The notes under the pieces are model-generated. The model did not search any database, was not told the origin of the DNA, and saw only the letters and a list, made by a program, of their open reading frames with translations. This document shows positions 1 to 64,000 of a DNA stretch of 64,000 nucleotides, in pieces (the stretch's first letter is position 1; each line of letters starts with the position of its first letter). The position numbers were made by a program, and so were the translations under genes. The DNA comes from Comamonadaceae bacterium (GTDB lineage: Bacteria > Pseudomonadota > Gammaproteobacteria > Burkholderiales > Burkholderiaceae_C). The stretch is taken from the NCBI GenBank assembly GCA_027486555.1, contig JAIXOX010000007.1:1-64000 (forward strand), in the 5' to 3' direction.

Positions 1-164
1 ACGGTAAAGGTAACCCCGAGTACTACGTGGCCGAGATCCAACCCGGTAAGGTGCTCTACGAAATCGTAGGCGTGCCCGAAGAGTTGGCCCGCGAAGCCTT
101 CAAATTGGCCGCTGCCAAGTTGCCCTTGCGTACCACATTTGTGGCCCGCATGATTGGCCAATAA
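1..164 (+). CDS. rplP: 50S ribosomal protein L16, C-terminal part (5' truncated by window edge)
   Basis: Frame reads ...[53 protein letters not shown], typical L16 C-terminus; followed by rpmC and rpsQ. Confidence 0.93.
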
Positions 165-181
165 TTCAGGAGAAATAAGAA

Positions 182-376
182 ATGAACGCTGCTGAATTGC
201 GCCAAAAAGACGTTGCTGGTGTGAAAGACGAGATCAAAGCGCTCCAAAGAGCCCACTTTGGTCTGCGTATGCAAAAAGCCACGCAACAACTCGGCAATAC
301 CGGAACACTGAGCGAAACCCGTCGCTCGATCGCCCGTGCCAAAACCATCCTTGCCCAAAAGCAAGCCGCCAAGTAA
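182..376 (+). CDS. rpmC: 50S ribosomal protein L29
   Basis: 64 aa [41 protein letters not shown]29 family; syntenic between L16 and S17. Confidence 0.95.
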
Positions 377-385
377 GGAGTGACC

Positions 386-655
386 ATGACGGAAGCGAAA
401 ACATCCCTCAAGCGCACCTTGATTGGCAAGGTGGTCAGCGACAAGCGCGCCAAGACCGTGACCGTGCTCGTCGAGCGTCGTGTGAAACACGCGCTATACG
501 GCAAGATCGTGGCCAAGTCGAGCAAGTACCACGCGCACGACGAAACAGGTCAATACCACCTGGGCGACACCATCGAAATCACGGAAAGCCGTCCGATTTC
601 GAAGACCAAAAACTGGGTGGCCAGCCGCCTGGTGCAGAAAGCCGAAGCGGTCTGA
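386..655 (+). CDS. rpsQ: 30S ribosomal protein S17 (GTG at 380 also possible)
   Basis: [54 protein letters not shown]17 family. Confidence 0.95.
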
Positions 656-686
656 GTTTAAAACCCCGACTCGTGCAAACTTTCTG

Positions 687-719
687 AAAACGACCCACAA
701 TGGTGGGTCGTTTTTTTTT
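687..719 (+). terminator. Rho-independent terminator after rpsQ
   Basis: Perfect inverted repeat aaaacgacccac-aatg-gtgggtcgtttt followed by a run of 9 T. Confidence 0.9.
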
Positions 720-759
720 ACCCTCGGCGTATTCGCCAAACATTCAAATGGAGCACAAC

Positions 760-1266
760 ATGATCAAAGTCGGCGACACATTGCCCGCAGTTACCCTGAT
801 GGAATACGTTGAAGTGGAGGGCAACGGCTGCAGCATTGGCCCCAACCCGGTTGACGTGGCTGCTGCCACCGCTGGTAAAACCATTGCCCTGTTTGCGCTG
901 CCTGGCGCCTTTACGCCCACCTGCTCCGTCAAGCACGTGCCCGGCTATGTGGAAAACCACGACGCCTTGAAGGAAGCCGGTGTTGACGAAATTTGGTGCG
1001 TGAGTGTGAACGACGCGTTCGTCATGGGCGCATGGGCACGTGAGCAACAAACCGGTGCCAAAGTGCGCATGTTGGGTGACGGCAGCGCCGAATTCACCAA
1101 GGCCACCGGCTTGACCTTGGACCTGACGGGTCGTGGCATGGGCGTGCGAAGCAACCGCTACTCCATGCTCGTGAAAGACGGCAAAGTCGCAAGCTTGAAC
1201 AACGAAGGCCCCGGCAAATTTGAAGTCAGCGATGCGGCGACGATGCTCGCACAAGCCAAAGGCTAA
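760..1266 (+). CDS. Peroxiredoxin (AhpC/TSA superfamily, Prx5-like)
   Basis: MIKVGDTLPAVTLMEY...ALPGAFTPTCSVKHVPGYVENHDALKEAGVDEIWCVSVNDAFVMGAWA; PGAFTPTCS active-site motif. Confidence 0.92.
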   Translation: MIKVGDTLPAVTLMEYVEVEGNGCSIGPNPVDVAAATAGKTIALFALPGAFTPTCSVKHVPGYVENHDALKEAGVDEIWCVSVNDAFVMGAWAREQQTGAKVRMLGDGSAEFTKATGLTLDLTGRGMGVRSNRYSMLVKDGKVASLNNEGPGKFEVSDAATMLAQAKG

Positions 1267-1283
1267 AGCTCACCGGAACACAC

Positions 1284-1310
1284 AAAAAAGGACCCATAGG
1301 GTCCTTTTTT
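1284..1310. terminator. Bidirectional intrinsic terminator between prx (+) and GNAT frame (-)
   Basis: Perfect inverted repeat aaaaaaggaccc-ata-gggtcctttttt. Confidence 0.85.
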
Positions 1311-1319
1311 GTAGCAAGT

Positions 1320-1874
1320 TCACCAGATATCGACTTTGAGGTAATGAGCTCCCGCATGCGGGTTGTGATAATAAGGTGGAATTTCTTCAAAGCCAAGGTC
1401 TTCGTAGAGTGCACGAGCAGCCTCCATGTCGTCCAAGGTGTCCAGCAGTACGCAACTGTAAGCCGCCCTGCGGGCTGCATCCAGGATGCCTTCGGCCAAT
1501 TGCCGACCCAAGCGCAAACCCCGAAATGCAGGACGGACATAAAGCCTCTTCATCTCTGCGGCGTTGCTGTAATCGGATGCGTCAAGAGGTCTGAGCGCAC
1601 AACAACCTGCGACCGAGCCATTGATCCAAGCCAGTAAAAGAGCACCACGAGGCTCTGAATAGTCGCCTGGCAGTGTGCGCAGCTCATCTTCAAACCCCTG
1701 GAAACAGAGGTCAACCTTCAGGGTGCTGGCGTACTCACGAAAGATGTCGCGTGCTTGTCCAAGCTCAGATTCGCAAGAGGGTGGACGAAGTTGAAAGTTG
1801 GGAGTGTCAAAAGCAGAAGATGAGAATAAAAAATACAGTCTACAGTCTAGAAAGGTGAATGCAAGCGCAACAAA
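1320..1874 (-). CDS. GNAT family N-acetyltransferase; stop-to-stop frame, true start unresolved
   Basis: Frame reads ...FDTPNFQLRPPSCESELGQARDIFREYASTLKVDLCFQGFEDELRTLPGDYSEPRGALLLAWINGSVAGCCALRP...AAEMKRLYVRPAFRGLRLGRQLAEGILDAARRAAYSCVLLDTLDDMEAARALYEDLGFEEIPPYYHN; GNAT RGLRLGRQL motif; first in-frame ATG is internal (1553). Confidence 0.7.
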   Translation of the reverse strand, partial: FVALAFTFLDCRLYFLFSSSAFDTPNFQLRPPSCESELGQARDIFREYASTLKVDLCFQGFEDELRTLPGDYSEPRGALLLAWINGSVAGCCALRPLDASDYSNAAEMKRLYVRPAFRGLRLGRQLAEGILDAARRAAYSCVLLDTLDDMEAARALYEDLGFEEIPPYYHNPHAGAHYLKVDIW

Positions 1875-2549
1875 TCAAGACGCCAAAGAGACAAGGGCAA
1901 AAACGAGTGCTGCCGCCAATCCATACAAAGCAAGGGCAATCAATCGGGTGCGTAAAGTGTCTTGTGAGGCAGGAACCATTTCAGCCAAGCTTTTGTCACC
2001 GTGCACCATCGCGGGCACAAGTGACTGTTGCTTTCGCCACCAATACCAAAACAGCGCCAAAACATGAATCAACACCAGCAAGATCAAAATAAGCTTGCCC
2101 CATTGCTTGTGCCAGTACGTTGCCAACGAAACGACAGCGCTTGAAGCGAATGAAGACAGCGGACCGATGTTGGCAATCTCGTCGTCACTGAACAGGCCCG
2201 TGACCACCTGAAGACACAAAAAGAGCAGCATCAACAAAATTGACCATGAACCCAGAGGGTTATGGCCAGCAAGGTGCGATGAAGGCGATCGTCCTTGCCA
2301 ATAAGCCAAGACACTGGAGGGACGCAAGGGTAATTGTGACCAGCGTGACCAATGCCCGCCCAAGAAAGCCCACGCCAATCGGAAGAGAAGCAAACTCAAG
2401 ACTGCATAACCGAAACGAAAATGCCAGACCATGGCGTTTCCACCGAGATTGCCGGTGATGACCAGACCCAGCACAAAGGCCGTGAGGAACCAATGAAACA
2501 GGCGGGTGGGTAGATCCCAAATACGAACTTTAAACATAGGCACGTTCAT
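1875..2549 (-). CDS. Cytochrome b561-type membrane protein (cytochrome b/b6 domain)
   Basis: MFKVRIWDLPTRLFHWFLTAFVLGLVITGNLGG...; VWDLPTRLFHW N-terminus and multiple TM segments typical of b561-family cytochromes. Confidence 0.88.
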   Translation of the reverse strand: MNVPMFKVRIWDLPTRLFHWFLTAFVLGLVITGNLGGNAMVWHFRFGYAVLSLLLFRLAWAFLGGHWSRWSQLPLRPSSVLAYWQGRSPSSHLAGHNPLGSWSILLMLLFLCLQVVTGLFSDDEIANIGPLSSFASSAVVSLATYWHKQWGKLILILLVLIHVLALFWYWWRKQQSLVPAMVHGDKSLAEMVPASQDTLRTRLIALALYGLAAALVFALVSLAS

Positions 2550-2637
2550 CCATGCAGGAAAAAAAGAAATATGAGAAACTCAAAATGCTAATAAGGATAA
2601 ATCCTTTAGCCCTTGAATCACAAGACTGGAGTTACAA

Positions 2638-3090
2638 ATGAATCGAACACTTGCCCTGATGGGTACATTGCTGGCCTTGACTTTGGCCGTACCTGCACAA
2701 GCGCAATTTGCAAAGCCCGAGGATGCCATCAAATACCGAAAGGCCAGTTACTCGGTCATGGCCACCCATTTTGGCCGTCTGGGTGCCATGGCCAACGGAC
2801 GGGTGCCTTATGACGCCAAACTTGCCGCAGAGAACGCTGAATTGGTAGCTGTGTTGTCAAAATTGCCTTGGGCTGCCTACGGCGAAGGAACAGACAAAGG
2901 TGATACACGCGCCAAGCCCGAAATCTGGCAAGAGTCGGCCAAATTCAAGGAGGCCTCAGACAAGATGCAAGCCGAAATTGTGAAACTGAGCGTGGCCGCC
3001 AGAGCGGGAAACCTGGATGCTTTGAAAGTGGCATTTGGACCTGCTGCAGCATCGTGCAAAGCCTGCCACGACAATTTCCGCAAAGATTAA
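2638..3090 (+). CDS. Cytochrome c' family protein (signal peptide; C-terminal CKACH heme site)
   Basis: Signal peptide MNRTLALMGTLLALTLAVPAQA; C-terminal SCKACHDNFRKD. Confidence 0.9.
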   Translation: MNRTLALMGTLLALTLAVPAQAQFAKPEDAIKYRKASYSVMATHFGRLGAMANGRVPYDAKLAAENAELVAVLSKLPWAAYGEGTDKGDTRAKPEIWQESAKFKEASDKMQAEIVKLSVAARAGNLDALKVAFGPAAASCKACHDNFRKD

Positions 3091-3130
3091 AAGCATAGAC
3101 ATGAGCTGCCCGTCGACCTGAACCCTGCTT

Positions 3131-3658
3131 TCAGGTTTCGGCGAGCAGCTTTTCAATCAATTGGTGCAGTTCGACAAAGTTGGGTGTACCTACAAAGCGT
3201 TTGACAATTTCACCACGCTTGTTGACCAAAAAAGTCGTCGGCGTGAGCTTGACGTCTCCCCAATCACGCGCTGCTGATCCCGTGTTGTCAATAGCCACCT
3301 TAAAAGGCAGTTGGCGTGTTTGAGCAAAATTCACCACATAGCTGGGTGGGTCATAGCTCATGGCCACAGCCAGCGTTTCGTAACCCCGTCCTTTGAACTT
3401 GTTGTAGGTGGCCACCAATTCAGGCATTTCGGCCACACAGCTTGTGCAGCTGGTGGCCCAAAAATTGACCAAAGATACTTTTCCTTGCAATTGTGCAGAG
3501 GTGAGGGTCGAGCCATCAAGCAAAACAAAGGATGATGCGGGCGCACGCTCAGCCGAGCAGCCCGCAAGGACCGCTGACAGGCCAAGCGCGCAGGCGACCA
3601 ACCACACACGTCGGCCCAAAGGCTGCAAATTCAAGGGAGTTTTCAAGTGCATCTTCAT
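3131..3658 (-). CDS. TlpA/ResA-like thioredoxin-fold lipoprotein
   Basis: Lipobox LSAVLAGCS; SLVNFWATSCTSCVAEMPELV active site (CTSC); start chosen at MKMHLKTPLN. Confidence 0.85.
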   Translation of the reverse strand: MKMHLKTPLNLQPLGRRVWLVACALGLSAVLAGCSAERAPASSFVLLDGSTLTSAQLQGKVSLVNFWATSCTSCVAEMPELVATYNKFKGRGYETLAVAMSYDPPSYVVNFAQTRQLPFKVAIDNTGSAARDWGDVKLTPTTFLVNKRGEIVKRFVGTPNFVELHQLIEKLLAET

Positions 3659-4345
3659 CGTCGAAAGTTTAATACGTTTGCCATGTCCGCAGGCATGGTG
3701 GTGATTGGACCAGCTCAGGCCTTCAGTCTCGCCGATTTGAGCCAAGGCGATGCATCACAGGGGCTGAAGATGGCGTTGGAAAAAGGGGCAGCGACAGCGA
3801 TTGGCCTGCTGGGCGTTCAAGATGGTTTCATGGGCAATGACAAAGTCCGTATCGGTTTGCCCGAGATCATGCAAAAGGGCGCCAGGATGTTCAAAACCAT
3901 GGGCATGAGCAAACAACTCGATGCCCTGAGCTTGCAGATGAACCGCGCTGCTGAAGCTGCCGTACCCTTATCGCAAAAATTACTGACCCAGTCAATTCAG
4001 AACATGTCGGTGCAAGATGCCAAGTCCATTCTTCAAGGTGGAGACACATCGGTCACCCGATTTTTTATCGACAAAACACGGATGCCGTTGACCGAAGAAT
4101 TCATGCCACAGGTCAAACAGGTGTTGGGTCAACTCGGTGTGGTCGAACAGTTCAATGCGCTGGCAGGAAAACTGTCGGGATTGGGCTTGTTGTCCAAAGA
4201 CAATGCGCAGCTGGAAAACCATGTGACAGCCAAAACACTGGACGGGCTGTATCTCATGATTGGCGAAGAAGAGAAGAAAATTCGCCAAAATCCGGCACAA
4301 GCAGGCAGCGCGATGTTGAGTAAGGTGTTTGGTGCCTTGCGCTGA
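3647..4345 (+). CDS. DUF4197-type secreted protein
   Basis: GTG start gives signal peptide MHLHRRKFNTFAMSAGMVVIGPAQA; mature part FSLADLSQGDASQGLKMALEKGAATAIGLLG resembles DUF4197. Confidence 0.75.
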   Translation: MHLHRRKFNTFAMSAGMVVIGPAQAFSLADLSQGDASQGLKMALEKGAATAIGLLGVQDGFMGNDKVRIGLPEIMQKGARMFKTMGMSKQLDALSLQMNRAAEAAVPLSQKLLTQSIQNMSVQDAKSILQGGDTSVTRFFIDKTRMPLTEEFMPQVKQVLGQLGVVEQFNALAGKLSGLGLLSKDNAQLENHVTAKTLDGLYLMIGEEEKKIRQNPAQAGSAMLSKVFGALR

Positions 4346-4387
4346 GTCGTGCAGCACAATGACCAATGGCGCACCCTTAGCGCAAGC

Positions 4388-5116
4388 TCAATTCAAGGCC
4401 AACAAAAGCTTCAACAGACCCGCGGGGTCGCTGACCATGGGGTCGTGGCCTGTTTTCATCTCGATCACCTGTGAGCCTCGCAGCCAGGCACCCTCCCAGA
4501 ATTTGGGGTCGTGCATGCGCAGTCGGCTGATGTCGATGGTGCCCAGCGGTGGTTCTGTGCAGTTGATGAAAGTACGGGGCACACGGGCCACTTGCAGGGG
4601 ATCAAAGTCCAGCACCTGGGTGTAAGGACCACCCGGGTGGGGCGTTTGGCGGCGTTGAACCCAAGCGTGGTCCAGGTCGCTCAAACCAAAAACCGATGGG
4701 TCGGGTGCTGGAAAGGCGTTCAAGGGGTCGGCTTGGGCTGCGGCTATGCGAGCATTGCGGGTGGCACTCGCGTGGGTGCTGCTCCAGCTTTCGCCAGGCT
4801 TGGGCAGCACAGCGTCCAGATAAACCAAGTGCTGAAGCCGCTCCGGCCTGCGGGCGGCAGCGGCGGTGCCCAGCATGCCAGCGTATGAGTGCACCACAAG
4901 CACCACATCGTCCATTTCCTCGGCATCCATGGCGGCCATCACATCCTGAATGTGGGTTTCCAGATCAATGTCGGGGCGCAGCAAATGGGCACGTTCACCC
5001 ACGCCAGTGAGCGTGACCGCGTGCGCGCGGTGACCTGCTTGGATGAGGCCTGGCAAAACACGTTGCCAGCACCAGGCACCATGCCAGGCCCCGTGGACCA
5101 GCAAGAAATTGGCCAT
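4388..5116 (-). CDS. Alpha/beta hydrolase
   Basis: MANFLLVHGAWHGAWCWQRVLPGLIQAGHRAHAVTLTGVGERAHL...VHSYAG; alpha/beta-hydrolase fold with nucleophile-elbow motif. Confidence 0.88.
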   Translation of the reverse strand: MANFLLVHGAWHGAWCWQRVLPGLIQAGHRAHAVTLTGVGERAHLLRPDIDLETHIQDVMAAMDAEEMDDVVLVVHSYAGMLGTAAAARRPERLQHLVYLDAVLPKPGESWSSTHASATRNARIAAAQADPLNAFPAPDPSVFGLSDLDHAWVQRRQTPHPGGPYTQVLDFDPLQVARVPRTFINCTEPPLGTIDISRLRMHDPKFWEGAWLRGSQVIEMKTGHDPMVSDPAGLLKLLLALN

Positions 5117-6360
5117 CAGATGACCCCTTTGCCGCGCAGAGGACCCAGTTGCTCAGCGTTCAAGCCCAGCACTTCGGACAAAATTTCCGCGGTGTGCTGC
5201 CCCAGCATGGGGGGCGGAAAGTCTTCACGAACGGGTGTGCGGCTCAACTTGATGGGGCTGGCCACCAACTGCAGATCGGCTTTGATCGGGTGCTGCCATG
5301 GGCGCACCATGCCCCTTGCTTGAACTTGAGGGTCTACAAAGACTTCGCTCAAAGTGTTGATGGCACCACATGGCACCTTGGCAGCCTCTAATGTGGGTAA
5401 CCACTGCGCTTTGGTGCGGGTTTTCAAAATGGTTTCCAGCAGTGGAACCAACTCTGCACGATGGCGAACCCGGTCGGCGTTCAGGGCGTAGCGGGGGTCT
5501 TTGGCCAAGTCGGGACAGCCGGCCACTGCGCAAAATTTGACAAATTGCCCATCGTTGCCAACTGCCAGAATCAGGTGATCACGGGTGCCATCGGGTGAAC
5601 CTTCGGGGGCCTTCACTTCAAAGACCTGGTAGGGCACGATGTTCTGGTGGGCATTGCCCGCACGGCCAGGTACTTTGCCGCTGACAAGGTAATTGGAGCC
5701 CAGGTTGGCCAGCATGGCCACTTGCGTGTCCAGCAGGGCCATGTCGACATACTGACCCTCGCCGGTGCGATCGGCATGGCGCAGCGCGGCCAATATGCTC
5801 ACAGTCGCGTACATGCCGGTGAACAGATCGGTCACCGCTACACCCACTTTCTGCGGGCCACCCCCCAAATCGTCGCGCTCGCCCGTCACACTCATTAGGC
5901 CCCCAATGCCTTGCACCGCATAGTCGTATCCGGCGCGTTCACGGTAGGGGCCGGTTTGGCCAAAACCGGTGACGCTGCAATACACCAATTTGGGGTTGAG
6001 CGCGCTCAAGCTGGCGTAGTCCAAACCGTAACGGGCCATGTCACCGACTTTGAAGTTTTCGACAAACACATCGCAGTGTTGGACCAGATCCCGGATCAGG
6101 GCCTGACCCTCAGGTTGGGCGATATCGCAGGTGAGGGAGCGTTTGTTGCGGTTGGCACCCAAATAATAAGCAGCCTCGGCGGTATCACGACCTTCGGCAT
6201 CCTTCAAAAATGGGGGACCCCAAGTGCGTGTGTCATCGCCTGTGCCGGGACGTTCAATTTTGATCACGTCAGCGCCCAAATCGGCAAGGGTTTGGGTGCA
6301 CCAAGGGCCAGCCAGGACGCGGGAGAGGTCTAAAACGCGGATGCCATCAAGTGAATTCAT
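5116..6360 (-). CDS. CaiB/BaiF (class III) CoA-transferase
   Basis: MNSLDGIRVLDLSRVLAGPWCTQTLADLGADVIKIERPGTGDDTRTWGPPF, classic family III CoA-transferase. Confidence 0.93.
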   Translation of the reverse strand: MNSLDGIRVLDLSRVLAGPWCTQTLADLGADVIKIERPGTGDDTRTWGPPFLKDAEGRDTAEAAYYLGANRNKRSLTCDIAQPEGQALIRDLVQHCDVFVENFKVGDMARYGLDYASLSALNPKLVYCSVTGFGQTGPYRERAGYDYAVQGIGGLMSVTGERDDLGGGPQKVGVAVTDLFTGMYATVSILAALRHADRTGEGQYVDMALLDTQVAMLANLGSNYLVSGKVPGRAGNAHQNIVPYQVFEVKAPEGSPDGTRDHLILAVGNDGQFVKFCAVAGCPDLAKDPRYALNADRVRHRAELVPLLETILKTRTKAQWLPTLEAAKVPCGAINTLSEVFVDPQVQARGMVRPWQHPIKADLQLVASPIKLSRTPVREDFPPPMLGQHTAEILSEVLGLNAEQLGPLRGKGVI

Positions 6361-6413
6361 GAATGCATTGTCACCAAAACCAGTCAGCCTTGCTGAACAG
6401 GATAATCACAGCT

Positions 6414-6962
6414 ATGAAAAGAATTCGCTTTGGCCATGTGGCTTGTTTGTTGTCCATGTTCTGGCTCGGTGCCTGCAGCCCTGATCAAAACTGGAGAGAG
6501 GTCGCTTTGGAGGGGACCTCGTTCAAAGCGCAATTGCCTTGTAAACCCGACAGAACCACTCGCTCAGTGGAGCTGGGCAACAAGCCGGTGATGTTGCACG
6601 TTGTGGGTTGTGAAAGCTCAGGAGCCTTGCTGGCCGTCATGACGGTTGAGTTAGATGCGGGTGCGGATGCCGTTGCACTGATGGAAGGTTGGCAAAAGGC
6701 CACGCTCCAAAATATCCGAGTGGATGCGCGTGCGACGGATGTTCAGCAACAAATGTGGCATCGTCCGGGTCAATTGCCATTGAAGTCATCTTTGAGGATG
6801 CAAGCCAAAGGGGTTAACCCCAGCGGGCAAGTGGTGAAAATGGATGCAGTCTGGGGGGGCGTGGCCGCCGGAGATCGGATCCGTTTGATTCATTCAGTGA
6901 TTTATTCACCACACATTTCGCCTGAATTGGCCAACACCTTGTTTGAGGGACTCCGACCATGA
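6414..6962 (+). CDS. Putative lipoprotein of unknown function
   Basis: Lipobox LSMFWLGACSPDQNW; stop overlaps the next gene's start (ATGA). Confidence 0.65.
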   Translation: MKRIRFGHVACLLSMFWLGACSPDQNWREVALEGTSFKAQLPCKPDRTTRSVELGNKPVMLHVVGCESSGALLAVMTVELDAGADAVALMEGWQKATLQNIRVDARATDVQQQMWHRPGQLPLKSSLRMQAKGVNPSGQVVKMDAVWGGVAAGDRIRLIHSVIYSPHISPELANTLFEGLRP

Positions 6963-8236
6963 CTGACGCCAATTTGGACCGTCACGCCAACCAACCCGAT
7001 CAATTGCCCCGCAACCGTGCGGTTGTGGTTTTTCTGGCGTTTGCCTTGGCCTACTTCTTTTCGGCATTGATCAGGGCCATCACTGCAACGTTGTCTCCCA
7101 CACTCACCACCGAATTCAGTCTGAATGCACAAGACCTGGGTTTGTTGGCGGGTGGGTATTTTTTGGGCTTCTCTTTTACCCAACTGCCCTTGGGGCGCAT
7201 GTTGGATCGACATGGTCCCAAAAAAGTGGTGTTGGCATTTTTGACTTTTGCCGTGTTGGGGTGTGTTGCGTTTTCTTGGGCTGACACCTTCACAGGCTTA
7301 TTGGCCGCCAGGGTTTTGTGCGGCATGGGCGTGAGTGCTTGCCTGATGGCACCCTTGACCGGCTACAGACGCTGGTTTGATGCACACGCCCAATTGCGCA
7401 GCAATTCGTGGATGTTGATGACCGGCTCATTGGGCATGCTGGCCGCCACCTTGCCTGTTCAGTGGTTGATGCCTATTTGGGGTTGGAGAGCGTTGTTTGT
7501 CATGTTGGGCATCATGATGGCCATCGCCATGGCGCTGATCTTCATGGTGGTTCCTGCCTGGCGGCAAGGCCAGACAAAGATAGACCCATCGGCAGTCGCC
7601 ATCAACGACGATGGTGGTTACCGTGAAATTTGGCGCAGTCCGTATTTTTGGCGCATGACCCCAATTGGTTTTTTCAGCTATGGCGGAATGGTGGCCATTC
7701 AGACTTTGTGGGCAGGCCCCTGGATGACACAAGTGGCAGGCTGGACGGCGGCAGAGGCCGCACAAGGATTGTTTTTAATTAACCTGTGCATGTTGGTGAC
7801 TTTTTGGTTGTGGGGGTTGGTCAGCCCTGGTTTGGCACGCAAAGGCATTCCGGTTGAACGCTTGATTGCTTGGGGATTGCCTTGGAGTTTTGCCGTGATT
7901 GCTGGTTTGGTCTGGATGGGACCATCCATTGGTTCAGGCGCAGCAGCAGGCGTGGCATTGTTCTGTGTTTCAAGCACGGTCGTTGCTTTGGCACAACCTG
8001 CTGTGGGCATGGCTTTTCCATCGCATTTGGCAGGTAGGGCATTGTCGGCATACAACCTGGTGGTTTTTGCCGGCATCTTTGTGGTTCAGTGGGGCATTGG
8101 TTTGATGGTCGATGCAGCAATGGGATGGGGTCTTCAAAAACCAGCGGCCTACCAAGTGGCTTTGACTTTTTTTGGTGTTTTCTCAGGGTTGTCGTGGGTG
8201 TATTTTTTGCTAAAACGCCCCGTAACAGCCCGATAA
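6959..8236 (+). CDS. MFS transporter
   Basis: 12-TM-like hydrophobicity; ...FALAYFFSALIRAITATLSPTLTTEFSLNAQDLGLLAGGYFLGFSFTQLPLGRMLDRHGPKK; paralogous to 57419..58705. Confidence 0.9.
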   Translation: MTDANLDRHANQPDQLPRNRAVVVFLAFALAYFFSALIRAITATLSPTLTTEFSLNAQDLGLLAGGYFLGFSFTQLPLGRMLDRHGPKKVVLAFLTFAVLGCVAFSWADTFTGLLAARVLCGMGVSACLMAPLTGYRRWFDAHAQLRSNSWMLMTGSLGMLAATLPVQWLMPIWGWRALFVMLGIMMAIAMALIFMVVPAWRQGQTKIDPSAVAINDDGGYREIWRSPYFWRMTPIGFFSYGGMVAIQTLWAGPWMTQVAGWTAAEAAQGLFLINLCMLVTFWLWGLVSPGLARKGIPVERLIAWGLPWSFAVIAGLVWMGPSIGSGAAAGVALFCVSSTVVALAQPAVGMAFPSHLAGRALSAYNLVVFAGIFVVQWGIGLMVDAAMGWGLQKPAAYQVALTFFGVFSGLSWVYFLLKRPVTAR

Positions 8237-8246
8237 TGGATTGCTT

Positions 8247-8690
8247 ATGATCGGCATCCTCATCATTGCTCATGCGCCTTTGGCCAGCGCCCTGCGCGAT
8301 TGCGCTTTGCATGTTTTTCCGGATTGTGCGTCAGGCGTCTTGGCGCTTGACGTGTTGGCCGATGATGCCCCGGAGCACAGCCTGCACAAAGCGCGTGATG
8401 CCATGACAGCCTTGGCGACTAACGAAGTTTTGTTGCTCAGTGATGTGTTTGGTGCTACGCCTTGCAATGTGGCGCAGCAGTTGGGTGATGGCTTGCGAAC
8501 CCGTTTGGTGGCAGGGGTCAATCTGCCCATGCTGCTGCGCAGTGTTTGTTACCGACACGAAAGCTTGGAGTCATTGGCCGCGCGTGCCCACGCAGGCGGA
8601 ACGCAAGGTGTCATGCCCGTTGGAAGTACCGCCCCGCAAAATCAATCAGGAACACGACATGCCCCAAGCCACCACGATCATCAGCAATAA
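8247..8690 (+). CDS. PTS EIIA-Man-type domain protein
   Basis: MIGILIIAHAPLASALRDCALHVF...EVLLLSDVFGATPCNVAQQL; EIIA-Man family, immediately upstream of HPr. Confidence 0.88.
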   Translation: MIGILIIAHAPLASALRDCALHVFPDCASGVLALDVLADDAPEHSLHKARDAMTALATNEVLLLSDVFGATPCNVAQQLGDGLRTRLVAGVNLPMLLRSVCYRHESLESLAARAHAGGTQGVMPVGSTAPQNQSGTRHAPSHHDHQQ

Positions 8691-8928
8691 ACTGGGTCTT
8701 CATGCACGCGCATCAGCCAAACTGACCAAGTTGGCCGGCAGTTTTCCATGTGATGTTTGGCTGAGCAAAGGTGAGCGACGCATCAATGCCAAAAGCATCA
8801 TGGGCGTGATGATGCTTGCAGCGGGAATTGGGAGTGAGGTTTTGCTTGAAACTTCAGGTGAAAGAGATCAAGAAGCGCTGGATGCCTTGCTCGCTTTGAT
8901 GGCCGATAAATTTGGTGAGGGTGAATGA
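8659..8928 (+). CDS. ptsH: Phosphocarrier protein HPr
   Basis: MPQATTIISNKLGLHARASAKLTKLAGSF...INAKSIMGVMMLAAGIGSEVLLETSG; GLHARA and KSIMGVM motifs. Confidence 0.93.
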   Translation: MPQATTIISNKLGLHARASAKLTKLAGSFPCDVWLSKGERRINAKSIMGVMMLAAGIGSEVLLETSGERDQEALDALLALMADKFGEGE

Positions 8929-8971
8929 AGGCGCTCGCGGTTCAAATAAATCGGGCCATGGAGCATCAACC

Positions 8972-10720
8972 ATGACGTTCAGCATACATGGCTTGGCTGT
9001 AGCCCGAGGCATCGCCATTGGGCGGGCTGTTTTGGTGGCATCAAGCCGCGTGGATGTGGCGCACTATTTCATTCAAGCGGATCAAATATCGGCTGAAATT
9101 GAACGTTTGCGTGTATCCCGAGATGCCGTCATCGACGAGTTACAGCGTTTGCAGCGTGACATGCCCAAAGACGCGCCACACGAACTGGCCGCTTTGCTCG
9201 ATGTTCACCTGATGCTGCTGCAGGATGAAGAGCTCAATGCCAGTGTGACGCATTGGATCAAAGAGCGTCTTTACAACGCCGAGTGGGCATTGACCACCCA
9301 GCTGGAAATCATTGCGCGTCAGTTTGACGAGATGGATGACCCTTATTTGCGAGAAAGAAAAGCTGACGTTGAACAAGTTGCTGAGCGTGTCTTGCACAGC
9401 CTCAAAGGGTCGGGGTCAGCAATGGTCAAGGTGCAAAGACCCTTGCGGCCGCAACAAGATCTTCAACTGGGTGATACAGATGTGCCATTGGTTTTGGTTG
9501 CGCACGATTTATCACCTGCCGACATGTTGCAGTTCAAGCAAAGTGTCTTTACCGGATTTGTGACCGATGTGGGGGGCAAAACATCTCACACAGCCATCGT
9601 GGCTCGGAGTTTAGACATACCTGCCGTGGTGGGCGCGCGTACGGCGAGTCAGTTGGTGAAACAAGACGATTGGGTCATCATAGATGGTGATGCCGGGGTG
9701 ATCATCGTGGATCCATCGCCCATTATTTTGGCCGACTATGGCTTCAAGCAGCGACAAGGCGCGTTGGAGCGAGAGCGCTTGGTCCGATTGCGTCACACAC
9801 CGGCGATCACCTTGGATGGTCAAAAAATAGAATTGTTGGCCAACATCGAGATGCCTGAAGATACCTCAGCGGCCATCTCAGCAGGGGCAGTCGGTGTCGG
9901 GTTGTTCCGCAGTGAGTTTTTGTTCATGGGGCGTCAAGGTAACTTGCCCGGAGAAGAGGAGCAATACCAGGCCTATTGCCGCGCTGTTGATGGAATGAAG
10001 GGTTTACCTGTGACCATCAGAACCGTCGATGTGGGCGCTGACAAGCCGCTCGATGAAGCGCGTCATGATGCATCGCATTTAAACCCCGCACTGGGCTTGC
10101 GTGCAATCCGATGGAGTTTGGCAGATCCCTCGATGTTTTTGACGCAACTGCGTGCAATTTTGCGTGCGGCATCGCATGGCCAAGTGAATTTGTTGGTGCC
10201 CATGTTGGCTCATGGCAGCGAAATTCGTCAAACCCTGGCATTGATTTCGCAGGCCAGGCAGGAACTCGATCGAAGAGGCGTATCCCATGGACCCGTGCGT
10301 TTGGGGGCCATGATCGAAATACCTGCGGCTGCACTTTCATTGCGCTTGTTCACCCGATACTTTGACTTTTTGTCAATCGGAACAAACGATTTGATTCAAT
10401 ACACCTTGGCCATAGATCGTGCCGATGAGTCAGTGGCCCATTTGTACGACCCACTGCATCCGGCTGTGCTGGGCTTGATCTCTCACACAATTACACAAGG
10501 GCAAATCAGCGGAAAAAGTGTCTCTGTTTGTGGCGAGATGGCGGGAGACACCAGCATGACCCGATTGCTCTTGGGTTTGGGGCTTCGCAGCTTCTCCATG
10601 CACCCCTCGCAGATTTTGGCCGTCAAACAACAAATTTTGCGTTCAGACAGTGCCAAGTTGGCGCTTTGGGCTCAGCAAGTTTTGGACAGTGATGATCCGT
10701 TGAGCTTGATGTCGAGTTGA
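8972..10720 (+). CDS. ptsI: PTS enzyme I (phosphoenolpyruvate-protein phosphotransferase)
   Basis: GGKTSHTAIVARSLDIPAVVG active site; LFRSEFLFMGR; FLSIGTNDLIQYTLAIDR. Confidence 0.95.
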   Translation: MTFSIHGLAVARGIAIGRAVLVASSRVDVAHYFIQADQISAEIERLRVSRDAVIDELQRLQRDMPKDAPHELAALLDVHLMLLQDEELNASVTHWIKERLYNAEWALTTQLEIIARQFDEMDDPYLRERKADVEQVAERVLHSLKGSGSAMVKVQRPLRPQQDLQLGDTDVPLVLVAHDLSPADMLQFKQSVFTGFVTDVGGKTSHTAIVARSLDIPAVVGARTASQLVKQDDWVIIDGDAGVIIVDPSPIILADYGFKQRQGALERERLVRLRHTPAITLDGQKIELLANIEMPEDTSAAISAGAVGVGLFRSEFLFMGRQGNLPGEEEQYQAYCRAVDGMKGLPVTIRTVDVGADKPLDEARHDASHLNPALGLRAIRWSLADPSMFLTQLRAILRAASHGQVNLLVPMLAHGSEIRQTLALISQARQELDRRGVSHGPVRLGAMIEIPAAALSLRLFTRYFDFLSIGTNDLIQYTLAIDRADESVAHLYDPLHPAVLGLISHTITQGQISGKSVSVCGEMAGDTSMTRLLLGLGLRSFSMHPSQILAVKQQILRSDSAKLALWAQQVLDSDDPLSLMSS

Positions 10721-10744
10721 CCGAGGGTCGATATTGATCAAATC

Positions 10745-11623
10745 TCAGTCGGTAGATTTTGATTTTTTATCCTGAGTCTGCGTCTCAAAATCAGATGCAT
10801 GATGCCGTTCGTGTAACTGTGATTCAGGCGCACCCATCACGCGGTTGACCATGCGCCCGCGTTGCACTGCAGGGCGTTGAGCCAGTTCTTCGGCCCAACG
10901 TTGCACATGGGCGTACTCGTGCACTTGCAAAAACTCACCCGCTTCGTACAGCAGACCTTTGGCCAGCGCACCGTACCAAGGCCAGATGGCGATGTCAGCG
11001 ATCGTGTAATCGTTGCCTGCGATGAAGCGACTTTGCGCCAAGCGGCGGTCCAGCACGTCCATCTCACGTTTGACTTCCATGGCGAATCGGTCGATGGCGT
11101 ATTCGATCTTGACAGGGGCATAGGCAAAAAAGTGACCGAAACCGCCGCCCAAGTAAGGGGCGCTGCCCATTTGCCAGAACAACCATGACAGGCATTCAGC
11201 GCGTCGAGCTGGGTCGGCAGGCACCAGAGCGCCAAATTTTTCGGCCAGATACAGCAAAATCGCGCCCGACTCGAACACCCGCACCGGTGCCTCGCCGCTG
11301 CGGTCCAGCAGTGCCGGGATCTTGGAGTTGGGATTGACGCTGACAAAGCCGCTGCTGAATTGTTGGCCTTCCTGGATGCGGATCAGCCAAGCGTCATATT
11401 CAGCACCTGAATGCCCCAACGCCAGCAATTCTTCCAGCATGACCGTGACCTTGACGCCGTTGGGCGTGCCCAGCGAGTAAAGCTGCAAGGGATGCTGGCC
11501 AAGCGGCAGGTCTTGGTCGTGGGTGGCACCCGAGATGGGACGGTTGATGTTGGCAAAGCGCCCACCGTTGGCTTTGTTCCAAGTCCAGACAGAGGGTGGG
11601 GTGTAAATGCTGGTGTCGGTCAT
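10745..11623 (-). CDS. yghU: Glutathione-dependent disulfide-bond oxidoreductase / GST (YghU-like)
   Basis: Y.PP.VWTWNKANGGRFANINRPISGATHDQDLPLGQHPLQLYSLGTPNGVKVTVMLEELLA is typical of YghU. Confidence 0.9.
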   Translation of the reverse strand: MTDTSIYTPPSVWTWNKANGGRFANINRPISGATHDQDLPLGQHPLQLYSLGTPNGVKVTVMLEELLALGHSGAEYDAWLIRIQEGQQFSSGFVSVNPNSKIPALLDRSGEAPVRVFESGAILLYLAEKFGALVPADPARRAECLSWLFWQMGSAPYLGGGFGHFFAYAPVKIEYAIDRFAMEVKREMDVLDRRLAQSRFIAGNDYTIADIAIWPWYGALAKGLLYEAGEFLQVHEYAHVQRWAEELAQRPAVQRGRMVNRVMGAPESQLHERHHASDFETQTQDKKSKSTD

Positions 11624-11664
11624 GGTGCGGTAGTCCGTGTCAATGGGTCAAAAAATGGTCAAGC

Positions 11665-12672
11665 TCAGGCTTTGTCTGCCAAGCTCATGTGCGCTGAATG
11701 CGCTTGTTGGTCGGCGTGGTAACTGCTGCGCACCATGGCACCCACGGCCGCATGCGAAAAACCCATTTCATAGGCTTTGGCCTCGAACATCTTGAAGGTG
11801 TCGGGGTGAACGTAGCGGCGCACAGGCAAGTGGCTGTTGCTGGGGGCAAGGTACTGGCCAATGGTCAGCATTTCGATGTTGTGTGCACGCATGTCGCGCA
11901 TGACGTCAAGAATTTCTTCGTCGGTCTCGCCCAAGCCGACCATCAGGCCGCTCTTGGTGGGCACATGCGGAAACAGCGCCTTGAATTTTTTGAGCAGGTT
12001 CAATGAGAACTGGTAGTCAGAGCCGGGGCGTGCTTCTTTGTAGAGCCGGGGTACGGTTTCCATGTTGTGGTTCATCACATCGGGTGGTGCAGCTTTCAGG
12101 ATTTCCAGTGCGCGGTCATCGCGCCCCCTGAAGTCGGGGACCAGCACTTCAATTTGGGTTTGTGGTGACAAAGCGCGCGTTTTGCGGATGCATTCCACAA
12201 AGTGGCCCGCACCGCCATCACGCAGGTCATCACGGTCAACGCTGGTGATGACCACGTATTGCAATTGAAGTTGTGCAATGGTTTTGGCCAGGTTGTCGGG
12301 CTCGTTTGCATCCAGCGGATCGGGGCGGCCGTGGCCCACGTCGCAAAAGGGGCATCGGCGCGTGCATTTGTCACCCATGATCATGAATGTGGCGGTGCCT
12401 TTGCCAAAGCATTCACCGATGTTGGGACAGCTGGCTTCCTCGCACACCGTCACCAGTTTGTTGGCGCGCAAAACGTCTTTGATCTCGTAAAAGCGGGTGG
12501 TGGGCGAGCCCGCCTTGACGCGAATCCATTCGGGCTTTTTCAGCACTTCGGCTTGCACCACTTTGACAGGAATACGCGAGAGTTTGGCGGCGGCTTTTTG
12601 TTTGGCCATAGGGTCATAGTCGCCCACACTTTGGGCTTCTCGGACAACGGGGCGTTCAGTGGTGTTGCTCAT
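11665..12672 (-). CDS. lipA: Lipoyl synthase
   Basis: [41 protein letters not shown] radical-SAM LipA signature; adjacent to lipB. Confidence 0.97.
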
Positions 12673-12713
12673 CGGGTGCTTTCGATCGCCGCTCGGCGAC
12701 AAGTCAGGGTGTT

Positions 12714-13376
12714 TCACAGTCGGGCAGCGAGTTGGGCTGCCAACACCCGGGCGGCATCGTCCCAAGTGGTTTCTACACCGATTGTAAAAAGGTCCACGGT
12801 TTTTAAGCCTGCATAACCACAGGGGTTGATGAGATCAAAGGGTTGAAGGTCCATGGCCACATTCAGGGCTGCACCGTGGTAGGTGCAGTGGCGGCTGACT
12901 TTTAGCCCTAAGGCGCTGATCTTGCCGAGGCCCTTGAAAGGGTCGTTGGTCGGGGCAGGACCCACCAAGGCGGCATGGCTGCAGGGGTCGTCCAGGCGCA
13001 CATAAATGCCCGGTGCACCCGCCAATCGGTGACCCGTCACGCCAAAGTGCGCCAAGGTGCGAATCACCGACTCTTCCAATTTGAAGACGTATTCCTTGAC
13101 GTAATAACCCGCTCGTTGCAAGTTGACCAAGGGGTAGGCCACAACTTGACCTGGACCATGAAAAGTCACTTGACCACCGCGGTTGGTCTGAACCACTGGA
13201 ATGTGGCCTGGCATCAGCAAATGCGAGGCTAGGCCAGCCAGACCTTGGGTGAACACTGGGGGATGCTCACACAGCCAAAGTTCATCGGGGGTGTCTGGCA
13301 AGCGGTTGGCCGTGAAACTCTGCATCGCCTCGTAGGTGGAAGAGTAAGCAACCTGCCCAAGAAATCGAACGTCCAT
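12714..13376 (-). CDS. lipB: Lipoyl(octanoyl) transferase
   Basis: [21 protein letters not shown]...[18 protein letters not shown]...[17 protein letters not shown]. Confidence 0.96.
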
Positions 13377-13378
13377 GC

Positions 13379-13675
13379 TCACAGCACGATTTTGACCATC
13401 GGATGTGATGTCAGGGCGCGGTAGAGGTCGTCGAGTTGTTCGCGGCTGGTGGCCCTGATGCTGAGCGTGATGCCCAAGTAGTTGCCGCCTTTGCTGGGAC
13501 GCAACTCGATGCTGGCGGGATCAAAGGCAGGGTCAAACTGAAGGGCGACTTGGCACATGGCTTCGGCGAAACCCTCGACCATGGAGCCCATGACCTTGAT
13601 CGGAAAAACCGAGGGGTACTCGATCAAACTGTCTTTGTGTGGATCGCTGGGGGGAGGAGTAATGGTGGCGCTCAT
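13379..13675 (-). CDS. YbeD-like DUF493 protein
   Basis: [30 protein letters not shown]...; located next to lipB as in many Proteobacteria. Confidence 0.88.
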
Positions 13676-13700
13676 GAAATAGTCCGTTGAGCTTGCAAGC

Positions 13701-14147
13701 TTAACGCCAGACGAGGACCGCCAAAACAGCCACCCAACCCAGTGCGAAATTGGTCAGCACCAATGGATGAATTTGTTTAAGGGACTCGCCTGCAGCTGGC
13801 CAATTGGATTGAGTCACTGCGATCTTCAGGCGTCGAAAGGGTGAGAACCAAATGTGCGCAAAAATCAGGCACATCAACACACCCAACACCGACATGGCGT
13901 GCCAGCCACGGGGTGCCAGGTGCATATCGGACATCGACAACATCCAAAAACCAGAAGTCAGAATCAGAGCAATCGAGAGCCAAACCATGTTGAAAAAACG
14001 GATCAAGACGGCAGACATGAGTTGCAAGCGCTCGGGTGGTTGTAGCTGTTTGATCACGACAGGACGCAAAGCCAGAATGACCAACGCCATGCCACCCAGC
14101 CAAACAATACCCGCTGCCAAGTGAAAAAACTTCAACCATTCGTACAT
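13701..14147 (-). CDS. CopD-like integral membrane protein
   Basis: MYEWLKFFHLAAGIVWLGGMALVILALRP...; four hydrophobic helices resembling CopD family. Confidence 0.7.
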   Translation of the reverse strand: MYEWLKFFHLAAGIVWLGGMALVILALRPVVIKQLQPPERLQLMSAVLIRFFNMVWLSIALILTSGFWMLSMSDMHLAPRGWHAMSVLGVLMCLIFAHIWFSPFRRLKIAVTQSNWPAAGESLKQIHPLVLTNFALGWVAVLAVLVWR

Positions 14148-14341
14148 GCCGAACTACCTTGTAGAAAATTAAAAAAAGACCTGCAAAAGACCCATTGTTC
14201 ATTGTCGCTGGTCTGGCTTTAAAGCCTGTTGTTCGCGAGACATACCGGTTTGAATCAAAAAAAATAAACAGGCACGGGTTTCTACGTATAATGCAAGGCT
14301 TTGCAGCATTTGCCGCGTGTGTAACCTGGTTGTCATTTGAG

Positions 14342-14860
14342 ATGGTCAAAATCGCCTCAGCTCTACCAATCGAAAAACACAACACTAAAGCAGTGCTTGC
14401 AGTTGAAGACTTAGAGAGCGAATTCAAACCCCTGACTGTCGAAGAAGCGCAGGCGTGGCGGCAAAACAACGCGCAATCATCGCCTTGGCGAGTTTTGGGA
14501 TTGCAGGTTGCGGTCGGCATTTTGATGGTGCTACTGACGGGCTTGTTCACGAAAGATGTCCGTTTGATTGCATCAGTGGCTTGGGGTTGTGTGGCTGTGG
14601 TCATACCCGCTTTGGTGTTTGTCAGGGCTTTGAATCGGCAGATGCGGCGAACCCAACCGGGATCAGCCTTGGTGGGTTTGTTGATCTGGGAGATGGTCAA
14701 GATTGCATTGACTGTGGCGTTGCTGCTGGTAGCACCCAAAGTGATTTCTGATTTGAGCTGGCTGGCCTTGGTGGCGAGCTTCGTGGTGACGATGAAGGTG
14801 TACTGGCTGGCCATGGCGCTGGGCTGGATGCAACGCAAGTCGAAACCGACTACTTTTTGA
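14342..14860 (+). CDS. atpI: ATP synthase subunit I
   Basis: MVKIASALPIEKHNTKAV...MVKIALTVALLLVAPKVISDLSWLALVASFVVTMKVYWLAMAL; directly upstream of atpB. Confidence 0.8.
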   Translation: MVKIASALPIEKHNTKAVLAVEDLESEFKPLTVEEAQAWRQNNAQSSPWRVLGLQVAVGILMVLLTGLFTKDVRLIASVAWGCVAVVIPALVFVRALNRQMRRTQPGSALVGLLIWEMVKIALTVALLLVAPKVISDLSWLALVASFVVTMKVYWLAMALGWMQRKSKPTTF

Positions 14861-14875
14861 ATTGATTGGTGATTT

Positions 14876-15754
14876 ATGGCTGCTGAAAACGCTGGCGCGA
14901 ACGCCCCAACGGCTGGAGAGTACATCCAGCATCACTTGCAACACCTGCAAATGAACTTTTCATTTGAAGGCGTCAAGCAAACAAGCATTGTTGATTTCAG
15001 TTTGTTCAACTTGGACTCTGTTGTGTTCTCGCTCCTTCTGGGTGCGATCGGTTGCTTTGTTTTGTGGGCTGCTGCTCGCAAAGCCACTTCTGGTGTTCCT
15101 GGTCGATTCCAGGCGGCGGTCGAGATCCTGTCCGAGATGGTGGAAAACCAGGCCAAGGGCGTGATTCACAACGCCAAAAGCCGCAAACTCATCTCTCCAT
15201 TGGCATTGACCGTGTTCGTCTGGATCTTCCTGATGAATGCCATGGACATGCTGCCCGTCGATTTGATTCCTGCCGCGTGGCACCTTGCTGGCCCAGCCTT
15301 GGGTTTCAAAGATTACATGCGCGTAGTGCCTACCGCTGATTTGTCCACCACCTTGGGCTTGTCTTGCTCGGTGCTGTTCATCTGCCTGGTCTACAACATC
15401 AAGATCAAGGGTTTGGGCGGCTGGGCGCACGAATTGATTGCTGCACCATTTGGTGACCACTGGGCCCTGTGGCCGGTCAACTTCCTGATGCAGATGATTG
15501 AATATTTGGCCAAGACGGTTTCGCATGGCATGCGACTGTTTGGCAACATGTTTGCGGGTGAGTTGGTGTTCATGTTGATTGCCCTCATGGGTGGCGGCTG
15601 GGCATTGTCGGTCACCGGTGTGGGTTTGGCCATTGGTCACGTCCTTGCCGGAACCGTGTGGACACTGTTCCACATCCTGGTCATCACCTTGCAAGCCTTC
15701 ATCTTTATGATGTTGACGCTGATCTACACCGGTCAAGCGCACGACGCACATTGA
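14876..15754 (+). CDS. atpB: F0F1 ATP synthase subunit a
   Basis: Subunit a family; GMRLFGNMFAGELVFMLIALM. Confidence 0.97.
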   Translation: MAAENAGANAPTAGEYIQHHLQHLQMNFSFEGVKQTSIVDFSLFNLDSVVFSLLLGAIGCFVLWAAARKATSGVPGRFQAAVEILSEMVENQAKGVIHNAKSRKLISPLALTVFVWIFLMNAMDMLPVDLIPAAWHLAGPALGFKDYMRVVPTADLSTTLGLSCSVLFICLVYNIKIKGLGGWAHELIAAPFGDHWALWPVNFLMQMIEYLAKTVSHGMRLFGNMFAGELVFMLIALMGGGWALSVTGVGLAIGHVLAGTVWTLFHILVITLQAFIFMMLTLIYTGQAHDAH

Positions 15755-15801
15755 TGACTCTTTTTCCCTTGTTTCTTGTTTCTTTTTCCAATCACTTTTA
15801 G

Positions 15802-16059
<258 letters not shown>

Positions 16060-16095
16060 TCCACGTACCTCTTCCAACAGAAGAAGGACTGAACT

Positions 16096-16566
16096 GTGAA
16101 CATTAACGCTACTCTGTTCATTCAGATGATCGTTTTTGCGATTTTGGTGTGGTTCACGATGAAATTCGTGTGGCCCCCGATCACAAAAGCGCTCGACGAA
16201 CGGGCACAGAAAATCGCTGACGGCCTCGCTGCCGCAGACAAAGCCAAAGCCGAACTCTCAAACGCCAATGCGCGCGTGGAATCCGAGCTGGCCAAGTCGC
16301 GCAACGAGACGGCTACGCGCCTGGCTGACGCCGAGCGCCGTGCAAACGGCATCGTTGACGAAGCCAAAGCACGTGCCACCGAAGAAGGCAACAAGATCAT
16401 CGCCGCTGCAAAAGCCGAAGCTGAGCAGCAAGCTGTCAAAGCACGTGAAGTCCTGCGTGAGCAGGTCGCCGCTTTGGCTGTCAAAGGCGCCGAGCAGATT
16501 CTCCGCAAGGAAGTCGACGCAGGTGTCCACGCTGATCTGTTGAGCCGCCTCAAGACCGAGCTGTAA
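16096..16566 (+). CDS. atpF: F0F1 ATP synthase subunit b
   Basis: N-terminal TM helix plus charged coiled coil; operon position. Confidence 0.97.
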
Positions 16567-16588
16567 CAAGCTCAAGCCAGAGAAGACC

Positions 16589-17131
16589 ATGGCAGAACTT
16601 GCTACCATCGCCCGCCCTTATGCCGATGCGCTTTTCAAAGCGCAGGCATCCGATCTTGCTGGCACGGCCGCTTGGCTTGACGAACTGGCCGCCATTGCCG
16701 AAAACGCGCAATTGCAACAGTTTGTCGACAGCCCCAAAGTGTCCGATGAGCAGGCATTTGAGCTGATCTCCGACGTGGTGCAAAAACATGGAAATGTGGC
16801 ACTGCCCGAGGCTGCTAAGAATTTCCTGCGTCTGGTGATCGAAAACCGCCGTCTCAGTGCGCTGCCTGTGGTTGCACAGCAGTACCGGGCCCTCATGAAC
16901 GCGCAAAGTGGCACCGCTGACGCGGTGGTCTTCAGCGCATTTCCCATCGACGCTGCGGCTTTAGCCGATTTGTCGTCCACGCTCGAAAAACGCTTTGCGC
17001 GCAAGCTCAATGTGTCTGTCGAGCTCGATGCTGCCTTGATTGGTGGCATCCGTGTGGTGGTGGGCGACGAGGTGCTGGATACCTCTGTCAAGGCCCGACT
17101 GGAACAAATGAAATCGGCCCTCACCGCTTGA
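16589..17131 (+). CDS. atpH: F0F1 ATP synthase subunit delta
   Basis: [19 protein letters not shown]...; operon position. Confidence 0.97.
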
Positions 17132-17175
17132 TGCGGATTGAGTCCGGACATATTTAAAGAAAGAAGGAAAGAGTC

Positions 17176-18729
17176 ATGCAACTCAATCCCGCAGAAATTT
17201 CTGAATTGATCAAGAGCCGCATTGAAGGGCTGTCCGCCAGCGCCGATATCCGCAACCAAGGCACCGTGGTGTCGGTGACCGACGGTATCGTCCGCGTCCA
17301 CGGGTTGTCGGATGTGATGCAGGGCGAAATGCTTGAATTCCCATCCACCGCTGATGGCATCGCCACATTCGGTTTGGCCCTGAACCTTGAGCGTGACTCG
17401 GTCGGTGCCGTGATCTTGGGCGAATACGAGCACATCTCCGAAGGCGACACTGTCAAGTGCACAGGCCGCATTTTGGAAGTGCCCGTCGGCCCCGAACTCA
17501 TTGGCCGCGTGGTGAACGCTTTGGGTCAGCCAATCGACGGCAAAGGCCCGATCAACGCCAAAATGACCGACGTGATCGAAAAAGTCGCCCCAGGCGTGAT
17601 CGCACGTAAATCGGTGGACCAGCCCATGCAAACCGGACTGAAGTCAATCGACTCCATGGTTCCTGTGGGCCGTGGCCAGCGCGAATTGATCATTGGTGAC
17701 CGTCAGACCGGCAAGACTGCCGTCGCGATCGACGCCATCATCAACCAAAAAGGTCAGAACATGACCTGCGTTTACGTCGCGATTGGCCAAAAAGCCTCGT
17801 CGATCAAAAACGTGGTGCGTGCTTTGGAACAAGCTGGTGCGATGGAATACACCATCGTGGTGGCCGCCTCTGCTTCTGAATCTGCTGCGATGCAGTACGT
17901 GTCCGCCTACTCCGGCTGCACCATGGGTGAATACTTCCGTGACCGCGGCGAAGACGCTTTGATCGTTTATGACGATTTGTCCAAGCAAGCCGTCGCTTAC
18001 CGCCAAGTGTCTTTGCTCTTGCGTCGTCCACCAGGCCGCGAAGCATACCCTGGCGACGTGTTCTATCTCCACAGCCGCTTGCTCGAGCGCGCAGCCCGTG
18101 TCAACGCCGACTACGTCGAAGCCTTCACCAAAGGTGCAGTGACTGGCAAAACAGGTTCTTTGACCGCTTTGCCCATCATTGAAACCCAAGCTGGTGACGT
18201 GTCTGCATTCGTGCCAACCAACGTGATCTCGATCACTGACGGCCAGATCTTCCTGGAAACCAGCTTGTTCAACGCCGGCATCCGCCCTGCGATCAACGCA
18301 GGTATCTCGGTGTCTCGCGTCGGTAGCTCCGCTCAGACCAAGGTCATCAAAGGTCAATCCGGTGGTATCCGTACCGACTTGGCCCAGTACCGTGAATTGG
18401 CTGCGTTTGCACAGTTTGCTTCAGACCTGGACGAGTCCACACGCAAGCAACTGGATCGCGGTGCCCGCGTGACCGAATTGCTCAAGCAAACCCAATACAG
18501 CCCTTTGTCGATCAGTTTGATGGGTGCCAGTTTGTTTGCAGTGAACAAAGGCTTCATGGACGACATCGATGTCAAGAAGGTCTTGTCCTTTGAGCACGGC
18601 TTGCACGCTTACCTCAAGGATTCCTGCGCCACGTTGCTGGCCAAGATTGAAAGCTCCAAAGCGCTGGACAAAGAGGCCGAAGCCGAATTGTTCACTGCGG
18701 TGGCCACTTTCAAGAAAAGCTTTGCTTAA
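17176..18729 (+). CDS. atpA: F0F1 ATP synthase subunit alpha
   Basis: [19 protein letters not shown] Walker [26 protein letters not shown]. Confidence 0.98.
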
Positions 18730-18756
18730 TTTCTACCTGATCAAAAGGAGCCGCTG

Positions 18757-19644
18757 ATGGCATCGGGCAAGGAACTACGCACCAAGATCAAATCGGTGGA
18801 AAACACCAAGAAGATCACCAAGGCCATGGAGATGATTTCCGTCTCCAAGATGCGCAAGGCGCAGGAGCGTATGCGCACGGCCCGGCCTTACAGCGAGAAG
18901 ATTCGCACGATTGCGACCCATCTCGGTCAAGCCAATCCAGAGTACGTGCACGCCTTCATGAAGCATAACGACGGCAAGTCGGTGGGCTTCATTGTGGTCA
19001 CCACGGACAAGGGTTTGTGTGGTGGATTGAACACCAATTTGCTGCGCGCAGTGACAGGTAAATTGCGTGAAACACAGACAGAAGGCAAGACGCCTCTGAC
19101 GGTGGCCATTGGCGGCAAAGGTTTGGGTTTTCTGAACCGCGTCAATGCCAAGGTGGTGGCGCATGTGACCCATTTGGGTGACAAACCGCATCTGGACAAG
19201 CTGATTGGCCCCGTCAAGGTGCTGCTCGACGCTTATGCCGCTGGAGAGGTGAGTGCTATTTACCTGTGCTACAACAAGTTTGTCAGCACCATGGCTCAAG
19301 TACCCACCATCGATCAACTGTTGCCCTTGTCCTCATCCGACATGGAAGCAGAAACAAAGGCATCAGGCACTGTGGCGCATGGGTGGGATTACATCTATGA
19401 ACCCGACGCACAATCGGTCATTGACGATTTGTTGGTGCGGTATGCAGAAGCATTGGCGTACCAAGCCGTGGCCGAAAACATGGCTTCTGAGCACGCAGCA
19501 CGCATGGTCGCCATGAAGGCTGCAACGGACAACGCTGGCAATGTGATTGGCGAACTCAAACTCGTCTACAACAAGACCCGTCAAGCCGCCATCACCAAAG
19601 AACTGTCGGAAATCGTTTCTGGCGCAGCCGCGATCAGCGGTTGA
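18757..19644 (+). CDS. atpG: F0F1 ATP synthase subunit gamma
   Basis: [36 protein letters not shown]. Confidence 0.98.
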
Positions 19645-19670
19645 TTCCCAGTTCTGCAATATCAAATTAA

Positions 19671-21086
<1,416 letters not shown>

Positions 21087-21154
21087 AGATGTTCATTGTG
21101 TTGGTTTTGCTGACACCTCAATGCCCGCTTTAACGTACCTTTAAAGGAAAAAAT

Positions 21155-21568
21155 ATGAACACCATCCACGTTGATGTGGTCAGTGCAGAAGAGTCAATTT
21201 ATTCAGGTGAAGCTCGATTTGTGGCTTTACCCGGTGAATCTGGCGAACTGGGCATTTATCCTCGTCACACGCCCCTGATAACTCGGATCAAAGCGGGTTC
21301 GGTTCGTATCGAAAAGGCTGATGGAGGCGAGGAGTTTGTTTTCGTTGCCGGTGGCATTTTGGAAGTGCAGCCCGACTGTGTGACTGTTCTGTCCGACACT
21401 GCGATTCGGGGCAAAGACCTTGACGAAGAAAAAGCCAATTCAGCAAAGTCAGCGGCCGAAGAAGCGCTGAAAAATGCAAAGAGTGAAATCGACTTGGCTC
21501 GTGCTACATCGGAGCTTGCCGTTTTGGCTGCACAGTTGACCGCATTGCGCAAATACCGCAAGAAGTAA
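21155..21568 (+). CDS. atpC: F0F1 ATP synthase subunit epsilon
   Basis: [48 protein letters not shown]. Confidence 0.97.
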
Positions 21569-21603
21569 TCGGTCGAGATTCCTTCTCAACTGTTCAAACT
21601 ATT

Positions 21604-21637
21604 AACCCGGGACAGCAATGTCGCCGGGTTTTTTTTT
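21604..21637 (+). terminator. Rho-independent terminator of the atp operon
   Basis: aacccgg...ccgggtt stem (inner gac/gtc pairing) followed by a T run ending at 21637. Confidence 0.85.
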
Positions 21638-21651
21638 GTTCGGTTTTGGAG

Positions 21652-21668
21652 AAAAAAAAAAAAAAAAA
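21652..21668. repeat. 17-nt poly-A homopolymer
   Basis: Uninterrupted A tract immediately downstream of the atpC terminator. Confidence 0.95.
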
Positions 21669-21749
21669 GATTAAAAAAAGAAGCCGGGAATTGATAACAA
21701 TAGACTTGATGGTAAAAATCATCTTCACAGTAGCGAACAAGGTGATCCA

Positions 21750-22772
21750 TTGAACAGTATGGACGATCTCGCATCAGCTTGGCTGCCTGGAGGACACGCA
21801 CAAACCATATGGGCTGCTTTATTCGCGCGTCGACAGCTTGCTCCGCCTTTAAATAGAGTCAGAGAAAGATGGAATACCCCTGATGGTGATTTCATTGAGG
21901 TGGACAAACAAAATGCCAGCAGCCCGCACAACCCATTGATGGTTCTTTTTCATGGATTGGAAGGTTCATCAAGCAGTCACTACGCTTTGGCTTTTGCAGA
22001 TTGGGCAGCAGAGCATGATGTGAACTTCGCTTTGCCACATTTCAGAGGTTGCAGTGGTGAGTTGAACAATGGTCCTCGTGCCTATCACTCAGGGGATCAC
22101 CAAGAAATCAACTGGATATTGAGCAAGCTGCGACAGGAACATCAACAAGTACGTGGACAAACCATGGTAGCTGCAGGAGTATCACTCGGCGGTAACGCAT
22201 TGATGCTTTGGGCTGGAGAACATGGTAAGCAGGCCATGAAAACAGTGGATGCCATTGCTTCTATTTGTGCACCACTTGATTTGACCGAAAGTGGTCGAGC
22301 GATCGGTCAAGGCTTGAATCTCCAAATTTATACCAAAATGTTTTTGCGAAGCATGAAACCCAAAGCCATGTCTAAGTTGGTCCAACATCCCGGCTTATTT
22401 GATGGCGACAAACTCATGGCTGCACGAAATCTTTATGAATTTGACAACGCCTTCACAGCACCTGTGCATGGATTTAAAGATACTGCTGACTACTGGATAA
22501 AAGCGTCTGCAAAACCGTTGATGAGACAAATCAAATTGCCAGCCTTGGCATTAAATGCCAGAAATGACCCGTTTGTACCTGTTCTTAGTTTGCCGCAACA
22601 AAACGAGGTGTCCGCTTCAGTGGCACTCTGGCAACCTCGTCATGGCGGGCATGTTGGATTTGTTCAAGGATCTTGGCCTGGACATGTTCGAGGTCTTCCC
22701 GATGCTGTGGGCGAGTGGTTGATGACGGCATCTGGGACTTCGATAAATAAAAGGAAGACTCGAGATGGATGA
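21750..22772 (+). CDS. YheT-like alpha/beta hydrolase
   Basis: SAWLPGGHAQTIWAALFARR...DFIEVD...LFHGLEGSSSSHYALAFADWAAEHDVNFALPHFRGCSGELN; YheT family. Confidence 0.9.
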   Translation: MNSMDDLASAWLPGGHAQTIWAALFARRQLAPPLNRVRERWNTPDGDFIEVDKQNASSPHNPLMVLFHGLEGSSSSHYALAFADWAAEHDVNFALPHFRGCSGELNNGPRAYHSGDHQEINWILSKLRQEHQQVRGQTMVAAGVSLGGNALMLWAGEHGKQAMKTVDAIASICAPLDLTESGRAIGQGLNLQIYTKMFLRSMKPKAMSKLVQHPGLFDGDKLMAARNLYEFDNAFTAPVHGFKDTADYWIKASAKPLMRQIKLPALALNARNDPFVPVLSLPQQNEVSASVALWQPRHGGHVGFVQGSWPGHVRGLPDAVGEWLMTASGTSINKRKTRDG

Positions 22773-23313
22773 ACTGGTTAAAAAAGCCATGTCAAAATGG
22801 CCCAATGTTCCTGATTGTTATGGTTGGTTGGCTTTGGACAGTCGAGGACATTGGTTCATGAGAGATGAGGGTGTTCAAAGCTTGGGTTCATTTCAAAGTG
22901 GCATCCCAGGAAGCAAAGGCTCATTGCTGAAACACGAAAAATTGATCGAATTTATAAATCGAAACTATGCAGTCGATGAAAAAGGATGGTGTTTTTTTCA
23001 AAATGGTCCCCAAAGAGTTTTCGTAGAGCTAGAGAGCACACCCTACGTGTGGCGTGTCAATGAACCCTTCGATATCGTTGCACACACCGGAGAAAGTACA
23101 CAATCGAAAGCATGTCTCATGGACGAGTCAGGTCGTGTTTATCTCAAAACGAACATTGGCTTTGGTTTGGTACACAGCCTAGATGTTGGCCTGGTGGCCG
23201 AAGCCTTAGAGAAAGGCATTTGTTCATTGGAAGAATGTGAGTCTGAGTCGCTGGCCGATCAAAACGGCTACGTGATAAGCCCTCAAGGAATCATTCAGGA
23301 TAAAAAAGAATAA
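22765..23313 (+). CDS. Conserved hypothetical protein
   Basis: 183-codon ORF, MDELVKKAMSKWPNVPDCYGWLALDSRGHWFMRDE; overlaps end of the hydrolase gene. Confidence 0.75.
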   Translation: MDELVKKAMSKWPNVPDCYGWLALDSRGHWFMRDEGVQSLGSFQSGIPGSKGSLLKHEKLIEFINRNYAVDEKGWCFFQNGPQRVFVELESTPYVWRVNEPFDIVAHTGESTQSKACLMDESGRVYLKTNIGFGLVHSLDVGLVAEALEKGICSLEECESESLADQNGYVISPQGIIQDKKE

Positions 23314-23316
23314 AAA

Positions 23317-23338
23317 AAACCGACCCATGGATCGGTTT
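23317..23338. terminator. Convergent-gene intrinsic terminator
   Basis: aaaccga-cccatgga-tcggttt hairpin between convergent genes, with flanking A-rich tract. Confidence 0.7.
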
Positions 23339-23354
23339 GTGTATGAGCTGAAGG

Positions 23355-23882
23355 TTATTTTTTTTCAGCGCCGAGGGATGCAGGTGCAGCAAGCACGTCA
23401 AATTTAGAACCAGCATTGTTGGTGATGTAAACGACAGCACGCGCAATTTCGATATCACTGAAGTCGCCCCCGGATTGAGCGCCCATGGCACCCTTGCCCT
23501 TGAGTGCAGATGTGACAAGAGAGTCCAAACCTTGCTTGATACGAGGACTCCAAGCGGCAACATCTGCAAATTTAGGTGCACCAGCAGCACCGGAGGTATG
23601 ACAAGCAGAGCATTGAGCTTTGTAAACGTCTTCACCAGATTTAAGAGGACGATTAGCGTCACGAACTTCAACGGTACCAACCTTCTGGATGCGCTGAGCC
23701 ACAGATTTTTCAATGTCGCTAGAACCTGGTGCAGTTTTATTGGCTGAAGTGACATAAAACACCAAGCCGATGATGATGAAAACAGGAATAATGAAGGAAG
23801 CAAAACTCAACAAAAGCATTTGCTTTGGGGTTTTCACCGGGCCGGTGTGTGCTTCGTGGTGGTCGTGACTGTTCTCGCTCAT
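23355..23882 (-). CDS. Membrane-anchored class I cytochrome c (c5-like)
   Basis: N-terminal TM segment; GEDVYKAQCSACHTSGAAGAPKFADVAAW with CSACH heme site. Confidence 0.92.
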   Translation of the reverse strand: MSENSHDHHEAHTGPVKTPKQMLLLSFASFIIPVFIIIGLVFYVTSANKTAPGSSDIEKSVAQRIQKVGTVEVRDANRPLKSGEDVYKAQCSACHTSGAAGAPKFADVAAWSPRIKQGLDSLVTSALKGKGAMGAQSGGDFSDIEIARAVVYITNNAGSKFDVLAAPASLGAEKK

Positions 23883-24023
23883 GAAATCCTCTATTAGGGC
23901 TTGGCCTGTAGGCCTTCAGGTGTTCCGAAATCTGAACACCATTATACCGACCAGACCTCCACAGACCTTGCTTCCAACAGGATGAATGAGAAGCCATGAG
24001 ATAATATAAAAAGTGGACAGTTT

Positions 24024-24099
24024 GCGGCTGTAGCTCAGTGGATAGAGTATTGGCCTCCGAAGCCAAGGGTCGTGGGTTCGATCCCCGCCAGCCGCACCA
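24024..24099 (+). tRNA. tRNA-Arg (anticodon CCG), CCA encoded
   Basis: GCGGCTG...CAGCCGC-ACCA acceptor stem; anticodon loop CTCCGAA with stem TTGGC/GCCAA; T-loop GGGTTCGATCCCC. Confidence 0.96.
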
Positions 24100-24143
24100 C
24101 TTTCAAATCAAAACCCTGCTTGAATTCGATGCCATTGACGGTG

Positions 24144-24923
24144 TCAAAAAGAAAAAGGCCATGAGCTTTTGACGGGCCAGACAAACTCCAGAGGCCAGGT
24201 CAGGGAGGATGGCCAAATCAAATGGGGTGGCCACACCAATTCATAGGGGCTCCACAGCGCAATGCCGTAGCCGAGCAAGGCACCCAACAAAAGGGTGAAA
24301 AAGCGCCATATATAAGAGGAACCAGTACGTACCAAGGGCGTGTTCGCAGTCTGATCGTGAGCCAAACTGAGTGATGATTGATCGGGAGAAAGGTCCTGAT
24401 CTTGGCAGGGCGTGGACAAACTCAGTGCTACGGGTTTCATCAGAGTCGTTGCGTTCGTGGTGTTTGGATGGTTCAGCTCAGACCATTCATCTTGTCGAGA
24501 GTTGCTGGCTGGTTTGATGCTGATAGGCCATTGCAGTTGAACCACCTTATTGAGGGGTTTTGATGCAAAAGCAGCATTTTCCAATTTGTCCCAATCCGCA
24601 TTGAGCAATTTGGCAACACGTTTGGCAGCTTGATCGCGCAGTGATGATGAATAAAAGCGGGTCGAAAGGCCTTGCTCGATTTCATAGAGTTGGGCCACGG
24701 ATATGCAAGCTTGTGTGGCCAACTCAGCAGGGTCAAGTTCCAAATGAAGACGCAAATTTCGGATCAATCGACCCTTGGGGTCTTCAGAAACCTCGGTGAA
24801 TTGATCCATGCGTGTTGCAAAAGAACGATTGGCATGCAAAAGAGATTCATTTTCTCCTGGTCGGGACAGATTGCGCGACAAGCAAGATGTCCTGTTGAAG
24901 GGCATGAATTTCAGCTCTTGCAT
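24144..24923 (-). CDS. Helix-turn-helix (Cro/C1/RodZ-type N-terminus) protein with C-terminal TM segment and WP-repeat tail
   Basis: GRLIRNLRLHLELDPAELATQACISVAQLYEIEQGLSTRFYSSSLRDQAAKRVAKLLN HTH; hydrophobic WRFFTLLLGALLGYGIALW then WPPHLIWPSSLTWPLEFVWPVKSSWPFSF; overlaps preceding ORF by 13 nt. Confidence 0.75.
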   Translation of the reverse strand: MQELKFMPFNRTSCLSRNLSRPGENESLLHANRSFATRMDQFTEVSEDPKGRLIRNLRLHLELDPAELATQACISVAQLYEIEQGLSTRFYSSSLRDQAAKRVAKLLNADWDKLENAAFASKPLNKVVQLQWPISIKPASNSRQDEWSELNHPNTTNATTLMKPVALSLSTPCQDQDLSPDQSSLSLAHDQTANTPLVRTGSSYIWRFFTLLLGALLGYGIALWSPYELVWPPHLIWPSSLTWPLEFVWPVKSSWPFSF

Positions 24924-25582
24924 GATGCCACCACACCGGTCAGGTAAGCGTGTAACCAGATAGAAGAAAGAGGGCCGGGCACCAACTGGATGGAAGAAGC
25001 TGCGCCGAACGGCATGGAAGATGCCAGGCCTTTTTCTTGAGTGATCAACACCACCGACAAGGGTGTATGACCACGATTGTTGAAGTTTTCAAGCGCTTGA
25101 AAAGTTTTTTCCTGAAGGGTACGAGGCATGGACATCTCGACAACGATCATGTCAGGACGTTTGTTGGAAAGATCCAAAAGCGCTTCGGTCACGGATTCGA
25201 AAAAATTAACGTCAATGGGGATACCCCATTGCTGAAAATCTTGCATGAAACTGTTCATCAAGCCCGGTGTTTCGATGACAACGGTCACACGAGGTTTGCT
25301 GCTGGATTTTGCATGGCGATTCACAGCATGTCGTGAAACGGTTTGGTAATCCATGATGGAGTCCAGCGAAATACGGCGGTGTCCGCCACGCGTTTTCCAA
25401 CCTTTGAGTTCACCTTGATCGACCAGTGTCTGAACGAGTGTGGTGGACAAACCCAACATTCGAGCCGCTTCTGCGGTGCTTAAAAATTGTGGGGTGTGCG
25501 GTGTTGACTTGTTCTGGACCATCAAAGATGCTGGTTCGATGGAAATAACGTCATCAAGAATAAGAGTGTGTTCATCGCCCAT
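24911..25582 (-). CDS. Excisionase/MerR-type HTH protein with receiver-like C-terminal domain
   Basis: FLSTAEAARMLGLSTTLVQTLVDQGELKGWKTRGGHRRISLDSIMDY (excisionase HTH) followed by REC-like RVTVVIETPGLMNSFMQDFQQWGI...RPDMIVVEMSMPRTLQEKTFQAL. Confidence 0.8.
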   Translation of the reverse strand: MGDEHTLILDDVISIEPASLMVQNKSTPHTPQFLSTAEAARMLGLSTTLVQTLVDQGELKGWKTRGGHRRISLDSIMDYQTVSRHAVNRHAKSSSKPRVTVVIETPGLMNSFMQDFQQWGIPIDVNFFESVTEALLDLSNKRPDMIVVEMSMPRTLQEKTFQALENFNNRGHTPLSVVLITQEKGLASSMPFGAASSIQLVPGPLSSIWLHAYLTGVVASCKS

Positions 25583-25610
25583 GGTTTGGCTCCTGAAAAG
25601 TGAATTTGGA

Positions 25611-26822
25611 TTAACGCTCGCGCAACGCCTGAGTGACGTTTTGCAAAGGACGGAAGAGGTATTCAAGAACGGTCTTGTAGCCCGTCCTGATTTCGACAGA
25701 GGCAGTCATGCCAGGCGAGGGGGTGAGGCGAAGGCCGTTGCGCAATTCAGGACTTGGTTTGACCCGAATGATGATTCGGTAAAGTCCTTCTTCGAGCTCA
25801 ACCGGGTTGCCGGGTTTGCGTTGTTTTTCGTCGCGTAATGTGTCTGGGCTCAAGTGTTCGAGCACACCATCAAGACCGCCGTATTTGTTGAAGTCGTAAG
25901 CGGTTAACTTCACAACCGCAGACTGGCCAACTTTCAAAAATGCCACTTCAGCAGGTTTAACGTAAGCTTCAACCAGCATTTCGTCTTCGGTGGGAACAAT
26001 TTCAAGAATCGATTGACCCGCTTGGACAACACCACCGACGGTGGTGATCTGGACGTTTTTCACCACGCCTTTCATTGGAGATCTGATGGTGGTTCTGCGA
26101 AATGCGTCCTCGCGTGCCATGGCACTTTCTTTGGTTTGCGAAAGCTCCGAGGCCACACGAACCAACTCATTGTTGGCATCGGTAAGGTAGCGGTTTTGAC
26201 GCTCGGCTCTTTGTCCCATCAATTCAGACTGTTGGCGTTTCAAGCGAAGCAACTCCACCTCGGACATGACGCCCTGGCGAACCATGGGTTCGGTGATCGT
26301 CAACTCACGGGTCACGGAGGACAAAGATGAATCCAATGAACGCAGGGATTCGGACAGGGCCAGTTTTCTGGCGTTGAAGGCTTGCAATTCCTGGCGCATC
26401 AAGGCGGGTTCAGATTTCAATTGCTCAGGAAAAACCAATGAGGTGCCATAAGCTTCGGCTTTCAGGCGTGATGACAAGGCCAAAAGAGCCAGGTATTTTT
26501 CTTTCGCTTCGCGGTAAACCGCACCAGAACGCGCATCGTCAATGCGTAAAAGAATTTGATCCTTTTCAACCACACTGCCTTCTCGTACAAACATTTCACT
26601 CATCACCCCGGAGTCGAGGCTCTGGATGACTTGCTCTCGGCTCGAAGGGATGACTTTGCCCTGTCCCCGGGTGATTTCATCGAGTTCAAAAAATGCAGCC
26701 CATCCCAAAGCCAAAATCAAGGTGAAGGCCGTGGCCCAAATCAGAGTTTTACTGGCCTGACGTTCGTCGTCTTCGACCGTGGGCATGCCAAAACCCTTGC
26801 TCTTGCGCGTTAAAGTGCTCAT
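25611..26822 (-). CDS. HlyD-family type I secretion periplasmic adaptor
   Basis: Single N-terminal TM; DEITRGQGKVIPSSREQVIQSLDSGVMSEMFVREGSVVEKDQILLRIDDARSGA. Confidence 0.95.
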   Translation of the reverse strand: MSTLTRKSKGFGMPTVEDDERQASKTLIWATAFTLILALGWAAFFELDEITRGQGKVIPSSREQVIQSLDSGVMSEMFVREGSVVEKDQILLRIDDARSGAVYREAKEKYLALLALSSRLKAEAYGTSLVFPEQLKSEPALMRQELQAFNARKLALSESLRSLDSSLSSVTRELTITEPMVRQGVMSEVELLRLKRQQSELMGQRAERQNRYLTDANNELVRVASELSQTKESAMAREDAFRRTTIRSPMKGVVKNVQITTVGGVVQAGQSILEIVPTEDEMLVEAYVKPAEVAFLKVGQSAVVKLTAYDFNKYGGLDGVLEHLSPDTLRDEKQRKPGNPVELEEGLYRIIIRVKPSPELRNGLRLTPSPGMTASVEIRTGYKTVLEYLFRPLQNVTQALRER

Positions 26823-29023
26823 GCAGCTGCTCCTTGTGGTTTGGTAACGTTGACATCAATACCCCGCGACAACTTGTCGAGCATCTCTTGCTTGGGGCCC
26901 CAAGCAACGCACTGGCCGGAATCAATCACTGCAATCAGATCAGCCCATTCCAAAAGCTGAGGGCGGTGAGTGGACATCAGCAAAGTGCGTCCGCGCAACC
27001 ACTCGCGCATCACACTAATCACCCGGGCTTCGGTGTTTTGGTCCATGTTCGCCGTGGGTTCGTCCATGAAGACCATTTGTGGATTCCGCAGCATCATTCG
27101 GGCAATCGATAAAAGTTGGCGCTGGCCCCCTGACAGGCCACCACCGGCTTCGGTGATGGGCATGTCCAAGCCCAGGGGATGGTTGGCAACGATGTCGTAA
27201 ACATTGAGTGTTTTGAGGACTTCGACAATCTTGGTGTCGCTGATCCAGCTGTCGGCCAACACCAGGTTTTCGCGCACCGTGCCCATGAAAAGCTGCGGAT
27301 CCTGACCCACATAGCCGATGCGACTGCGCATTTCAGTGGGCTCGATTTGTTGCATGTCGACACCATCGAGCCGCACATTGCCAGCCAAAGGGGCGTACAG
27401 GCCCGACATCAAGCGCAGCAAGGTGCTTTTGCCGCTGCCCACACGGCCCAGCATGGCGACTTTCTGGCCGGGTGCGATGGACATGGACAGGTTTTTGATG
27501 ACTGGGATTTTGTGTTGTCCAGGGTAGGCAAACTCCAAAGAATCCGCTTGCAAACCCCCTTGAATGCTTTCGGGCACAAGGTAATTGCGGCCATGAATGC
27601 GGTCACGGGGGCGTTTCATCAGGCCATCAAGGGTTTCCAGTGCTGAGCTGGCTTGTTGGTAGCGAGAGGCCAAAGACATCACGCTGGCCAAAGGAGAGAT
27701 GGCACGGCCAGCCAAAATCACAGAGGCAATCAAACCACCCAAGGTGAGTTGATTGTTGTGGATCATGTAAACACCGCCTACCACCATGGCCACGGTGATG
27801 AATTGCTGCAGGGCCGTTGTGAAACCCATGATCCAGTTGGTCAGGCTGCGCATGCGTTTGTAGGAGTCGGCACCCGCCAAATTGGCCACCTCCCAACGGC
27901 GCTGCAAGTAGCTTTCAGCGTTGTGTGCCTTGAGCAGTTCAAGGTTCAATACCGACTCGACCAGCACGCTTTGCTTGTCGCCCGACTCTTTCATGTTTTC
28001 CCGCATGGCACTCATCAAAGGCTTTTGAGACAGCAGGCCAATGACAATCAGCAAAGGCACCGCCAGTGCGGGAATCCAGACCAAGTTTCCACCGATCATG
28101 GCAATCAAGGCCAAGAACATCAGTACAAAAGGCATATCGGCCAAAACCACCAAGGATGCGGAGGAGAAAAAGTCACGCAGTGACTCAAAGTCACGCATGG
28201 AACTGGCAAAAATGCCGACGGACTGAGGGCGGTGCTCAAGTCGAATGGCCATGATTTCCCGCAGCAAAGTGGCATTGATGGCCAGATCGGCTTTTTTCCC
28301 ACCCAGATCCACCAAACGGGCTTTGAGCCAGCGCATGATGAACTCCATGAAAATGGCCACGGTGGTGCCAATGGCCAAAGTCCACAGCGAGGTGTAAGCC
28401 CCAGTCGGAACGACTCGGTCGTACACGTTCATGGTGAAGAAAACACTGGCCAGCGTGAGCAAGTTGGCCAACACCGTGGCCACCATCGATTCCACATAAA
28501 AGGCCCGGAATCGCCACAAGGTGCCCCAAAACCAGTTGAAAGCAGAACCTTCCATGGGCGCCAGCGTTTGGTCATGGCGGGTGGGCGGCAGTTTGATGGC
28601 CAGCACCTCGGGGCGGGCCAGACTTTGCAGTTCTGGCAAGGCGATTTTGTGGTCCTCCATGCCCTTGTCTGCCCACCAGACAATGGCCTCCTTGCCTTCA
28701 ATGCTGCGAAGCACGCAGGCCCGTCCATCCATCAAAGGCATCAACACGGGCAGCACGTAGTGAGGAATGTCAGACAAGCGCACGCGAGACCAAGCGGCCA
28801 TCAAACCATTTTTGTGCGCCATGTCGGGATAGGCAGCCAAAGGCACACGACCCCGCGCATCAAGTGCAAAACCGGACCGCAAAACCTGAGCGTGTACAGG
28901 ACGGCCCAGTTGCTTGGCAGCCATGGTCATGCACAGCAAAAAAGGGTCAGCCTGGATGTCCTGACCCGCTGAGGGTTTGGGGGCTGCGCCAACCGCGGTT
29001 GGCATGGGTATCAATTGAGCCAT
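26819..29023 (-). CDS. Type I secretion ABC permease/ATPase (LapB-like)
   Basis: GRVGSGKSTLLRLMSGLY Walker A; LSGGQRQLLSIARMMLRNPQMVFMDEPTANMD; N-terminal peptidase-like domain without a recognisable catalytic Cys. Confidence 0.95.
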   Translation of the reverse strand: MAQLIPMPTAVGAAPKPSAGQDIQADPFLLCMTMAAKQLGRPVHAQVLRSGFALDARGRVPLAAYPDMAHKNGLMAAWSRVRLSDIPHYVLPVLMPLMDGRACVLRSIEGKEAIVWWADKGMEDHKIALPELQSLARPEVLAIKLPPTRHDQTLAPMEGSAFNWFWGTLWRFRAFYVESMVATVLANLLTLASVFFTMNVYDRVVPTGAYTSLWTLAIGTTVAIFMEFIMRWLKARLVDLGGKKADLAINATLLREIMAIRLEHRPQSVGIFASSMRDFESLRDFFSSASLVVLADMPFVLMFLALIAMIGGNLVWIPALAVPLLIVIGLLSQKPLMSAMRENMKESGDKQSVLVESVLNLELLKAHNAESYLQRRWEVANLAGADSYKRMRSLTNWIMGFTTALQQFITVAMVVGGVYMIHNNQLTLGGLIASVILAGRAISPLASVMSLASRYQQASSALETLDGLMKRPRDRIHGRNYLVPESIQGGLQADSLEFAYPGQHKIPVIKNLSMSIAPGQKVAMLGRVGSGKSTLLRLMSGLYAPLAGNVRLDGVDMQQIEPTEMRSRIGYVGQDPQLFMGTVRENLVLADSWISDTKIVEVLKTLNVYDIVANHPLGLDMPITEAGGGLSGGQRQLLSIARMMLRNPQMVFMDEPTANMDQNTEARVISVMREWLRGRTLLMSTHRPQLLEWADLIAVIDSGQCVAWGPKQEMLDKLSRGIDVNVTKPQGAAA

Positions 29024-29029
29024 GGTCGG

Positions 29030-30415
29030 TCACTTTGAAAAAAATCGCTCATTGGGCGCAGGCAATACACGGCCGGGCTCGGCGTTGAAGCGTTTGGCCA
29101 AATCACCCGTGACAGCCAGCAGGCGCACGCGTGCCAATCGTTCGTCGTGGAACGCAGCTCGGGCGGAGCTGCGGTAATTGAAGGCATCGGCCTGAATGTT
29201 CAGCAGGTCCAGCAAAGAGCGGCGTGCCACACGAAACTGTTGGCGGTAAGCGTCAACGAGTTTGTCGCCCACTTCGGACTGAGAGGCGCCTGTGACAGCG
29301 CGTGAACGGGCAGAAGCCCATTCTTGCCAAGCCAATGCGGCTTTTTCTCGGGCCAGAAGTTGGGCTTCTTCCAAAGCGAATTCGGCGGCTTTGAGTTGAC
29401 CCACGGCACCTTCAACCAAAGCAGCTGTGCCGCCACCGTTGTAGAAAGGGGCATTGACCTGCAGTTGTGTAAAGGCCTCTTGGCGGCCATTGGCGGTGTT
29501 GGCTTGTTTGGAAACCGACAAGTCCACCGTAGGCCAAAACTGGCTCTTGGCGACACGAACGCCTGCTTGTGCGGCTTGAACTTGCGAACGGGCTTGTGCA
29601 ATGGTGGGCAAATCAAGCGAAACCATCTCGACCGCCTGAGCCAAAGACGAAGGAATTTTGCCCAGAACACCCGAATCGGCAACGGCGGCATCAAGGCCTT
29701 CAGGCCGAGATGCCATGTCTGCCGCCCAAAAGCGTCTGACCCGCTGAATGGCTTGGGCAAAGTCTGATTTGCGTTGCTGCAGGCTCAATGTGGCATTTTC
29801 CATCCGAACCAGGGCCTGCTCATAGTCCACACGGCGACCGGTGTCGGCTTGGGCAATTTTTCGGATGTCACTCAATGTTTCTTCATGGGCATTGACGTTG
29901 AGCACAGCCAATCGGTAAAGATCGGCTGTTTTCGCCCAATTGAGATAAGCCTCTGCCGCCAGTTGAGCCACTTCATCCAGGGTGTTGGCTTGCAGATATT
30001 CAGAAGCTTGCGTCAGTGCTTCTGCGCGTTGTGCTTCCGCTTCGATTTTTCCACCCGACCACAAATTGACTTTGGCAGTGGGGGAAAGAGAACTTCTGGA
30101 AGTCCCTGAGGGGTATGCGCCAGAGGCAAAAGCATTGGCAGTGGCCGTTAAACCCAATTGTGGGTAATGGGCGCTGCGGGCGCGAGCAATGTCTGAACGG
30201 GAGGCCGAGGTCTTGGCCGCAGCCGACAGAACGGCCGGGTATGTTTGCAGGGCTTGATTGACAACTTCAACCAAGGTTTGAGCCTGTGCCGAAACCCCCA
30301 CGCTGGTCAGCAAAATGGCAGAACAGGCGTGTTGCATCACAACCCAAAGATCTTGAGAGGGTTTTGACTTCGCAGTTGAACGAAGAAAGTATTTTTGGCA
30401 ATCAAGATGAATCAT
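29030..30415 (-). CDS. TolC-family outer-membrane efflux protein
   Basis: TLVEVVNQALQTYPAVLSAAAKTSASRSDIARARSAHYPQLGLTATANAFA...; TolC repeats, located with T1SS genes; start chosen at MIHLDCQKYF. Confidence 0.92.
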   Translation of the reverse strand: MIHLDCQKYFLRSTAKSKPSQDLWVVMQHACSAILLTSVGVSAQAQTLVEVVNQALQTYPAVLSAAAKTSASRSDIARARSAHYPQLGLTATANAFASGAYPSGTSRSSLSPTAKVNLWSGGKIEAEAQRAEALTQASEYLQANTLDEVAQLAAEAYLNWAKTADLYRLAVLNVNAHEETLSDIRKIAQADTGRRVDYEQALVRMENATLSLQQRKSDFAQAIQRVRRFWAADMASRPEGLDAAVADSGVLGKIPSSLAQAVEMVSLDLPTIAQARSQVQAAQAGVRVAKSQFWPTVDLSVSKQANTANGRQEAFTQLQVNAPFYNGGGTAALVEGAVGQLKAAEFALEEAQLLAREKAALAWQEWASARSRAVTGASQSEVGDKLVDAYRQQFRVARRSLLDLLNIQADAFNYRSSARAAFHDERLARVRLLAVTGDLAKRFNAEPGRVLPAPNERFFSK

Positions 30416-30890
30416 GAGCGGTGAATTACCAGCTACGTTAAAACTGAAATTCTCGTGAAAAAAGAGAAGTAGCAAATCCGCCAAATGGAGTACGAGCCAG
30501 AGAGAAGTAGCTCTGAAATGAAAAATTCAGAGATAAAAGTAGCAAATTGGAAGTGGAAAATGTGGGTCAGTCTTGGCGCTGAACTGACCGGTTCGCAGGG
30601 GGTGATTTCAGTGTGTTTTCAGAGGGAAAACAGAGGAAATACGGAAAAAGAAAGAGAAGCAAGGCGCGCACTGAATGACCTTGAAACACCATGTGGACGA
30701 CCCAAGAAAAGGGCTTGAATTTTTTGGGTGTAACTTTGTAAATAAATCAAATTAGTTTGATTTTGATGTTTTTGACGCGCAAAAAAGAGCTTAAACAGTC
30801 GAAAAGACTGTATAGATCAAAACCAATAGCCATGAAGCGGCCGAGCAACAGATGGCGCACAAGGCCCCGGACCAATGCGGTCAGGCGGCA

Positions 30891-31595
30891 TCAAACGCCG
30901 TAGCGGTCGCGGTAGGCTTGCACCATGGCCAAGTGATCACCCATCTCGGATGTGTTTTGCGCGGCCAAGAAAGACAGCAAATCGGACAGCTGGGCAATGC
31001 AGCACACCGCCATGCCCAGCGAGCCACGAACATATTGAACAGCGCTGTGAGGCACATCTATGACCAAGCCATCGGCTTGCTTTTCGGTGGCCATTTCCTG
31101 GCGGTCCAGGGCAATCGCAATGGCGTGCGGCGTGGCCCCGGCAGCCTGGATCAGCTCAATCGACTCCCGGGCAGCGGTCCCTGCGCTCATCACATCGTCC
31201 ACAATCAGCACGCGCCCTTTGAGGGGCGCGCCCACCAGCGAGCCACCTTCGCCGTGGTCTTTGGCTTCTTTGCGGTTGTAGGCAAAGGGCACGTTTTTGC
31301 CCAAGCGAGCCAGTTCAATGGCCACGGCCGCACCCAATGGGATGCCCTTGTAGGCGGGGCCAAAAATCATGTCGAACTCGATGCCGCTGGCCAGCAGGGC
31401 TTTTGCATAGAATTGCGCCAGTCGTCCCAACTTGGCACCATCGTCAAACAGGCCGGCGTTGAAAAAATAAGGGCTCATGCGCCCGGCTTTGGTCTTGAAT
31501 TGCCCAAAGCGCAGCACGCCCGAATCGACCGCAAATTGCACAAATTCCTGAGCAAGCGCCTGCATGTCGGCGCTGCTTGCCTGTCCTGTCACCAT
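30891..31595 (-). CDS. pyrE: Orotate phosphoribosyltransferase
   Basis: FGQFKTKAGRMSPYFFNAGLFDDGAKLGRLAQFYAKAL...GRVLIVDDVMSAGTAARESIELI PRPP motif. Confidence 0.96.
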   Translation of the reverse strand: MVTGQASSADMQALAQEFVQFAVDSGVLRFGQFKTKAGRMSPYFFNAGLFDDGAKLGRLAQFYAKALLASGIEFDMIFGPAYKGIPLGAAVAIELARLGKNVPFAYNRKEAKDHGEGGSLVGAPLKGRVLIVDDVMSAGTAARESIELIQAAGATPHAIAIALDRQEMATEKQADGLVIDVPHSAVQYVRGSLGMAVCCIAQLSDLLSFLAAQNTSEMGDHLAMVQAYRDRYGV

Positions 31596-32397
31596 GGGGA
31601 AATCCTTGTTCAAACTCACCAGCCTCAACCTCAACGGCATCCGCTCGGCCACGACCAAAGGGGTCGCAGATTGGCTGGCACAAGAGAAACCCGATTGTAT
31701 TTGTGTGCAAGAGGTCAAAGCCCAAGCGCCTGATGTGGAGGGCAAGTTTGAAGAGCTTGCGGGTTTGAAGGGCCACTTTCACTTTGCCGAGAAAAAGGGC
31801 TATTCGGGTGTGGGGGTGTACACCCGGCATGAGCCCAGCGACGTCGTGGTTGGTTTTGATGGCGGCGAGTTCGATGCCGAAGGCCGCTATGTTGAAACGC
31901 GTTTTGACATCCCTGGGCGCAAGCTGTCCATCATCAGCGTGTACTTTCCCAGTGGCTCGTCGGGCCCAGAGCGGCAAGAGGCCAAGTTCCGTTTTTTGAA
32001 CAAGATGTACCCGCACCTGATGGCCCTCAAGGCCGAGCGTGACTTTATTGTGTGCAGCGATGTGAACATTGCGCACCAACAAGCCGACCTCAAAAACTGG
32101 AAGGGCAACCTCAAGAACAGCGGCTTTTTGCCCGAAGAGCGCGCCTGGATGACCCAGCTCACCACCGAAGGTGGTGTGGTCGATGTGTACCGCCGCTTGA
32201 AACCCGAAACCACCGACGATTGCTACACCTGGTGGAGCAACCGGGGCCAAGCCTATGCCAAGAACGTGGGCTGGCGCCTGGACTACCACCTGGCCACGCC
32301 CGCCGTGGCCGAAAAAGCCCGTACCGAGCACATCTACAAGGACGAGAAGTTTTCGGACCACGCGCCCATCACCATCGGCTACGAGGGTTTGCTCTGA
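31594..32397 (+). CDS. xth: Exodeoxyribonuclease III (AP endonuclease family)
   Basis: FKLTSLNLNGIRSATTKGVADWLAQEKPDCICVQEVKAQ...GWRLDYHLATPAVAEKARTEHIYKDEKFSDHAPITIGY. Confidence 0.95.
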   Translation: MGKSLFKLTSLNLNGIRSATTKGVADWLAQEKPDCICVQEVKAQAPDVEGKFEELAGLKGHFHFAEKKGYSGVGVYTRHEPSDVVVGFDGGEFDAEGRYVETRFDIPGRKLSIISVYFPSGSSGPERQEAKFRFLNKMYPHLMALKAERDFIVCSDVNIAHQQADLKNWKGNLKNSGFLPEERAWMTQLTTEGGVVDVYRRLKPETTDDCYTWWSNRGQAYAKNVGWRLDYHLATPAVAEKARTEHIYKDEKFSDHAPITIGYEGLL

Positions 32398-32463
32398 GGC
32401 CCTGAGGACTTGAAGCTGTTGCAATGCTTGACTTGGCCTGTCAAGGCCCATGCAGGAGGACGA

Positions 32464-33573
32464 ATGAAAAAGATGTTGGGTGTTTTGGGGGTGCTGCTGC
32501 TGGCTGCGCTGGCGTATTTTTGCCTGTGGCCAGTCCCGGTTGAGCCGCTCAGCTGGAACGCCCCCAAAGCACTTGGCTATGCGGGGCCGCATGCGGTCAA
32601 CGACAAGCTGGCCAAGCTCAACATCATCGACCTGGGGGACGAGGCGGGGCCAGAGCACATCGCCATGGGGCCGGATGGCAAGCTCTACACCACGGTGGAG
32701 AGTGGCCGCATTTTGCGCATGCAGCCCGACGGCTCGCAACAAGAAGTCTTCGCGCAAACGGGGGGTCGGGTGCTGGGTTTTGACTTTGATGCCCAAGGCC
32801 ACCTGATTGCTGCAGACGCCGTCAAAGGCCTGCTGTCCATCGCGCCCGACCGATCGATTCAGCTGCTGACCGACCAGGTGAGTGTGGGCGGCAAGTCCGA
32901 CCCGATCCGATACGCCGACGCGGTGGTGGTGGCCCAAAACGGCAAGATTTACCTGAGCGACGCGTCCACCCGCTTTGCCCCCAAGGACTGGGGCGGCACT
33001 TTCGAGGCCAGTGTGCTCGACATCCTGGAACAGGCGGCCACAGGCCGTGTGTTGGAGTTTGACCCAACCACAGGCAAAACCCGCGTGGTGGCAAGGGGCC
33101 TGAGCTTTGCCAACGGGGTGGCGCTGAGTCAGGACGAAAAGTACCTGTTTGTGAACGAGACAGGCAAGTACCGGGTTTGGAAGATCGATGTTGGAGCCCA
33201 GAATTTGGACGTGGCCCAAGGGGGCGAACAGGCTCGCGTGTTGTTCGACAACTTGCCCGGCTACCCCGACAACCTCATGCGTGGGCAGGGTGGCAAGATT
33301 TGGTTGGGTTTTGCCAAGCCACGCAACCCGATCGTCGACAAAATGGCAGACCAGCCGTTCATGCGCAAGGTCACGATGCGCCTGCCCCGTGCCTTGTGGC
33401 CCATTCCCAGAGCCTATGGCCATGTGATGGCGTTCACCGAAGACGGCCAAGTGGTGCAGGACCTGCAAGACCCCAGTGGCCAATACCCCGAGTGCACGGG
33501 CGTGACCGAGACGGCGGACCGGCTCTACATTCACAGCCTGCACGCCAAAGGACTGGGCTGGTTGCCGCGCTAA
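32464..33573 (+). CDS. SMP-30/gluconolactonase/strictosidine-synthase-like beta-propeller
   Basis: N-terminal TM/signal; GPEHIAMGPDGKLYTTVESGRILRMQPDG...FANGVALSQDEKYLFVNETGKYRVWKI. Confidence 0.88.
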   Translation: MKKMLGVLGVLLLAALAYFCLWPVPVEPLSWNAPKALGYAGPHAVNDKLAKLNIIDLGDEAGPEHIAMGPDGKLYTTVESGRILRMQPDGSQQEVFAQTGGRVLGFDFDAQGHLIAADAVKGLLSIAPDRSIQLLTDQVSVGGKSDPIRYADAVVVAQNGKIYLSDASTRFAPKDWGGTFEASVLDILEQAATGRVLEFDPTTGKTRVVARGLSFANGVALSQDEKYLFVNETGKYRVWKIDVGAQNLDVAQGGEQARVLFDNLPGYPDNLMRGQGGKIWLGFAKPRNPIVDKMADQPFMRKVTMRLPRALWPIPRAYGHVMAFTEDGQVVQDLQDPSGQYPECTGVTETADRLYIHSLHAKGLGWLPR

Positions 33574-33576
33574 ACC

Positions 33577-34329
33577 TCAACTGCGGGTGTAAGTGAGCAT
33601 ACGGCCTTTGTAGGCGGCCATGTGCCCGTGCGCGGGCTGATCCAACACCTGTTCATGGCGGGCAAAGCCCAGCCGGGCCATTTGTTTGTGAAAAGCCGCA
33701 CGGTTGCCCCGATTGGGATCGACCACCCAGATCTCTGAGCGGCTGGCGGCATGCGCCTGGATGAAACTGGCCAGCGTGCCCTCGTCATCGCGCTCATACA
33801 AGATGTCGCTGCCCATGATCAGGTCGAACACACCGCTGGGCGCGGCGTCCTGGGCTGAGGTCAGCACCGGCAGACCATCTTCGCGCAGTGCCGCCTTGCC
33901 CCACAGACCGTGACAGTAGGCCATGGGCGGCAAGCCGTTCAGGCGTGTGTTTTCATCCAAAAAAGCGTGCGCCAAGGGGTGGCAATCACTGGCGGTGACC
34001 GAAGCCCCCCTGCGATGGGCCACCAGACTGGCCAAGCCCAGACCGCAGCCAATTTCCAAAATCCGCTCGACCGACACGGGCCTTTGGGCCATGCGTTGGG
34101 CCATGTGTTGACCCGAGGGCCAAAGCAGACCAAACAAAGGCCAGTTGGCCGAGGAGATGCCCAAGTTCAGGGCCTCATCCAGCGGGTCGTGAAACTGGTT
34201 GTTGTCCAGCAGGGAGCGGATGATCAGGTTTTCGACCCCCTCAATGGCAATGCTGTTGTGTTGGGTCAAGTAGCCCGGTGAAGAGGGGTGCAAACAATCA
34301 ATCGTTGCAGCGCAAATGCCAAAAATCAA
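33577..34329 (-). CDS. Class I SAM-dependent methyltransferase (small-molecule/protein-lysine MTase-like)
   Basis: RILEIGCGLGLASLVAHRRGASVTASDCHPLAHAFLDENTRLN...DLIMGSDILYERD. Confidence 0.88.
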   Translation of the reverse strand: MIFGICAATIDCLHPSSPGYLTQHNSIAIEGVENLIIRSLLDNNQFHDPLDEALNLGISSANWPLFGLLWPSGQHMAQRMAQRPVSVERILEIGCGLGLASLVAHRRGASVTASDCHPLAHAFLDENTRLNGLPPMAYCHGLWGKAALREDGLPVLTSAQDAAPSGVFDLIMGSDILYERDDEGTLASFIQAHAASRSEIWVVDPNRGNRAAFHKQMARLGFARHEQVLDQPAHGHMAAYKGRMLTYTRS

Positions 34330-34418
34330 CAGGCGCTGGCTGAGCCGGACTGTACACCTCTGTATCGGGAAGTTGGGGTGATCCCCTCGGGTTCACGGCA
34401 TGCCCGATAATTTGCGGC

Positions 34419-35060
34419 ATGCTGCAATACGAAACCATTCCTGTCACCCCTTTCCAGCAAAACTGCTCCCTTGTTTGGGACGACCAAAGCCGCCAAGCGG
34501 CAGTGGTCGATCCGGGGGGAGACCTTGAGTTGATCCTGGCGGCTGTCCAATCCCATGGCTTGCGTTTGGAGCAAATCTGGATCACCCATGGCCACCTGGA
34601 CCACGCCTCGGGTACGGCCGATTTGGCCGAACAGCTGGGCGGTTTGCCCATCATCGGGCCGCACCCGGCCGACCAGTTCTGGATTGACGGACTGCCGCAG
34701 GCGGCCGCTGCTTATGGTTTTCCCCCTGCCCGGGTGTTCCATCCCACGCGTTGGCTGGCCGATGGCGACACGGTGAGTTTGGGGGCGCACACCTTGCAGG
34801 TGCGCCATTGCCCGGGGCACACGCCCGGCCATGTGGTTTTTTATTCGCCCGAGATCAAGCGGGCCTTTGTGGGTGACGTGTTGTTTGCCGGCAGCATTGG
34901 CCGCACGGATTTTCCGCAAGGCAACCACGACGATTTGATCGCCAGCATCACCCAGCGCCTGTGGCCCATGGGCAATGACACGGTATTCATCCCCGGTCAT
35001 GGCCCCGAGAGCACCTTTGGCCGTGAGCGTCAAAGCAACCCTTATGTGGGTGGGACCTGA
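34419..35060 (+). CDS. MBL-fold metallo-hydrolase (glyoxalase II-like)
   Basis: WITHGHLDHASGTADLAEQLG; HCPGHTPGHVVFYSPE; FVGDVLFAGSIGRTDFP. Confidence 0.94.
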   Translation: MLQYETIPVTPFQQNCSLVWDDQSRQAAVVDPGGDLELILAAVQSHGLRLEQIWITHGHLDHASGTADLAEQLGGLPIIGPHPADQFWIDGLPQAAAAYGFPPARVFHPTRWLADGDTVSLGAHTLQVRHCPGHTPGHVVFYSPEIKRAFVGDVLFAGSIGRTDFPQGNHDDLIASITQRLWPMGNDTVFIPGHGPESTFGRERQSNPYVGGT

Positions 35061-35147
35061 GCCCAGCCCATACAGGAGGCACAGCTCGGTCAAAGGGCCA
35101 TCGCACAAAGGCGTTGGCCCGAGCGCTGGCCCAGGCGCTGCGCCCTG

Positions 35148-36059
35148 TCAGCCCCGACGGGCTTGTTCGTAAAGGTGCTGAACCTTGGGCAAGTTGGCCT
35201 GCAACTCTTCAATGCGGTTGCTGCCACTGGGGTGGGTGGACAAAAAGGATGGGCCTCCATTGCCATTGGCGGCCAACATTTTTTGCCACAAGCTCACGCT
35301 GGCTTCTGGGCGAAAGCCGCCGCGTGCGGCGATTTCCAAGCCCACCAGGTCGGATTCGGTTTCGTCGTCACGGCCATATTTGAGGGTCAACAACTGTGTG
35401 CCCAGATTGGCCGCCGCATCGCCCAAAGAACCCAGGCCCAGCAGTTGTGAGGCAATGGACAAGCCCATGCCGGTGACCTGTGTTTTGGCCAATCGCTCGC
35501 GGGCGTGCTCACGCAGCGCGTGCGCCATTTCATGGCCCATGATCATGGCCACTTCATCGTCGTTGAGTTTGAGCTGGTCCAGGATGCCTGTGTAAAAAGC
35601 AATCTTGCCGCCCGGCATGCACCAGGCGTTGATTTGCTTGCTGCCCACCAGGTTAACTTGCCATTTCCATTCGCGCGAACGGGGGTTCCACTGTGCGGCG
35701 TGCGGAATGAGCCTTTGCGCAATGGCGTGCAGACGCTGCAATTGCGGGTGTCCTTCGGGGGCCAAGGCGTTTTTGGCACGAGCTTCGGCCAAAACCTGGG
35801 CATATTGCTGGCGCGCAGAGGCTTCCAGGGTTTCGGCCGGGACCAGTTTGCGCAGGCCAGAAGAAGAACCGACTTCAACTTGAGCCAAGGCCGAACCTGC
35901 GGCACCGGCACCTGCCGCCAGGATGAATGCCCGTCGGGCTTGCCAGATGCCCGGGTGAGGGGCAGCTTGGGGGGCCGTGACGTCGGTGAGGTCGTGCGCG
36001 GCAGAGGTTTTGAAATTGCAAATAAAGCACATAGTTCGCAAATGATAACGAATGGCCAA
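35148..36059 (-). CDS. M48-family metallopeptidase
   Basis: DEVAMIMGHEMAHALREHARERLA (HExxH); NAWCMPGGKIAFYTGIL. Confidence 0.94.
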   Translation of the reverse strand: MAIRYHLRTMCFICNFKTSAAHDLTDVTAPQAAPHPGIWQARRAFILAAGAGAAGSALAQVEVGSSSGLRKLVPAETLEASARQQYAQVLAEARAKNALAPEGHPQLQRLHAIAQRLIPHAAQWNPRSREWKWQVNLVGSKQINAWCMPGGKIAFYTGILDQLKLNDDEVAMIMGHEMAHALREHARERLAKTQVTGMGLSIASQLLGLGSLGDAAANLGTQLLTLKYGRDDETESDLVGLEIAARGGFRPEASVSLWQKMLAANGNGGPSFLSTHPSGSNRIEELQANLPKVQHLYEQARRG

Positions 36060-36130
36060 AAATCATGCGAGACGCTGATGGTCCTGCTGTAGGCATCTTG
36101 GCGACATGGTTGGGGCGCGCTGATAATTCA

Positions 36131-37507
36131 ATGATGCCCAACACCACATTCCCCCCCGCTGACCCTGCCCAAACCCCCGCGGTGCGCACTTGGCGCGAAG
36201 CCCTGCGCCTGTATTTGCAGCCCGCCAGCTTGCGCATGCTGGCGCTGGGCTTTTCAGCGGGCTTGCCGCTGCTGCTGGTGCTGGGCACGCTCAGTTTTCG
36301 GCTGCGCGAGGCGGGTATTGACCGCAGCACCATCGGTTACCTCAGCTGGGTCGGGTTGGCGTATGGTGTGAAATGGATGTGGGCCCCTCTGGTGGACCGC
36401 ATGCCCATACCCTGGCTCACACGGCCGTTAGGGCGCAGGCGCAGCTGGCTGCTGGTGTCGCAGCTGGTCATCGCGCTCGGCCTGGTGGGCATGGCCTTGA
36501 ACGACCCTTCGCAATTACTCGGCCCCTTGGTCGCTTGCGCGTTGGCGGTGGCCATCGCTTCGGCCACACAAGACATTGCGCTGGACGCTTACCGCATCGA
36601 GTCGGCCGAGGTGAATGCCCAAGCCGCCTTGGCGGCCAGTTACCAGACGGGATACCGCCTGGCCATGATCTGGGCCGGGGCGGGGGTGTTGTGGGTGGCG
36701 GCCTTTGTCCAAGGCGAGCAAGCCACGGGTTACGCCCAATCGGCCTGGCAAGCGGCTTACCTGGTCATGGCGCTGAGCATGCTGCCGGGCATGTGGGTGG
36801 TGCTGGCCTCGCCCGAGCCAGTGCCTGCCCCCTTTGCGCCCGCGCGTAACGTGGCCGAATGGCTCAAGGGCGCGGTGGTCGAGCCTTTTGCCGATTTCTG
36901 GCTGCGTTACCGCTGGCAGGCGGTGCTGCTGCTGGCGCTGATTGCGGTCTACCGCATCAGCGACGTGGTCATGGGCATCATGGCCAACCCGTTTTATGTG
37001 GACATGGGCTTCACCAAAAGCGAAGTGGCCAGCGTGACCAAGGTCTACGGCGTCATCATGACCTTGGTGGGTGCGTTTGTGGGCGGCTTGTTGGCGGCGC
37101 GACTGGGTGTCATGCGCGTGCTCATGCTGGGTGCAGCTTTGAGTGCGCTCACCAACTTGCTGTTTGTCTGGCTCAGCGGCGTGGGCCACGATGTGCAGGC
37201 GCTGGTCTGGGTGATCTCGGCCGACAACCTGGCCAGTGGCATTGCTTCAGCTGCCTTCATTGCTTATTTGTCCTCGCTCACCAACATCAGTTATTCGGCC
37301 ACGCAATACGCGCTGCTCAGCTCCATGATGCTGCTGCTGCCCAAGTTCATCGCCGGTTTTTCGGGGGAATTTGTCGATGCCCACGGTTACGCCAGCTTCT
37401 TCACGGCCACGGCCTGGTTAGGCCTGCCGGTGTTGGTGTTGGTGGCGCTGGCGTCCCGGGTGCATGCGAACAACCCGCATCCCCCACCGTTGTCACCCCG
37501 GGTTTGA
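36131..37507 (+). CDS. AmpG-like MFS permease
   Basis: LRLYLQPASLRMLALGFSAGLPLLLVLGTLSFRLREAGIDRSTIGYLSWVGLAYGVKWMWAPLVDR, AmpG family N-terminus. Confidence 0.92.
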   Translation: MMPNTTFPPADPAQTPAVRTWREALRLYLQPASLRMLALGFSAGLPLLLVLGTLSFRLREAGIDRSTIGYLSWVGLAYGVKWMWAPLVDRMPIPWLTRPLGRRRSWLLVSQLVIALGLVGMALNDPSQLLGPLVACALAVAIASATQDIALDAYRIESAEVNAQAALAASYQTGYRLAMIWAGAGVLWVAAFVQGEQATGYAQSAWQAAYLVMALSMLPGMWVVLASPEPVPAPFAPARNVAEWLKGAVVEPFADFWLRYRWQAVLLLALIAVYRISDVVMGIMANPFYVDMGFTKSEVASVTKVYGVIMTLVGAFVGGLLAARLGVMRVLMLGAALSALTNLLFVWLSGVGHDVQALVWVISADNLASGIASAAFIAYLSSLTNISYSATQYALLSSMMLLLPKFIAGFSGEFVDAHGYASFFTATAWLGLPVLVLVALASRVHANNPHPPPLSPRV

Positions 37508-37567
37508 CCCGGGGTCCATGTTTGAAGTTCCTGCAAAGATGTATCCCGGCTCGGGGGCTGGGATGAC
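37490..37567. repeat. REP-like palindromic element at gene 3' end (family D)
   Basis: tgtcaccccgggtttgacccggggtcca ... atcccggctcgggggctgggatgaca; outer arms are imperfect inverted repeats and each arm is itself partly palindromic. Confidence 0.75.
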
Positions 37568-37659
37568 AAATCTAGGGGGCGGCATGACGGGGGGCTTTGA
37601 TTTACCCAGATTTACACGGCCGACACGTCCAGCGCTTGCAAAAAGGCGATGATCCAGCC

Positions 37660-38361
37660 ATGCAACAACTCTTGATGATCGAAGACGATGCGCGGCTAGC
37701 GGGCATGGTGGCGGACTACCTGGGGCAAAACGGTTTTGGCGTCAGCCTTGCGCCCAACGCGCAAAATGGTCTGGCCCGATTGCAAAGCGCGGGCGTGGAC
37801 CTGGTCATCCTCGACCTGATGCTCCCCGACATGGACGGCCTGCAGGTGTGTCAGCGCATCCGCGCCCTGCCCGGCGCTTTGGGCCAAGTGCCGGTGCTCA
37901 TGCTCACGGCCAAAGGCGATCCGATGGACCGCATCATTGGCTTGGAAATGGGGGCCGACGATTATTTGCCCAAGCCCTTTGAGCCGCGTGAGTTGCTGGC
38001 CCGCATCAAAGCCATCTTGCGCCGCCACAACACCGTTCATGACACGACCCAAAAGCTGCTGCAATTTGGCTCGCTCGAGATTGACCGCGATGCCCGCCGC
38101 GTCAGCGTCAAGGGCCAGGAATGCGATTTGACTTCCCACCAGTACGACCTGTTGGTGGCGCTGGCCGAGCGTGCGGGCCGCGTGCTGACGCGCGACCAGA
38201 TCATGGAGGCTGTGCGGGGTCGCGAACTCGAAGCCTTTGACCGATCCATTAACGTGCACATGGGCCGCATCCGCGCTGCCATCGAGGCTGACCCCAAAGC
38301 GCCGCAACGCATCCTCACTGTGCGTGGTGTGGGTTATGTGTTTGCGCGTCACCAAGACTGA
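37660..38361 (+). CDS. OmpR-family response regulator
   Basis: LLMIEDDARLAGMVADYLGQNG...VILDLMLPDMDGLQVCQRIR...MGADDYLPKPFEPRELLARI; winged-helix C-terminus. Confidence 0.96.
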   Translation: MQQLLMIEDDARLAGMVADYLGQNGFGVSLAPNAQNGLARLQSAGVDLVILDLMLPDMDGLQVCQRIRALPGALGQVPVLMLTAKGDPMDRIIGLEMGADDYLPKPFEPRELLARIKAILRRHNTVHDTTQKLLQFGSLEIDRDARRVSVKGQECDLTSHQYDLLVALAERAGRVLTRDQIMEAVRGRELEAFDRSINVHMGRIRAAIEADPKAPQRILTVRGVGYVFARHQD

Positions 38362-38365
38362 GCCC

Positions 38366-39736
38366 ATGCCGATCCAAGCTTTGACGCGCCAATGGTCACG
38401 CCACCTGTACCTGCGCATTTGGCTGGCTGTAGTGGGTGTCGTGACCCTGTTGATGCTGGTGGTGGGGTGGGCCTGGCGTGCCACGGTCGAGCACCATGCC
38501 GCGCCGCCCGCCCCGCGTGAATGGGTGGTGCTCAATGCCCAAGGCGACGTGTTGGCCAGCACCACCCGGGCCGGGCCTTTTGCCCCTTTGGTGTTTGATG
38601 TGCCCTTGCCCGATGGCCAGACGCTGGCGCTGCAGGTGCAGCGCAGCGACGAACGTGCCGGTGAGCGCCAACGTCCCCCCGCTTCAGAAGGCCGGCCGGG
38701 CATGTTTGGCATGCTTGGTATTGGGCCGGGCGCGTCAGGGCACTTTCCGCCCCACCTGTTGCCCCACCTGGTGCCCCACTTACCGCCCCACTTGCGCAGA
38801 GACATGCCCTGGTGGGCCAAGCCCACGGGGTTTTTCTGGATGCTGGGCCTGATCGGCTTGGCCGTGGCGCTGGGCCTGTACCCGGTGGTGCGCAGGCTCA
38901 CGCAGCGGCTTGAAGGCCTGCAACGCGGCGTGCAGCGCTGGGGGGGGGGCGACTTGTCGGCGCGTGTGCCGGTGCAAGGCGACGACGAAGTGGCCGATTT
39001 GTCCGAACGCTTCAACGCGGCGGCCGCGCGCATCGAAGGCCTGATGGCCTCGCAAAAATCCTTGCTGGCCAACGCCTCGCACGAGCTGCGCTCGCCACTG
39101 GCACGCATCCGCATGGGGCTGGAGCTGCTGAACGGCCCCGCGGCCGACTTGGACGCACATGCCCGCAGCCGCGCCGAAATCTTGCGCAACATGGCCGAGC
39201 TGGACCAGCTGATCGACGAAATTTTGCTGGCCAGTCGCCTCCATGCCAAAGAAGCCGACATCGGCACCGTGGAGGCGGTGGACCTGGTGGGCCTGTGTGC
39301 TGAAGAGTGTGCGCGTGTGGGGGCCGAGCTGGAAGTGCCGCCAGGCCAGTTGCAGCTGGAGGTGCTGGGGGTGGCCAAGCTGCTGCGCCGTCTGGTGCGC
39401 AATCTGCTGGAAAATGCGCGGCGGTACGGCGCCAGCGGCCACGACACCGCGCAAGGCCAGGGCATTGCCCTGACCTTGACTCAGCAAGGCCAGACGGTCC
39501 GTATCCGGGTGTGTGACCATGGCCCGGGCGTGCCCACTGACTACCGCGACCGCATTTTTGAGCCCTTTTTCCGTTTGCCTGGGGCCAGTGAGCGCGTGGG
39601 CGGTGTGGGCTTGGGGCTCTCGCTCGTCAAGTCAATTGCCGAGCGCCATGGCGGGCGGGTAGGGTGCGCAGACCAGCCCGGTGGCGGTGCCTGCTTTGAG
39701 GTGGACTTGCCTCAAAGCAAAACGGCGAACACCTGA
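38366..39736 (+). CDS. Sensor histidine kinase with His-rich periplasmic PHL repeat
   Basis: HAMP; SLLANASHELRSPLARIRMGLELL; GPGVPTDYRDRIFEPFFRLPGASERVGGVGLGLSLVKSI. Confidence 0.95.
   Translation: MPIQALTRQWSRHLYLRIWLAVVGVVTLLMLVVGWAWRATVEHHAAPPAPREWVVLNAQGDVLASTTRAGPFAPLVFDVPLPDGQTLALQVQRSDERAGERQRPPASEGRPGMFGMLGIGPGASGHFPPHLLPHLVPHLPPHLRRDMPWWAKPTGFFWMLGLIGLAVALGLYPVVRRLTQRLEGLQRGVQRWGGGDLSARVPVQGDDEVADLSERFNAAAARIEGLMASQKSLLANASHELRSPLARIRMGLELLNGPAADLDAHARSRAEILRNMAELDQLIDEILLASRLHAKEADIGTVEAVDLVGLCAEECARVGAELEVPPGQLQLEVLGVAKLLRRLVRNLLENARRYGASGHDTAQGQGIALTLTQQGQTVRIRVCDHGPGVPTDYRDRIFEPFFRLPGASERVGGVGLGLSLVKSIAERHGGRVGCADQPGGGACFEVDLPQSKTANT
38750..38797 (+). repeat. 12-bp x 4 in-frame tandem repeat (PHLx)4
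   Basis: ccccacctgttg / ccccacctggtg / ccccacttaccg / ccccacttgcgc. Confidence 0.9.
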
Positions 39737-39747
39737 GGGTTCGCCGT
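39726..39747 (-). terminator. Hairpin, likely terminator for the minus-strand zinc-finger/ilvE transcripts
   Basis: cggcgaac-acctgag-ggttcgccg; followed on the minus strand by gttttgctttg. Confidence 0.55.
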
Positions 39748-39787
39748 GCGCGCGTCGGGCCACCGCTGGGACGGCCGTGCTTGGGTT

Positions 39788-39994
39788 TCAGTGGTGGTGA
39801 CCCACCACTTCGCCCGCTTTCAATTGGTAGAGGGTGCCGCAATAAGGGCACTTGGCCTGGCCGGTCTTGGCCACGTCCAGATACACCTTGGGGTGGCTGT
39901 TCCAGATCTTCATGTCGGCCTTGGGGCTGGGGCAAAACACACCGCCCTGGGGGTTAAGGTCGGCGGTCAGCAGTTCAACAGTCGCGTTGCTCAT
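39788..39994 (-). CDS. Zinc-finger domain-containing small protein
   Basis: VFCPSPKADMKIWNSHPKVYLDVAKTGQAKCPYCGTLYQLKAGEVVGHHH. Confidence 0.9.
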   Translation of the reverse strand: MSNATVELLTADLNPQGGVFCPSPKADMKIWNSHPKVYLDVAKTGQAKCPYCGTLYQLKAGEVVGHHH

Positions 39995-39997
39995 GGT

Positions 39998-40948
39998 TCA
40001 AACCTGGGTCAGCCAGTGGGCGTATTGAGGGTTGCGGCCGTTGACGATGTCAAAGAAGGCGCTCTGGATTTTTTCGGTGATCGGGCCGCGGCTGCCCACG
40101 TAATCGCCCTTGCCCAGCTCGATGCGGTCAAGCTCGCGAATCGGCGTGACTTCGGCGGCGGTGCCGGTGAAGAAGGCTTCATCGGCGATGTACACCTCGT
40201 CGCGGGTGATGCGCTTTTGCACGATCTCTAACCCCAAGTCTTTGGCGATGTGGAACACCGTGTTGCGGGTGATGCCGTTCAGGGCGCCAGCGGACAGGTC
40301 GGGCGTGTAGATCACACCGTTTTTGACCACGAAAATGTTTTCGCCCGCGCCTTCAGACACAAAGCCCGAGGTGTCGAGCAGCAGGGCTTCGTCGTAACCT
40401 TCGTCGGTCACTTCCATGTTGGCCAAAATGCTGTTGGTGTAGTTGCTCACTGCCTTGGCCTGCGTCATGGTGATGTTGACGTGGTGGCGGGTGTAGCTGC
40501 TGGTTTTCACGCGGATGCCGCGCTTCAAGCCTTCTTCGCCCAAGTACGCACCCCAGGTCCAGGCGGCGACCATCAAATGGATGGTGTTGCCTTTGGGGCT
40601 GACACCCAGCTTTTTGTCGCCAATCCAGGTCAGGGGCCGTATGTAACCCGACTCCAAGTTGTTCTCACGCACCACATCGCGCTGGGCTTGGTTGACCTGT
40701 TCTTGTGTGAAGGGGATGGCCATGCGCAAGATTTTGGCGCTGTTGAACAGGCGCTCGGTGTGCTCTTGCAAGCGGAAGATGGCCGTGCCTTGCTCGGTTT
40801 TGTAGGCGCGCACGCCCTCAAAAGCGCCGCAGCCGTAGTGCAGGGTGTGGCTCAGCACATGGATCTTGGCATCGCGCCAATCGACCATCTGGCCGTCCAT
40901 CCAGATTTTGCCGTCACGGTCTGACATGGAGGGAATGACAACGCTCAT
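39998..40948 (-). CDS. ilvE: Branched-chain amino acid aminotransferase
   Basis: MSDRDGKIWMDGQMVDWRDAKIHVLSHTLHYGCGAFEGVRAY...EGAGENIFVVKNG. Confidence 0.97.
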   Translation of the reverse strand: MSVVIPSMSDRDGKIWMDGQMVDWRDAKIHVLSHTLHYGCGAFEGVRAYKTEQGTAIFRLQEHTERLFNSAKILRMAIPFTQEQVNQAQRDVVRENNLESGYIRPLTWIGDKKLGVSPKGNTIHLMVAAWTWGAYLGEEGLKRGIRVKTSSYTRHHVNITMTQAKAVSNYTNSILANMEVTDEGYDEALLLDTSGFVSEGAGENIFVVKNGVIYTPDLSAGALNGITRNTVFHIAKDLGLEIVQKRITRDEVYIADEAFFTGTAAEVTPIRELDRIELGKGDYVGSRGPITEKIQSAFFDIVNGRNPQYAHWLTQV

Positions 40949-40995
40949 GAAAGTGTCCTTTGAATTAGCTGCAGTAAACAGGGGTGGTGTGGATT

Positions 40996-41409
40996 TTAAG
41001 GGTTTGGCTCTTCGGGGTTGACTTGGGGGCGCACCAGTGTCCATTCAGTCAGCTTGCCGCCCACAAAGGTGCAGGTAACCACCGAATCGCTGGTGTCGGT
41101 CCAGGTGTAGATCTCGGGCTGGGCGTCTTTATCGGTCAAAAGCTGGCCCAAAGAGCGCGTCATGGCGATCACATGCATCAAATTGACGCCTTTTTTCAGC
41201 TTGGCGTTGAGCATCACGGCGCTGGCCACATGGCCAATGGGCCGGTCGGCGGCCTTTTTGAGGATGGTGACCATGCGGGTGAAGTGCAGCAACACCCACA
41301 TGACCACGCCGCCCACGGCCAGGGCAATGCCCGCCCACTGAAAAGCCTGCCAAGCCCCGATGGTGAAAACAAGAATGGCCAGTGGCGCAAGTATTTTGTT
41401 GAAATTCAT
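40996..41409 (-). CDS. Conserved hypothetical membrane protein
   Basis: MNFNKILAPLAILVFTIGAWQAFQWAGIALAVGGVVMWVLLHFTRMVTILKKAADRPIGHVASAVMLNAKLKKG. Confidence 0.8.
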   Translation of the reverse strand: MNFNKILAPLAILVFTIGAWQAFQWAGIALAVGGVVMWVLLHFTRMVTILKKAADRPIGHVASAVMLNAKLKKGVNLMHVIAMTRSLGQLLTDKDAQPEIYTWTDTSDSVVTCTFVGGKLTEWTLVRPQVNPEEPNP

Positions 41410-41463
41410 GGGGGCCGATTGTGCCTTGATTGACTTGATTGCCTGGATGTTTTGTGAGGTGGC

Positions 41464-42849
41464 TCAGTCCAGCCCGCGCACCACCTGCATGGCCTCTTCG
41501 ATGCGTTCGACGGGGTAAATTGTCAGGCCTTCGAAGGACTTGTCGTTTTTCTTGGGGGCATTCGCCTTGGGCACCACCGCCACCTTGAAGCCGAGTTTGG
41601 CAGCCTCCTTCAAGCGGTCTTGTCCACGCGGCGCGGGGCGCACTTCACCGGCCAAACCGACTTCGCCAAAGGCAATGAAGCCCTTGGACAAAGCTTTGCC
41701 GCGCAGGCTGCTGGTGATGGCCAGCATCACGGCCAAGTCGGCCGCTGGTTCGCTGATGCGCACACCGCCCACCGCGTTCACAAACACGTCCTGGTCCATG
41801 CAGGCAACGCCTGCGTGGCGGTGCAGCACCGCCAGCAGCATGGCCAGGCGGTCGCGGTCCAAGCCGACGCTCAAACGACGGGGCGATGGGCCGCCGCTGT
41901 CCACCAGAGCTTGAATCTCGACCAGCAAAGGTCGTGTGCCTTCGAGCGTCACCATCACGCAACTGCCGGGCACGGGCTCGGCGTGCTGGCTCAAAAAGAT
42001 GGCACTGGGGTTGCTCACGCCCTTCAAGCCTTTTTCAGTCATGGCGAACACGCCAATCTCGTTCACCGCGCCAAAGCGGTTTTTGATGGCGCGGATCAAT
42101 CGAAAGTTCGAATGCGTGTCGCCTTCAAAGTAGAGCACGGTGTCCACCATGTGCTCCAGCACGCGGGGGCCAGCCAGCGCACCTTCTTTGGTGACGTGGC
42201 CGACCAGCACGATGGTGGTGCCGGTGGATTTGGCGGTGCGCGTCAGGTGCGCCGCGCATTCACGCACTTGCGCCACCGAGCCGGGGGCGCTGGTCAGTTG
42301 GTCCGAGTACACCGTCTGTATCGAGTCGATGATGGCGATGCCTGGATGGCGCGATTGCAGGGTGTGCAGGATTTTTTCGAGCTGAATCTCGGGCAGAACT
42401 GGCACCTGCGAGTCGGGCAAGCCCAAGCGGCGCGAGCGCATGGCCACTTGCGCGCCGCTTTCTTCGCCAGTCACATACAAGGTGTTCATGCCGCTGCGCT
42501 GCAGCGCGTCCACGGCCTGCAGCAGCAGGGTGGATTTTCCAATGCCCGGGTCACCGCCAATCAACACCACCCCACCTTCGACCATGCCGCCGCCCAGCAC
42601 CCGGTCGAGCTCGTCGATGCCCGTGGGGTGGCGCTCAAAGTCGGCCGCTTCGATTTGGGCCAATGGCAGCACTTCGGATGTGGGGGCCAGCGAGGCGTGC
42701 ACAGAGCCAAAGCGGTTTTTGCCGACTGCGGGTTCGGCCGAGGCTTCGATCAGGGTATTCCAGGCGTTGCAGCTGGGGCACTTGCCCATCCAGCGGGCGC
42801 TGGTGCCGCCGCATTCGGTGCAAGTGAAAATCGATTTGTCTTTGGCCAT
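41464..42849 (-). CDS. radA: DNA repair protein RadA
   Basis: N-terminal CTECGG...CPSCNAW zinc finger; GGDPGIGKSTLLLQ; KNRFGAVNEIGVF motif. Confidence 0.97.
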   Translation of the reverse strand: MAKDKSIFTCTECGGTSARWMGKCPSCNAWNTLIEASAEPAVGKNRFGSVHASLAPTSEVLPLAQIEAADFERHPTGIDELDRVLGGGMVEGGVVLIGGDPGIGKSTLLLQAVDALQRSGMNTLYVTGEESGAQVAMRSRRLGLPDSQVPVLPEIQLEKILHTLQSRHPGIAIIDSIQTVYSDQLTSAPGSVAQVRECAAHLTRTAKSTGTTIVLVGHVTKEGALAGPRVLEHMVDTVLYFEGDTHSNFRLIRAIKNRFGAVNEIGVFAMTEKGLKGVSNPSAIFLSQHAEPVPGSCVMVTLEGTRPLLVEIQALVDSGGPSPRRLSVGLDRDRLAMLLAVLHRHAGVACMDQDVFVNAVGGVRISEPAADLAVMLAITSSLRGKALSKGFIAFGEVGLAGEVRPAPRGQDRLKEAAKLGFKVAVVPKANAPKKNDKSFEGLTIYPVERIEEAMQVVRGLD

Positions 42850-42921
42850 GGGGGGTGATTGTGCCTTTCAGGGCAGTCGGGCCGAGCGAGAGACCAGCCC
42901 ATCGGGTGATCGCTCAGGGCT

Positions 42922-44004
42922 TCATGCCTTTGTGGTGTGGGGCGTGGCCAGTTCGGGTGAATCCAGCCAAGCATTGACAAACTCTCGGGTGATGTCAGTG
43001 GCACTCAGCGTGCGAGCGTGGCTTGCATTTTGTCCGGCCCACAAAGGTGTGAAGTCGCTCTTGCCCAAGGCTTCGGCGGCTGCTCTTAAGGGGGTGATGT
43101 CGGCCGTGGCCAGCGGGAATGCAGGCGCTTGGCTGCTCACCGGGCCCAGTTCGCGCATGGCCCGGTTGACGATGCCTCGGGCTGGCCTGCCGCTGAACAC
43201 CGGGGTCAGGGCGGTGTGTTGGGCGGCGTCTGATTGAAGCGCTGCACGGTGCAAGGCACTGGTGGTGGCTTCATGGCTGCACAAATAAGCGGTGCCGATT
43301 TGCACGCCATGCGCGCCGAGCATTTTGGCCGCTGCAATGCTTTGTGCACTGCCAATGCCCCCTGCTGCAATGACGGGCACATCGAGGGCGTGCACGATTT
43401 GCGGTAACAAAGCGAAGGTGCCGATTTGGGTGCTCAGGTCTTGGGTCAAAAACATGCCGCGATGCCCACCGGCTTCCAGTCCCTGCGCGATCACGGCGTC
43501 CACCCCGTGGGCTTGCAGCCACAGGGCTTCTTGCACGGTGGTGGCGCTCGACAACACCTTGGATCCCCAACTTTTGACCCGGGCCAGCAAGTCCGGCGCG
43601 GGCAGGCCAAAGTGAAAACTCACCACCGCAGGCGCAAAGGCCTCCAGCACATCGGCACTGTCGTGGTTAAAGGGCAAGCGGCTGGGCTCGGCGTTGGGGA
43701 GGATGGGTTCAAGGCCGAATTCGCGGCGGTAGGGGGCCAGTGTTGCTTGCCAGCGCGCCTGGATCACCGGGTCGGGTGTGGGAATGGTGTGGCAAAAAAA
43801 GTTGACATTGAACGGGCCTTTGACGGCCGATTTCAAGGCCTGCAACTGCACCTGCAAGGCTTGTGGTGTGAGCATGGCGGCGGGCAATGAACCCAGGCCG
43901 CCGGCTTGGCACACGGCCGTGGCCAAGTGTTGATTTTGGACGCCCGCCATCGGGGCTTGGATGATGGGGGCCGAAAGCCCCAGTGTTTTGAAAAAAGCGT
44001 GCAT
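42922..44004 (-). CDS. Nitronate monooxygenase
   Basis: APIIQAPMAGVQNQHLATAVCQAGGLGSLPAAML...AQGLEAGGHRGMF...IAAGGIGSAQSIAAAKMLGAHGVQIGTAYL. Confidence 0.92.
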   Translation of the reverse strand: MHAFFKTLGLSAPIIQAPMAGVQNQHLATAVCQAGGLGSLPAAMLTPQALQVQLQALKSAVKGPFNVNFFCHTIPTPDPVIQARWQATLAPYRREFGLEPILPNAEPSRLPFNHDSADVLEAFAPAVVSFHFGLPAPDLLARVKSWGSKVLSSATTVQEALWLQAHGVDAVIAQGLEAGGHRGMFLTQDLSTQIGTFALLPQIVHALDVPVIAAGGIGSAQSIAAAKMLGAHGVQIGTAYLCSHEATTSALHRAALQSDAAQHTALTPVFSGRPARGIVNRAMRELGPVSSQAPAFPLATADITPLRAAAEALGKSDFTPLWAGQNASHARTLSATDITREFVNAWLDSPELATPHTTKA

Positions 44005-44051
44005 GCATCCACTGTAGCGTCAAGGCCAAGGCATGGAAAGAGTGGACCATG

Positions 44052-46727
44052 TCAGCCGACGGGCCTTGTCGCTTGGGGCAACAAGCGCTTGATTTCGGTG
44101 CGCAAGGCTTCTACCGCAATGGGTTTGGAAACATAGCCGTCCATGCCCGATTCGATGTAACGCTCGCGGTCCCCCTTGAGTGCGTTGGCTGTGACGGCAA
44201 TGATTGGGGTGCGCCGCATCTTTTGGTTGATTTCCATGGCGCGAATGGCTTGCGTGGCCTCGATACCGCCCATTTCCGGCATCTGGATGTCCATCATGAT
44301 CAGCTCAAAGGTGCCCGTGGCACAGGCCTCAATGGCCTCAATGCCATTGCTGGCAATGGTGACTTCGTAGCCCATGCGGGTCAACAAAATGGTCTCCAGT
44401 GTTTGGTTGATGGGCGTGTCCTCCACCAGTAAAACCCGCTGCGGGCTTGCGGATGCAAGGGTGTTCATGCGGGGAGTCTCTTTGCTGTCCACCAAGGGGC
44501 AGGTCAAGCGGTTGAGCATGGAGACCAGTTCATGGGTGTCAATGGGCTTGACCAAAAAACCCTGGATGCCCAGCGGGTCCAGTTGTTCCTGACTGGTTTG
44601 CTCACTCAGCGCTCCCATCATGATGATGGGCAGCTGAGTGGCCGAGCGTACTTGCCTCAGCTGAGAGACCAGGGCGTAGCCATCAATGTCGGGCATGTTG
44701 ACGTCGATCAGTGCGCAACGCGCTTGTGCCAATTGGGGTGAGTGCAAGGCTTGTGCTGCGCCGTCTACGGCCGCAGCATGCAGGCCAATGGTCTGCAGTT
44801 GCTGGCTCAGGACCTTGCGGCAGCTGGCGTTGTCGTCCACCACGAGCAGGGTTTGACCGGCCAGTTGACGGGGCATCTCGTTTTGACTCAAAGGTGCGCT
44901 GACGGATTGCTGCAGGTTCACGCCAAAACTGAAGGTGCTGCCATGGCCCAATTGACTGCTCACACTGATGTCACCGCCCATCATCTGAACCAGGTTGCGG
45001 CTGATCGCCAGTCCCAGGCCCGAGCCTCCAAATCGGCGCACGGTGCTGGAATCGGCCTGGGTGAACACGTCAAAAATGATGGCTTGCTTGTCTGGGGAAA
45101 TGCCAATGCCCGTGTCTTTGATGGAAAACTCCAGCCAGATGCCCTCGGGACCCAAGGGCTTGGCCATGGGTTTGACGCTCAGGACAATTTCGCCTTGGGC
45201 CGTGAATTTGATCGCGTTGCCCAGCAAGTTGGTGATGACTTGTTGAAGCCGCAGTGGGTCGCCAATCACTTGGTCGGGCACCTTGCAAGCCATGTCGCAC
45301 ACCAGTTCCAGCTCTTTTTCGGATGCGCGCAAAGACAAGGTTCGGGTCGCCTGTCGGACCAGGCTGTGCAGTGAAAACAGGTGGGGATCGAGGTGCAGTT
45401 TGCGAGCTTCAATTTTGGAAAAATCCAGGATGTCGTTGATCACCGCCAGCAAGGAGTTGGCCGAGGTGGAGACCATATCCAGGTAGCTGCGTTGCTCGGC
45501 CGTCATGCGGGTTTGAAGGCACAACTCGGTCATGCCCAAAATGCCATTCATGGGGGTGCGAATCTCATGGCTCATGTTGGCCAGAAAGTGGCTTTTCGAG
45601 GCGTTGGCCGCTTGTGCCGCATCGCGGGCTTTGGACAAGTCGTTTTCGGCGCGAATGCGCGCCTCCACAAACTCATTGAAGGCGTGGACAACGGTTTTGA
45701 TTTCTTTGCCGCCCAGCGCCCCGATCGGGGCAGCCAGGTGGCCATCGCGCATTTTGGAGGCGGTCTCGTGCATGGCTTTGGCCAGCAAACCCAGAGGTCG
45801 GACCAATCGCCCCACAAAGGTCCACATGAGCGGCACCATCACCAGCATCAGCAAAATGCTGATCCAGATCATTTTTTGAAACAAATCTTCAATCGGGGCA
45901 AAGGCCTCGGCCGAAGGAACCACCGAGGCCACCACCCAGTCGGTGGATATGAGCTTCTTGAAAGTGAACAGGCCTTTGAGTCCCCGTGTGTTGTAGCCTT
46001 CTTCGGTGCCCTCAAAACCGTTCATGGCGTTTTCAAAAGGGATGTTGTTGGTGTTTTCGGGAACTTTTTTAAAAATCAATTCTGTGTCGGGGTGCGCAAT
46101 GCGCAGTCGGTCCTTGGTGACCAGGTAAAAGTAACCTGTTTCGCCATTTTTTCGATTGGCGATGGAGCCCAACAGATTGGGCTTGTACAGGTTGAGCACG
46201 CCCCCCATGATCCCGATCAATTGCTTGTTTTTGTCCAAGATCGGGGCAGCGATCACCACGATGGGTTGTTTGGTGGCTTTGCCCAAAAATGGCTTGGAGA
46301 TGACGGGTTCTTTGGTGGCAATGACGTCTTGGATGTAGTCTCTTGACGACATGTCCAGGTTTCTGCGTCCAGGCTTGAGGGGCCAGTCCACCAGCAAGAC
46401 GCCCTTGGCATCAAAGACATACAAGTCGTCATAGGTGGTGAGCAAGGCTTGTTCATTTTGCAAAAACCGTTCGAGTGTTGCGGTTTGGCCCATGGTCCCA
46501 ACGGGCACATTCAGCGCCACATTGGCCAGCATGCTGATGTTGTCTTGCAGTCTTTCATCCAGGTGCGTGGCCAAATCTGTCAGCAAGCGAAATTCGTGTT
46601 TTTCAATCCTTTGGACGATGTCTGCGCGCATCACGTAAAACTGTAAACCCAACTGCGCGAGCAGCAGCAAGATGACCATCGCAATGGCACTGAGGGACAG
46701 TTGGAGTTTGATGCTGAGGTTTTTCAT
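44052..46727 (-). CDS. Hybrid sensor histidine kinase/response regulator (Cache-like sensor, HAMP, HisKA-HATPase, two REC domains)
   Basis: SHFLANMSHEIRTPMNGILGM; TVRRFGGSGLGLAISRNLVQMMGG; two REC segments (LVVDDNASCRKVL..., VLLVEDTPINQTLE...MMDIQMPEMGG). Confidence 0.95.
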   Translation of the reverse strand: MKNLSIKLQLSLSAIAMVILLLLAQLGLQFYVMRADIVQRIEKHEFRLLTDLATHLDERLQDNISMLANVALNVPVGTMGQTATLERFLQNEQALLTTYDDLYVFDAKGVLLVDWPLKPGRRNLDMSSRDYIQDVIATKEPVISKPFLGKATKQPIVVIAAPILDKNKQLIGIMGGVLNLYKPNLLGSIANRKNGETGYFYLVTKDRLRIAHPDTELIFKKVPENTNNIPFENAMNGFEGTEEGYNTRGLKGLFTFKKLISTDWVVASVVPSAEAFAPIEDLFQKMIWISILLMLVMVPLMWTFVGRLVRPLGLLAKAMHETASKMRDGHLAAPIGALGGKEIKTVVHAFNEFVEARIRAENDLSKARDAAQAANASKSHFLANMSHEIRTPMNGILGMTELCLQTRMTAEQRSYLDMVSTSANSLLAVINDILDFSKIEARKLHLDPHLFSLHSLVRQATRTLSLRASEKELELVCDMACKVPDQVIGDPLRLQQVITNLLGNAIKFTAQGEIVLSVKPMAKPLGPEGIWLEFSIKDTGIGISPDKQAIIFDVFTQADSSTVRRFGGSGLGLAISRNLVQMMGGDISVSSQLGHGSTFSFGVNLQQSVSAPLSQNEMPRQLAGQTLLVVDDNASCRKVLSQQLQTIGLHAAAVDGAAQALHSPQLAQARCALIDVNMPDIDGYALVSQLRQVRSATQLPIIMMGALSEQTSQEQLDPLGIQGFLVKPIDTHELVSMLNRLTCPLVDSKETPRMNTLASASPQRVLLVEDTPINQTLETILLTRMGYEVTIASNGIEAIEACATGTFELIMMDIQMPEMGGIEATQAIRAMEINQKMRRTPIIAVTANALKGDRERYIESGMDGYVSKPIAVEALRTEIKRLLPQATRPVG

Positions 46728-46953
46728 TGGTCGTTTGCCATCGGCGGGCTAGTCCCGGAGGTCGTCATGGGGGAATCAAAGGGGACGGATGACCCATGTC
46801 AGCGCTTGGAAAAATAGCTCTAAATTAGTTTAATTCTATTCATTAAAAATATTAAGTATTTATAAATGAGGCATTTTCAGGCAATCTGCAAGCTTGGAAC
46901 CGTCGTTGATCTTGAAAGCCAGGGTAAACCCTCGAGTGACAATCCATTGAATC

Positions 46954-46969
46954 ATTTAACATATTAAAT
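46954..46969. promoter_or_regulatory. AT-rich palindrome adjacent to the hpaR start codon, candidate MarR/HpaR operator
   Basis: ATTTAA-CATA-TTAAAT, perfect 6+4+6, ends 2 nt before the ATG at 46972. Confidence 0.45.
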
Positions 46970-46971
46970 AA

Positions 46972-47460
46972 ATGACAACCCTTCCATTTGTTCACCGCAA
47001 TTTGCCACTTTTGCTTCTGCAGGCCCGTGAAGCCGTGATGGCGCACACCCGTCCCAGTTTGCGAGCGCAAGGTTTGTCCGATCAGCAGTGGCGCGTGCTG
47101 CGGGTGTTGGGCGAGCATGCACAAGACGTGGAAGGCTTGGAAACCGGGCGAGTGGCCAAAGAGGCTTTCTTGCTGGGCCCCAGCCTAACGGGGGTGCTCA
47201 CCCGCATGGCCAGGGACGGTTTGATCGAACGCAGCCCATGTCCACAAGACGCTCGCCGGACGGTGGTGCGAGCCACAGCGGCAGGTCTGGACAAGTTTCA
47301 TGCCTTGTCACAAAGCATCGAAGCCCATTACGTCTGGATGGAGAAGCAGGTGGGCAAGCAAGCGCTGCAAAACCTGTACACATGGCTGGACACGGTGATC
47401 GCCATGGAGGTGGATCCGGCCGATCACAAGCCAAGGCCGCAAGGCGAGGAGGAAGAATGA
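46972..47460 (+). CDS. hpaR: MarR-family regulator of homoprotocatechuate degradation
   Basis: NLPLLLLQAREAVMAHTRPSLRAQGLSDQQWRVLRVLGE...; first gene of the hpa cluster. Confidence 0.9.
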   Translation: MTTLPFVHRNLPLLLLQAREAVMAHTRPSLRAQGLSDQQWRVLRVLGEHAQDVEGLETGRVAKEAFLLGPSLTGVLTRMARDGLIERSPCPQDARRTVVRATAAGLDKFHALSQSIEAHYVWMEKQVGKQALQNLYTWLDTVIAMEVDPADHKPRPQGEEEE

Positions 47461-48089
47461 ACCATTGGCAACCCCAGGGCACGGTGTATGGCACTTTGCT
47501 CAATTTTCGGCGTGAGTGGGACCTGTGGGCCCCGCGAATGACACAAGACCCGCACAAGGCAGCACCTCAAGCGCCGGTGCTGTATGTCAAGTCAGCCAAC
47601 ACCTTCAACCCGGGCAAGGTGTTGGTCTTGCAAGACGGGGTCAAAGAGGTGGACATCGGGGCGAGTTGGGGATTGGTCATGGGCGAGCAAGGACACATTG
47701 AGGGGGTGGCTCTGCTCAACGATTGGTCGGTACCCCACAGCAGTTATTTCCGCCCTCCGGTCAAATTTCGCTGCCGCGACGGCTATTTGGGCTGCGGTTT
47801 GACACCCGTGCCCTTGTCGGCTTTGGACATGGCATCGCTGAGCATTTCGGTACAGGTCAACGGCCAACATGTTCAGACCGTGCAAATGTCCGATGTGGTG
47901 AGGCCTATGGCGCGTTTGCTGGCCGATGTGGCCGAATTCATGACCTTGCAAGCGGGCGATGTGCTGATGCTGGGCACCGATGTGCTCGAGACAGGCCAAA
48001 GACCTCGCGCCCGTGCAGGCGACACCGTTTGCTTGATGGCTCCTGGATTTACGCCTTGGGTGCAAACCGTTGAAGCGGAGGCGTCATGA
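47457..48089 (+). CDS. hpaG1: Fumarylacetoacetate hydrolase-family HpaG1-type isomerase/decarboxylase subunit
   Basis: GTVYGTLLNFRREWDLWAPRMTQDPHKAAPQAPVLYVKSANTFNP; ATGA overlap with hpaR. Confidence 0.82.
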   Translation: MNHWQPQGTVYGTLLNFRREWDLWAPRMTQDPHKAAPQAPVLYVKSANTFNPGKVLVLQDGVKEVDIGASWGLVMGEQGHIEGVALLNDWSVPHSSYFRPPVKFRCRDGYLGCGLTPVPLSALDMASLSISVQVNGQHVQTVQMSDVVRPMARLLADVAEFMTLQAGDVLMLGTDVLETGQRPRARAGDTVCLMAPGFTPWVQTVEAEAS

Positions 48090-48850
48090 AACACGCACGC
48101 GTTGCCTGGTCGGGCGCCATCCAGCAAGCCATTGAGTCAGATGGCCAGTTGCTCATCACCCAAGGCCCGCACAAGGGCCAGCGGGTGGGCTTTGACGAGG
48201 TCGTCTGGCTGCCGCCGCTGACCCCCGTGCCGCAGCCGCGCACCGTCATCGCGCTGGGCCTGAACTACGCCGACCATGCCAAGGAACTTGCCTTCAAAGC
48301 CCCCGAAGAGCCGCTGGCCTTCATGAAAGGTGAGGCTTCGCTGATCGGGCACAAAGCTTTCACGAAGCGCCCCGCTGATGTGAAGTACATGCACTACGAG
48401 TGCGAGCTGGCTGTGGTCATTGGACGCACCGCCCGCCGCGTGAAGAAAGCCGACGCCTGCGACTACGTGGGCGGTTACACCGTGGCCAACGACTACGCCA
48501 TCCGCGACTACCTGGAGAACTGGTACCGCCCCAACCTGCGCGTGAAAAACCGCGACACCTGCACGCCGATAGGCCCCTGGCTGGTGGATGCGGCCGACAT
48601 TGCCAACCCCATGGCGCTGAAATTGCAGACGACTGTGAACGGCCAAGTCACACAAAGCGGCAACACCGCCGACATGGTGTTCGACGTGCCCACGCTCCTC
48701 GAATATTTCAGCAGTTTCATGACGCTGAACCCCGGCGACCTGATCCTCACGGGCACGCCCGACGGCATCGTGAACGTGAACCCGGGCGATTTGGTCGTGA
48801 CCGAGATCGAAAGCATCGGGGCGCTGACCAACACCCTCGTTTCATCATGA
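48086..48850 (+). CDS. hpaG2: HpaG2-type 2-hydroxyhepta-2,4-diene-1,7-dioate isomerase / OPET decarboxylase (FAH family)
   Basis: ALGLNYADHAKELAFKAPEEPLAFMKGEASLIGHKAF...YECELAVVIGRTARRV...GDLILTGTPDGIVNVNPGD. Confidence 0.88.
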   Translation: MKHARVAWSGAIQQAIESDGQLLITQGPHKGQRVGFDEVVWLPPLTPVPQPRTVIALGLNYADHAKELAFKAPEEPLAFMKGEASLIGHKAFTKRPADVKYMHYECELAVVIGRTARRVKKADACDYVGGYTVANDYAIRDYLENWYRPNLRVKNRDTCTPIGPWLVDAADIANPMALKLQTTVNGQVTQSGNTADMVFDVPTLLEYFSSFMTLNPGDLILTGTPDGIVNVNPGDLVVTEIESIGALTNTLVSS

Positions 48851-48858
48851 CCTGAATC

Positions 48859-48929
48859 TGTGGGAGCGACGCCCTCGTTAATCGCTCACCGAGTGGTTCA
48901 CCGATCGCGACGAGGGCGTCGCTCCTACA
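48859..48929. repeat. REP-like palindrome, family A (hpaG2-hpaE gap)
   Basis: tgtgggagcgacgccctcg ... cgagggcgtcgctcctaca (18/19 complementary). Confidence 0.85.
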
Positions 48930-48950
48930 AAAAACCGAGTAAGACCCGAT

Positions 48951-50420
48951 ATGAAAATCAACCACCTTATCAATGGCCAAAGCGTCGCAGGCAGCGACTA
49001 CTTTGAGACCGTCAACCCTGCCACCCAAGAACTGCTGGCCGAAGTCGCCTCGGGCGGCGAAGCGGAAGTCAATGCCGCTGTCGCCGCCGCCAAAGCTGCT
49101 TTCCCGAAATGGGCCAATACGCCAGCGACTGAGCGCGCCAAGATCATGCGCAAGCTGGGCGACCTGATCACAAAACATGTGCCTGAAATTTCGGAAACCG
49201 AAACCCGAGACTGCGGCCAGACCATCAGCCAAACCGGCAAGCAGTTGGTGCCGCGTGCGGCCGACAACTTCCACTACTTTGCCGAAATGTGCACCCGCGT
49301 GGACGGCCACACCTACCCCACGCCCACGCACCTGAACTACACGCTGTTTCACCCGGTGGGCGTGTGCGCGCTCATCAGCCCGTGGAACGTGCCCTTCATG
49401 ACCGCCACCTGGAAGGTCGCGCCCTGCTTGGCCTTTGGCAACACCGCTGTGCTCAAGATGAGCGAACTCTCGCCCATGAGCGCCGCGCGCCTGGGCGAGT
49501 TGGCACTGGAAGCCGGTGTCCCCGCTGGCGTGCTCAACCTGGTGCACGGCTACGGCAAAGAGGCGGGCGAGCCGCTGGTCTCGCACCGCGATGTGCGGGC
49601 CATCAGCTTCACCGGCTCCACCGTCACCGGCAACCGCATTGTCCAGAGTGCGGGCCTCAAGAAGTTCAGCATGGAGCTCGGTGGCAAGAGCCCCTTTGTG
49701 ATTTTTGAAGACGCTGATTTAGATCGCGCACTCGATGCCGCCATCTTCATGATCTTCAGCAACAACGGCGAGCGCTGCACCGCAGGCAGCCGCATTTTGG
49801 TGCAGCAAAGCATCTACGCCGACTTTGCCGCCAAGTTTGCCGAGCGGGCCAAACGCATCACCGTGGGCGACCCGCTCGACGAGAAAACCATCGTCGGCCC
49901 GATGATCTCCAAAGCCCACCTGGCCAAGGTGCGCAGCTACATCGAACTCGGCCCCAAAGAGGGCGCGACGATGCTCTGTGGCGGCTTGGGCCAACCCGGC
50001 TACGCTGCAGACTTGCCCGCGCATGTGAAAAACGGCAACTTCGTCTGGCCCACCGTGTTTGCCGACGTCGACAACCGCATGCGCATCGCCCAAGAAGAAA
50101 TCTTCGGCCCCGTGGCTTGCCTGATCCCCTTCAAGGACGAGGCCGATGCGATTGAAAAAGCCAACGACATTGAATACGGTTTGAGCAGCTACGTCTGGAC
50201 CGAGAACCTGGGCAAAGCGCACCGCGTAGCGGCCGCCGTCGAAGCCGGCATGTGCTTTGTGAACAGCCAAAACGTGCGCGATCTGCGCCAACCCTTTGGC
50301 GGCACCAAGGCCAGCGGCACCGGCCGCGAAGGCGGCACTTGGAGCTACGAAGTGTTCTGCGAGCCCAAAAACGTAGCGATTTCTTTGGGCGGTCACCACA
50401 TCCCGCATTGGGGTGTATGA
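48951..50420 (+). CDS. hpaE: 5-carboxymethyl-2-hydroxymuconate semialdehyde dehydrogenase
   Basis: Aldehyde dehydrogenase family: FTGSTVTGNRIVQSAGLKKFSMELGGKSPFVIFEDADLDRAL...NNGERCTAGSRILV; hpa cluster position. Confidence 0.92.
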   Translation: MKINHLINGQSVAGSDYFETVNPATQELLAEVASGGEAEVNAAVAAAKAAFPKWANTPATERAKIMRKLGDLITKHVPEISETETRDCGQTISQTGKQLVPRAADNFHYFAEMCTRVDGHTYPTPTHLNYTLFHPVGVCALISPWNVPFMTATWKVAPCLAFGNTAVLKMSELSPMSAARLGELALEAGVPAGVLNLVHGYGKEAGEPLVSHRDVRAISFTGSTVTGNRIVQSAGLKKFSMELGGKSPFVIFEDADLDRALDAAIFMIFSNNGERCTAGSRILVQQSIYADFAAKFAERAKRITVGDPLDEKTIVGPMISKAHLAKVRSYIELGPKEGATMLCGGLGQPGYAADLPAHVKNGNFVWPTVFADVDNRMRIAQEEIFGPVACLIPFKDEADAIEKANDIEYGLSSYVWTENLGKAHRVAAAVEAGMCFVNSQNVRDLRQPFGGTKASGTGREGGTWSYEVFCEPKNVAISLGGHHIPHWGV

Positions 50421-50478
50421 CAAATCGCCGTCATCTGTCATACTTGATGTCATACATTCATTTTGAATGTGTATGACA
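50415..50478. promoter_or_regulatory. Four GTATGACA/TGTCATAC half-sites, candidate toxin-antitoxin operator
   Basis: gtatgaca 50415-50422, tgtcatac 50436-50443, tgtcatac 50448-50455, gtatgaca 50471-50478; last two form a 31-nt near-perfect palindrome just upstream of the antitoxin ATG. Confidence 0.6.
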
Positions 50479-50489
50479 AGGAATGAACC

Positions 50490-50765
50490 ATGCTGTCTGT
50501 CCGCCTGCCTGAAACCGTTGAACGCGAATTGACCCAGTATTGCGCTGCACGCAAACTGAGCAAATCGCACGTCGTGCAAGAAGCCCTGGCCGAGTATTTG
50601 GTGGCGGCCAAAACGGCCTCCAGCCACAACGCAGCGCCCGAGCCCGATCTGTCGTTTCTGGCTCCGGATGACCCGATCCGTCAATTCATTGGCATCGCCC
50701 GGGACGGCCCCAGCACAGACGAATGGATGGCCATCACTCGCGGCGAGGACTGGAACAAACCATGA
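50490..50765 (+). CDS. Ribbon-helix-helix antitoxin
   Basis: MLSVRLPETVERELTQYCAARKLSKSHVVQEALAEYLVA RHH N-terminus; overlaps downstream PIN gene by 4 nt. Confidence 0.85.
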   Translation: MLSVRLPETVERELTQYCAARKLSKSHVVQEALAEYLVAAKTASSHNAAPEPDLSFLAPDDPIRQFIGIARDGPSTDEWMAITRGEDWNKP

Positions 50766-51157
50766 TCCTGGTCGACACCAACGTCCTGCTCGACATCTAC
50801 AAGGCCGACCCGATCTGGATGCCTTGGTCTTTGCAACAACTGCGCAGCGCCAAAGCCGGAGAACTCGGCACCAACATGGTGGTCTATGCCGAGCTGGCTG
50901 GGCACCCGGGAGAACCTGCGCATCTGGATACTTTTTTGAACACACTGGACATCCGCCTGGCAGAGTTGACGCGCCCTGCCGCAAGGCTGGCTGGGCAGGC
51001 TTTTCGACAATACCGCCGACAAGGCGGCACCAAAACCGGCGTGCTGCCCGACTTCTTCATCGGGGCTCATGCCCAAGCCGACGGCCATCAGTTGCTCACC
51101 CGCGATGCAGGCCGCTACCGCAGCTACTTTCCCGGCATCGATCTGATCTGCCCCTGA
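50762..51157 (+). CDS. PIN-domain toxin (VapC-like)
   Basis: MILVDTNVLLDIYKADP...MVVYAELAG...VLPDFFIGAHAQADGHQLLTRDAGRYRSYFPGIDLICP; PIN acidic residues. Confidence 0.9.
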   Translation: MILVDTNVLLDIYKADPIWMPWSLQQLRSAKAGELGTNMVVYAELAGHPGEPAHLDTFLNTLDIRLAELTRPAARLAGQAFRQYRRQGGTKTGVLPDFFIGAHAQADGHQLLTRDAGRYRSYFPGIDLICP

Positions 51158-51184
51158 CCATCCACCGCATCCACAGGACACCCC

Positions 51185-52111
51185 ATGGGCCAACTCTCAC
51201 TCGCCGCCAAAATCACCCACGTACCCAGCATGTACCTGAGCGAGATCCCTGGCCCCCGTTTTGGCACACGCCAAAGCGCTATTGACGGCCACAAGGAGAT
51301 CAGCCGCCGCTGCCGCGCCATGGGTGTGGATACCCTGGTGGTGTTTGACACGCACTGGCTGGTCAACGCCGGTTACCACATCAACTGCGGCGCGCACTTC
51401 AAGGGTGTGTACACCAGTAATGAGTTACCGCACTTCATCAGCAACATGCGCTTCGAGTCACCTGGCAACCCGGCGCTGGGGCACTTGCTGGCCCAAGTGG
51501 CCAACGAGTACGGCGTGGAAACCCTGGCACACGACGCCACCACCTTGCAGCCCGAATACGGCACCCTGGTGCCGCTGCGTTACATGAACGAAGACCAGCA
51601 CTTCAAAGTGATTTCTGTCTCGGCCCTGTGCACTTCGCACTACCTCAATGACAGCGCCCGCCTGGGGTGGGCCATGCGCGAGGCGGTGGAAAAGCATTAC
51701 GACGGCAAGGTGGCTTTTCTGGCCAGTGGCTCGCTCTCACACCGCTTTGCGCAAAACGGTTTGGCCCCTGAATTCGCCCACAAAATCTGGAGCCCTTTCC
51801 TCGAAAAACTCGACGAGCAGGTGCTGCGCATGTGGGACCAACGCGAATGGAAAGCCTTTTGCGAGATGCTGCCCGAATACGCCAGCAAAGGCCACGGCGA
51901 AGGCTTCATGCACGACACGGCCATGCTGATGGGCGCACTGGGCTGGTCGGGTTATGACGGCGGCGTGGACATGGTCACGCCGTATTTCGGTGCCAGCGGC
52001 ACAGGCCAGCTCAACGCTATCTTTGAAGTGACGCCCCAAAAAGGCGAGGACATCCCGGCAGCGCAGGCCAGCAGCGCGGCGGGTTACACGGCTGTGAGCA
52101 CCAGGCTATGA
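51185..52111 (+). CDS. hpaD: 3,4-dihydroxyphenylacetate 2,3-dioxygenase (class III extradiol)
   Basis: AKITHVPSMYLSEIPGPRFGTRQSAIDGHKEISRRCRAMGVDTLVVFDTHWLVNAGYHINC; hpa cluster position. Confidence 0.92.
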   Translation: MGQLSLAAKITHVPSMYLSEIPGPRFGTRQSAIDGHKEISRRCRAMGVDTLVVFDTHWLVNAGYHINCGAHFKGVYTSNELPHFISNMRFESPGNPALGHLLAQVANEYGVETLAHDATTLQPEYGTLVPLRYMNEDQHFKVISVSALCTSHYLNDSARLGWAMREAVEKHYDGKVAFLASGSLSHRFAQNGLAPEFAHKIWSPFLEKLDEQVLRMWDQREWKAFCEMLPEYASKGHGEGFMHDTAMLMGALGWSGYDGGVDMVTPYFGASGTGQLNAIFEVTPQKGEDIPAAQASSAAGYTAVSTRL

Positions 52112-52120
52112 ACTTTCCCC

Positions 52121-52193
52121 GTAGGTCGGCGGCTTTAGCCCCGACATGGACCTTTGCCAAACCAAGAATGTCGGACCTGAAGGTCCGACCTAC
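52121..52193. repeat. REP-like palindrome, family B (hpaD-hpaF gap)
   Basis: gtaggtcggcggctttagccccgacat ... atgtcggacctgaaggtccgacctac. Confidence 0.8.
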
Positions 52194-52205
52194 AAAGACC
52201 TAGCC

Positions 52206-52637
52206 ATGCCACACCTCGTGATCCTCTACACCGGCCAGCTCGACGCTGAAGTCAACATGACCCACCTGTGCCGCCAGATGGCCGACGCCATGCTCACCGT
52301 CAAGGACGAAGAAGGCAAACAGGTCTTTCCGACCGGTGGCACCCGCGTTCTGGCCTACCCTGCAACGCACTATGCCGTAGCCGATGGTGGCGAAGCAGGG
52401 CGCGAGGCCGGAGGGACGGGCGACTACGCTTTTGTCTACCTGAATGTGCGCATGGGCCGGGGCCGCAGCGAGGCCACGCAGCAACGCGCCGGACAAACCC
52501 TGCTCGAAGTGGCGAAGGCCTTTTTTGCCCCCGTCATGGCCCAACGCCACATCGGCATCACGCTGCAAATTGACGTTGGACCCGAAGTGTTTGACGCCAA
52601 GCACAGCAACCTCCATCCGCTTTTCAACAAAATTTGA
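52206..52637 (+). CDS. hpaF: 5-carboxymethyl-2-hydroxymuconate delta-isomerase
   Basis: [30 protein letters not shown]; tautomerase-like CHMI family with N-terminal MP; cluster position. Confidence 0.87.
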
Positions 52638-52652
52638 GTGGTCCTGACTTGA

Positions 52653-52729
52653 TGTGGGAGCCGCGCCCTCGCGGCGATGACCCTTCCAACACCACAAAAA
52701 ACCATCGCGGCGAGGGCGCCGCTCTGACA
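52653..52729. repeat. REP-like palindrome, family A (hpaF-hpaH gap)
   Basis: tgtgggagccgcgccctcgcggcgatg ... catcgcggcgagggcgccgctctgaca. Confidence 0.85.
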
Positions 52730-52738
52730 GGAAACACC

Positions 52739-53557
52739 ATGTTTGACGACGCATTGATCCAGCAGCTCGCACAAGAGCTGAACCAGGCCGAAAAATCCCG
52801 CACACAAATTGAGCACTTTTCCAAGCGTTACCCGGGCATGACCATCGACGATGGTTACCGCATCAACCGCGCCTGGATGCAGCTCAAGTTCGCCGAAGGG
52901 CGCACCATGATCGGCCACAAAATTGGCCTGACCAGCCGCGCCATGCAAGTGTCCAGCCAGATCGACGAGCCCGATTACGGCACGCTGCTCGATGACATGC
53001 TTTACACCTGCACGCCCGGGCAGGTGCTCGACATTCCCTTCACCGATTTCATCGCGCCGCGTGTCGAGGTGGAGTTGGCCTTCATCCTTAAAAAAGAACT
53101 GCGCGGCCCCAACGTGACGGTGCAGCAAGTCTTGGAGGCCACCGAGTATGTGACCCCTGCGATTGAGATCATCGACTCGCGCATCGAGCAGTTCGACCGC
53201 CACACCAAGGTGATGCGCAAGGTCTACGACACCATCAGCGACAACGCCGCCAATGCAGGCATCGTGCTCGGGGCCAAGCGGGTCGATCCGCTCACCACCG
53301 ACCTGCCCTGGTGCGGAGCGGTGCTGCGCCAAAACGGCGTGGTCGAAGAAACCGGTTTGGCCGCTGGCGTGCAAGGGCACCCCGCTGTGGGCATCGCCTG
53401 GTTGGCCAACAAACTCGCGCCATGGGGCGAGCACCTGCAAGCAGGTGAAATCGTGCTGGCCGGTTCGTTCACCAAACCGGCGGTGGCCAAAGTGGGCGAT
53501 GTGTTTGACGTCGACTATGGGCCGCTGGGCAAGCTGGAGTTCCGGTTCACCGATTGA
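52739..53557 (+). CDS. hpaH: 2-oxo-hept-4-ene-1,7-dioate hydratase
   Basis: [54 protein letters not shown]. Confidence 0.93.
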
Positions 53558-53606
53558 TCCGGCCCCATGATGTTTGAATAGACGGTGCAAATGTCAGTCA
53601 CCACTC

Positions 53607-53704
53607 GCAGGTCGGGCCTTTATGGTCCGACAGCCATCTTTTCGCAAAGCGCCTTTTTCAAGAGGCGGTGGCGCGCTTTGTCGGACCTAAAGGCACCGAC
53701 CTAC
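53607..53704. repeat. REP-like palindrome, family B (hpaH-hpaI gap)
   Basis: gcaggtcgggcctttatggtccgaca ... tgtcggacctaaaggcaccgacctac. Confidence 0.85.
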
Positions 53705-53792
53705 AAAATCACCGGGTGGCTTTCGCTCATGACTTGACAGGGCCAGATCCGATCAGCATCCTCGCCAAAACCATCACCCAAGGAACCCACCC

Positions 53793-54608
53793 ATGAACAC
53801 CCCTGTGAATACATTCAAACAGGCCCTACAAAACAAGCAGCCCCAAATCGGCCTCTGGATGGGCCTGGCCAGCGCTTACACCGCCGAAATCTGCGCCTTG
53901 GCGGGGTTTGACTGGCTGGTCATCGACGGCGAACACGCCCCCAATGACCTGCGCAGCATTCAGGCCCAGTTGCAAACCGTGGCCGCTTACCCCGCCAGCC
54001 ACCCCGTGTGCCGCGTGCCCTTGGGCGAGACAGCGCTCATCAAGCAATACCTCGATTTGGGGGCGCAAAACATCCTGGTGCCCATGGTCGACACGGCCGA
54101 GCAAGCGGCGCAATTGGTGCAGGCCATGCGCTACCCGCAAGATGATGGGCAAGGTGGTGTGCGCGGCATGGCTGGGGCACGCGCCTCGCGCTGGGGCCAC
54201 TACCCGGATTACTTCAAGCGCGCCAACCAAGAAGTCTGCTTGTTGGTGCAAGTCGAATCGCGCGAAGCACTGAAGAATCTGGACGTGATTGCCGCCACGC
54301 CGGGTGTGGACGGCGTATTCATCGGCCCGGCCGACCTCTCTGCCTCGATGGGCCATGTGGGCAACGCCGCGCACCCCGAAGTGCAAGCGGCCATTGAAGA
54401 CGCCATCGCCCGCATCTTGAAAGCCGGCAAAGCCCCCGGCATCCTCACGCCCGACCGCGCACTGGCCGAGCATTACCTGAAACTGGGTGCGGTGTTTGTG
54501 GCCGTGGGCCTGGACACCCAACTCTTGATGCGCCACACCACCGATTTGGCAGCGCACTTCAAGTCGAGCTTGCCCGTTGCTGCACCCGTCAAAGGTGCGA
54601 CTTATTAA
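53793..54608 (+). CDS. hpaI: 4-hydroxy-2-oxoheptanedioate aldolase
   Basis: [49 protein letters not shown]...[17 protein letters not shown]. Confidence 0.94.
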
Positions 54609-54614
54609 TTGATT

Positions 54615-54665
54615 AATTGGGGTCAGATCCCAATTAATTTGAACAAATAGGGTCTGACCCCAATT
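54615..54665. repeat. Short palindromic element, family C (hpaI-aldolase gap)
   Basis: aattggggtcagatccc ... gggtctgaccccaatt. Confidence 0.8.
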
Positions 54666-54667
54666 CA

Positions 54668-55471
54668 ATGAAGGAAACCACGATGTTCCCCACACCCCAA
54701 CCGGTCGTACCCTCGCTGCAAGCGCGGGTGCACCCCGATGAATGGCAAGCCCGCCTGGAGCTGGCCGCCTGTTACCGTGTCTTTGCCCTGCTGGGCTGGA
54801 CCGAGATGATTTACAACCACATCACGCTGCGCCTACCCGACAGCGTCACGGGTGGCGAGAAACACTTTTTAATCAACCCCTTTGGCCTGCATTACAGCGA
54901 AGTCACGGCCAGCAACCTGGTCAAGATCGACGTGCAAGGCCGGGTGCTCGATGGCTCGCCTTACCCCGTCAACCCGGCCGGTTTCACGGTGCATGCCGCC
55001 GTACACGAAGGCCTGGCCGGGGCGCATTGCGTGATGCACACCCACACCACGGCAGGCGTGGCGGTGGCCTGTGTGCAAGGCGGTTTGCAGCAGACCAACT
55101 TTTACAGCGCACAGCTGCACAACATGGTGGCCTACCACGACTTCGAAGGCATCACCATCCACGCCAACGAAGCGCCGCGCCTGCTGCGCAGCATCGGCGA
55201 CAAACAAGCCGTCATCTTGCGCAACCACGGCCTGCTGGCCTGGGGCCACACCTTGGCGCAAACCTTTGCGGTGCTGTGGACTTTGCAGCGCGCCTGCGAA
55301 ATCCAGCTGGCCACTTTCAGCATGGGCCAGCCCATTCTGGTGCCCGAGGCCGTTGCCGACCAATGCACCCGTGACGCCTTGCAGTTCAACCCGAACCACG
55401 GCGCGGGCCAAGACGTTTTTCAATCGCTGGTGCGCCAAGTCGACCGGCAAGACAAAGGGTGGCGCGCATGA
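54668..55471 (+). CDS. Class II aldolase/adducin-family protein
   Basis: WTEMIYNHITLRLPDS...NPFGLHYSEVTASNLVKIDVQGRVLDGSPYPVNPAGFTVHAAVHEG...VMHTHTTAGVAVA. Confidence 0.93.
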   Translation: MKETTMFPTPQPVVPSLQARVHPDEWQARLELAACYRVFALLGWTEMIYNHITLRLPDSVTGGEKHFLINPFGLHYSEVTASNLVKIDVQGRVLDGSPYPVNPAGFTVHAAVHEGLAGAHCVMHTHTTAGVAVACVQGGLQQTNFYSAQLHNMVAYHDFEGITIHANEAPRLLRSIGDKQAVILRNHGLLAWGHTLAQTFAVLWTLQRACEIQLATFSMGQPILVPEAVADQCTRDALQFNPNHGAGQDVFQSLVRQVDRQDKGWRA

Positions 55472-56451
55472 AAGTCTGTATTTACGGCGCTGGCGCCATC
55501 GGCGGCTGGATCGGGACGCACCTGGCGCAGCAAGGCTGCAGCCTGAGCGCGGTGGCGCGAGGCGCCACACTCGAAGCCCTGCAACAAAACGGCTTGGTGC
55601 TGCTGCAAGGTGACCAAGAAATTCGCACCTCTTTGGTGGCACGCGAGAACCCGGCCGATCTGGGCGTGCAAGACCTGGTGATCGTGGCCGTGAAGGCCCC
55701 CGCCATGGCTGACGTGGCCCGGCGCATCGGACCACTGATCGGCCCCCACACTGTGGTGCTCACAGCCATGAACGGCGTGCCTTGGTGGTTTTTGCAAGGC
55801 TTTGGTGGCGCCTTGTCGGGCACCACATTGCAATCGGTGGACCCGTCTGGCGTGATTGCCCAGCACATCCCAGCCAATCAGGTGATCGGCTGTGTGGTGC
55901 ACTCGAGCTGCTCGGTCGACATGCCGAGCGTGATCCGGCACCACTTTGGCAACGGTTTGATTTTGGGCGAACCCACTGGGGCAGACACACCGCGCCTGCG
56001 CGACTTGGTGGCGCTGTTGGGGCAAGCCGGTTTCAATGCCTCGGCATCGGCGCAAATCCAGAAAGACGTTTGGTACAAGCTCTGGGGCAACATGACCATC
56101 AACCCCATCAGCGCCTTCACCGGAGCCACGACCGACGTGATCCTGGACGACCCGCTGGTGCGCGGCTTTGTCTCCAGCGTCATGCTCGAAGCCAAGGCCA
56201 TTGGTGAGCGCATCGGCATCCCGATCGCGCAAACCCCCGAAGACCGCCACGCCGTCACGCGCAAGCTCGGGGCTTTTCGCACCTCGATGCTGCAAGACGT
56301 GGACGCGGGCAAGCCGGTCGAGCTCGATGCCCTCGTGGCCTCGGTGCGGGAGTTGGGCCAGCTGACCGGTGTGGCCACGCCCTTCACCGACGCCTTGCTG
56401 GGCCTGAGCCGCCTGCATGCCCGGGGTTTGGGCCTTTACCCCGCAGCTTGA
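55468..56451 (+). CDS. 2-dehydropantoate 2-reductase-family ketopantoate reductase
   Basis: MKVCIYGAGAIGGWIGTHLAQQGCSLSAVARG...DLVIVAVKAPAM...NMTINPISAFTGAT. Confidence 0.9.
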   Translation: MKVCIYGAGAIGGWIGTHLAQQGCSLSAVARGATLEALQQNGLVLLQGDQEIRTSLVARENPADLGVQDLVIVAVKAPAMADVARRIGPLIGPHTVVLTAMNGVPWWFLQGFGGALSGTTLQSVDPSGVIAQHIPANQVIGCVVHSSCSVDMPSVIRHHFGNGLILGEPTGADTPRLRDLVALLGQAGFNASASAQIQKDVWYKLWGNMTINPISAFTGATTDVILDDPLVRGFVSSVMLEAKAIGERIGIPIAQTPEDRHAVTRKLGAFRTSMLQDVDAGKPVELDALVASVRELGQLTGVATPFTDALLGLSRLHARGLGLYPAA

Positions 56452-56455
56452 AGGC

Positions 56456-57364
56456 ATGGCTTTGACCAATCCTGCGCGCTTGAGCGGTGCCGCCTTTGGC
56501 ACCTTGCTGCTGATCGCCTTCATGATGGGGGCCAACCATGTGGCTGCCCGCACGGCCTTCAACCATGGGTTGGATGTGGTCACGGCGGTGACGGTGCGCA
56601 GCGTCATCACCGCCAGCGTGGTAGCGCTGATCTTGTGGCAGCAGAAGGTGGCGTTTCGGGTTTTGCCTGCACAACGCAAATACCTGGGCGCGGTGGGCCT
56701 GCTGATTGCGGTGCAAAGCGTGTGTTTGTATTCGGCGGTGGCGCGCTTGCCTGTCGCCTTGGCATTGCTCGCCTTCAACACTTACCCTTTGACAACGGCC
56801 TTGTGGGCCAGGATTTTGTACGGCCACCGACCCGAGCGCGCCGTGCTGTGGGCCATGCCGGTGATGATGGTCGGGCTGGCCTTGGCGCTGGACGTGCTGG
56901 GCGCGGCCTCGGGCCTGGGCGCGGCGCGGCAATGGGCAGAGATCGGGGCTGGCGTGGCCTTTGCCTTGGCCGCCTCGGCCACTTTTGGCCTGGCCTTGGT
57001 GCTCACCCAACACGAGACGGTGGGCGTAGACGGACGTCTGCGCACCTTCACCACCATGGCCACCGTGGGCGTGCTGGCCGCCAGCGTGGCGCTCAAACAA
57101 GGCGGGTTTCAGTGGCCGCAGGCTGTGCCCGGCTGGTGGGGCCTGGCCATGTTGACTTTTCTGTATGGCACGGCCTTCACCATCATGTTCACCGTGTTGC
57201 CCAAGTTGGGCGTGGTGGGCAACTCGGCCATCATGAACGTGGAGCCCATCTTTGCGCTGGTGCTGGCCTGGGCGCTGCTCGGCCAAGCCATCGCCCCCAT
57301 GCAGTTGCTGGGGGCTGCCGTGGTGGTGGCCACCGTCGTGTGGCTGGGTTTGCGAAAACGCTGA
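56456..57364 (+). CDS. EamA/DMT-family transporter
   Basis: Ten hydrophobic segments; FNTYPLTTALWARILYGHRPERAVLWAMPVMMVGLALAL; VEPIFALVLAWALLGQAIAPMQLLGAAVVV. Confidence 0.88.
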   Translation: MALTNPARLSGAAFGTLLLIAFMMGANHVAARTAFNHGLDVVTAVTVRSVITASVVALILWQQKVAFRVLPAQRKYLGAVGLLIAVQSVCLYSAVARLPVALALLAFNTYPLTTALWARILYGHRPERAVLWAMPVMMVGLALALDVLGAASGLGAARQWAEIGAGVAFALAASATFGLALVLTQHETVGVDGRLRTFTTMATVGVLAASVALKQGGFQWPQAVPGWWGLAMLTFLYGTAFTIMFTVLPKLGVVGNSAIMNVEPIFALVLAWALLGQAIAPMQLLGAAVVVATVVWLGLRKR

Positions 57365-57418
57365 CATGCCCGCCTTCAGCCCCTTGAACAGCTTGAAGTC
57401 ACCTTCAAAACCCGTGTT

Positions 57419-58705
57419 TCAAGGCCCGGGGTTCAGGGTTTTGGGGGCGCTGCCTGGCCGCACGCGCTTGAGCAGGAAGTAAAGCCAGGACAAGGCTGAG
57501 CAAGCTGCAAAAGTCATCAGTGCCATCTGATGGGCTGCCACAGGGTGCAAACCCATGCCCAGTCCCAAGTCCACGACCAGGCCAATGCCCCATTGCACGC
57601 AGAAGATGCCTGTCAACACGACCAAGTTGTAGGCCGACAAAGCGCGCCCAGCCAGATGAGCGGGGAATTTCAATCCAACGGCAGGCTGAATCAGGGAGAC
57701 GACAGAACTGCCCACACAAAACACAGTCAGAGCCGCAGCGACACCAGACCCCAGCGCTTGACCTGCAAGCACCAAAACCAACAAGGCAGCGAAGGTCAGC
57801 GGCATGCACCAGGTGATGAGGGTTTCCATGCGGACACCGACCTTCGCCAGCCTTGGCGTGATCAGGCCCCACATCCAGAAGCTGATCAGCATGCCCAAAT
57901 TGATCACAAACAAGCCCCCGGCCGCTTCATTGGCGTTCCACCCGGCCACTTGCGTCATCCATTGGCCCGCCCACAAAGTCTGAATGGCGACCATGCCGCC
58001 GTGGCAAAAAAAGCCGAGGGGCACCATTCGCCAAAAATAAGGGCTTTGCCAAATCAGCCGGTAACCGTCTGCCTCTTGGTTTGAAACCACAGGGACCGGG
58101 TGGGCGCGTCTGGCTGTGGGCTGCCAGCTGGGCACCAGCAACAAGACCAGCGCCATGGTGATGATCACCATGACGGCCAACAAAATAAACAAAGGACGCC
58201 AGCCCCAGACGGGCATGAGCCACTGCACGGGCAAGGTGGCCGCCAACATGCCTGTGGAGCCGGTCATGAGCATCCAGGAGTTGGCCCTCAGTTGGGTGTT
58301 TGGGTCAAACCAGCGCCGGTAAGCGGTCAGCGGCGCCATCAGGCAGGCACTGACGCCCATGCCGCACAGCACCCGGGCGGCCAGCAAACTTTGAAAGTTC
58401 TGAGCCCACGAAAAAGCCAGACAGCCCAACACCGCAAAGCTCAAAAACGCCAAGATGACCCGTTTGGGACCGTGCAAGTCCAGCCATCGGCCCAAGGGCA
58501 ATTGGGTCAGTGAAAACCCTAAAAAATACCCGCCCGCCAACAAGCCCAAATCTTGGGCACTCAGCGCAAATTCGACCGTCAGGCTGGGTGACAAAGTGGC
58601 CGTGATCGCTCGAATCAGGGACGACAGAAAGTACGCCAAGGCAAACGCCAGGAAAACGAGGATCATCCCACGCCTTGGCAAGAAAGAGGACTCGTTGGGA
58701 ATCAT
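57419..58705 (-). CDS. MFS transporter (paralog of 6959..8236)
   Basis: LAFALAYFLSSLIRAITATLSPSLTVEFALSAQDLGLLAGGYFLGFSLTQLPLGRWLDLHGPKRVILAFLSFAVLGCLAFSWA. Confidence 0.92.
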   Translation of the reverse strand: MIPNESSFLPRRGMILVFLAFALAYFLSSLIRAITATLSPSLTVEFALSAQDLGLLAGGYFLGFSLTQLPLGRWLDLHGPKRVILAFLSFAVLGCLAFSWAQNFQSLLAARVLCGMGVSACLMAPLTAYRRWFDPNTQLRANSWMLMTGSTGMLAATLPVQWLMPVWGWRPLFILLAVMVIITMALVLLLVPSWQPTARRAHPVPVVSNQEADGYRLIWQSPYFWRMVPLGFFCHGGMVAIQTLWAGQWMTQVAGWNANEAAGGLFVINLGMLISFWMWGLITPRLAKVGVRMETLITWCMPLTFAALLVLVLAGQALGSGVAAALTVFCVGSSVVSLIQPAVGLKFPAHLAGRALSAYNLVVLTGIFCVQWGIGLVVDLGLGMGLHPVAAHQMALMTFAACSALSWLYFLLKRVRPGSAPKTLNPGP

Positions 58706-59015
58706 GCCTGCGTGCCGCAGGCCAGGGTCATGGCTTGGGGGGACTGTGCATGTGGCCACGCGACAGAGTCGATCTGGCGGAGGTGGTCCACGTCTGAGGT
58801 GGCGCGCTGCGAATGTTGAGAAAGGTTTAGTGAAAAGAAAAACCTTGAGCAACGAGGATCCGGGTAGGCAATGTCAGCAAGGGTCATCCCCTGATTATCC
58901 GAGTTTGCGGATCAAAAATGACAATAAAATACTATTTCATTTTTAATAAAAATTCAAAGGTATTCTTAAATTATGTGGATAAAAAAGATAAAACCGATGT
59001 GAGATTGCGGAGGAT

Positions 59016-59930
59016 TCAGCGGTTTTTAAGCGCCAGAGCTTGTTCGTAAAGCACATTTTTGGACTCGCCGCTGATCTCGGCGGCCAGCTTGACCGCGGTC
59101 TTCAAAGGCAATTCGGGCAGCAGCAACTGCAACACCCGCAGGCCTTGACCGGTGGCGTCACTCACAGGCGTGTCGTGCAGCACCAGAACAAACTCCCCGC
59201 GCTGGCGCTCGGGCTTTTGCGCCAACCAATCGGGCAAATCGACGGCCGCCAAGGTGTGCAATTGCTCAAATTGCTTGGTCAACTCGCGCCCCACCGTGAT
59301 CGGGCGCGAACCCAAAACGCTCAGCGCCAAGGCCAGGGCTTCAATGCGGTGAGGCGCCTCCAGCAAGACCACCGCGCGTGCTTCTAGCGCCAAGTCTTGA
59401 ACGGCTTGCATGCGTTCGCCCGATTTGCTGGGCAAAAAACCCACAAAAACAAAACCCTTATCGCCCGTCATGCCCGAAGCGCTGAGTGCCGTGGTCACGC
59501 TGCTGGCCCCGGGCAAGGGCAAAACCCGAAAACCCGCTTGCCTGACGGCGGCCACCAAGCGTGCGCCAGGGTCACTGATCGCAGGCGTGCCCGCATCGCT
59601 CACATAGGCCACTCGCTCGCCCAGAGCCAAGCGGTCAATCACGCTCTGGGCCGATTGCGCCTCGTTGTGCTGGTGAACAGCCAAGAGTTGACCCGTGGGA
59701 CGCTCTAGGCCATAAGCGCGCAGCAACTGTTGGGTGTGCCGGGTGTCTTCGCAAGCCACGGCATCCACGCGCGACAGGATGTGCAAAGCGCGCAGACTGA
59801 TGTCGGCGAGGTTGCCAATCGGGGTGGCCACGACATACAGTGTGCTGGCCGGGTGGTTTTGTGACCCGGCAGCGTCGTGCGCCGCCTCCAGGGCTTTGGC
59901 AAACGAGGCAGACAAGGGAGACGGAGTCAA
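59016..59930 (-). CDS. rsmI: 16S rRNA (cytidine(1402)-2'-O)-methyltransferase
   Basis: TLYVVATPIGNLADISLRALHILSRVDAVACEDTRHTQQLL...VSDAGTPAISDPGARLVAAVRQAG. Confidence 0.96.
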   Translation of the reverse strand: MTPSPLSASFAKALEAAHDAAGSQNHPASTLYVVATPIGNLADISLRALHILSRVDAVACEDTRHTQQLLRAYGLERPTGQLLAVHQHNEAQSAQSVIDRLALGERVAYVSDAGTPAISDPGARLVAAVRQAGFRVLPLPGASSVTTALSASGMTGDKGFVFVGFLPSKSGERMQAVQDLALEARAVVLLEAPHRIEALALALSVLGSRPITVGRELTKQFEQLHTLAAVDLPDWLAQKPERQRGEFVLVLHDTPVSDATGQGLRVLQLLLPELPLKTAVKLAAEISGESKNVLYEQALALKNR

Positions 59931-60319
59931 TGCAATTCCTCAAAAAAAACACGGTCAAACCCAGCACGACCAAGGCCCAAGGTGATGCGGGCGAAGACGA
60001 GGCGATGGCGTTTTTGCAAGCGCAGGGATTGCGCTTGCTGCAGCGCAATTATCGGACGCCCGGGCGAGGTGGGGGTGAAATCGACCTGATCATGCAAAGC
60101 GCTGATGGCACCGTGGTGTTTGTGGAGGTGCGCAAGCGCAGTCGCAGCGATTTTGGAGGAGCAGCGGCGACCATCGGTGTGAGAAAGCAGCGGCGCATTG
60201 TGTTTGCAGCTCAGCATTACCTTCTGAGTTGGCGACGCTTGCCCCCGGCACGCTTTGATGTGGTCACTCTGGACGGCGATGGCCCCCAGTGGTTGCAAGC
60301 GGCTTTTGATGCCAGTTGA
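59930..60319 (+). CDS. yraN: UPF0102 (YraN) family protein
   Basis: KAQGDAGEDEAMAFLQAQGLRLLQRNYRTPGRGGGEIDLIMQSADGTVVFVEVRKRS. Confidence 0.93.
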   Translation: MQFLKKNTVKPSTTKAQGDAGEDEAMAFLQAQGLRLLQRNYRTPGRGGGEIDLIMQSADGTVVFVEVRKRSRSDFGGAAATIGVRKQRRIVFAAQHYLLSWRRLPPARFDVVTLDGDGPQWLQAAFDAS

Positions 60320-60396
60320 GGCCCACGATGTGAAGGGGCGCACACCGCGTGAGGGCATGCCAGAGTTTGGCGTCGCAGGCGGTTATCATCGCGGCC

Positions 60397-60981
60397 ATGT
60401 TAGACCTGCGCATTCAACAGCATTTCATCGACAGTGCCGACCTGCATTACCAGGTGGCGCAAGGCTTGGCCAAACCGGTGGACGCAGCCGTTCAAGCGGT
60501 ACTCGCTTGTGTGACGGGTGGGGGCAAAGTCCTGACTGCTGGCATGGGGCCTTCTGCAGGCTTGGCGCAGTATTTGGCCAGTTTGCTGGTGGGGGGCTTT
60601 GAGCGTGAGCGGCCAGGCTTGTCAGCGCTGGCCTTGTCAGCCGATGCCATGATGGCCACACTGTGGTCCGATGCCCAAGGCTTGGCCAGTCAGGTGCGTG
60701 CTTTGGGCCACACCGGCGATGTCTTGTTTTTGATCAGCGCCCACGGGGAGGAGCCCCTGTTGGTTCAGGCTGTCCCTGCAGCGCACGAGCGAGAAATGAG
60801 TGTTGTGGCGTTGACGGGTCACCAAGGGGGCGTGTTGGCGCGTCAACTGCGTGAAACGGATGTGCATGTGTGTGTGCCCCACGAGCGTGTGGCACGCATT
60901 CGGGAAGTGCAGCATTTGGTGCTGCATTGTCTGTGTGATGGAATTGACACCCAGTTGTTGGGTGAACAGGAGCCTCTTTAA
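60397..60981 (+). CDS. diaA: SIS-domain protein, DiaA-like
   Basis: MLDLRIQQHFIDSADLHYQVAQGLAKPVDAAVQAVLACVTGGGKVLTAGMGPSAGLAQYLASLLVGGFERERPGLSALAL; synteny with rsmI-yraN-BON. Confidence 0.85.
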   Translation: MLDLRIQQHFIDSADLHYQVAQGLAKPVDAAVQAVLACVTGGGKVLTAGMGPSAGLAQYLASLLVGGFERERPGLSALALSADAMMATLWSDAQGLASQVRALGHTGDVLFLISAHGEEPLLVQAVPAAHEREMSVVALTGHQGGVLARQLRETDVHVCVPHERVARIREVQHLVLHCLCDGIDTQLLGEQEPL

Positions 60982-61602
60982 ATGAAACACAATCTTCAGT
61001 CCCTGGTGCTTTCGGGTGCCGTTTTGACCGCTGTCCTGTCCAGTTTGAGCGCCTGTGCCCCCTTGATCGTTGGCGGAGCGCTGATGACAGGGGTGGTGGC
61101 CACAGACCGTCGCACGACGGGCACGCAGGTTGAGGATGAAAGCATCGAAATCAAGGTGGCCAGCGCGGTGCGTCAAAACTTGGGTGAGCGAGTGAACCTG
61201 ACGGTGACCAGCTTCAACCGCAAAGTGCTGCTCACCGGGGAGGCGCGCTCAGCGGCGGACAAAGAGCGTGCGGAAAAATTGGCGGAAAGCCAGGAAAACA
61301 CCCAGTCGGTGATCAACGAATTGGCCGTGATGCCCGACTCTACACTGACGCAATCGTCCAAAGACCTGGTCATCACTGGCCAAACCAAAGCGGCTTTTGT
61401 GGATGCCAAAGATTTGCAGGTCAATGCCTTCAAGGTGGTCACACGGCGTGGTGTGGTCTATTTGATGGGGCGTGTGACGGCACGGGAAGCCAAGCGGGCC
61501 ACCGACATTGCCCGAAGCATCGGGGGCGTGACCAAGGTGGTGCGTGTGTTTGAAGAAATTTCTGAGCAAGAACTTCAGCGCCTGAGCCGTCCAACCCGTT
61601 GA
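60982..61602 (+). CDS. BON-domain lipoprotein (YraP/DolP-like)
   Basis: Lipobox LSACAP; two BON-like repeats (IKVASAVRQNLGERVNLTVTSFNRKVLLTGEARS / KVVTRRGVVYLMGRVTAREAKRATDIARSIGGVTKVV). Confidence 0.93.
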   Translation: MKHNLQSLVLSGAVLTAVLSSLSACAPLIVGGALMTGVVATDRRTTGTQVEDESIEIKVASAVRQNLGERVNLTVTSFNRKVLLTGEARSAADKERAEKLAESQENTQSVINELAVMPDSTLTQSSKDLVITGQTKAAFVDAKDLQVNAFKVVTRRGVVYLMGRVTAREAKRATDIARSIGGVTKVVRVFEEISEQELQRLSRPTR

Positions 61603-61682
61603 ACCTGTCACACATCAGCCCAAGGCGCGTCAGCATCAACCCCACAAGCGGCTGAGCCGGTTGAGGTTGAGCCGGGACAAGC

Positions 61683-62588
61683 TCAGCGCAAACGGCGAAT
61701 CAGGCTGGAAGTGTCCCAACGGCCACCGCCCATTTTTTGCACATCGGCGTAAAACTGGTCTACAAGGGCCGTGACAGGCAAGAGCGCACCGTTGCGCTTG
61801 GCTTCGTCCAAGACCAAGCCCAAGTCCTTACGCATCCAATCCACGGCAAAGCCAAATTCAAACTTGTCGTCGGCCATGGTTTTGCCGCGGTTGTCCATTT
61901 GCCAGCTCTGCGCTGCGCCCTTGCCGATCACGTCCAGCACCTGGTGCATGTCGAGCCCGGCTTGCTGACCGAACGCAATGGCTTCAGACAAGCCTTGAAC
62001 CATACCTGCGATGCAAATCTGATTGACCATTTTGGCCAACTGACCCGCACCCGATGCACCCAGCAAGGTGAAGGCGCGCGAAAACGCCATGGCCGCAGGC
62101 TTCACGTCGTCAAAAGCGGCCACGTCGCCACCACACATCACAGTCAGCATGCCGTTTTGGGCACCGGCTTGACCGCCTGAGACAGGCGCATCCACAAAAT
62201 GCAGGCCCAGCTGTTGGGCTTGGGCATACAGCTCGCGGGCCACTTCGGCAGACGCTGTGGTGTGGTCCACAAAAATCGCGCCTGGCTTCATGCCCGCAAA
62301 AGCGCCATCGGCACCCAGCACCACACTGCGCAAATCGGCGTCATTGCCCACGCAGGCAAACACGATGTCGGCACCGGCAACCGCTTCACGCGGTGTGGGG
62401 GCGCTGGCGTTGCCGGGGCACTCGGCCACCCAGGCTTCGGCCTTGGCGGCGCTGCGGTTGTAAACGGTGACGTGGTGACCGGCGCGGGCCAGGTGGCCCG
62501 CCATGGGGTAACCCATGACGCCCAGGCCCAAAAAGGCCACTTTCCGGGCGGGGGTGGATTCGTAGGTTTTGGCTGCAATTTGGCTCAT
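61683..62588 (-). CDS. NAD(P)-dependent oxidoreductase, 3-hydroxyisobutyrate dehydrogenase family
   Basis: KVAFLGLGVMGYPMAGHLARAGHHVTVYNRSAAKAEAWV...VDAPVSGGQAGAQNGMLTVMCGG. Confidence 0.93.
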   Translation of the reverse strand: MSQIAAKTYESTPARKVAFLGLGVMGYPMAGHLARAGHHVTVYNRSAAKAEAWVAECPGNASAPTPREAVAGADIVFACVGNDADLRSVVLGADGAFAGMKPGAIFVDHTTASAEVARELYAQAQQLGLHFVDAPVSGGQAGAQNGMLTVMCGGDVAAFDDVKPAAMAFSRAFTLLGASGAGQLAKMVNQICIAGMVQGLSEAIAFGQQAGLDMHQVLDVIGKGAAQSWQMDNRGKTMADDKFEFGFAVDWMRKDLGLVLDEAKRNGALLPVTALVDQFYADVQKMGGGRWDTSSLIRRLR

Positions 62589-62732
62589 GTTTGTCTCGCT
62601 GGAGGTCGTTGAAAGGGACTAATTTAGCAGTCTGGCAGTGAACCGGTTCATGCCGGGTGCTTTTATCTGCCGGATTGGCGACAGTTGGACGCGCCTCAAA
62701 AAGGCTTGTTCGGGGTTTGGTACGCTCAGGCC

Positions 62733-63416
62733 ATGAACACCACCATTGCAGAAAACCTGTCGCGTGTCCGGGCGCAAATTGAAGCTGCTTGCCAATCGGC
62801 TGGCCGCCCGACACACAGCGTGTCTTTGCTGGCCGTCTCCAAAACCTGGGGCCCTGAGGCGGTGCGCGCAGCCCATGCTGGGGGTCAAACCGCTTTTGGC
62901 GAAAACTACATCCAGGAGGCGGTGGACAAGGTCATGGCCCTGCGTGATTTGCCGCTGGTGTGGCACTGTATCGGCCCCATCCAGAGCAACAAGACACGTT
63001 TGGTGGCTGAACACTTTGACTGGGTGCACAGCGTGGACCGCCTCAAAATCGCCCAGCGCTTGTCCGAGCAGCGCCCGGCCCATTTGCCGCCCTTGCAGGT
63101 GTGCATTCAGGTGAATGTAGACGGCGGCGAGACCAAATCTGGCGTGAGCCCGCAAGCGCTGCCCGAACTGGCGCAGGCGGTGGCCGATATGCCGCGCCTG
63201 CACTTGCGCGGCCTCATGACGATTCCTGAACCTGCCGAGACCGACGCACAAATGCGGGCTGTGCATGCCCAAGCCAAAGCCTTGTTCGAATCCTTGCGCC
63301 AGCAGGGCTTGCAGCTGGACACCTTGTCGATGGGCATGAGCTCAGACATGGCAGCGGCCATCGCCGAAGGCAGCACGATGGTGAGGGTGGGTACGGCGAT
63401 TTTTGGCAAACGCTGA
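62733..63416 (+). CDS. YggS-family pyridoxal-phosphate homeostasis protein
   Basis: VSLLAVSKTWGPEAVRAAHAGGQTAFGENYIQEAVDKV...WHCIGPIQSNKTRLVAEHFDWVHSVDRLK...LSMGMSSDMAAAIAEGSTMVRVGTAIFG. Confidence 0.95.
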   Translation: MNTTIAENLSRVRAQIEAACQSAGRPTHSVSLLAVSKTWGPEAVRAAHAGGQTAFGENYIQEAVDKVMALRDLPLVWHCIGPIQSNKTRLVAEHFDWVHSVDRLKIAQRLSEQRPAHLPPLQVCIQVNVDGGETKSGVSPQALPELAQAVADMPRLHLRGLMTIPEPAETDAQMRAVHAQAKALFESLRQQGLQLDTLSMGMSSDMAAAIAEGSTMVRVGTAIFGKR

Positions 63417-63435
63417 AGCCGCTAGGCAACCGATC

Positions 63436-63650
63436 GCAGACCACGCACCATCGCCCCGAGGGCGGGGCTCCCACAAAGAGGTGATCCCCGTTCCTTGCAG
63501 GAGCGACGCCCTCGTCGCGATGAGCCTGTGCAGACCACAACCCATCGCCCCAAGGACAGCTCCCACAAAGCGGTGATCCCCGTTTCTTGTAGGAGCGACG
63601 CCCTCGTCGCGATGAGCCTGTGAAGACCACGAACCATCGCCCAAGGCCTT
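63436..63650. repeat. Tandem array (two full copies plus partial third) of a ~93-bp family-A REP-containing unit
   Basis: Unit 63436-63529 (94 bp) and 63530-63621 (92 bp): gcagaccac..ccatcgcccc...gtgatccccgtt.cttg.aggagcgacgccctcgtcgcgatgagcctgt; partial third copy gaagaccacgaaccatcgccc. Confidence 0.9.
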
Positions 63651-63659
63651 GGCGCAGGA

Positions 63660-64000
63660 TCAATGAAAATGCTGCAGTTGAAACACACTGCGCCGCTCGC
63701 CCACCGGCGCCCCGGCCACGTTGAGCAGCACCTGCGCACGCCAAGGTTCCAGTTCCTTGCGCTGCGCATCGTCCAACCAGCCCAGTTGGTCCAAGGCCTC
63801 CACGGTGGCCGCAAACAGCGCGACCTTGTTGCCGTCCATGATCTTGATGGCCAGGGCTTGACCCCTTGAACGGCTACCCACCACCTGCACGCCGTCGGCC
63901 CCTACTTTGGTGACCCAGTCGCCTCGACCGGTGCGCATGAAGTCGGCGTCGTTGCGACCCGTGCCAGACACCAATTCGGGGTGCGCGCTCATGGCCTGGC
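63660..64000 (-). CDS. L-asparaginase II-family protein, C-terminal part (continues past the window end)
   Basis: MSAHPELVSGTGRNDADFMRTGRGDWVTKVGADGVQVVGSRSRGQALAIKIMDGNKVALFAATVEALDQLGW. Confidence 0.8.
   Translation of the reverse strand, partial: QAMSAHPELVSGTGRNDADFMRTGRGDWVTKVGADGVQVVGSRSRGQALAIKIMDGNKVALFAATVEALDQLGWLDDAQRKELEPWRAQVLLNVAGAPVGERRSVFQLQHFH

Follow-up and report, generated by a model that had tools for sequence, protein, structure and literature searches.

What does a type I secretion system (T1SS) export, and how is it controlled, when its operon encodes two proteins with DNA-binding domains and no substrate gene lies beside it? This question is raised by a locus in a 64,000-nt stretch of DNA, referred to below as the window. 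It corresponds to contig C97 in a 3.83-Mb draft assembly from the freshwater genus Limnohabitans, with Limnohabitans sp. WS1 among the nearest named relatives. Five minus-strand genes (30415-24144) follow each other at distances of 6, -4, 28 and -13 nt:

29030..30415 (-): TolC-family outer-membrane channel; PF02321 143 bits (cut-off 22), orthologues in the same order
26819..29023 (-): LssB/LapB-type T1SS permease/ATPase (ABC); TIGR03375 (LssB) 787 bits (cut-off 693)
25611..26822 (-): HlyD-family T1SS adaptor; TIGR01843 303 bits (cut-off 209)
24911..25582 (-): XisREC, HTH plus pseudo-receiver; HTH_17 44 bits, TIGR01764 41 bits
24144..24923 (-): HTH-TM; HTH_31 24 bits, below cut-off, HTH_31 found in 14/14 orthologues

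The gene calls and profile matches confirm the five packed genes of the original prediction. The overlapping ends it described as several are real, and there are just two of them (ABC/HlyD and XisREC/HTH-TM). TolC matches TIGR01844 with 178 bits, below the cut-off of 225. Its true start may be an alternative in-frame ATG at 30337, directly ahead of a signal-peptide-like stretch. A tRNA-Arg gene (24024-24099) adjoins the operon end. No RTX or large repeat protein is encoded in the 20-36 kb region of the window, as had been stated for RTX proteins and large repeat adhesins, and no window ORF exceeds 900 aa. A substrate gene beside the exporter, which is usual for LssB/LapB-type T1SS and not defining for them, was not found in the window. 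By its profile matches, the operon is an LssB/LapB-type T1SS and the exporter class is already known.

For comparison, 90 Limnohabitans genomes were used. Twenty-six of them contain this exporter type with an adjoining XisREC gene, 25 with readable exporter genes and one (G198) in collapsed form. Co-conservation of the five-gene order had been proposed as a check. Within Limnohabitans, four genes (TolC-ABC-HlyD-XisREC) keep their order in 25 genomes, and HTH-TM follows XisREC in only 15 of these 25 operons, overlapping it by 13-16 nt in all 15. The gap between HlyD and XisREC is 19-33 nt across the 25 operons. Because the order is kept in 25 genomes, the predicted gene arrangement is conserved far beyond chance. 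The XisREC-type operon occupies a conserved syntenic chromosomal place in the genus, and ABC identity among diverged operons of this type falls to 72%. That the operon is real and conserved is virtually certain. Sister exporters (ABC 64-69% identical) lack XisREC and mostly have a large upstream substrate (DUF7507/DUF11 or FG-GAP/RTX).

In a maximum-likelihood tree of ABC and HlyD, the ten operons without HTH-TM form one fully supported clade, and the deepest branches carry HTH-TM. Therefore, the simplest history would be a single loss of HTH-TM in this 10-genome clade, which still has the exporter, XisREC and an operator-like dyad (see below). Of the two regulators expected to be conserved with the exporter, XisREC is so and HTH-TM is dispensable. 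XisREC itself is present in at least seven Limnohabitans genomes without this exporter. Five genomes keep it (57-61% identity) and lack both this exporter and any dyad at ≤1 mismatch, so that XisREC is, by these comparisons, not strictly tied to either. Two natural deletions were observed. In G198 (L121:6621-8333), an internal part of the exporter genes is gone and the TolC frame continues into XisREC. In G206 (L261:1500-2495), ABC and HlyD are missing entirely and tolC for the most part; the dyad, a TolC remnant and an intact XisREC gene remain.

XisREC is composed of a MerR/Xis-type HTH (residues 33-86) and a pseudo-receiver (residues 98-221). The AF2 model shows a receiver fold, which Foldseek related to PhoB and RpaA receivers (E 1.6e-5 to the PhoB receiver), and profiles match NtrC and CheY receivers. 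Thus, the fold of a response regulator is present; the phospho-acceptor Asp with its acidic pair is not. The Asp is replaced by Glu149, all orthologues have Glu in a VVEMSMP-type motif, and the acidic pair is lost. Distant XisREC paralogues (L066/L075) keep the canonical residues including the phospho-acceptor D. XisREC is a predicted pseudo-receiver protein that would not be phosphorylatable. The label 'Xis', used in the original prediction, proved to be only the name of an HTH superfamily: The operon is located at a conserved syntenic site outside mobile elements, and a role of XisREC as phage excisionase was rejected for the same reasons.

HTH-TM has an N-terminal Xre/RodZ-like HTH, a linker, one TM segment and a short WP-rich tail; the AF2 model contains helices at 28-120 and a TM-like segment at 202-224. 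The WP tail noticed earlier is real. It turned out to be a lineage-specific extension seen in the four closest genomes only (G000, G204, G164, G161), and other orthologues stop soon after the TM segment. HTH-TM might not be a transcription factor and might instead position the exporter as a membrane scaffold similar to RodZ, which would be compatible with the explanation for XisREC favoured below. The order of HTH, long linker, single TM segment and short tail is RodZ-like, and the RodZ-type profile HTH_25 gives a weak match in 7/14 members. However, HTH-TM fits HTH_31/HTH_3 better, the periplasmic RodZ domain is absent, and a search for PDB relatives yielded nothing beyond an HTH at E=0.9. 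We consider the scaffold unlikely, and any specific role assigned to HTH-TM is doubtful.

The original prediction had asked for a search for large adhesins elsewhere in the genome. This search identified two candidates, both with tandem Ig-like/Ca-stabilised repeats (Big_12, Big_13, Ig_like_ice, Ca_tandemer):

Source-genome contig C31: C31 adhesin, about 1,130 aa, Big_13/Ca_tandemer, behind an OmpA-like gene
Source-genome contig C77: C77 adhesin, at least 2,136 aa, runs off the contig, Ig_like_ice and Ca_tandemer, behind an OmpA-like gene

Both are unlinked to the operon, as expected for the distant substrate that had been postulated; a distant location is not the rule, as an OmpA-adhesin module adjoins the operon in G157 and G160, the only such cases among the loci examined. 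In G157, a giant Ig/VCBS adhesin is encoded behind an OmpA-like gene 4.5 kb downstream of the operon. With the N-terminal 159 aa of the adhesin from G157 as query, relatives were found in 34 of the 90 genomes, i.e. in 24/26 exporter-positive and 10/64 other genomes (Fisher 7e-12, a value that overstates independence, as the genomes are related). The conserved adhesin N-terminal domain (≈160 aa) has no Pfam, NCBIfam or PDB match above noise. We presume a likeness to the BapA prefix, which no library match confirms. The C-terminal T1SS target domain TIGR03661 has no match in the source genome. The C31-type and giant adhesins have a C-terminal domain in common with the FG-GAP/RTX proteins encoded beside sister exporters, a resemblance that favours T1SSs of this class as their export route. 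We regard both the C31 and the C77 adhesin as very probable substrates of the T1SS described here.

Other large or RTX proteins of the source genome were considered as substrates. Contig C112 (L073:5434-14922) encodes a 1,948-aa RTX protein with animal-haem-peroxidase domains, which was rejected since its own T1SS is located beside it (TolC and an ABC protein 38% identical to that of the operon). The T1SSs on C112 and C142 could export some substrates. On contig C11 (L074:4825-7632), an RTX S8 subtilase (935 aa) was found with no exporter seen beside it and no dyad evidence; it is a possible further T1SS substrate. A 14,731-aa frame on C94 was rejected, as it neighbours a SecA/SapC/HlyD/TolC cluster instead. 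There, genes for SapC, TolC, HlyD/GAF, M50/HlyD and a SecA-DEAD paralogue form a row (L071:8428-18114; L072:2-13156), which looks like a SecA-plus-HlyD/TolC export cluster for giant proteins without an ABC transporter. Short dispersed repeats with translations like 'GWAPTKGQT' or 'IATRASLLQ' (L228:11605-13778; L074:2819-3217) probably represent a REP-like repeat found between genes in this genus.

How could exporter and unlinked adhesins be connected? Upstream of tolC, XisREC-type operons carry the dyad TACNCCAWTTGGYKGATTYRC with the symmetric core TACGCCAATTGGCGTA. In the window, two elements precede tolC:

30472..30492 (-): operator-like dyad TACTCCATTTGGCGGATTTGC, conserved in XisREC-type operons, exact pattern match
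30423..30454 (-): promoter-proximal block GAGAATTTCAGTTTTAACGTAGCTGGTAATTC, also conserved in relatives, where it follows the dyad

Scores of 18 or more out of 21 were obtained for the 25 tolC upstream regions examined, except for G172 and G171-like variants, G172 being the most degenerate. The dyad is absent at tolC of sister exporters without XisREC. Genus-wide, exact matches occur in 22/26 exporter-positive genomes vs. 0/64 others (Fisher 3e-17, again for related genomes). The 30 exact sites comprise 20 exporter promoters, 9 OmpA/adhesin promoters and one at neither (L265:4854, G223:C92). The source genome has exactly two, one at tolC and one at the C31 module; the C77 module has the core match TACTCCAATTGGCGAG, with p=0.005 by comparison with shuffled sequences. 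A PWM built from exporter sites was run over the fetched loci and found its best non-exporter matches at OmpA-adhesin modules, where the site typically precedes the OmpA gene by 50-150 bp. Core scores of at least 12 were obtained for 21/45 modules in exporter-positive genomes vs. 0/7 in exporter-negative ones; within the exporter-positive genomes, roughly every second module lacks a good core match. A TACCCC variant is common to exporter and adhesin sites within lineages (G153, G157, G165). In G160, module and operon are divergent and dyads are present toward both sides. Taken together, a regulon that joins exporter and adhesin modules by a shared dyad is highly probable.

The dyad is also found at OmpA-family genes without an adjoining intact adhesin gene (L267:9960, L268:9792, L269:10064, L264:10006), which suggests orphan regulon members or decayed modules. 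Several other sequences were dismissed. Ahead of tolC, GCTACTT occurs as three direct repeats that were considered as an Xis-type site; they are not conserved even among near relatives. The 1-mismatch site TACGCCACTTGGTGGATTCGC recurs irrespective of whether a genome has the operon and was treated as background. In another genus, palindromes ahead of XisREC paralogue genes apparently lie within the terminal part of an adjoining reading frame, and a dyad-like palindrome in G152/G171 is at chance level by PWM.

We propose, with a probability of about 0.68, that the T1SS operon is the hub of an adhesin regulon in which XisREC binds the dyad. An XisREC dimer would occupy the dyad and jointly control the adhesin modules and the operon that encodes it, independently of phosphorylation. 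The T1SS would export the Ig-like/Ca-tandem adhesins, and the OmpA-like partner might help to hold them at the cell surface. HTH-TM, translationally coupled, might serve as an accessory and tune XisREC from the membrane. XisREC is the likely binder because no other DNA-binding protein was seen in all dyad-bearing operons; HTH-TM is missing in ten. The dyad retained with intact XisREC in G206 and a 1-mismatch dyad that precedes the XisREC match in G221 by about 280 bp fit this assignment without proving it.

The regulon could also be real and its dyad bound by a regulator encoded elsewhere, with XisREC and HTH-TM acting otherwise, e.g. by responding to the export state. The dyad is a site of a general regulator type, another factor of equal distribution could bind it, and XisREC orthologues persist without a recognisable dyad in the five genomes mentioned above. 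The presence of XisREC, and of no other DNA-binding protein, in all dyad-bearing operons speaks against this, as does G206, the latter weakly, since both elements belong to the same locus; a binder encoded elsewhere appears rather improbable. Even less can be said for an ordinary T1SS operon in which XisREC and HTH-TM are incidental neighbours in the same transcript and the adhesins are under separate regulation. Neighbouring genes can hitch-hike, and HTH-TM was apparently lost in one clade. However, order, spacing and the 13-16 nt overlap are kept in diverged operons, and one dyad is common to unlinked loci, so that this explanation is very improbable. The dedicated circuit for a distant substrate that the original prediction suggested can, in our reading with XisREC as dyad binder, be retained for the co-conserved exporter and XisREC, the distant candidate substrates and the common dyad. 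It does not extend to the second regulator, and the substrate is not always distant.

The system resembles known ones in part. LapBCE/LapA with LapDG from Pseudomonas fluorescens likewise combines an LssB/LapB-type ABC protein, HlyD and TolC with giant repeat adhesins. In Vibrio cholerae, the genes for the adhesins FrhA and CraA are located apart from lapBC/lapDG, the closest genomic analogue of the Limnohabitans operon (PMC6890996). The LapG family PF06035 (BTLCP protease) was found in 0/90 Limnohabitans genomes, and a Caulobacter control genome gave a match; LapG-type control is, at the level of this protein family, ruled out for the genus. In contrast to Lap, control in Limnohabitans appears to be transcriptional via the common dyad. 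The closest regulatory analogue is PprB-BapABCD from Pseudomonas aeruginosa. PprB, a response-regulator-class protein, directly controls a T1SS, its adhesin and other unlinked surface genes; bapA-bapD form one operon, and PprB belongs to a two-component system (PMC6821963). By contrast, the Limnohabitans regulator is encoded inside the exporter operon, has an Xis/MerR-type HTH and no phospho-acceptor Asp, and the adhesin genes are unlinked. In Paracoccus denitrificans (BapBCD), one predicted T1SS is accompanied by at least 11 RTX proteins predicted as substrates. The gene for one large substrate adjoins the exporter, and the parts of the publication considered here mention neither a common operator nor a dedicated regulator encoded in the exporter operon (PMC5588039). 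TpgA-type OmpA partners similarly have an OmpA C-terminal peptidoglycan-binding domain and are encoded beside the adhesin. The C31 OmpA protein scores 52 bits with the NCBIfam TpgA model (cut-off 350), and its partner adhesin is of the T1SS type and not a trimeric autotransporter.

A description of the operon or the dyad was not found in the literature, a search that largely did not extend to subscription journals. The view that the system is undescribed applies to the regulatory layer only, the exporter class being known. More tentatively, the exporter operon may encode a phosphorylation-independent regulator and a membrane-tethered HTH partner that, independently of LapDG, jointly match exporter supply to several unlinked giant adhesins via one dyad, possibly by sensing the secretion state at the membrane. 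A natural Asp-to-Glu pseudo-receiver fused to an Xis-type HTH is an uncommon regulator design. In addition, scanning a genome for the operator found ahead of an exporter provides a route to orphan T1SS substrates.

Bacteria of the genus Limnohabitans are common in fresh water, and some of them are associated with Daphnia. In a Daphnia study, two Limnohabitans MAGs were found to have adhesin-transport genes and no adhesin-production genes (PMC6971282). For this genus, the present analysis provides candidate adhesins together with their likely exporter and a candidate switch.
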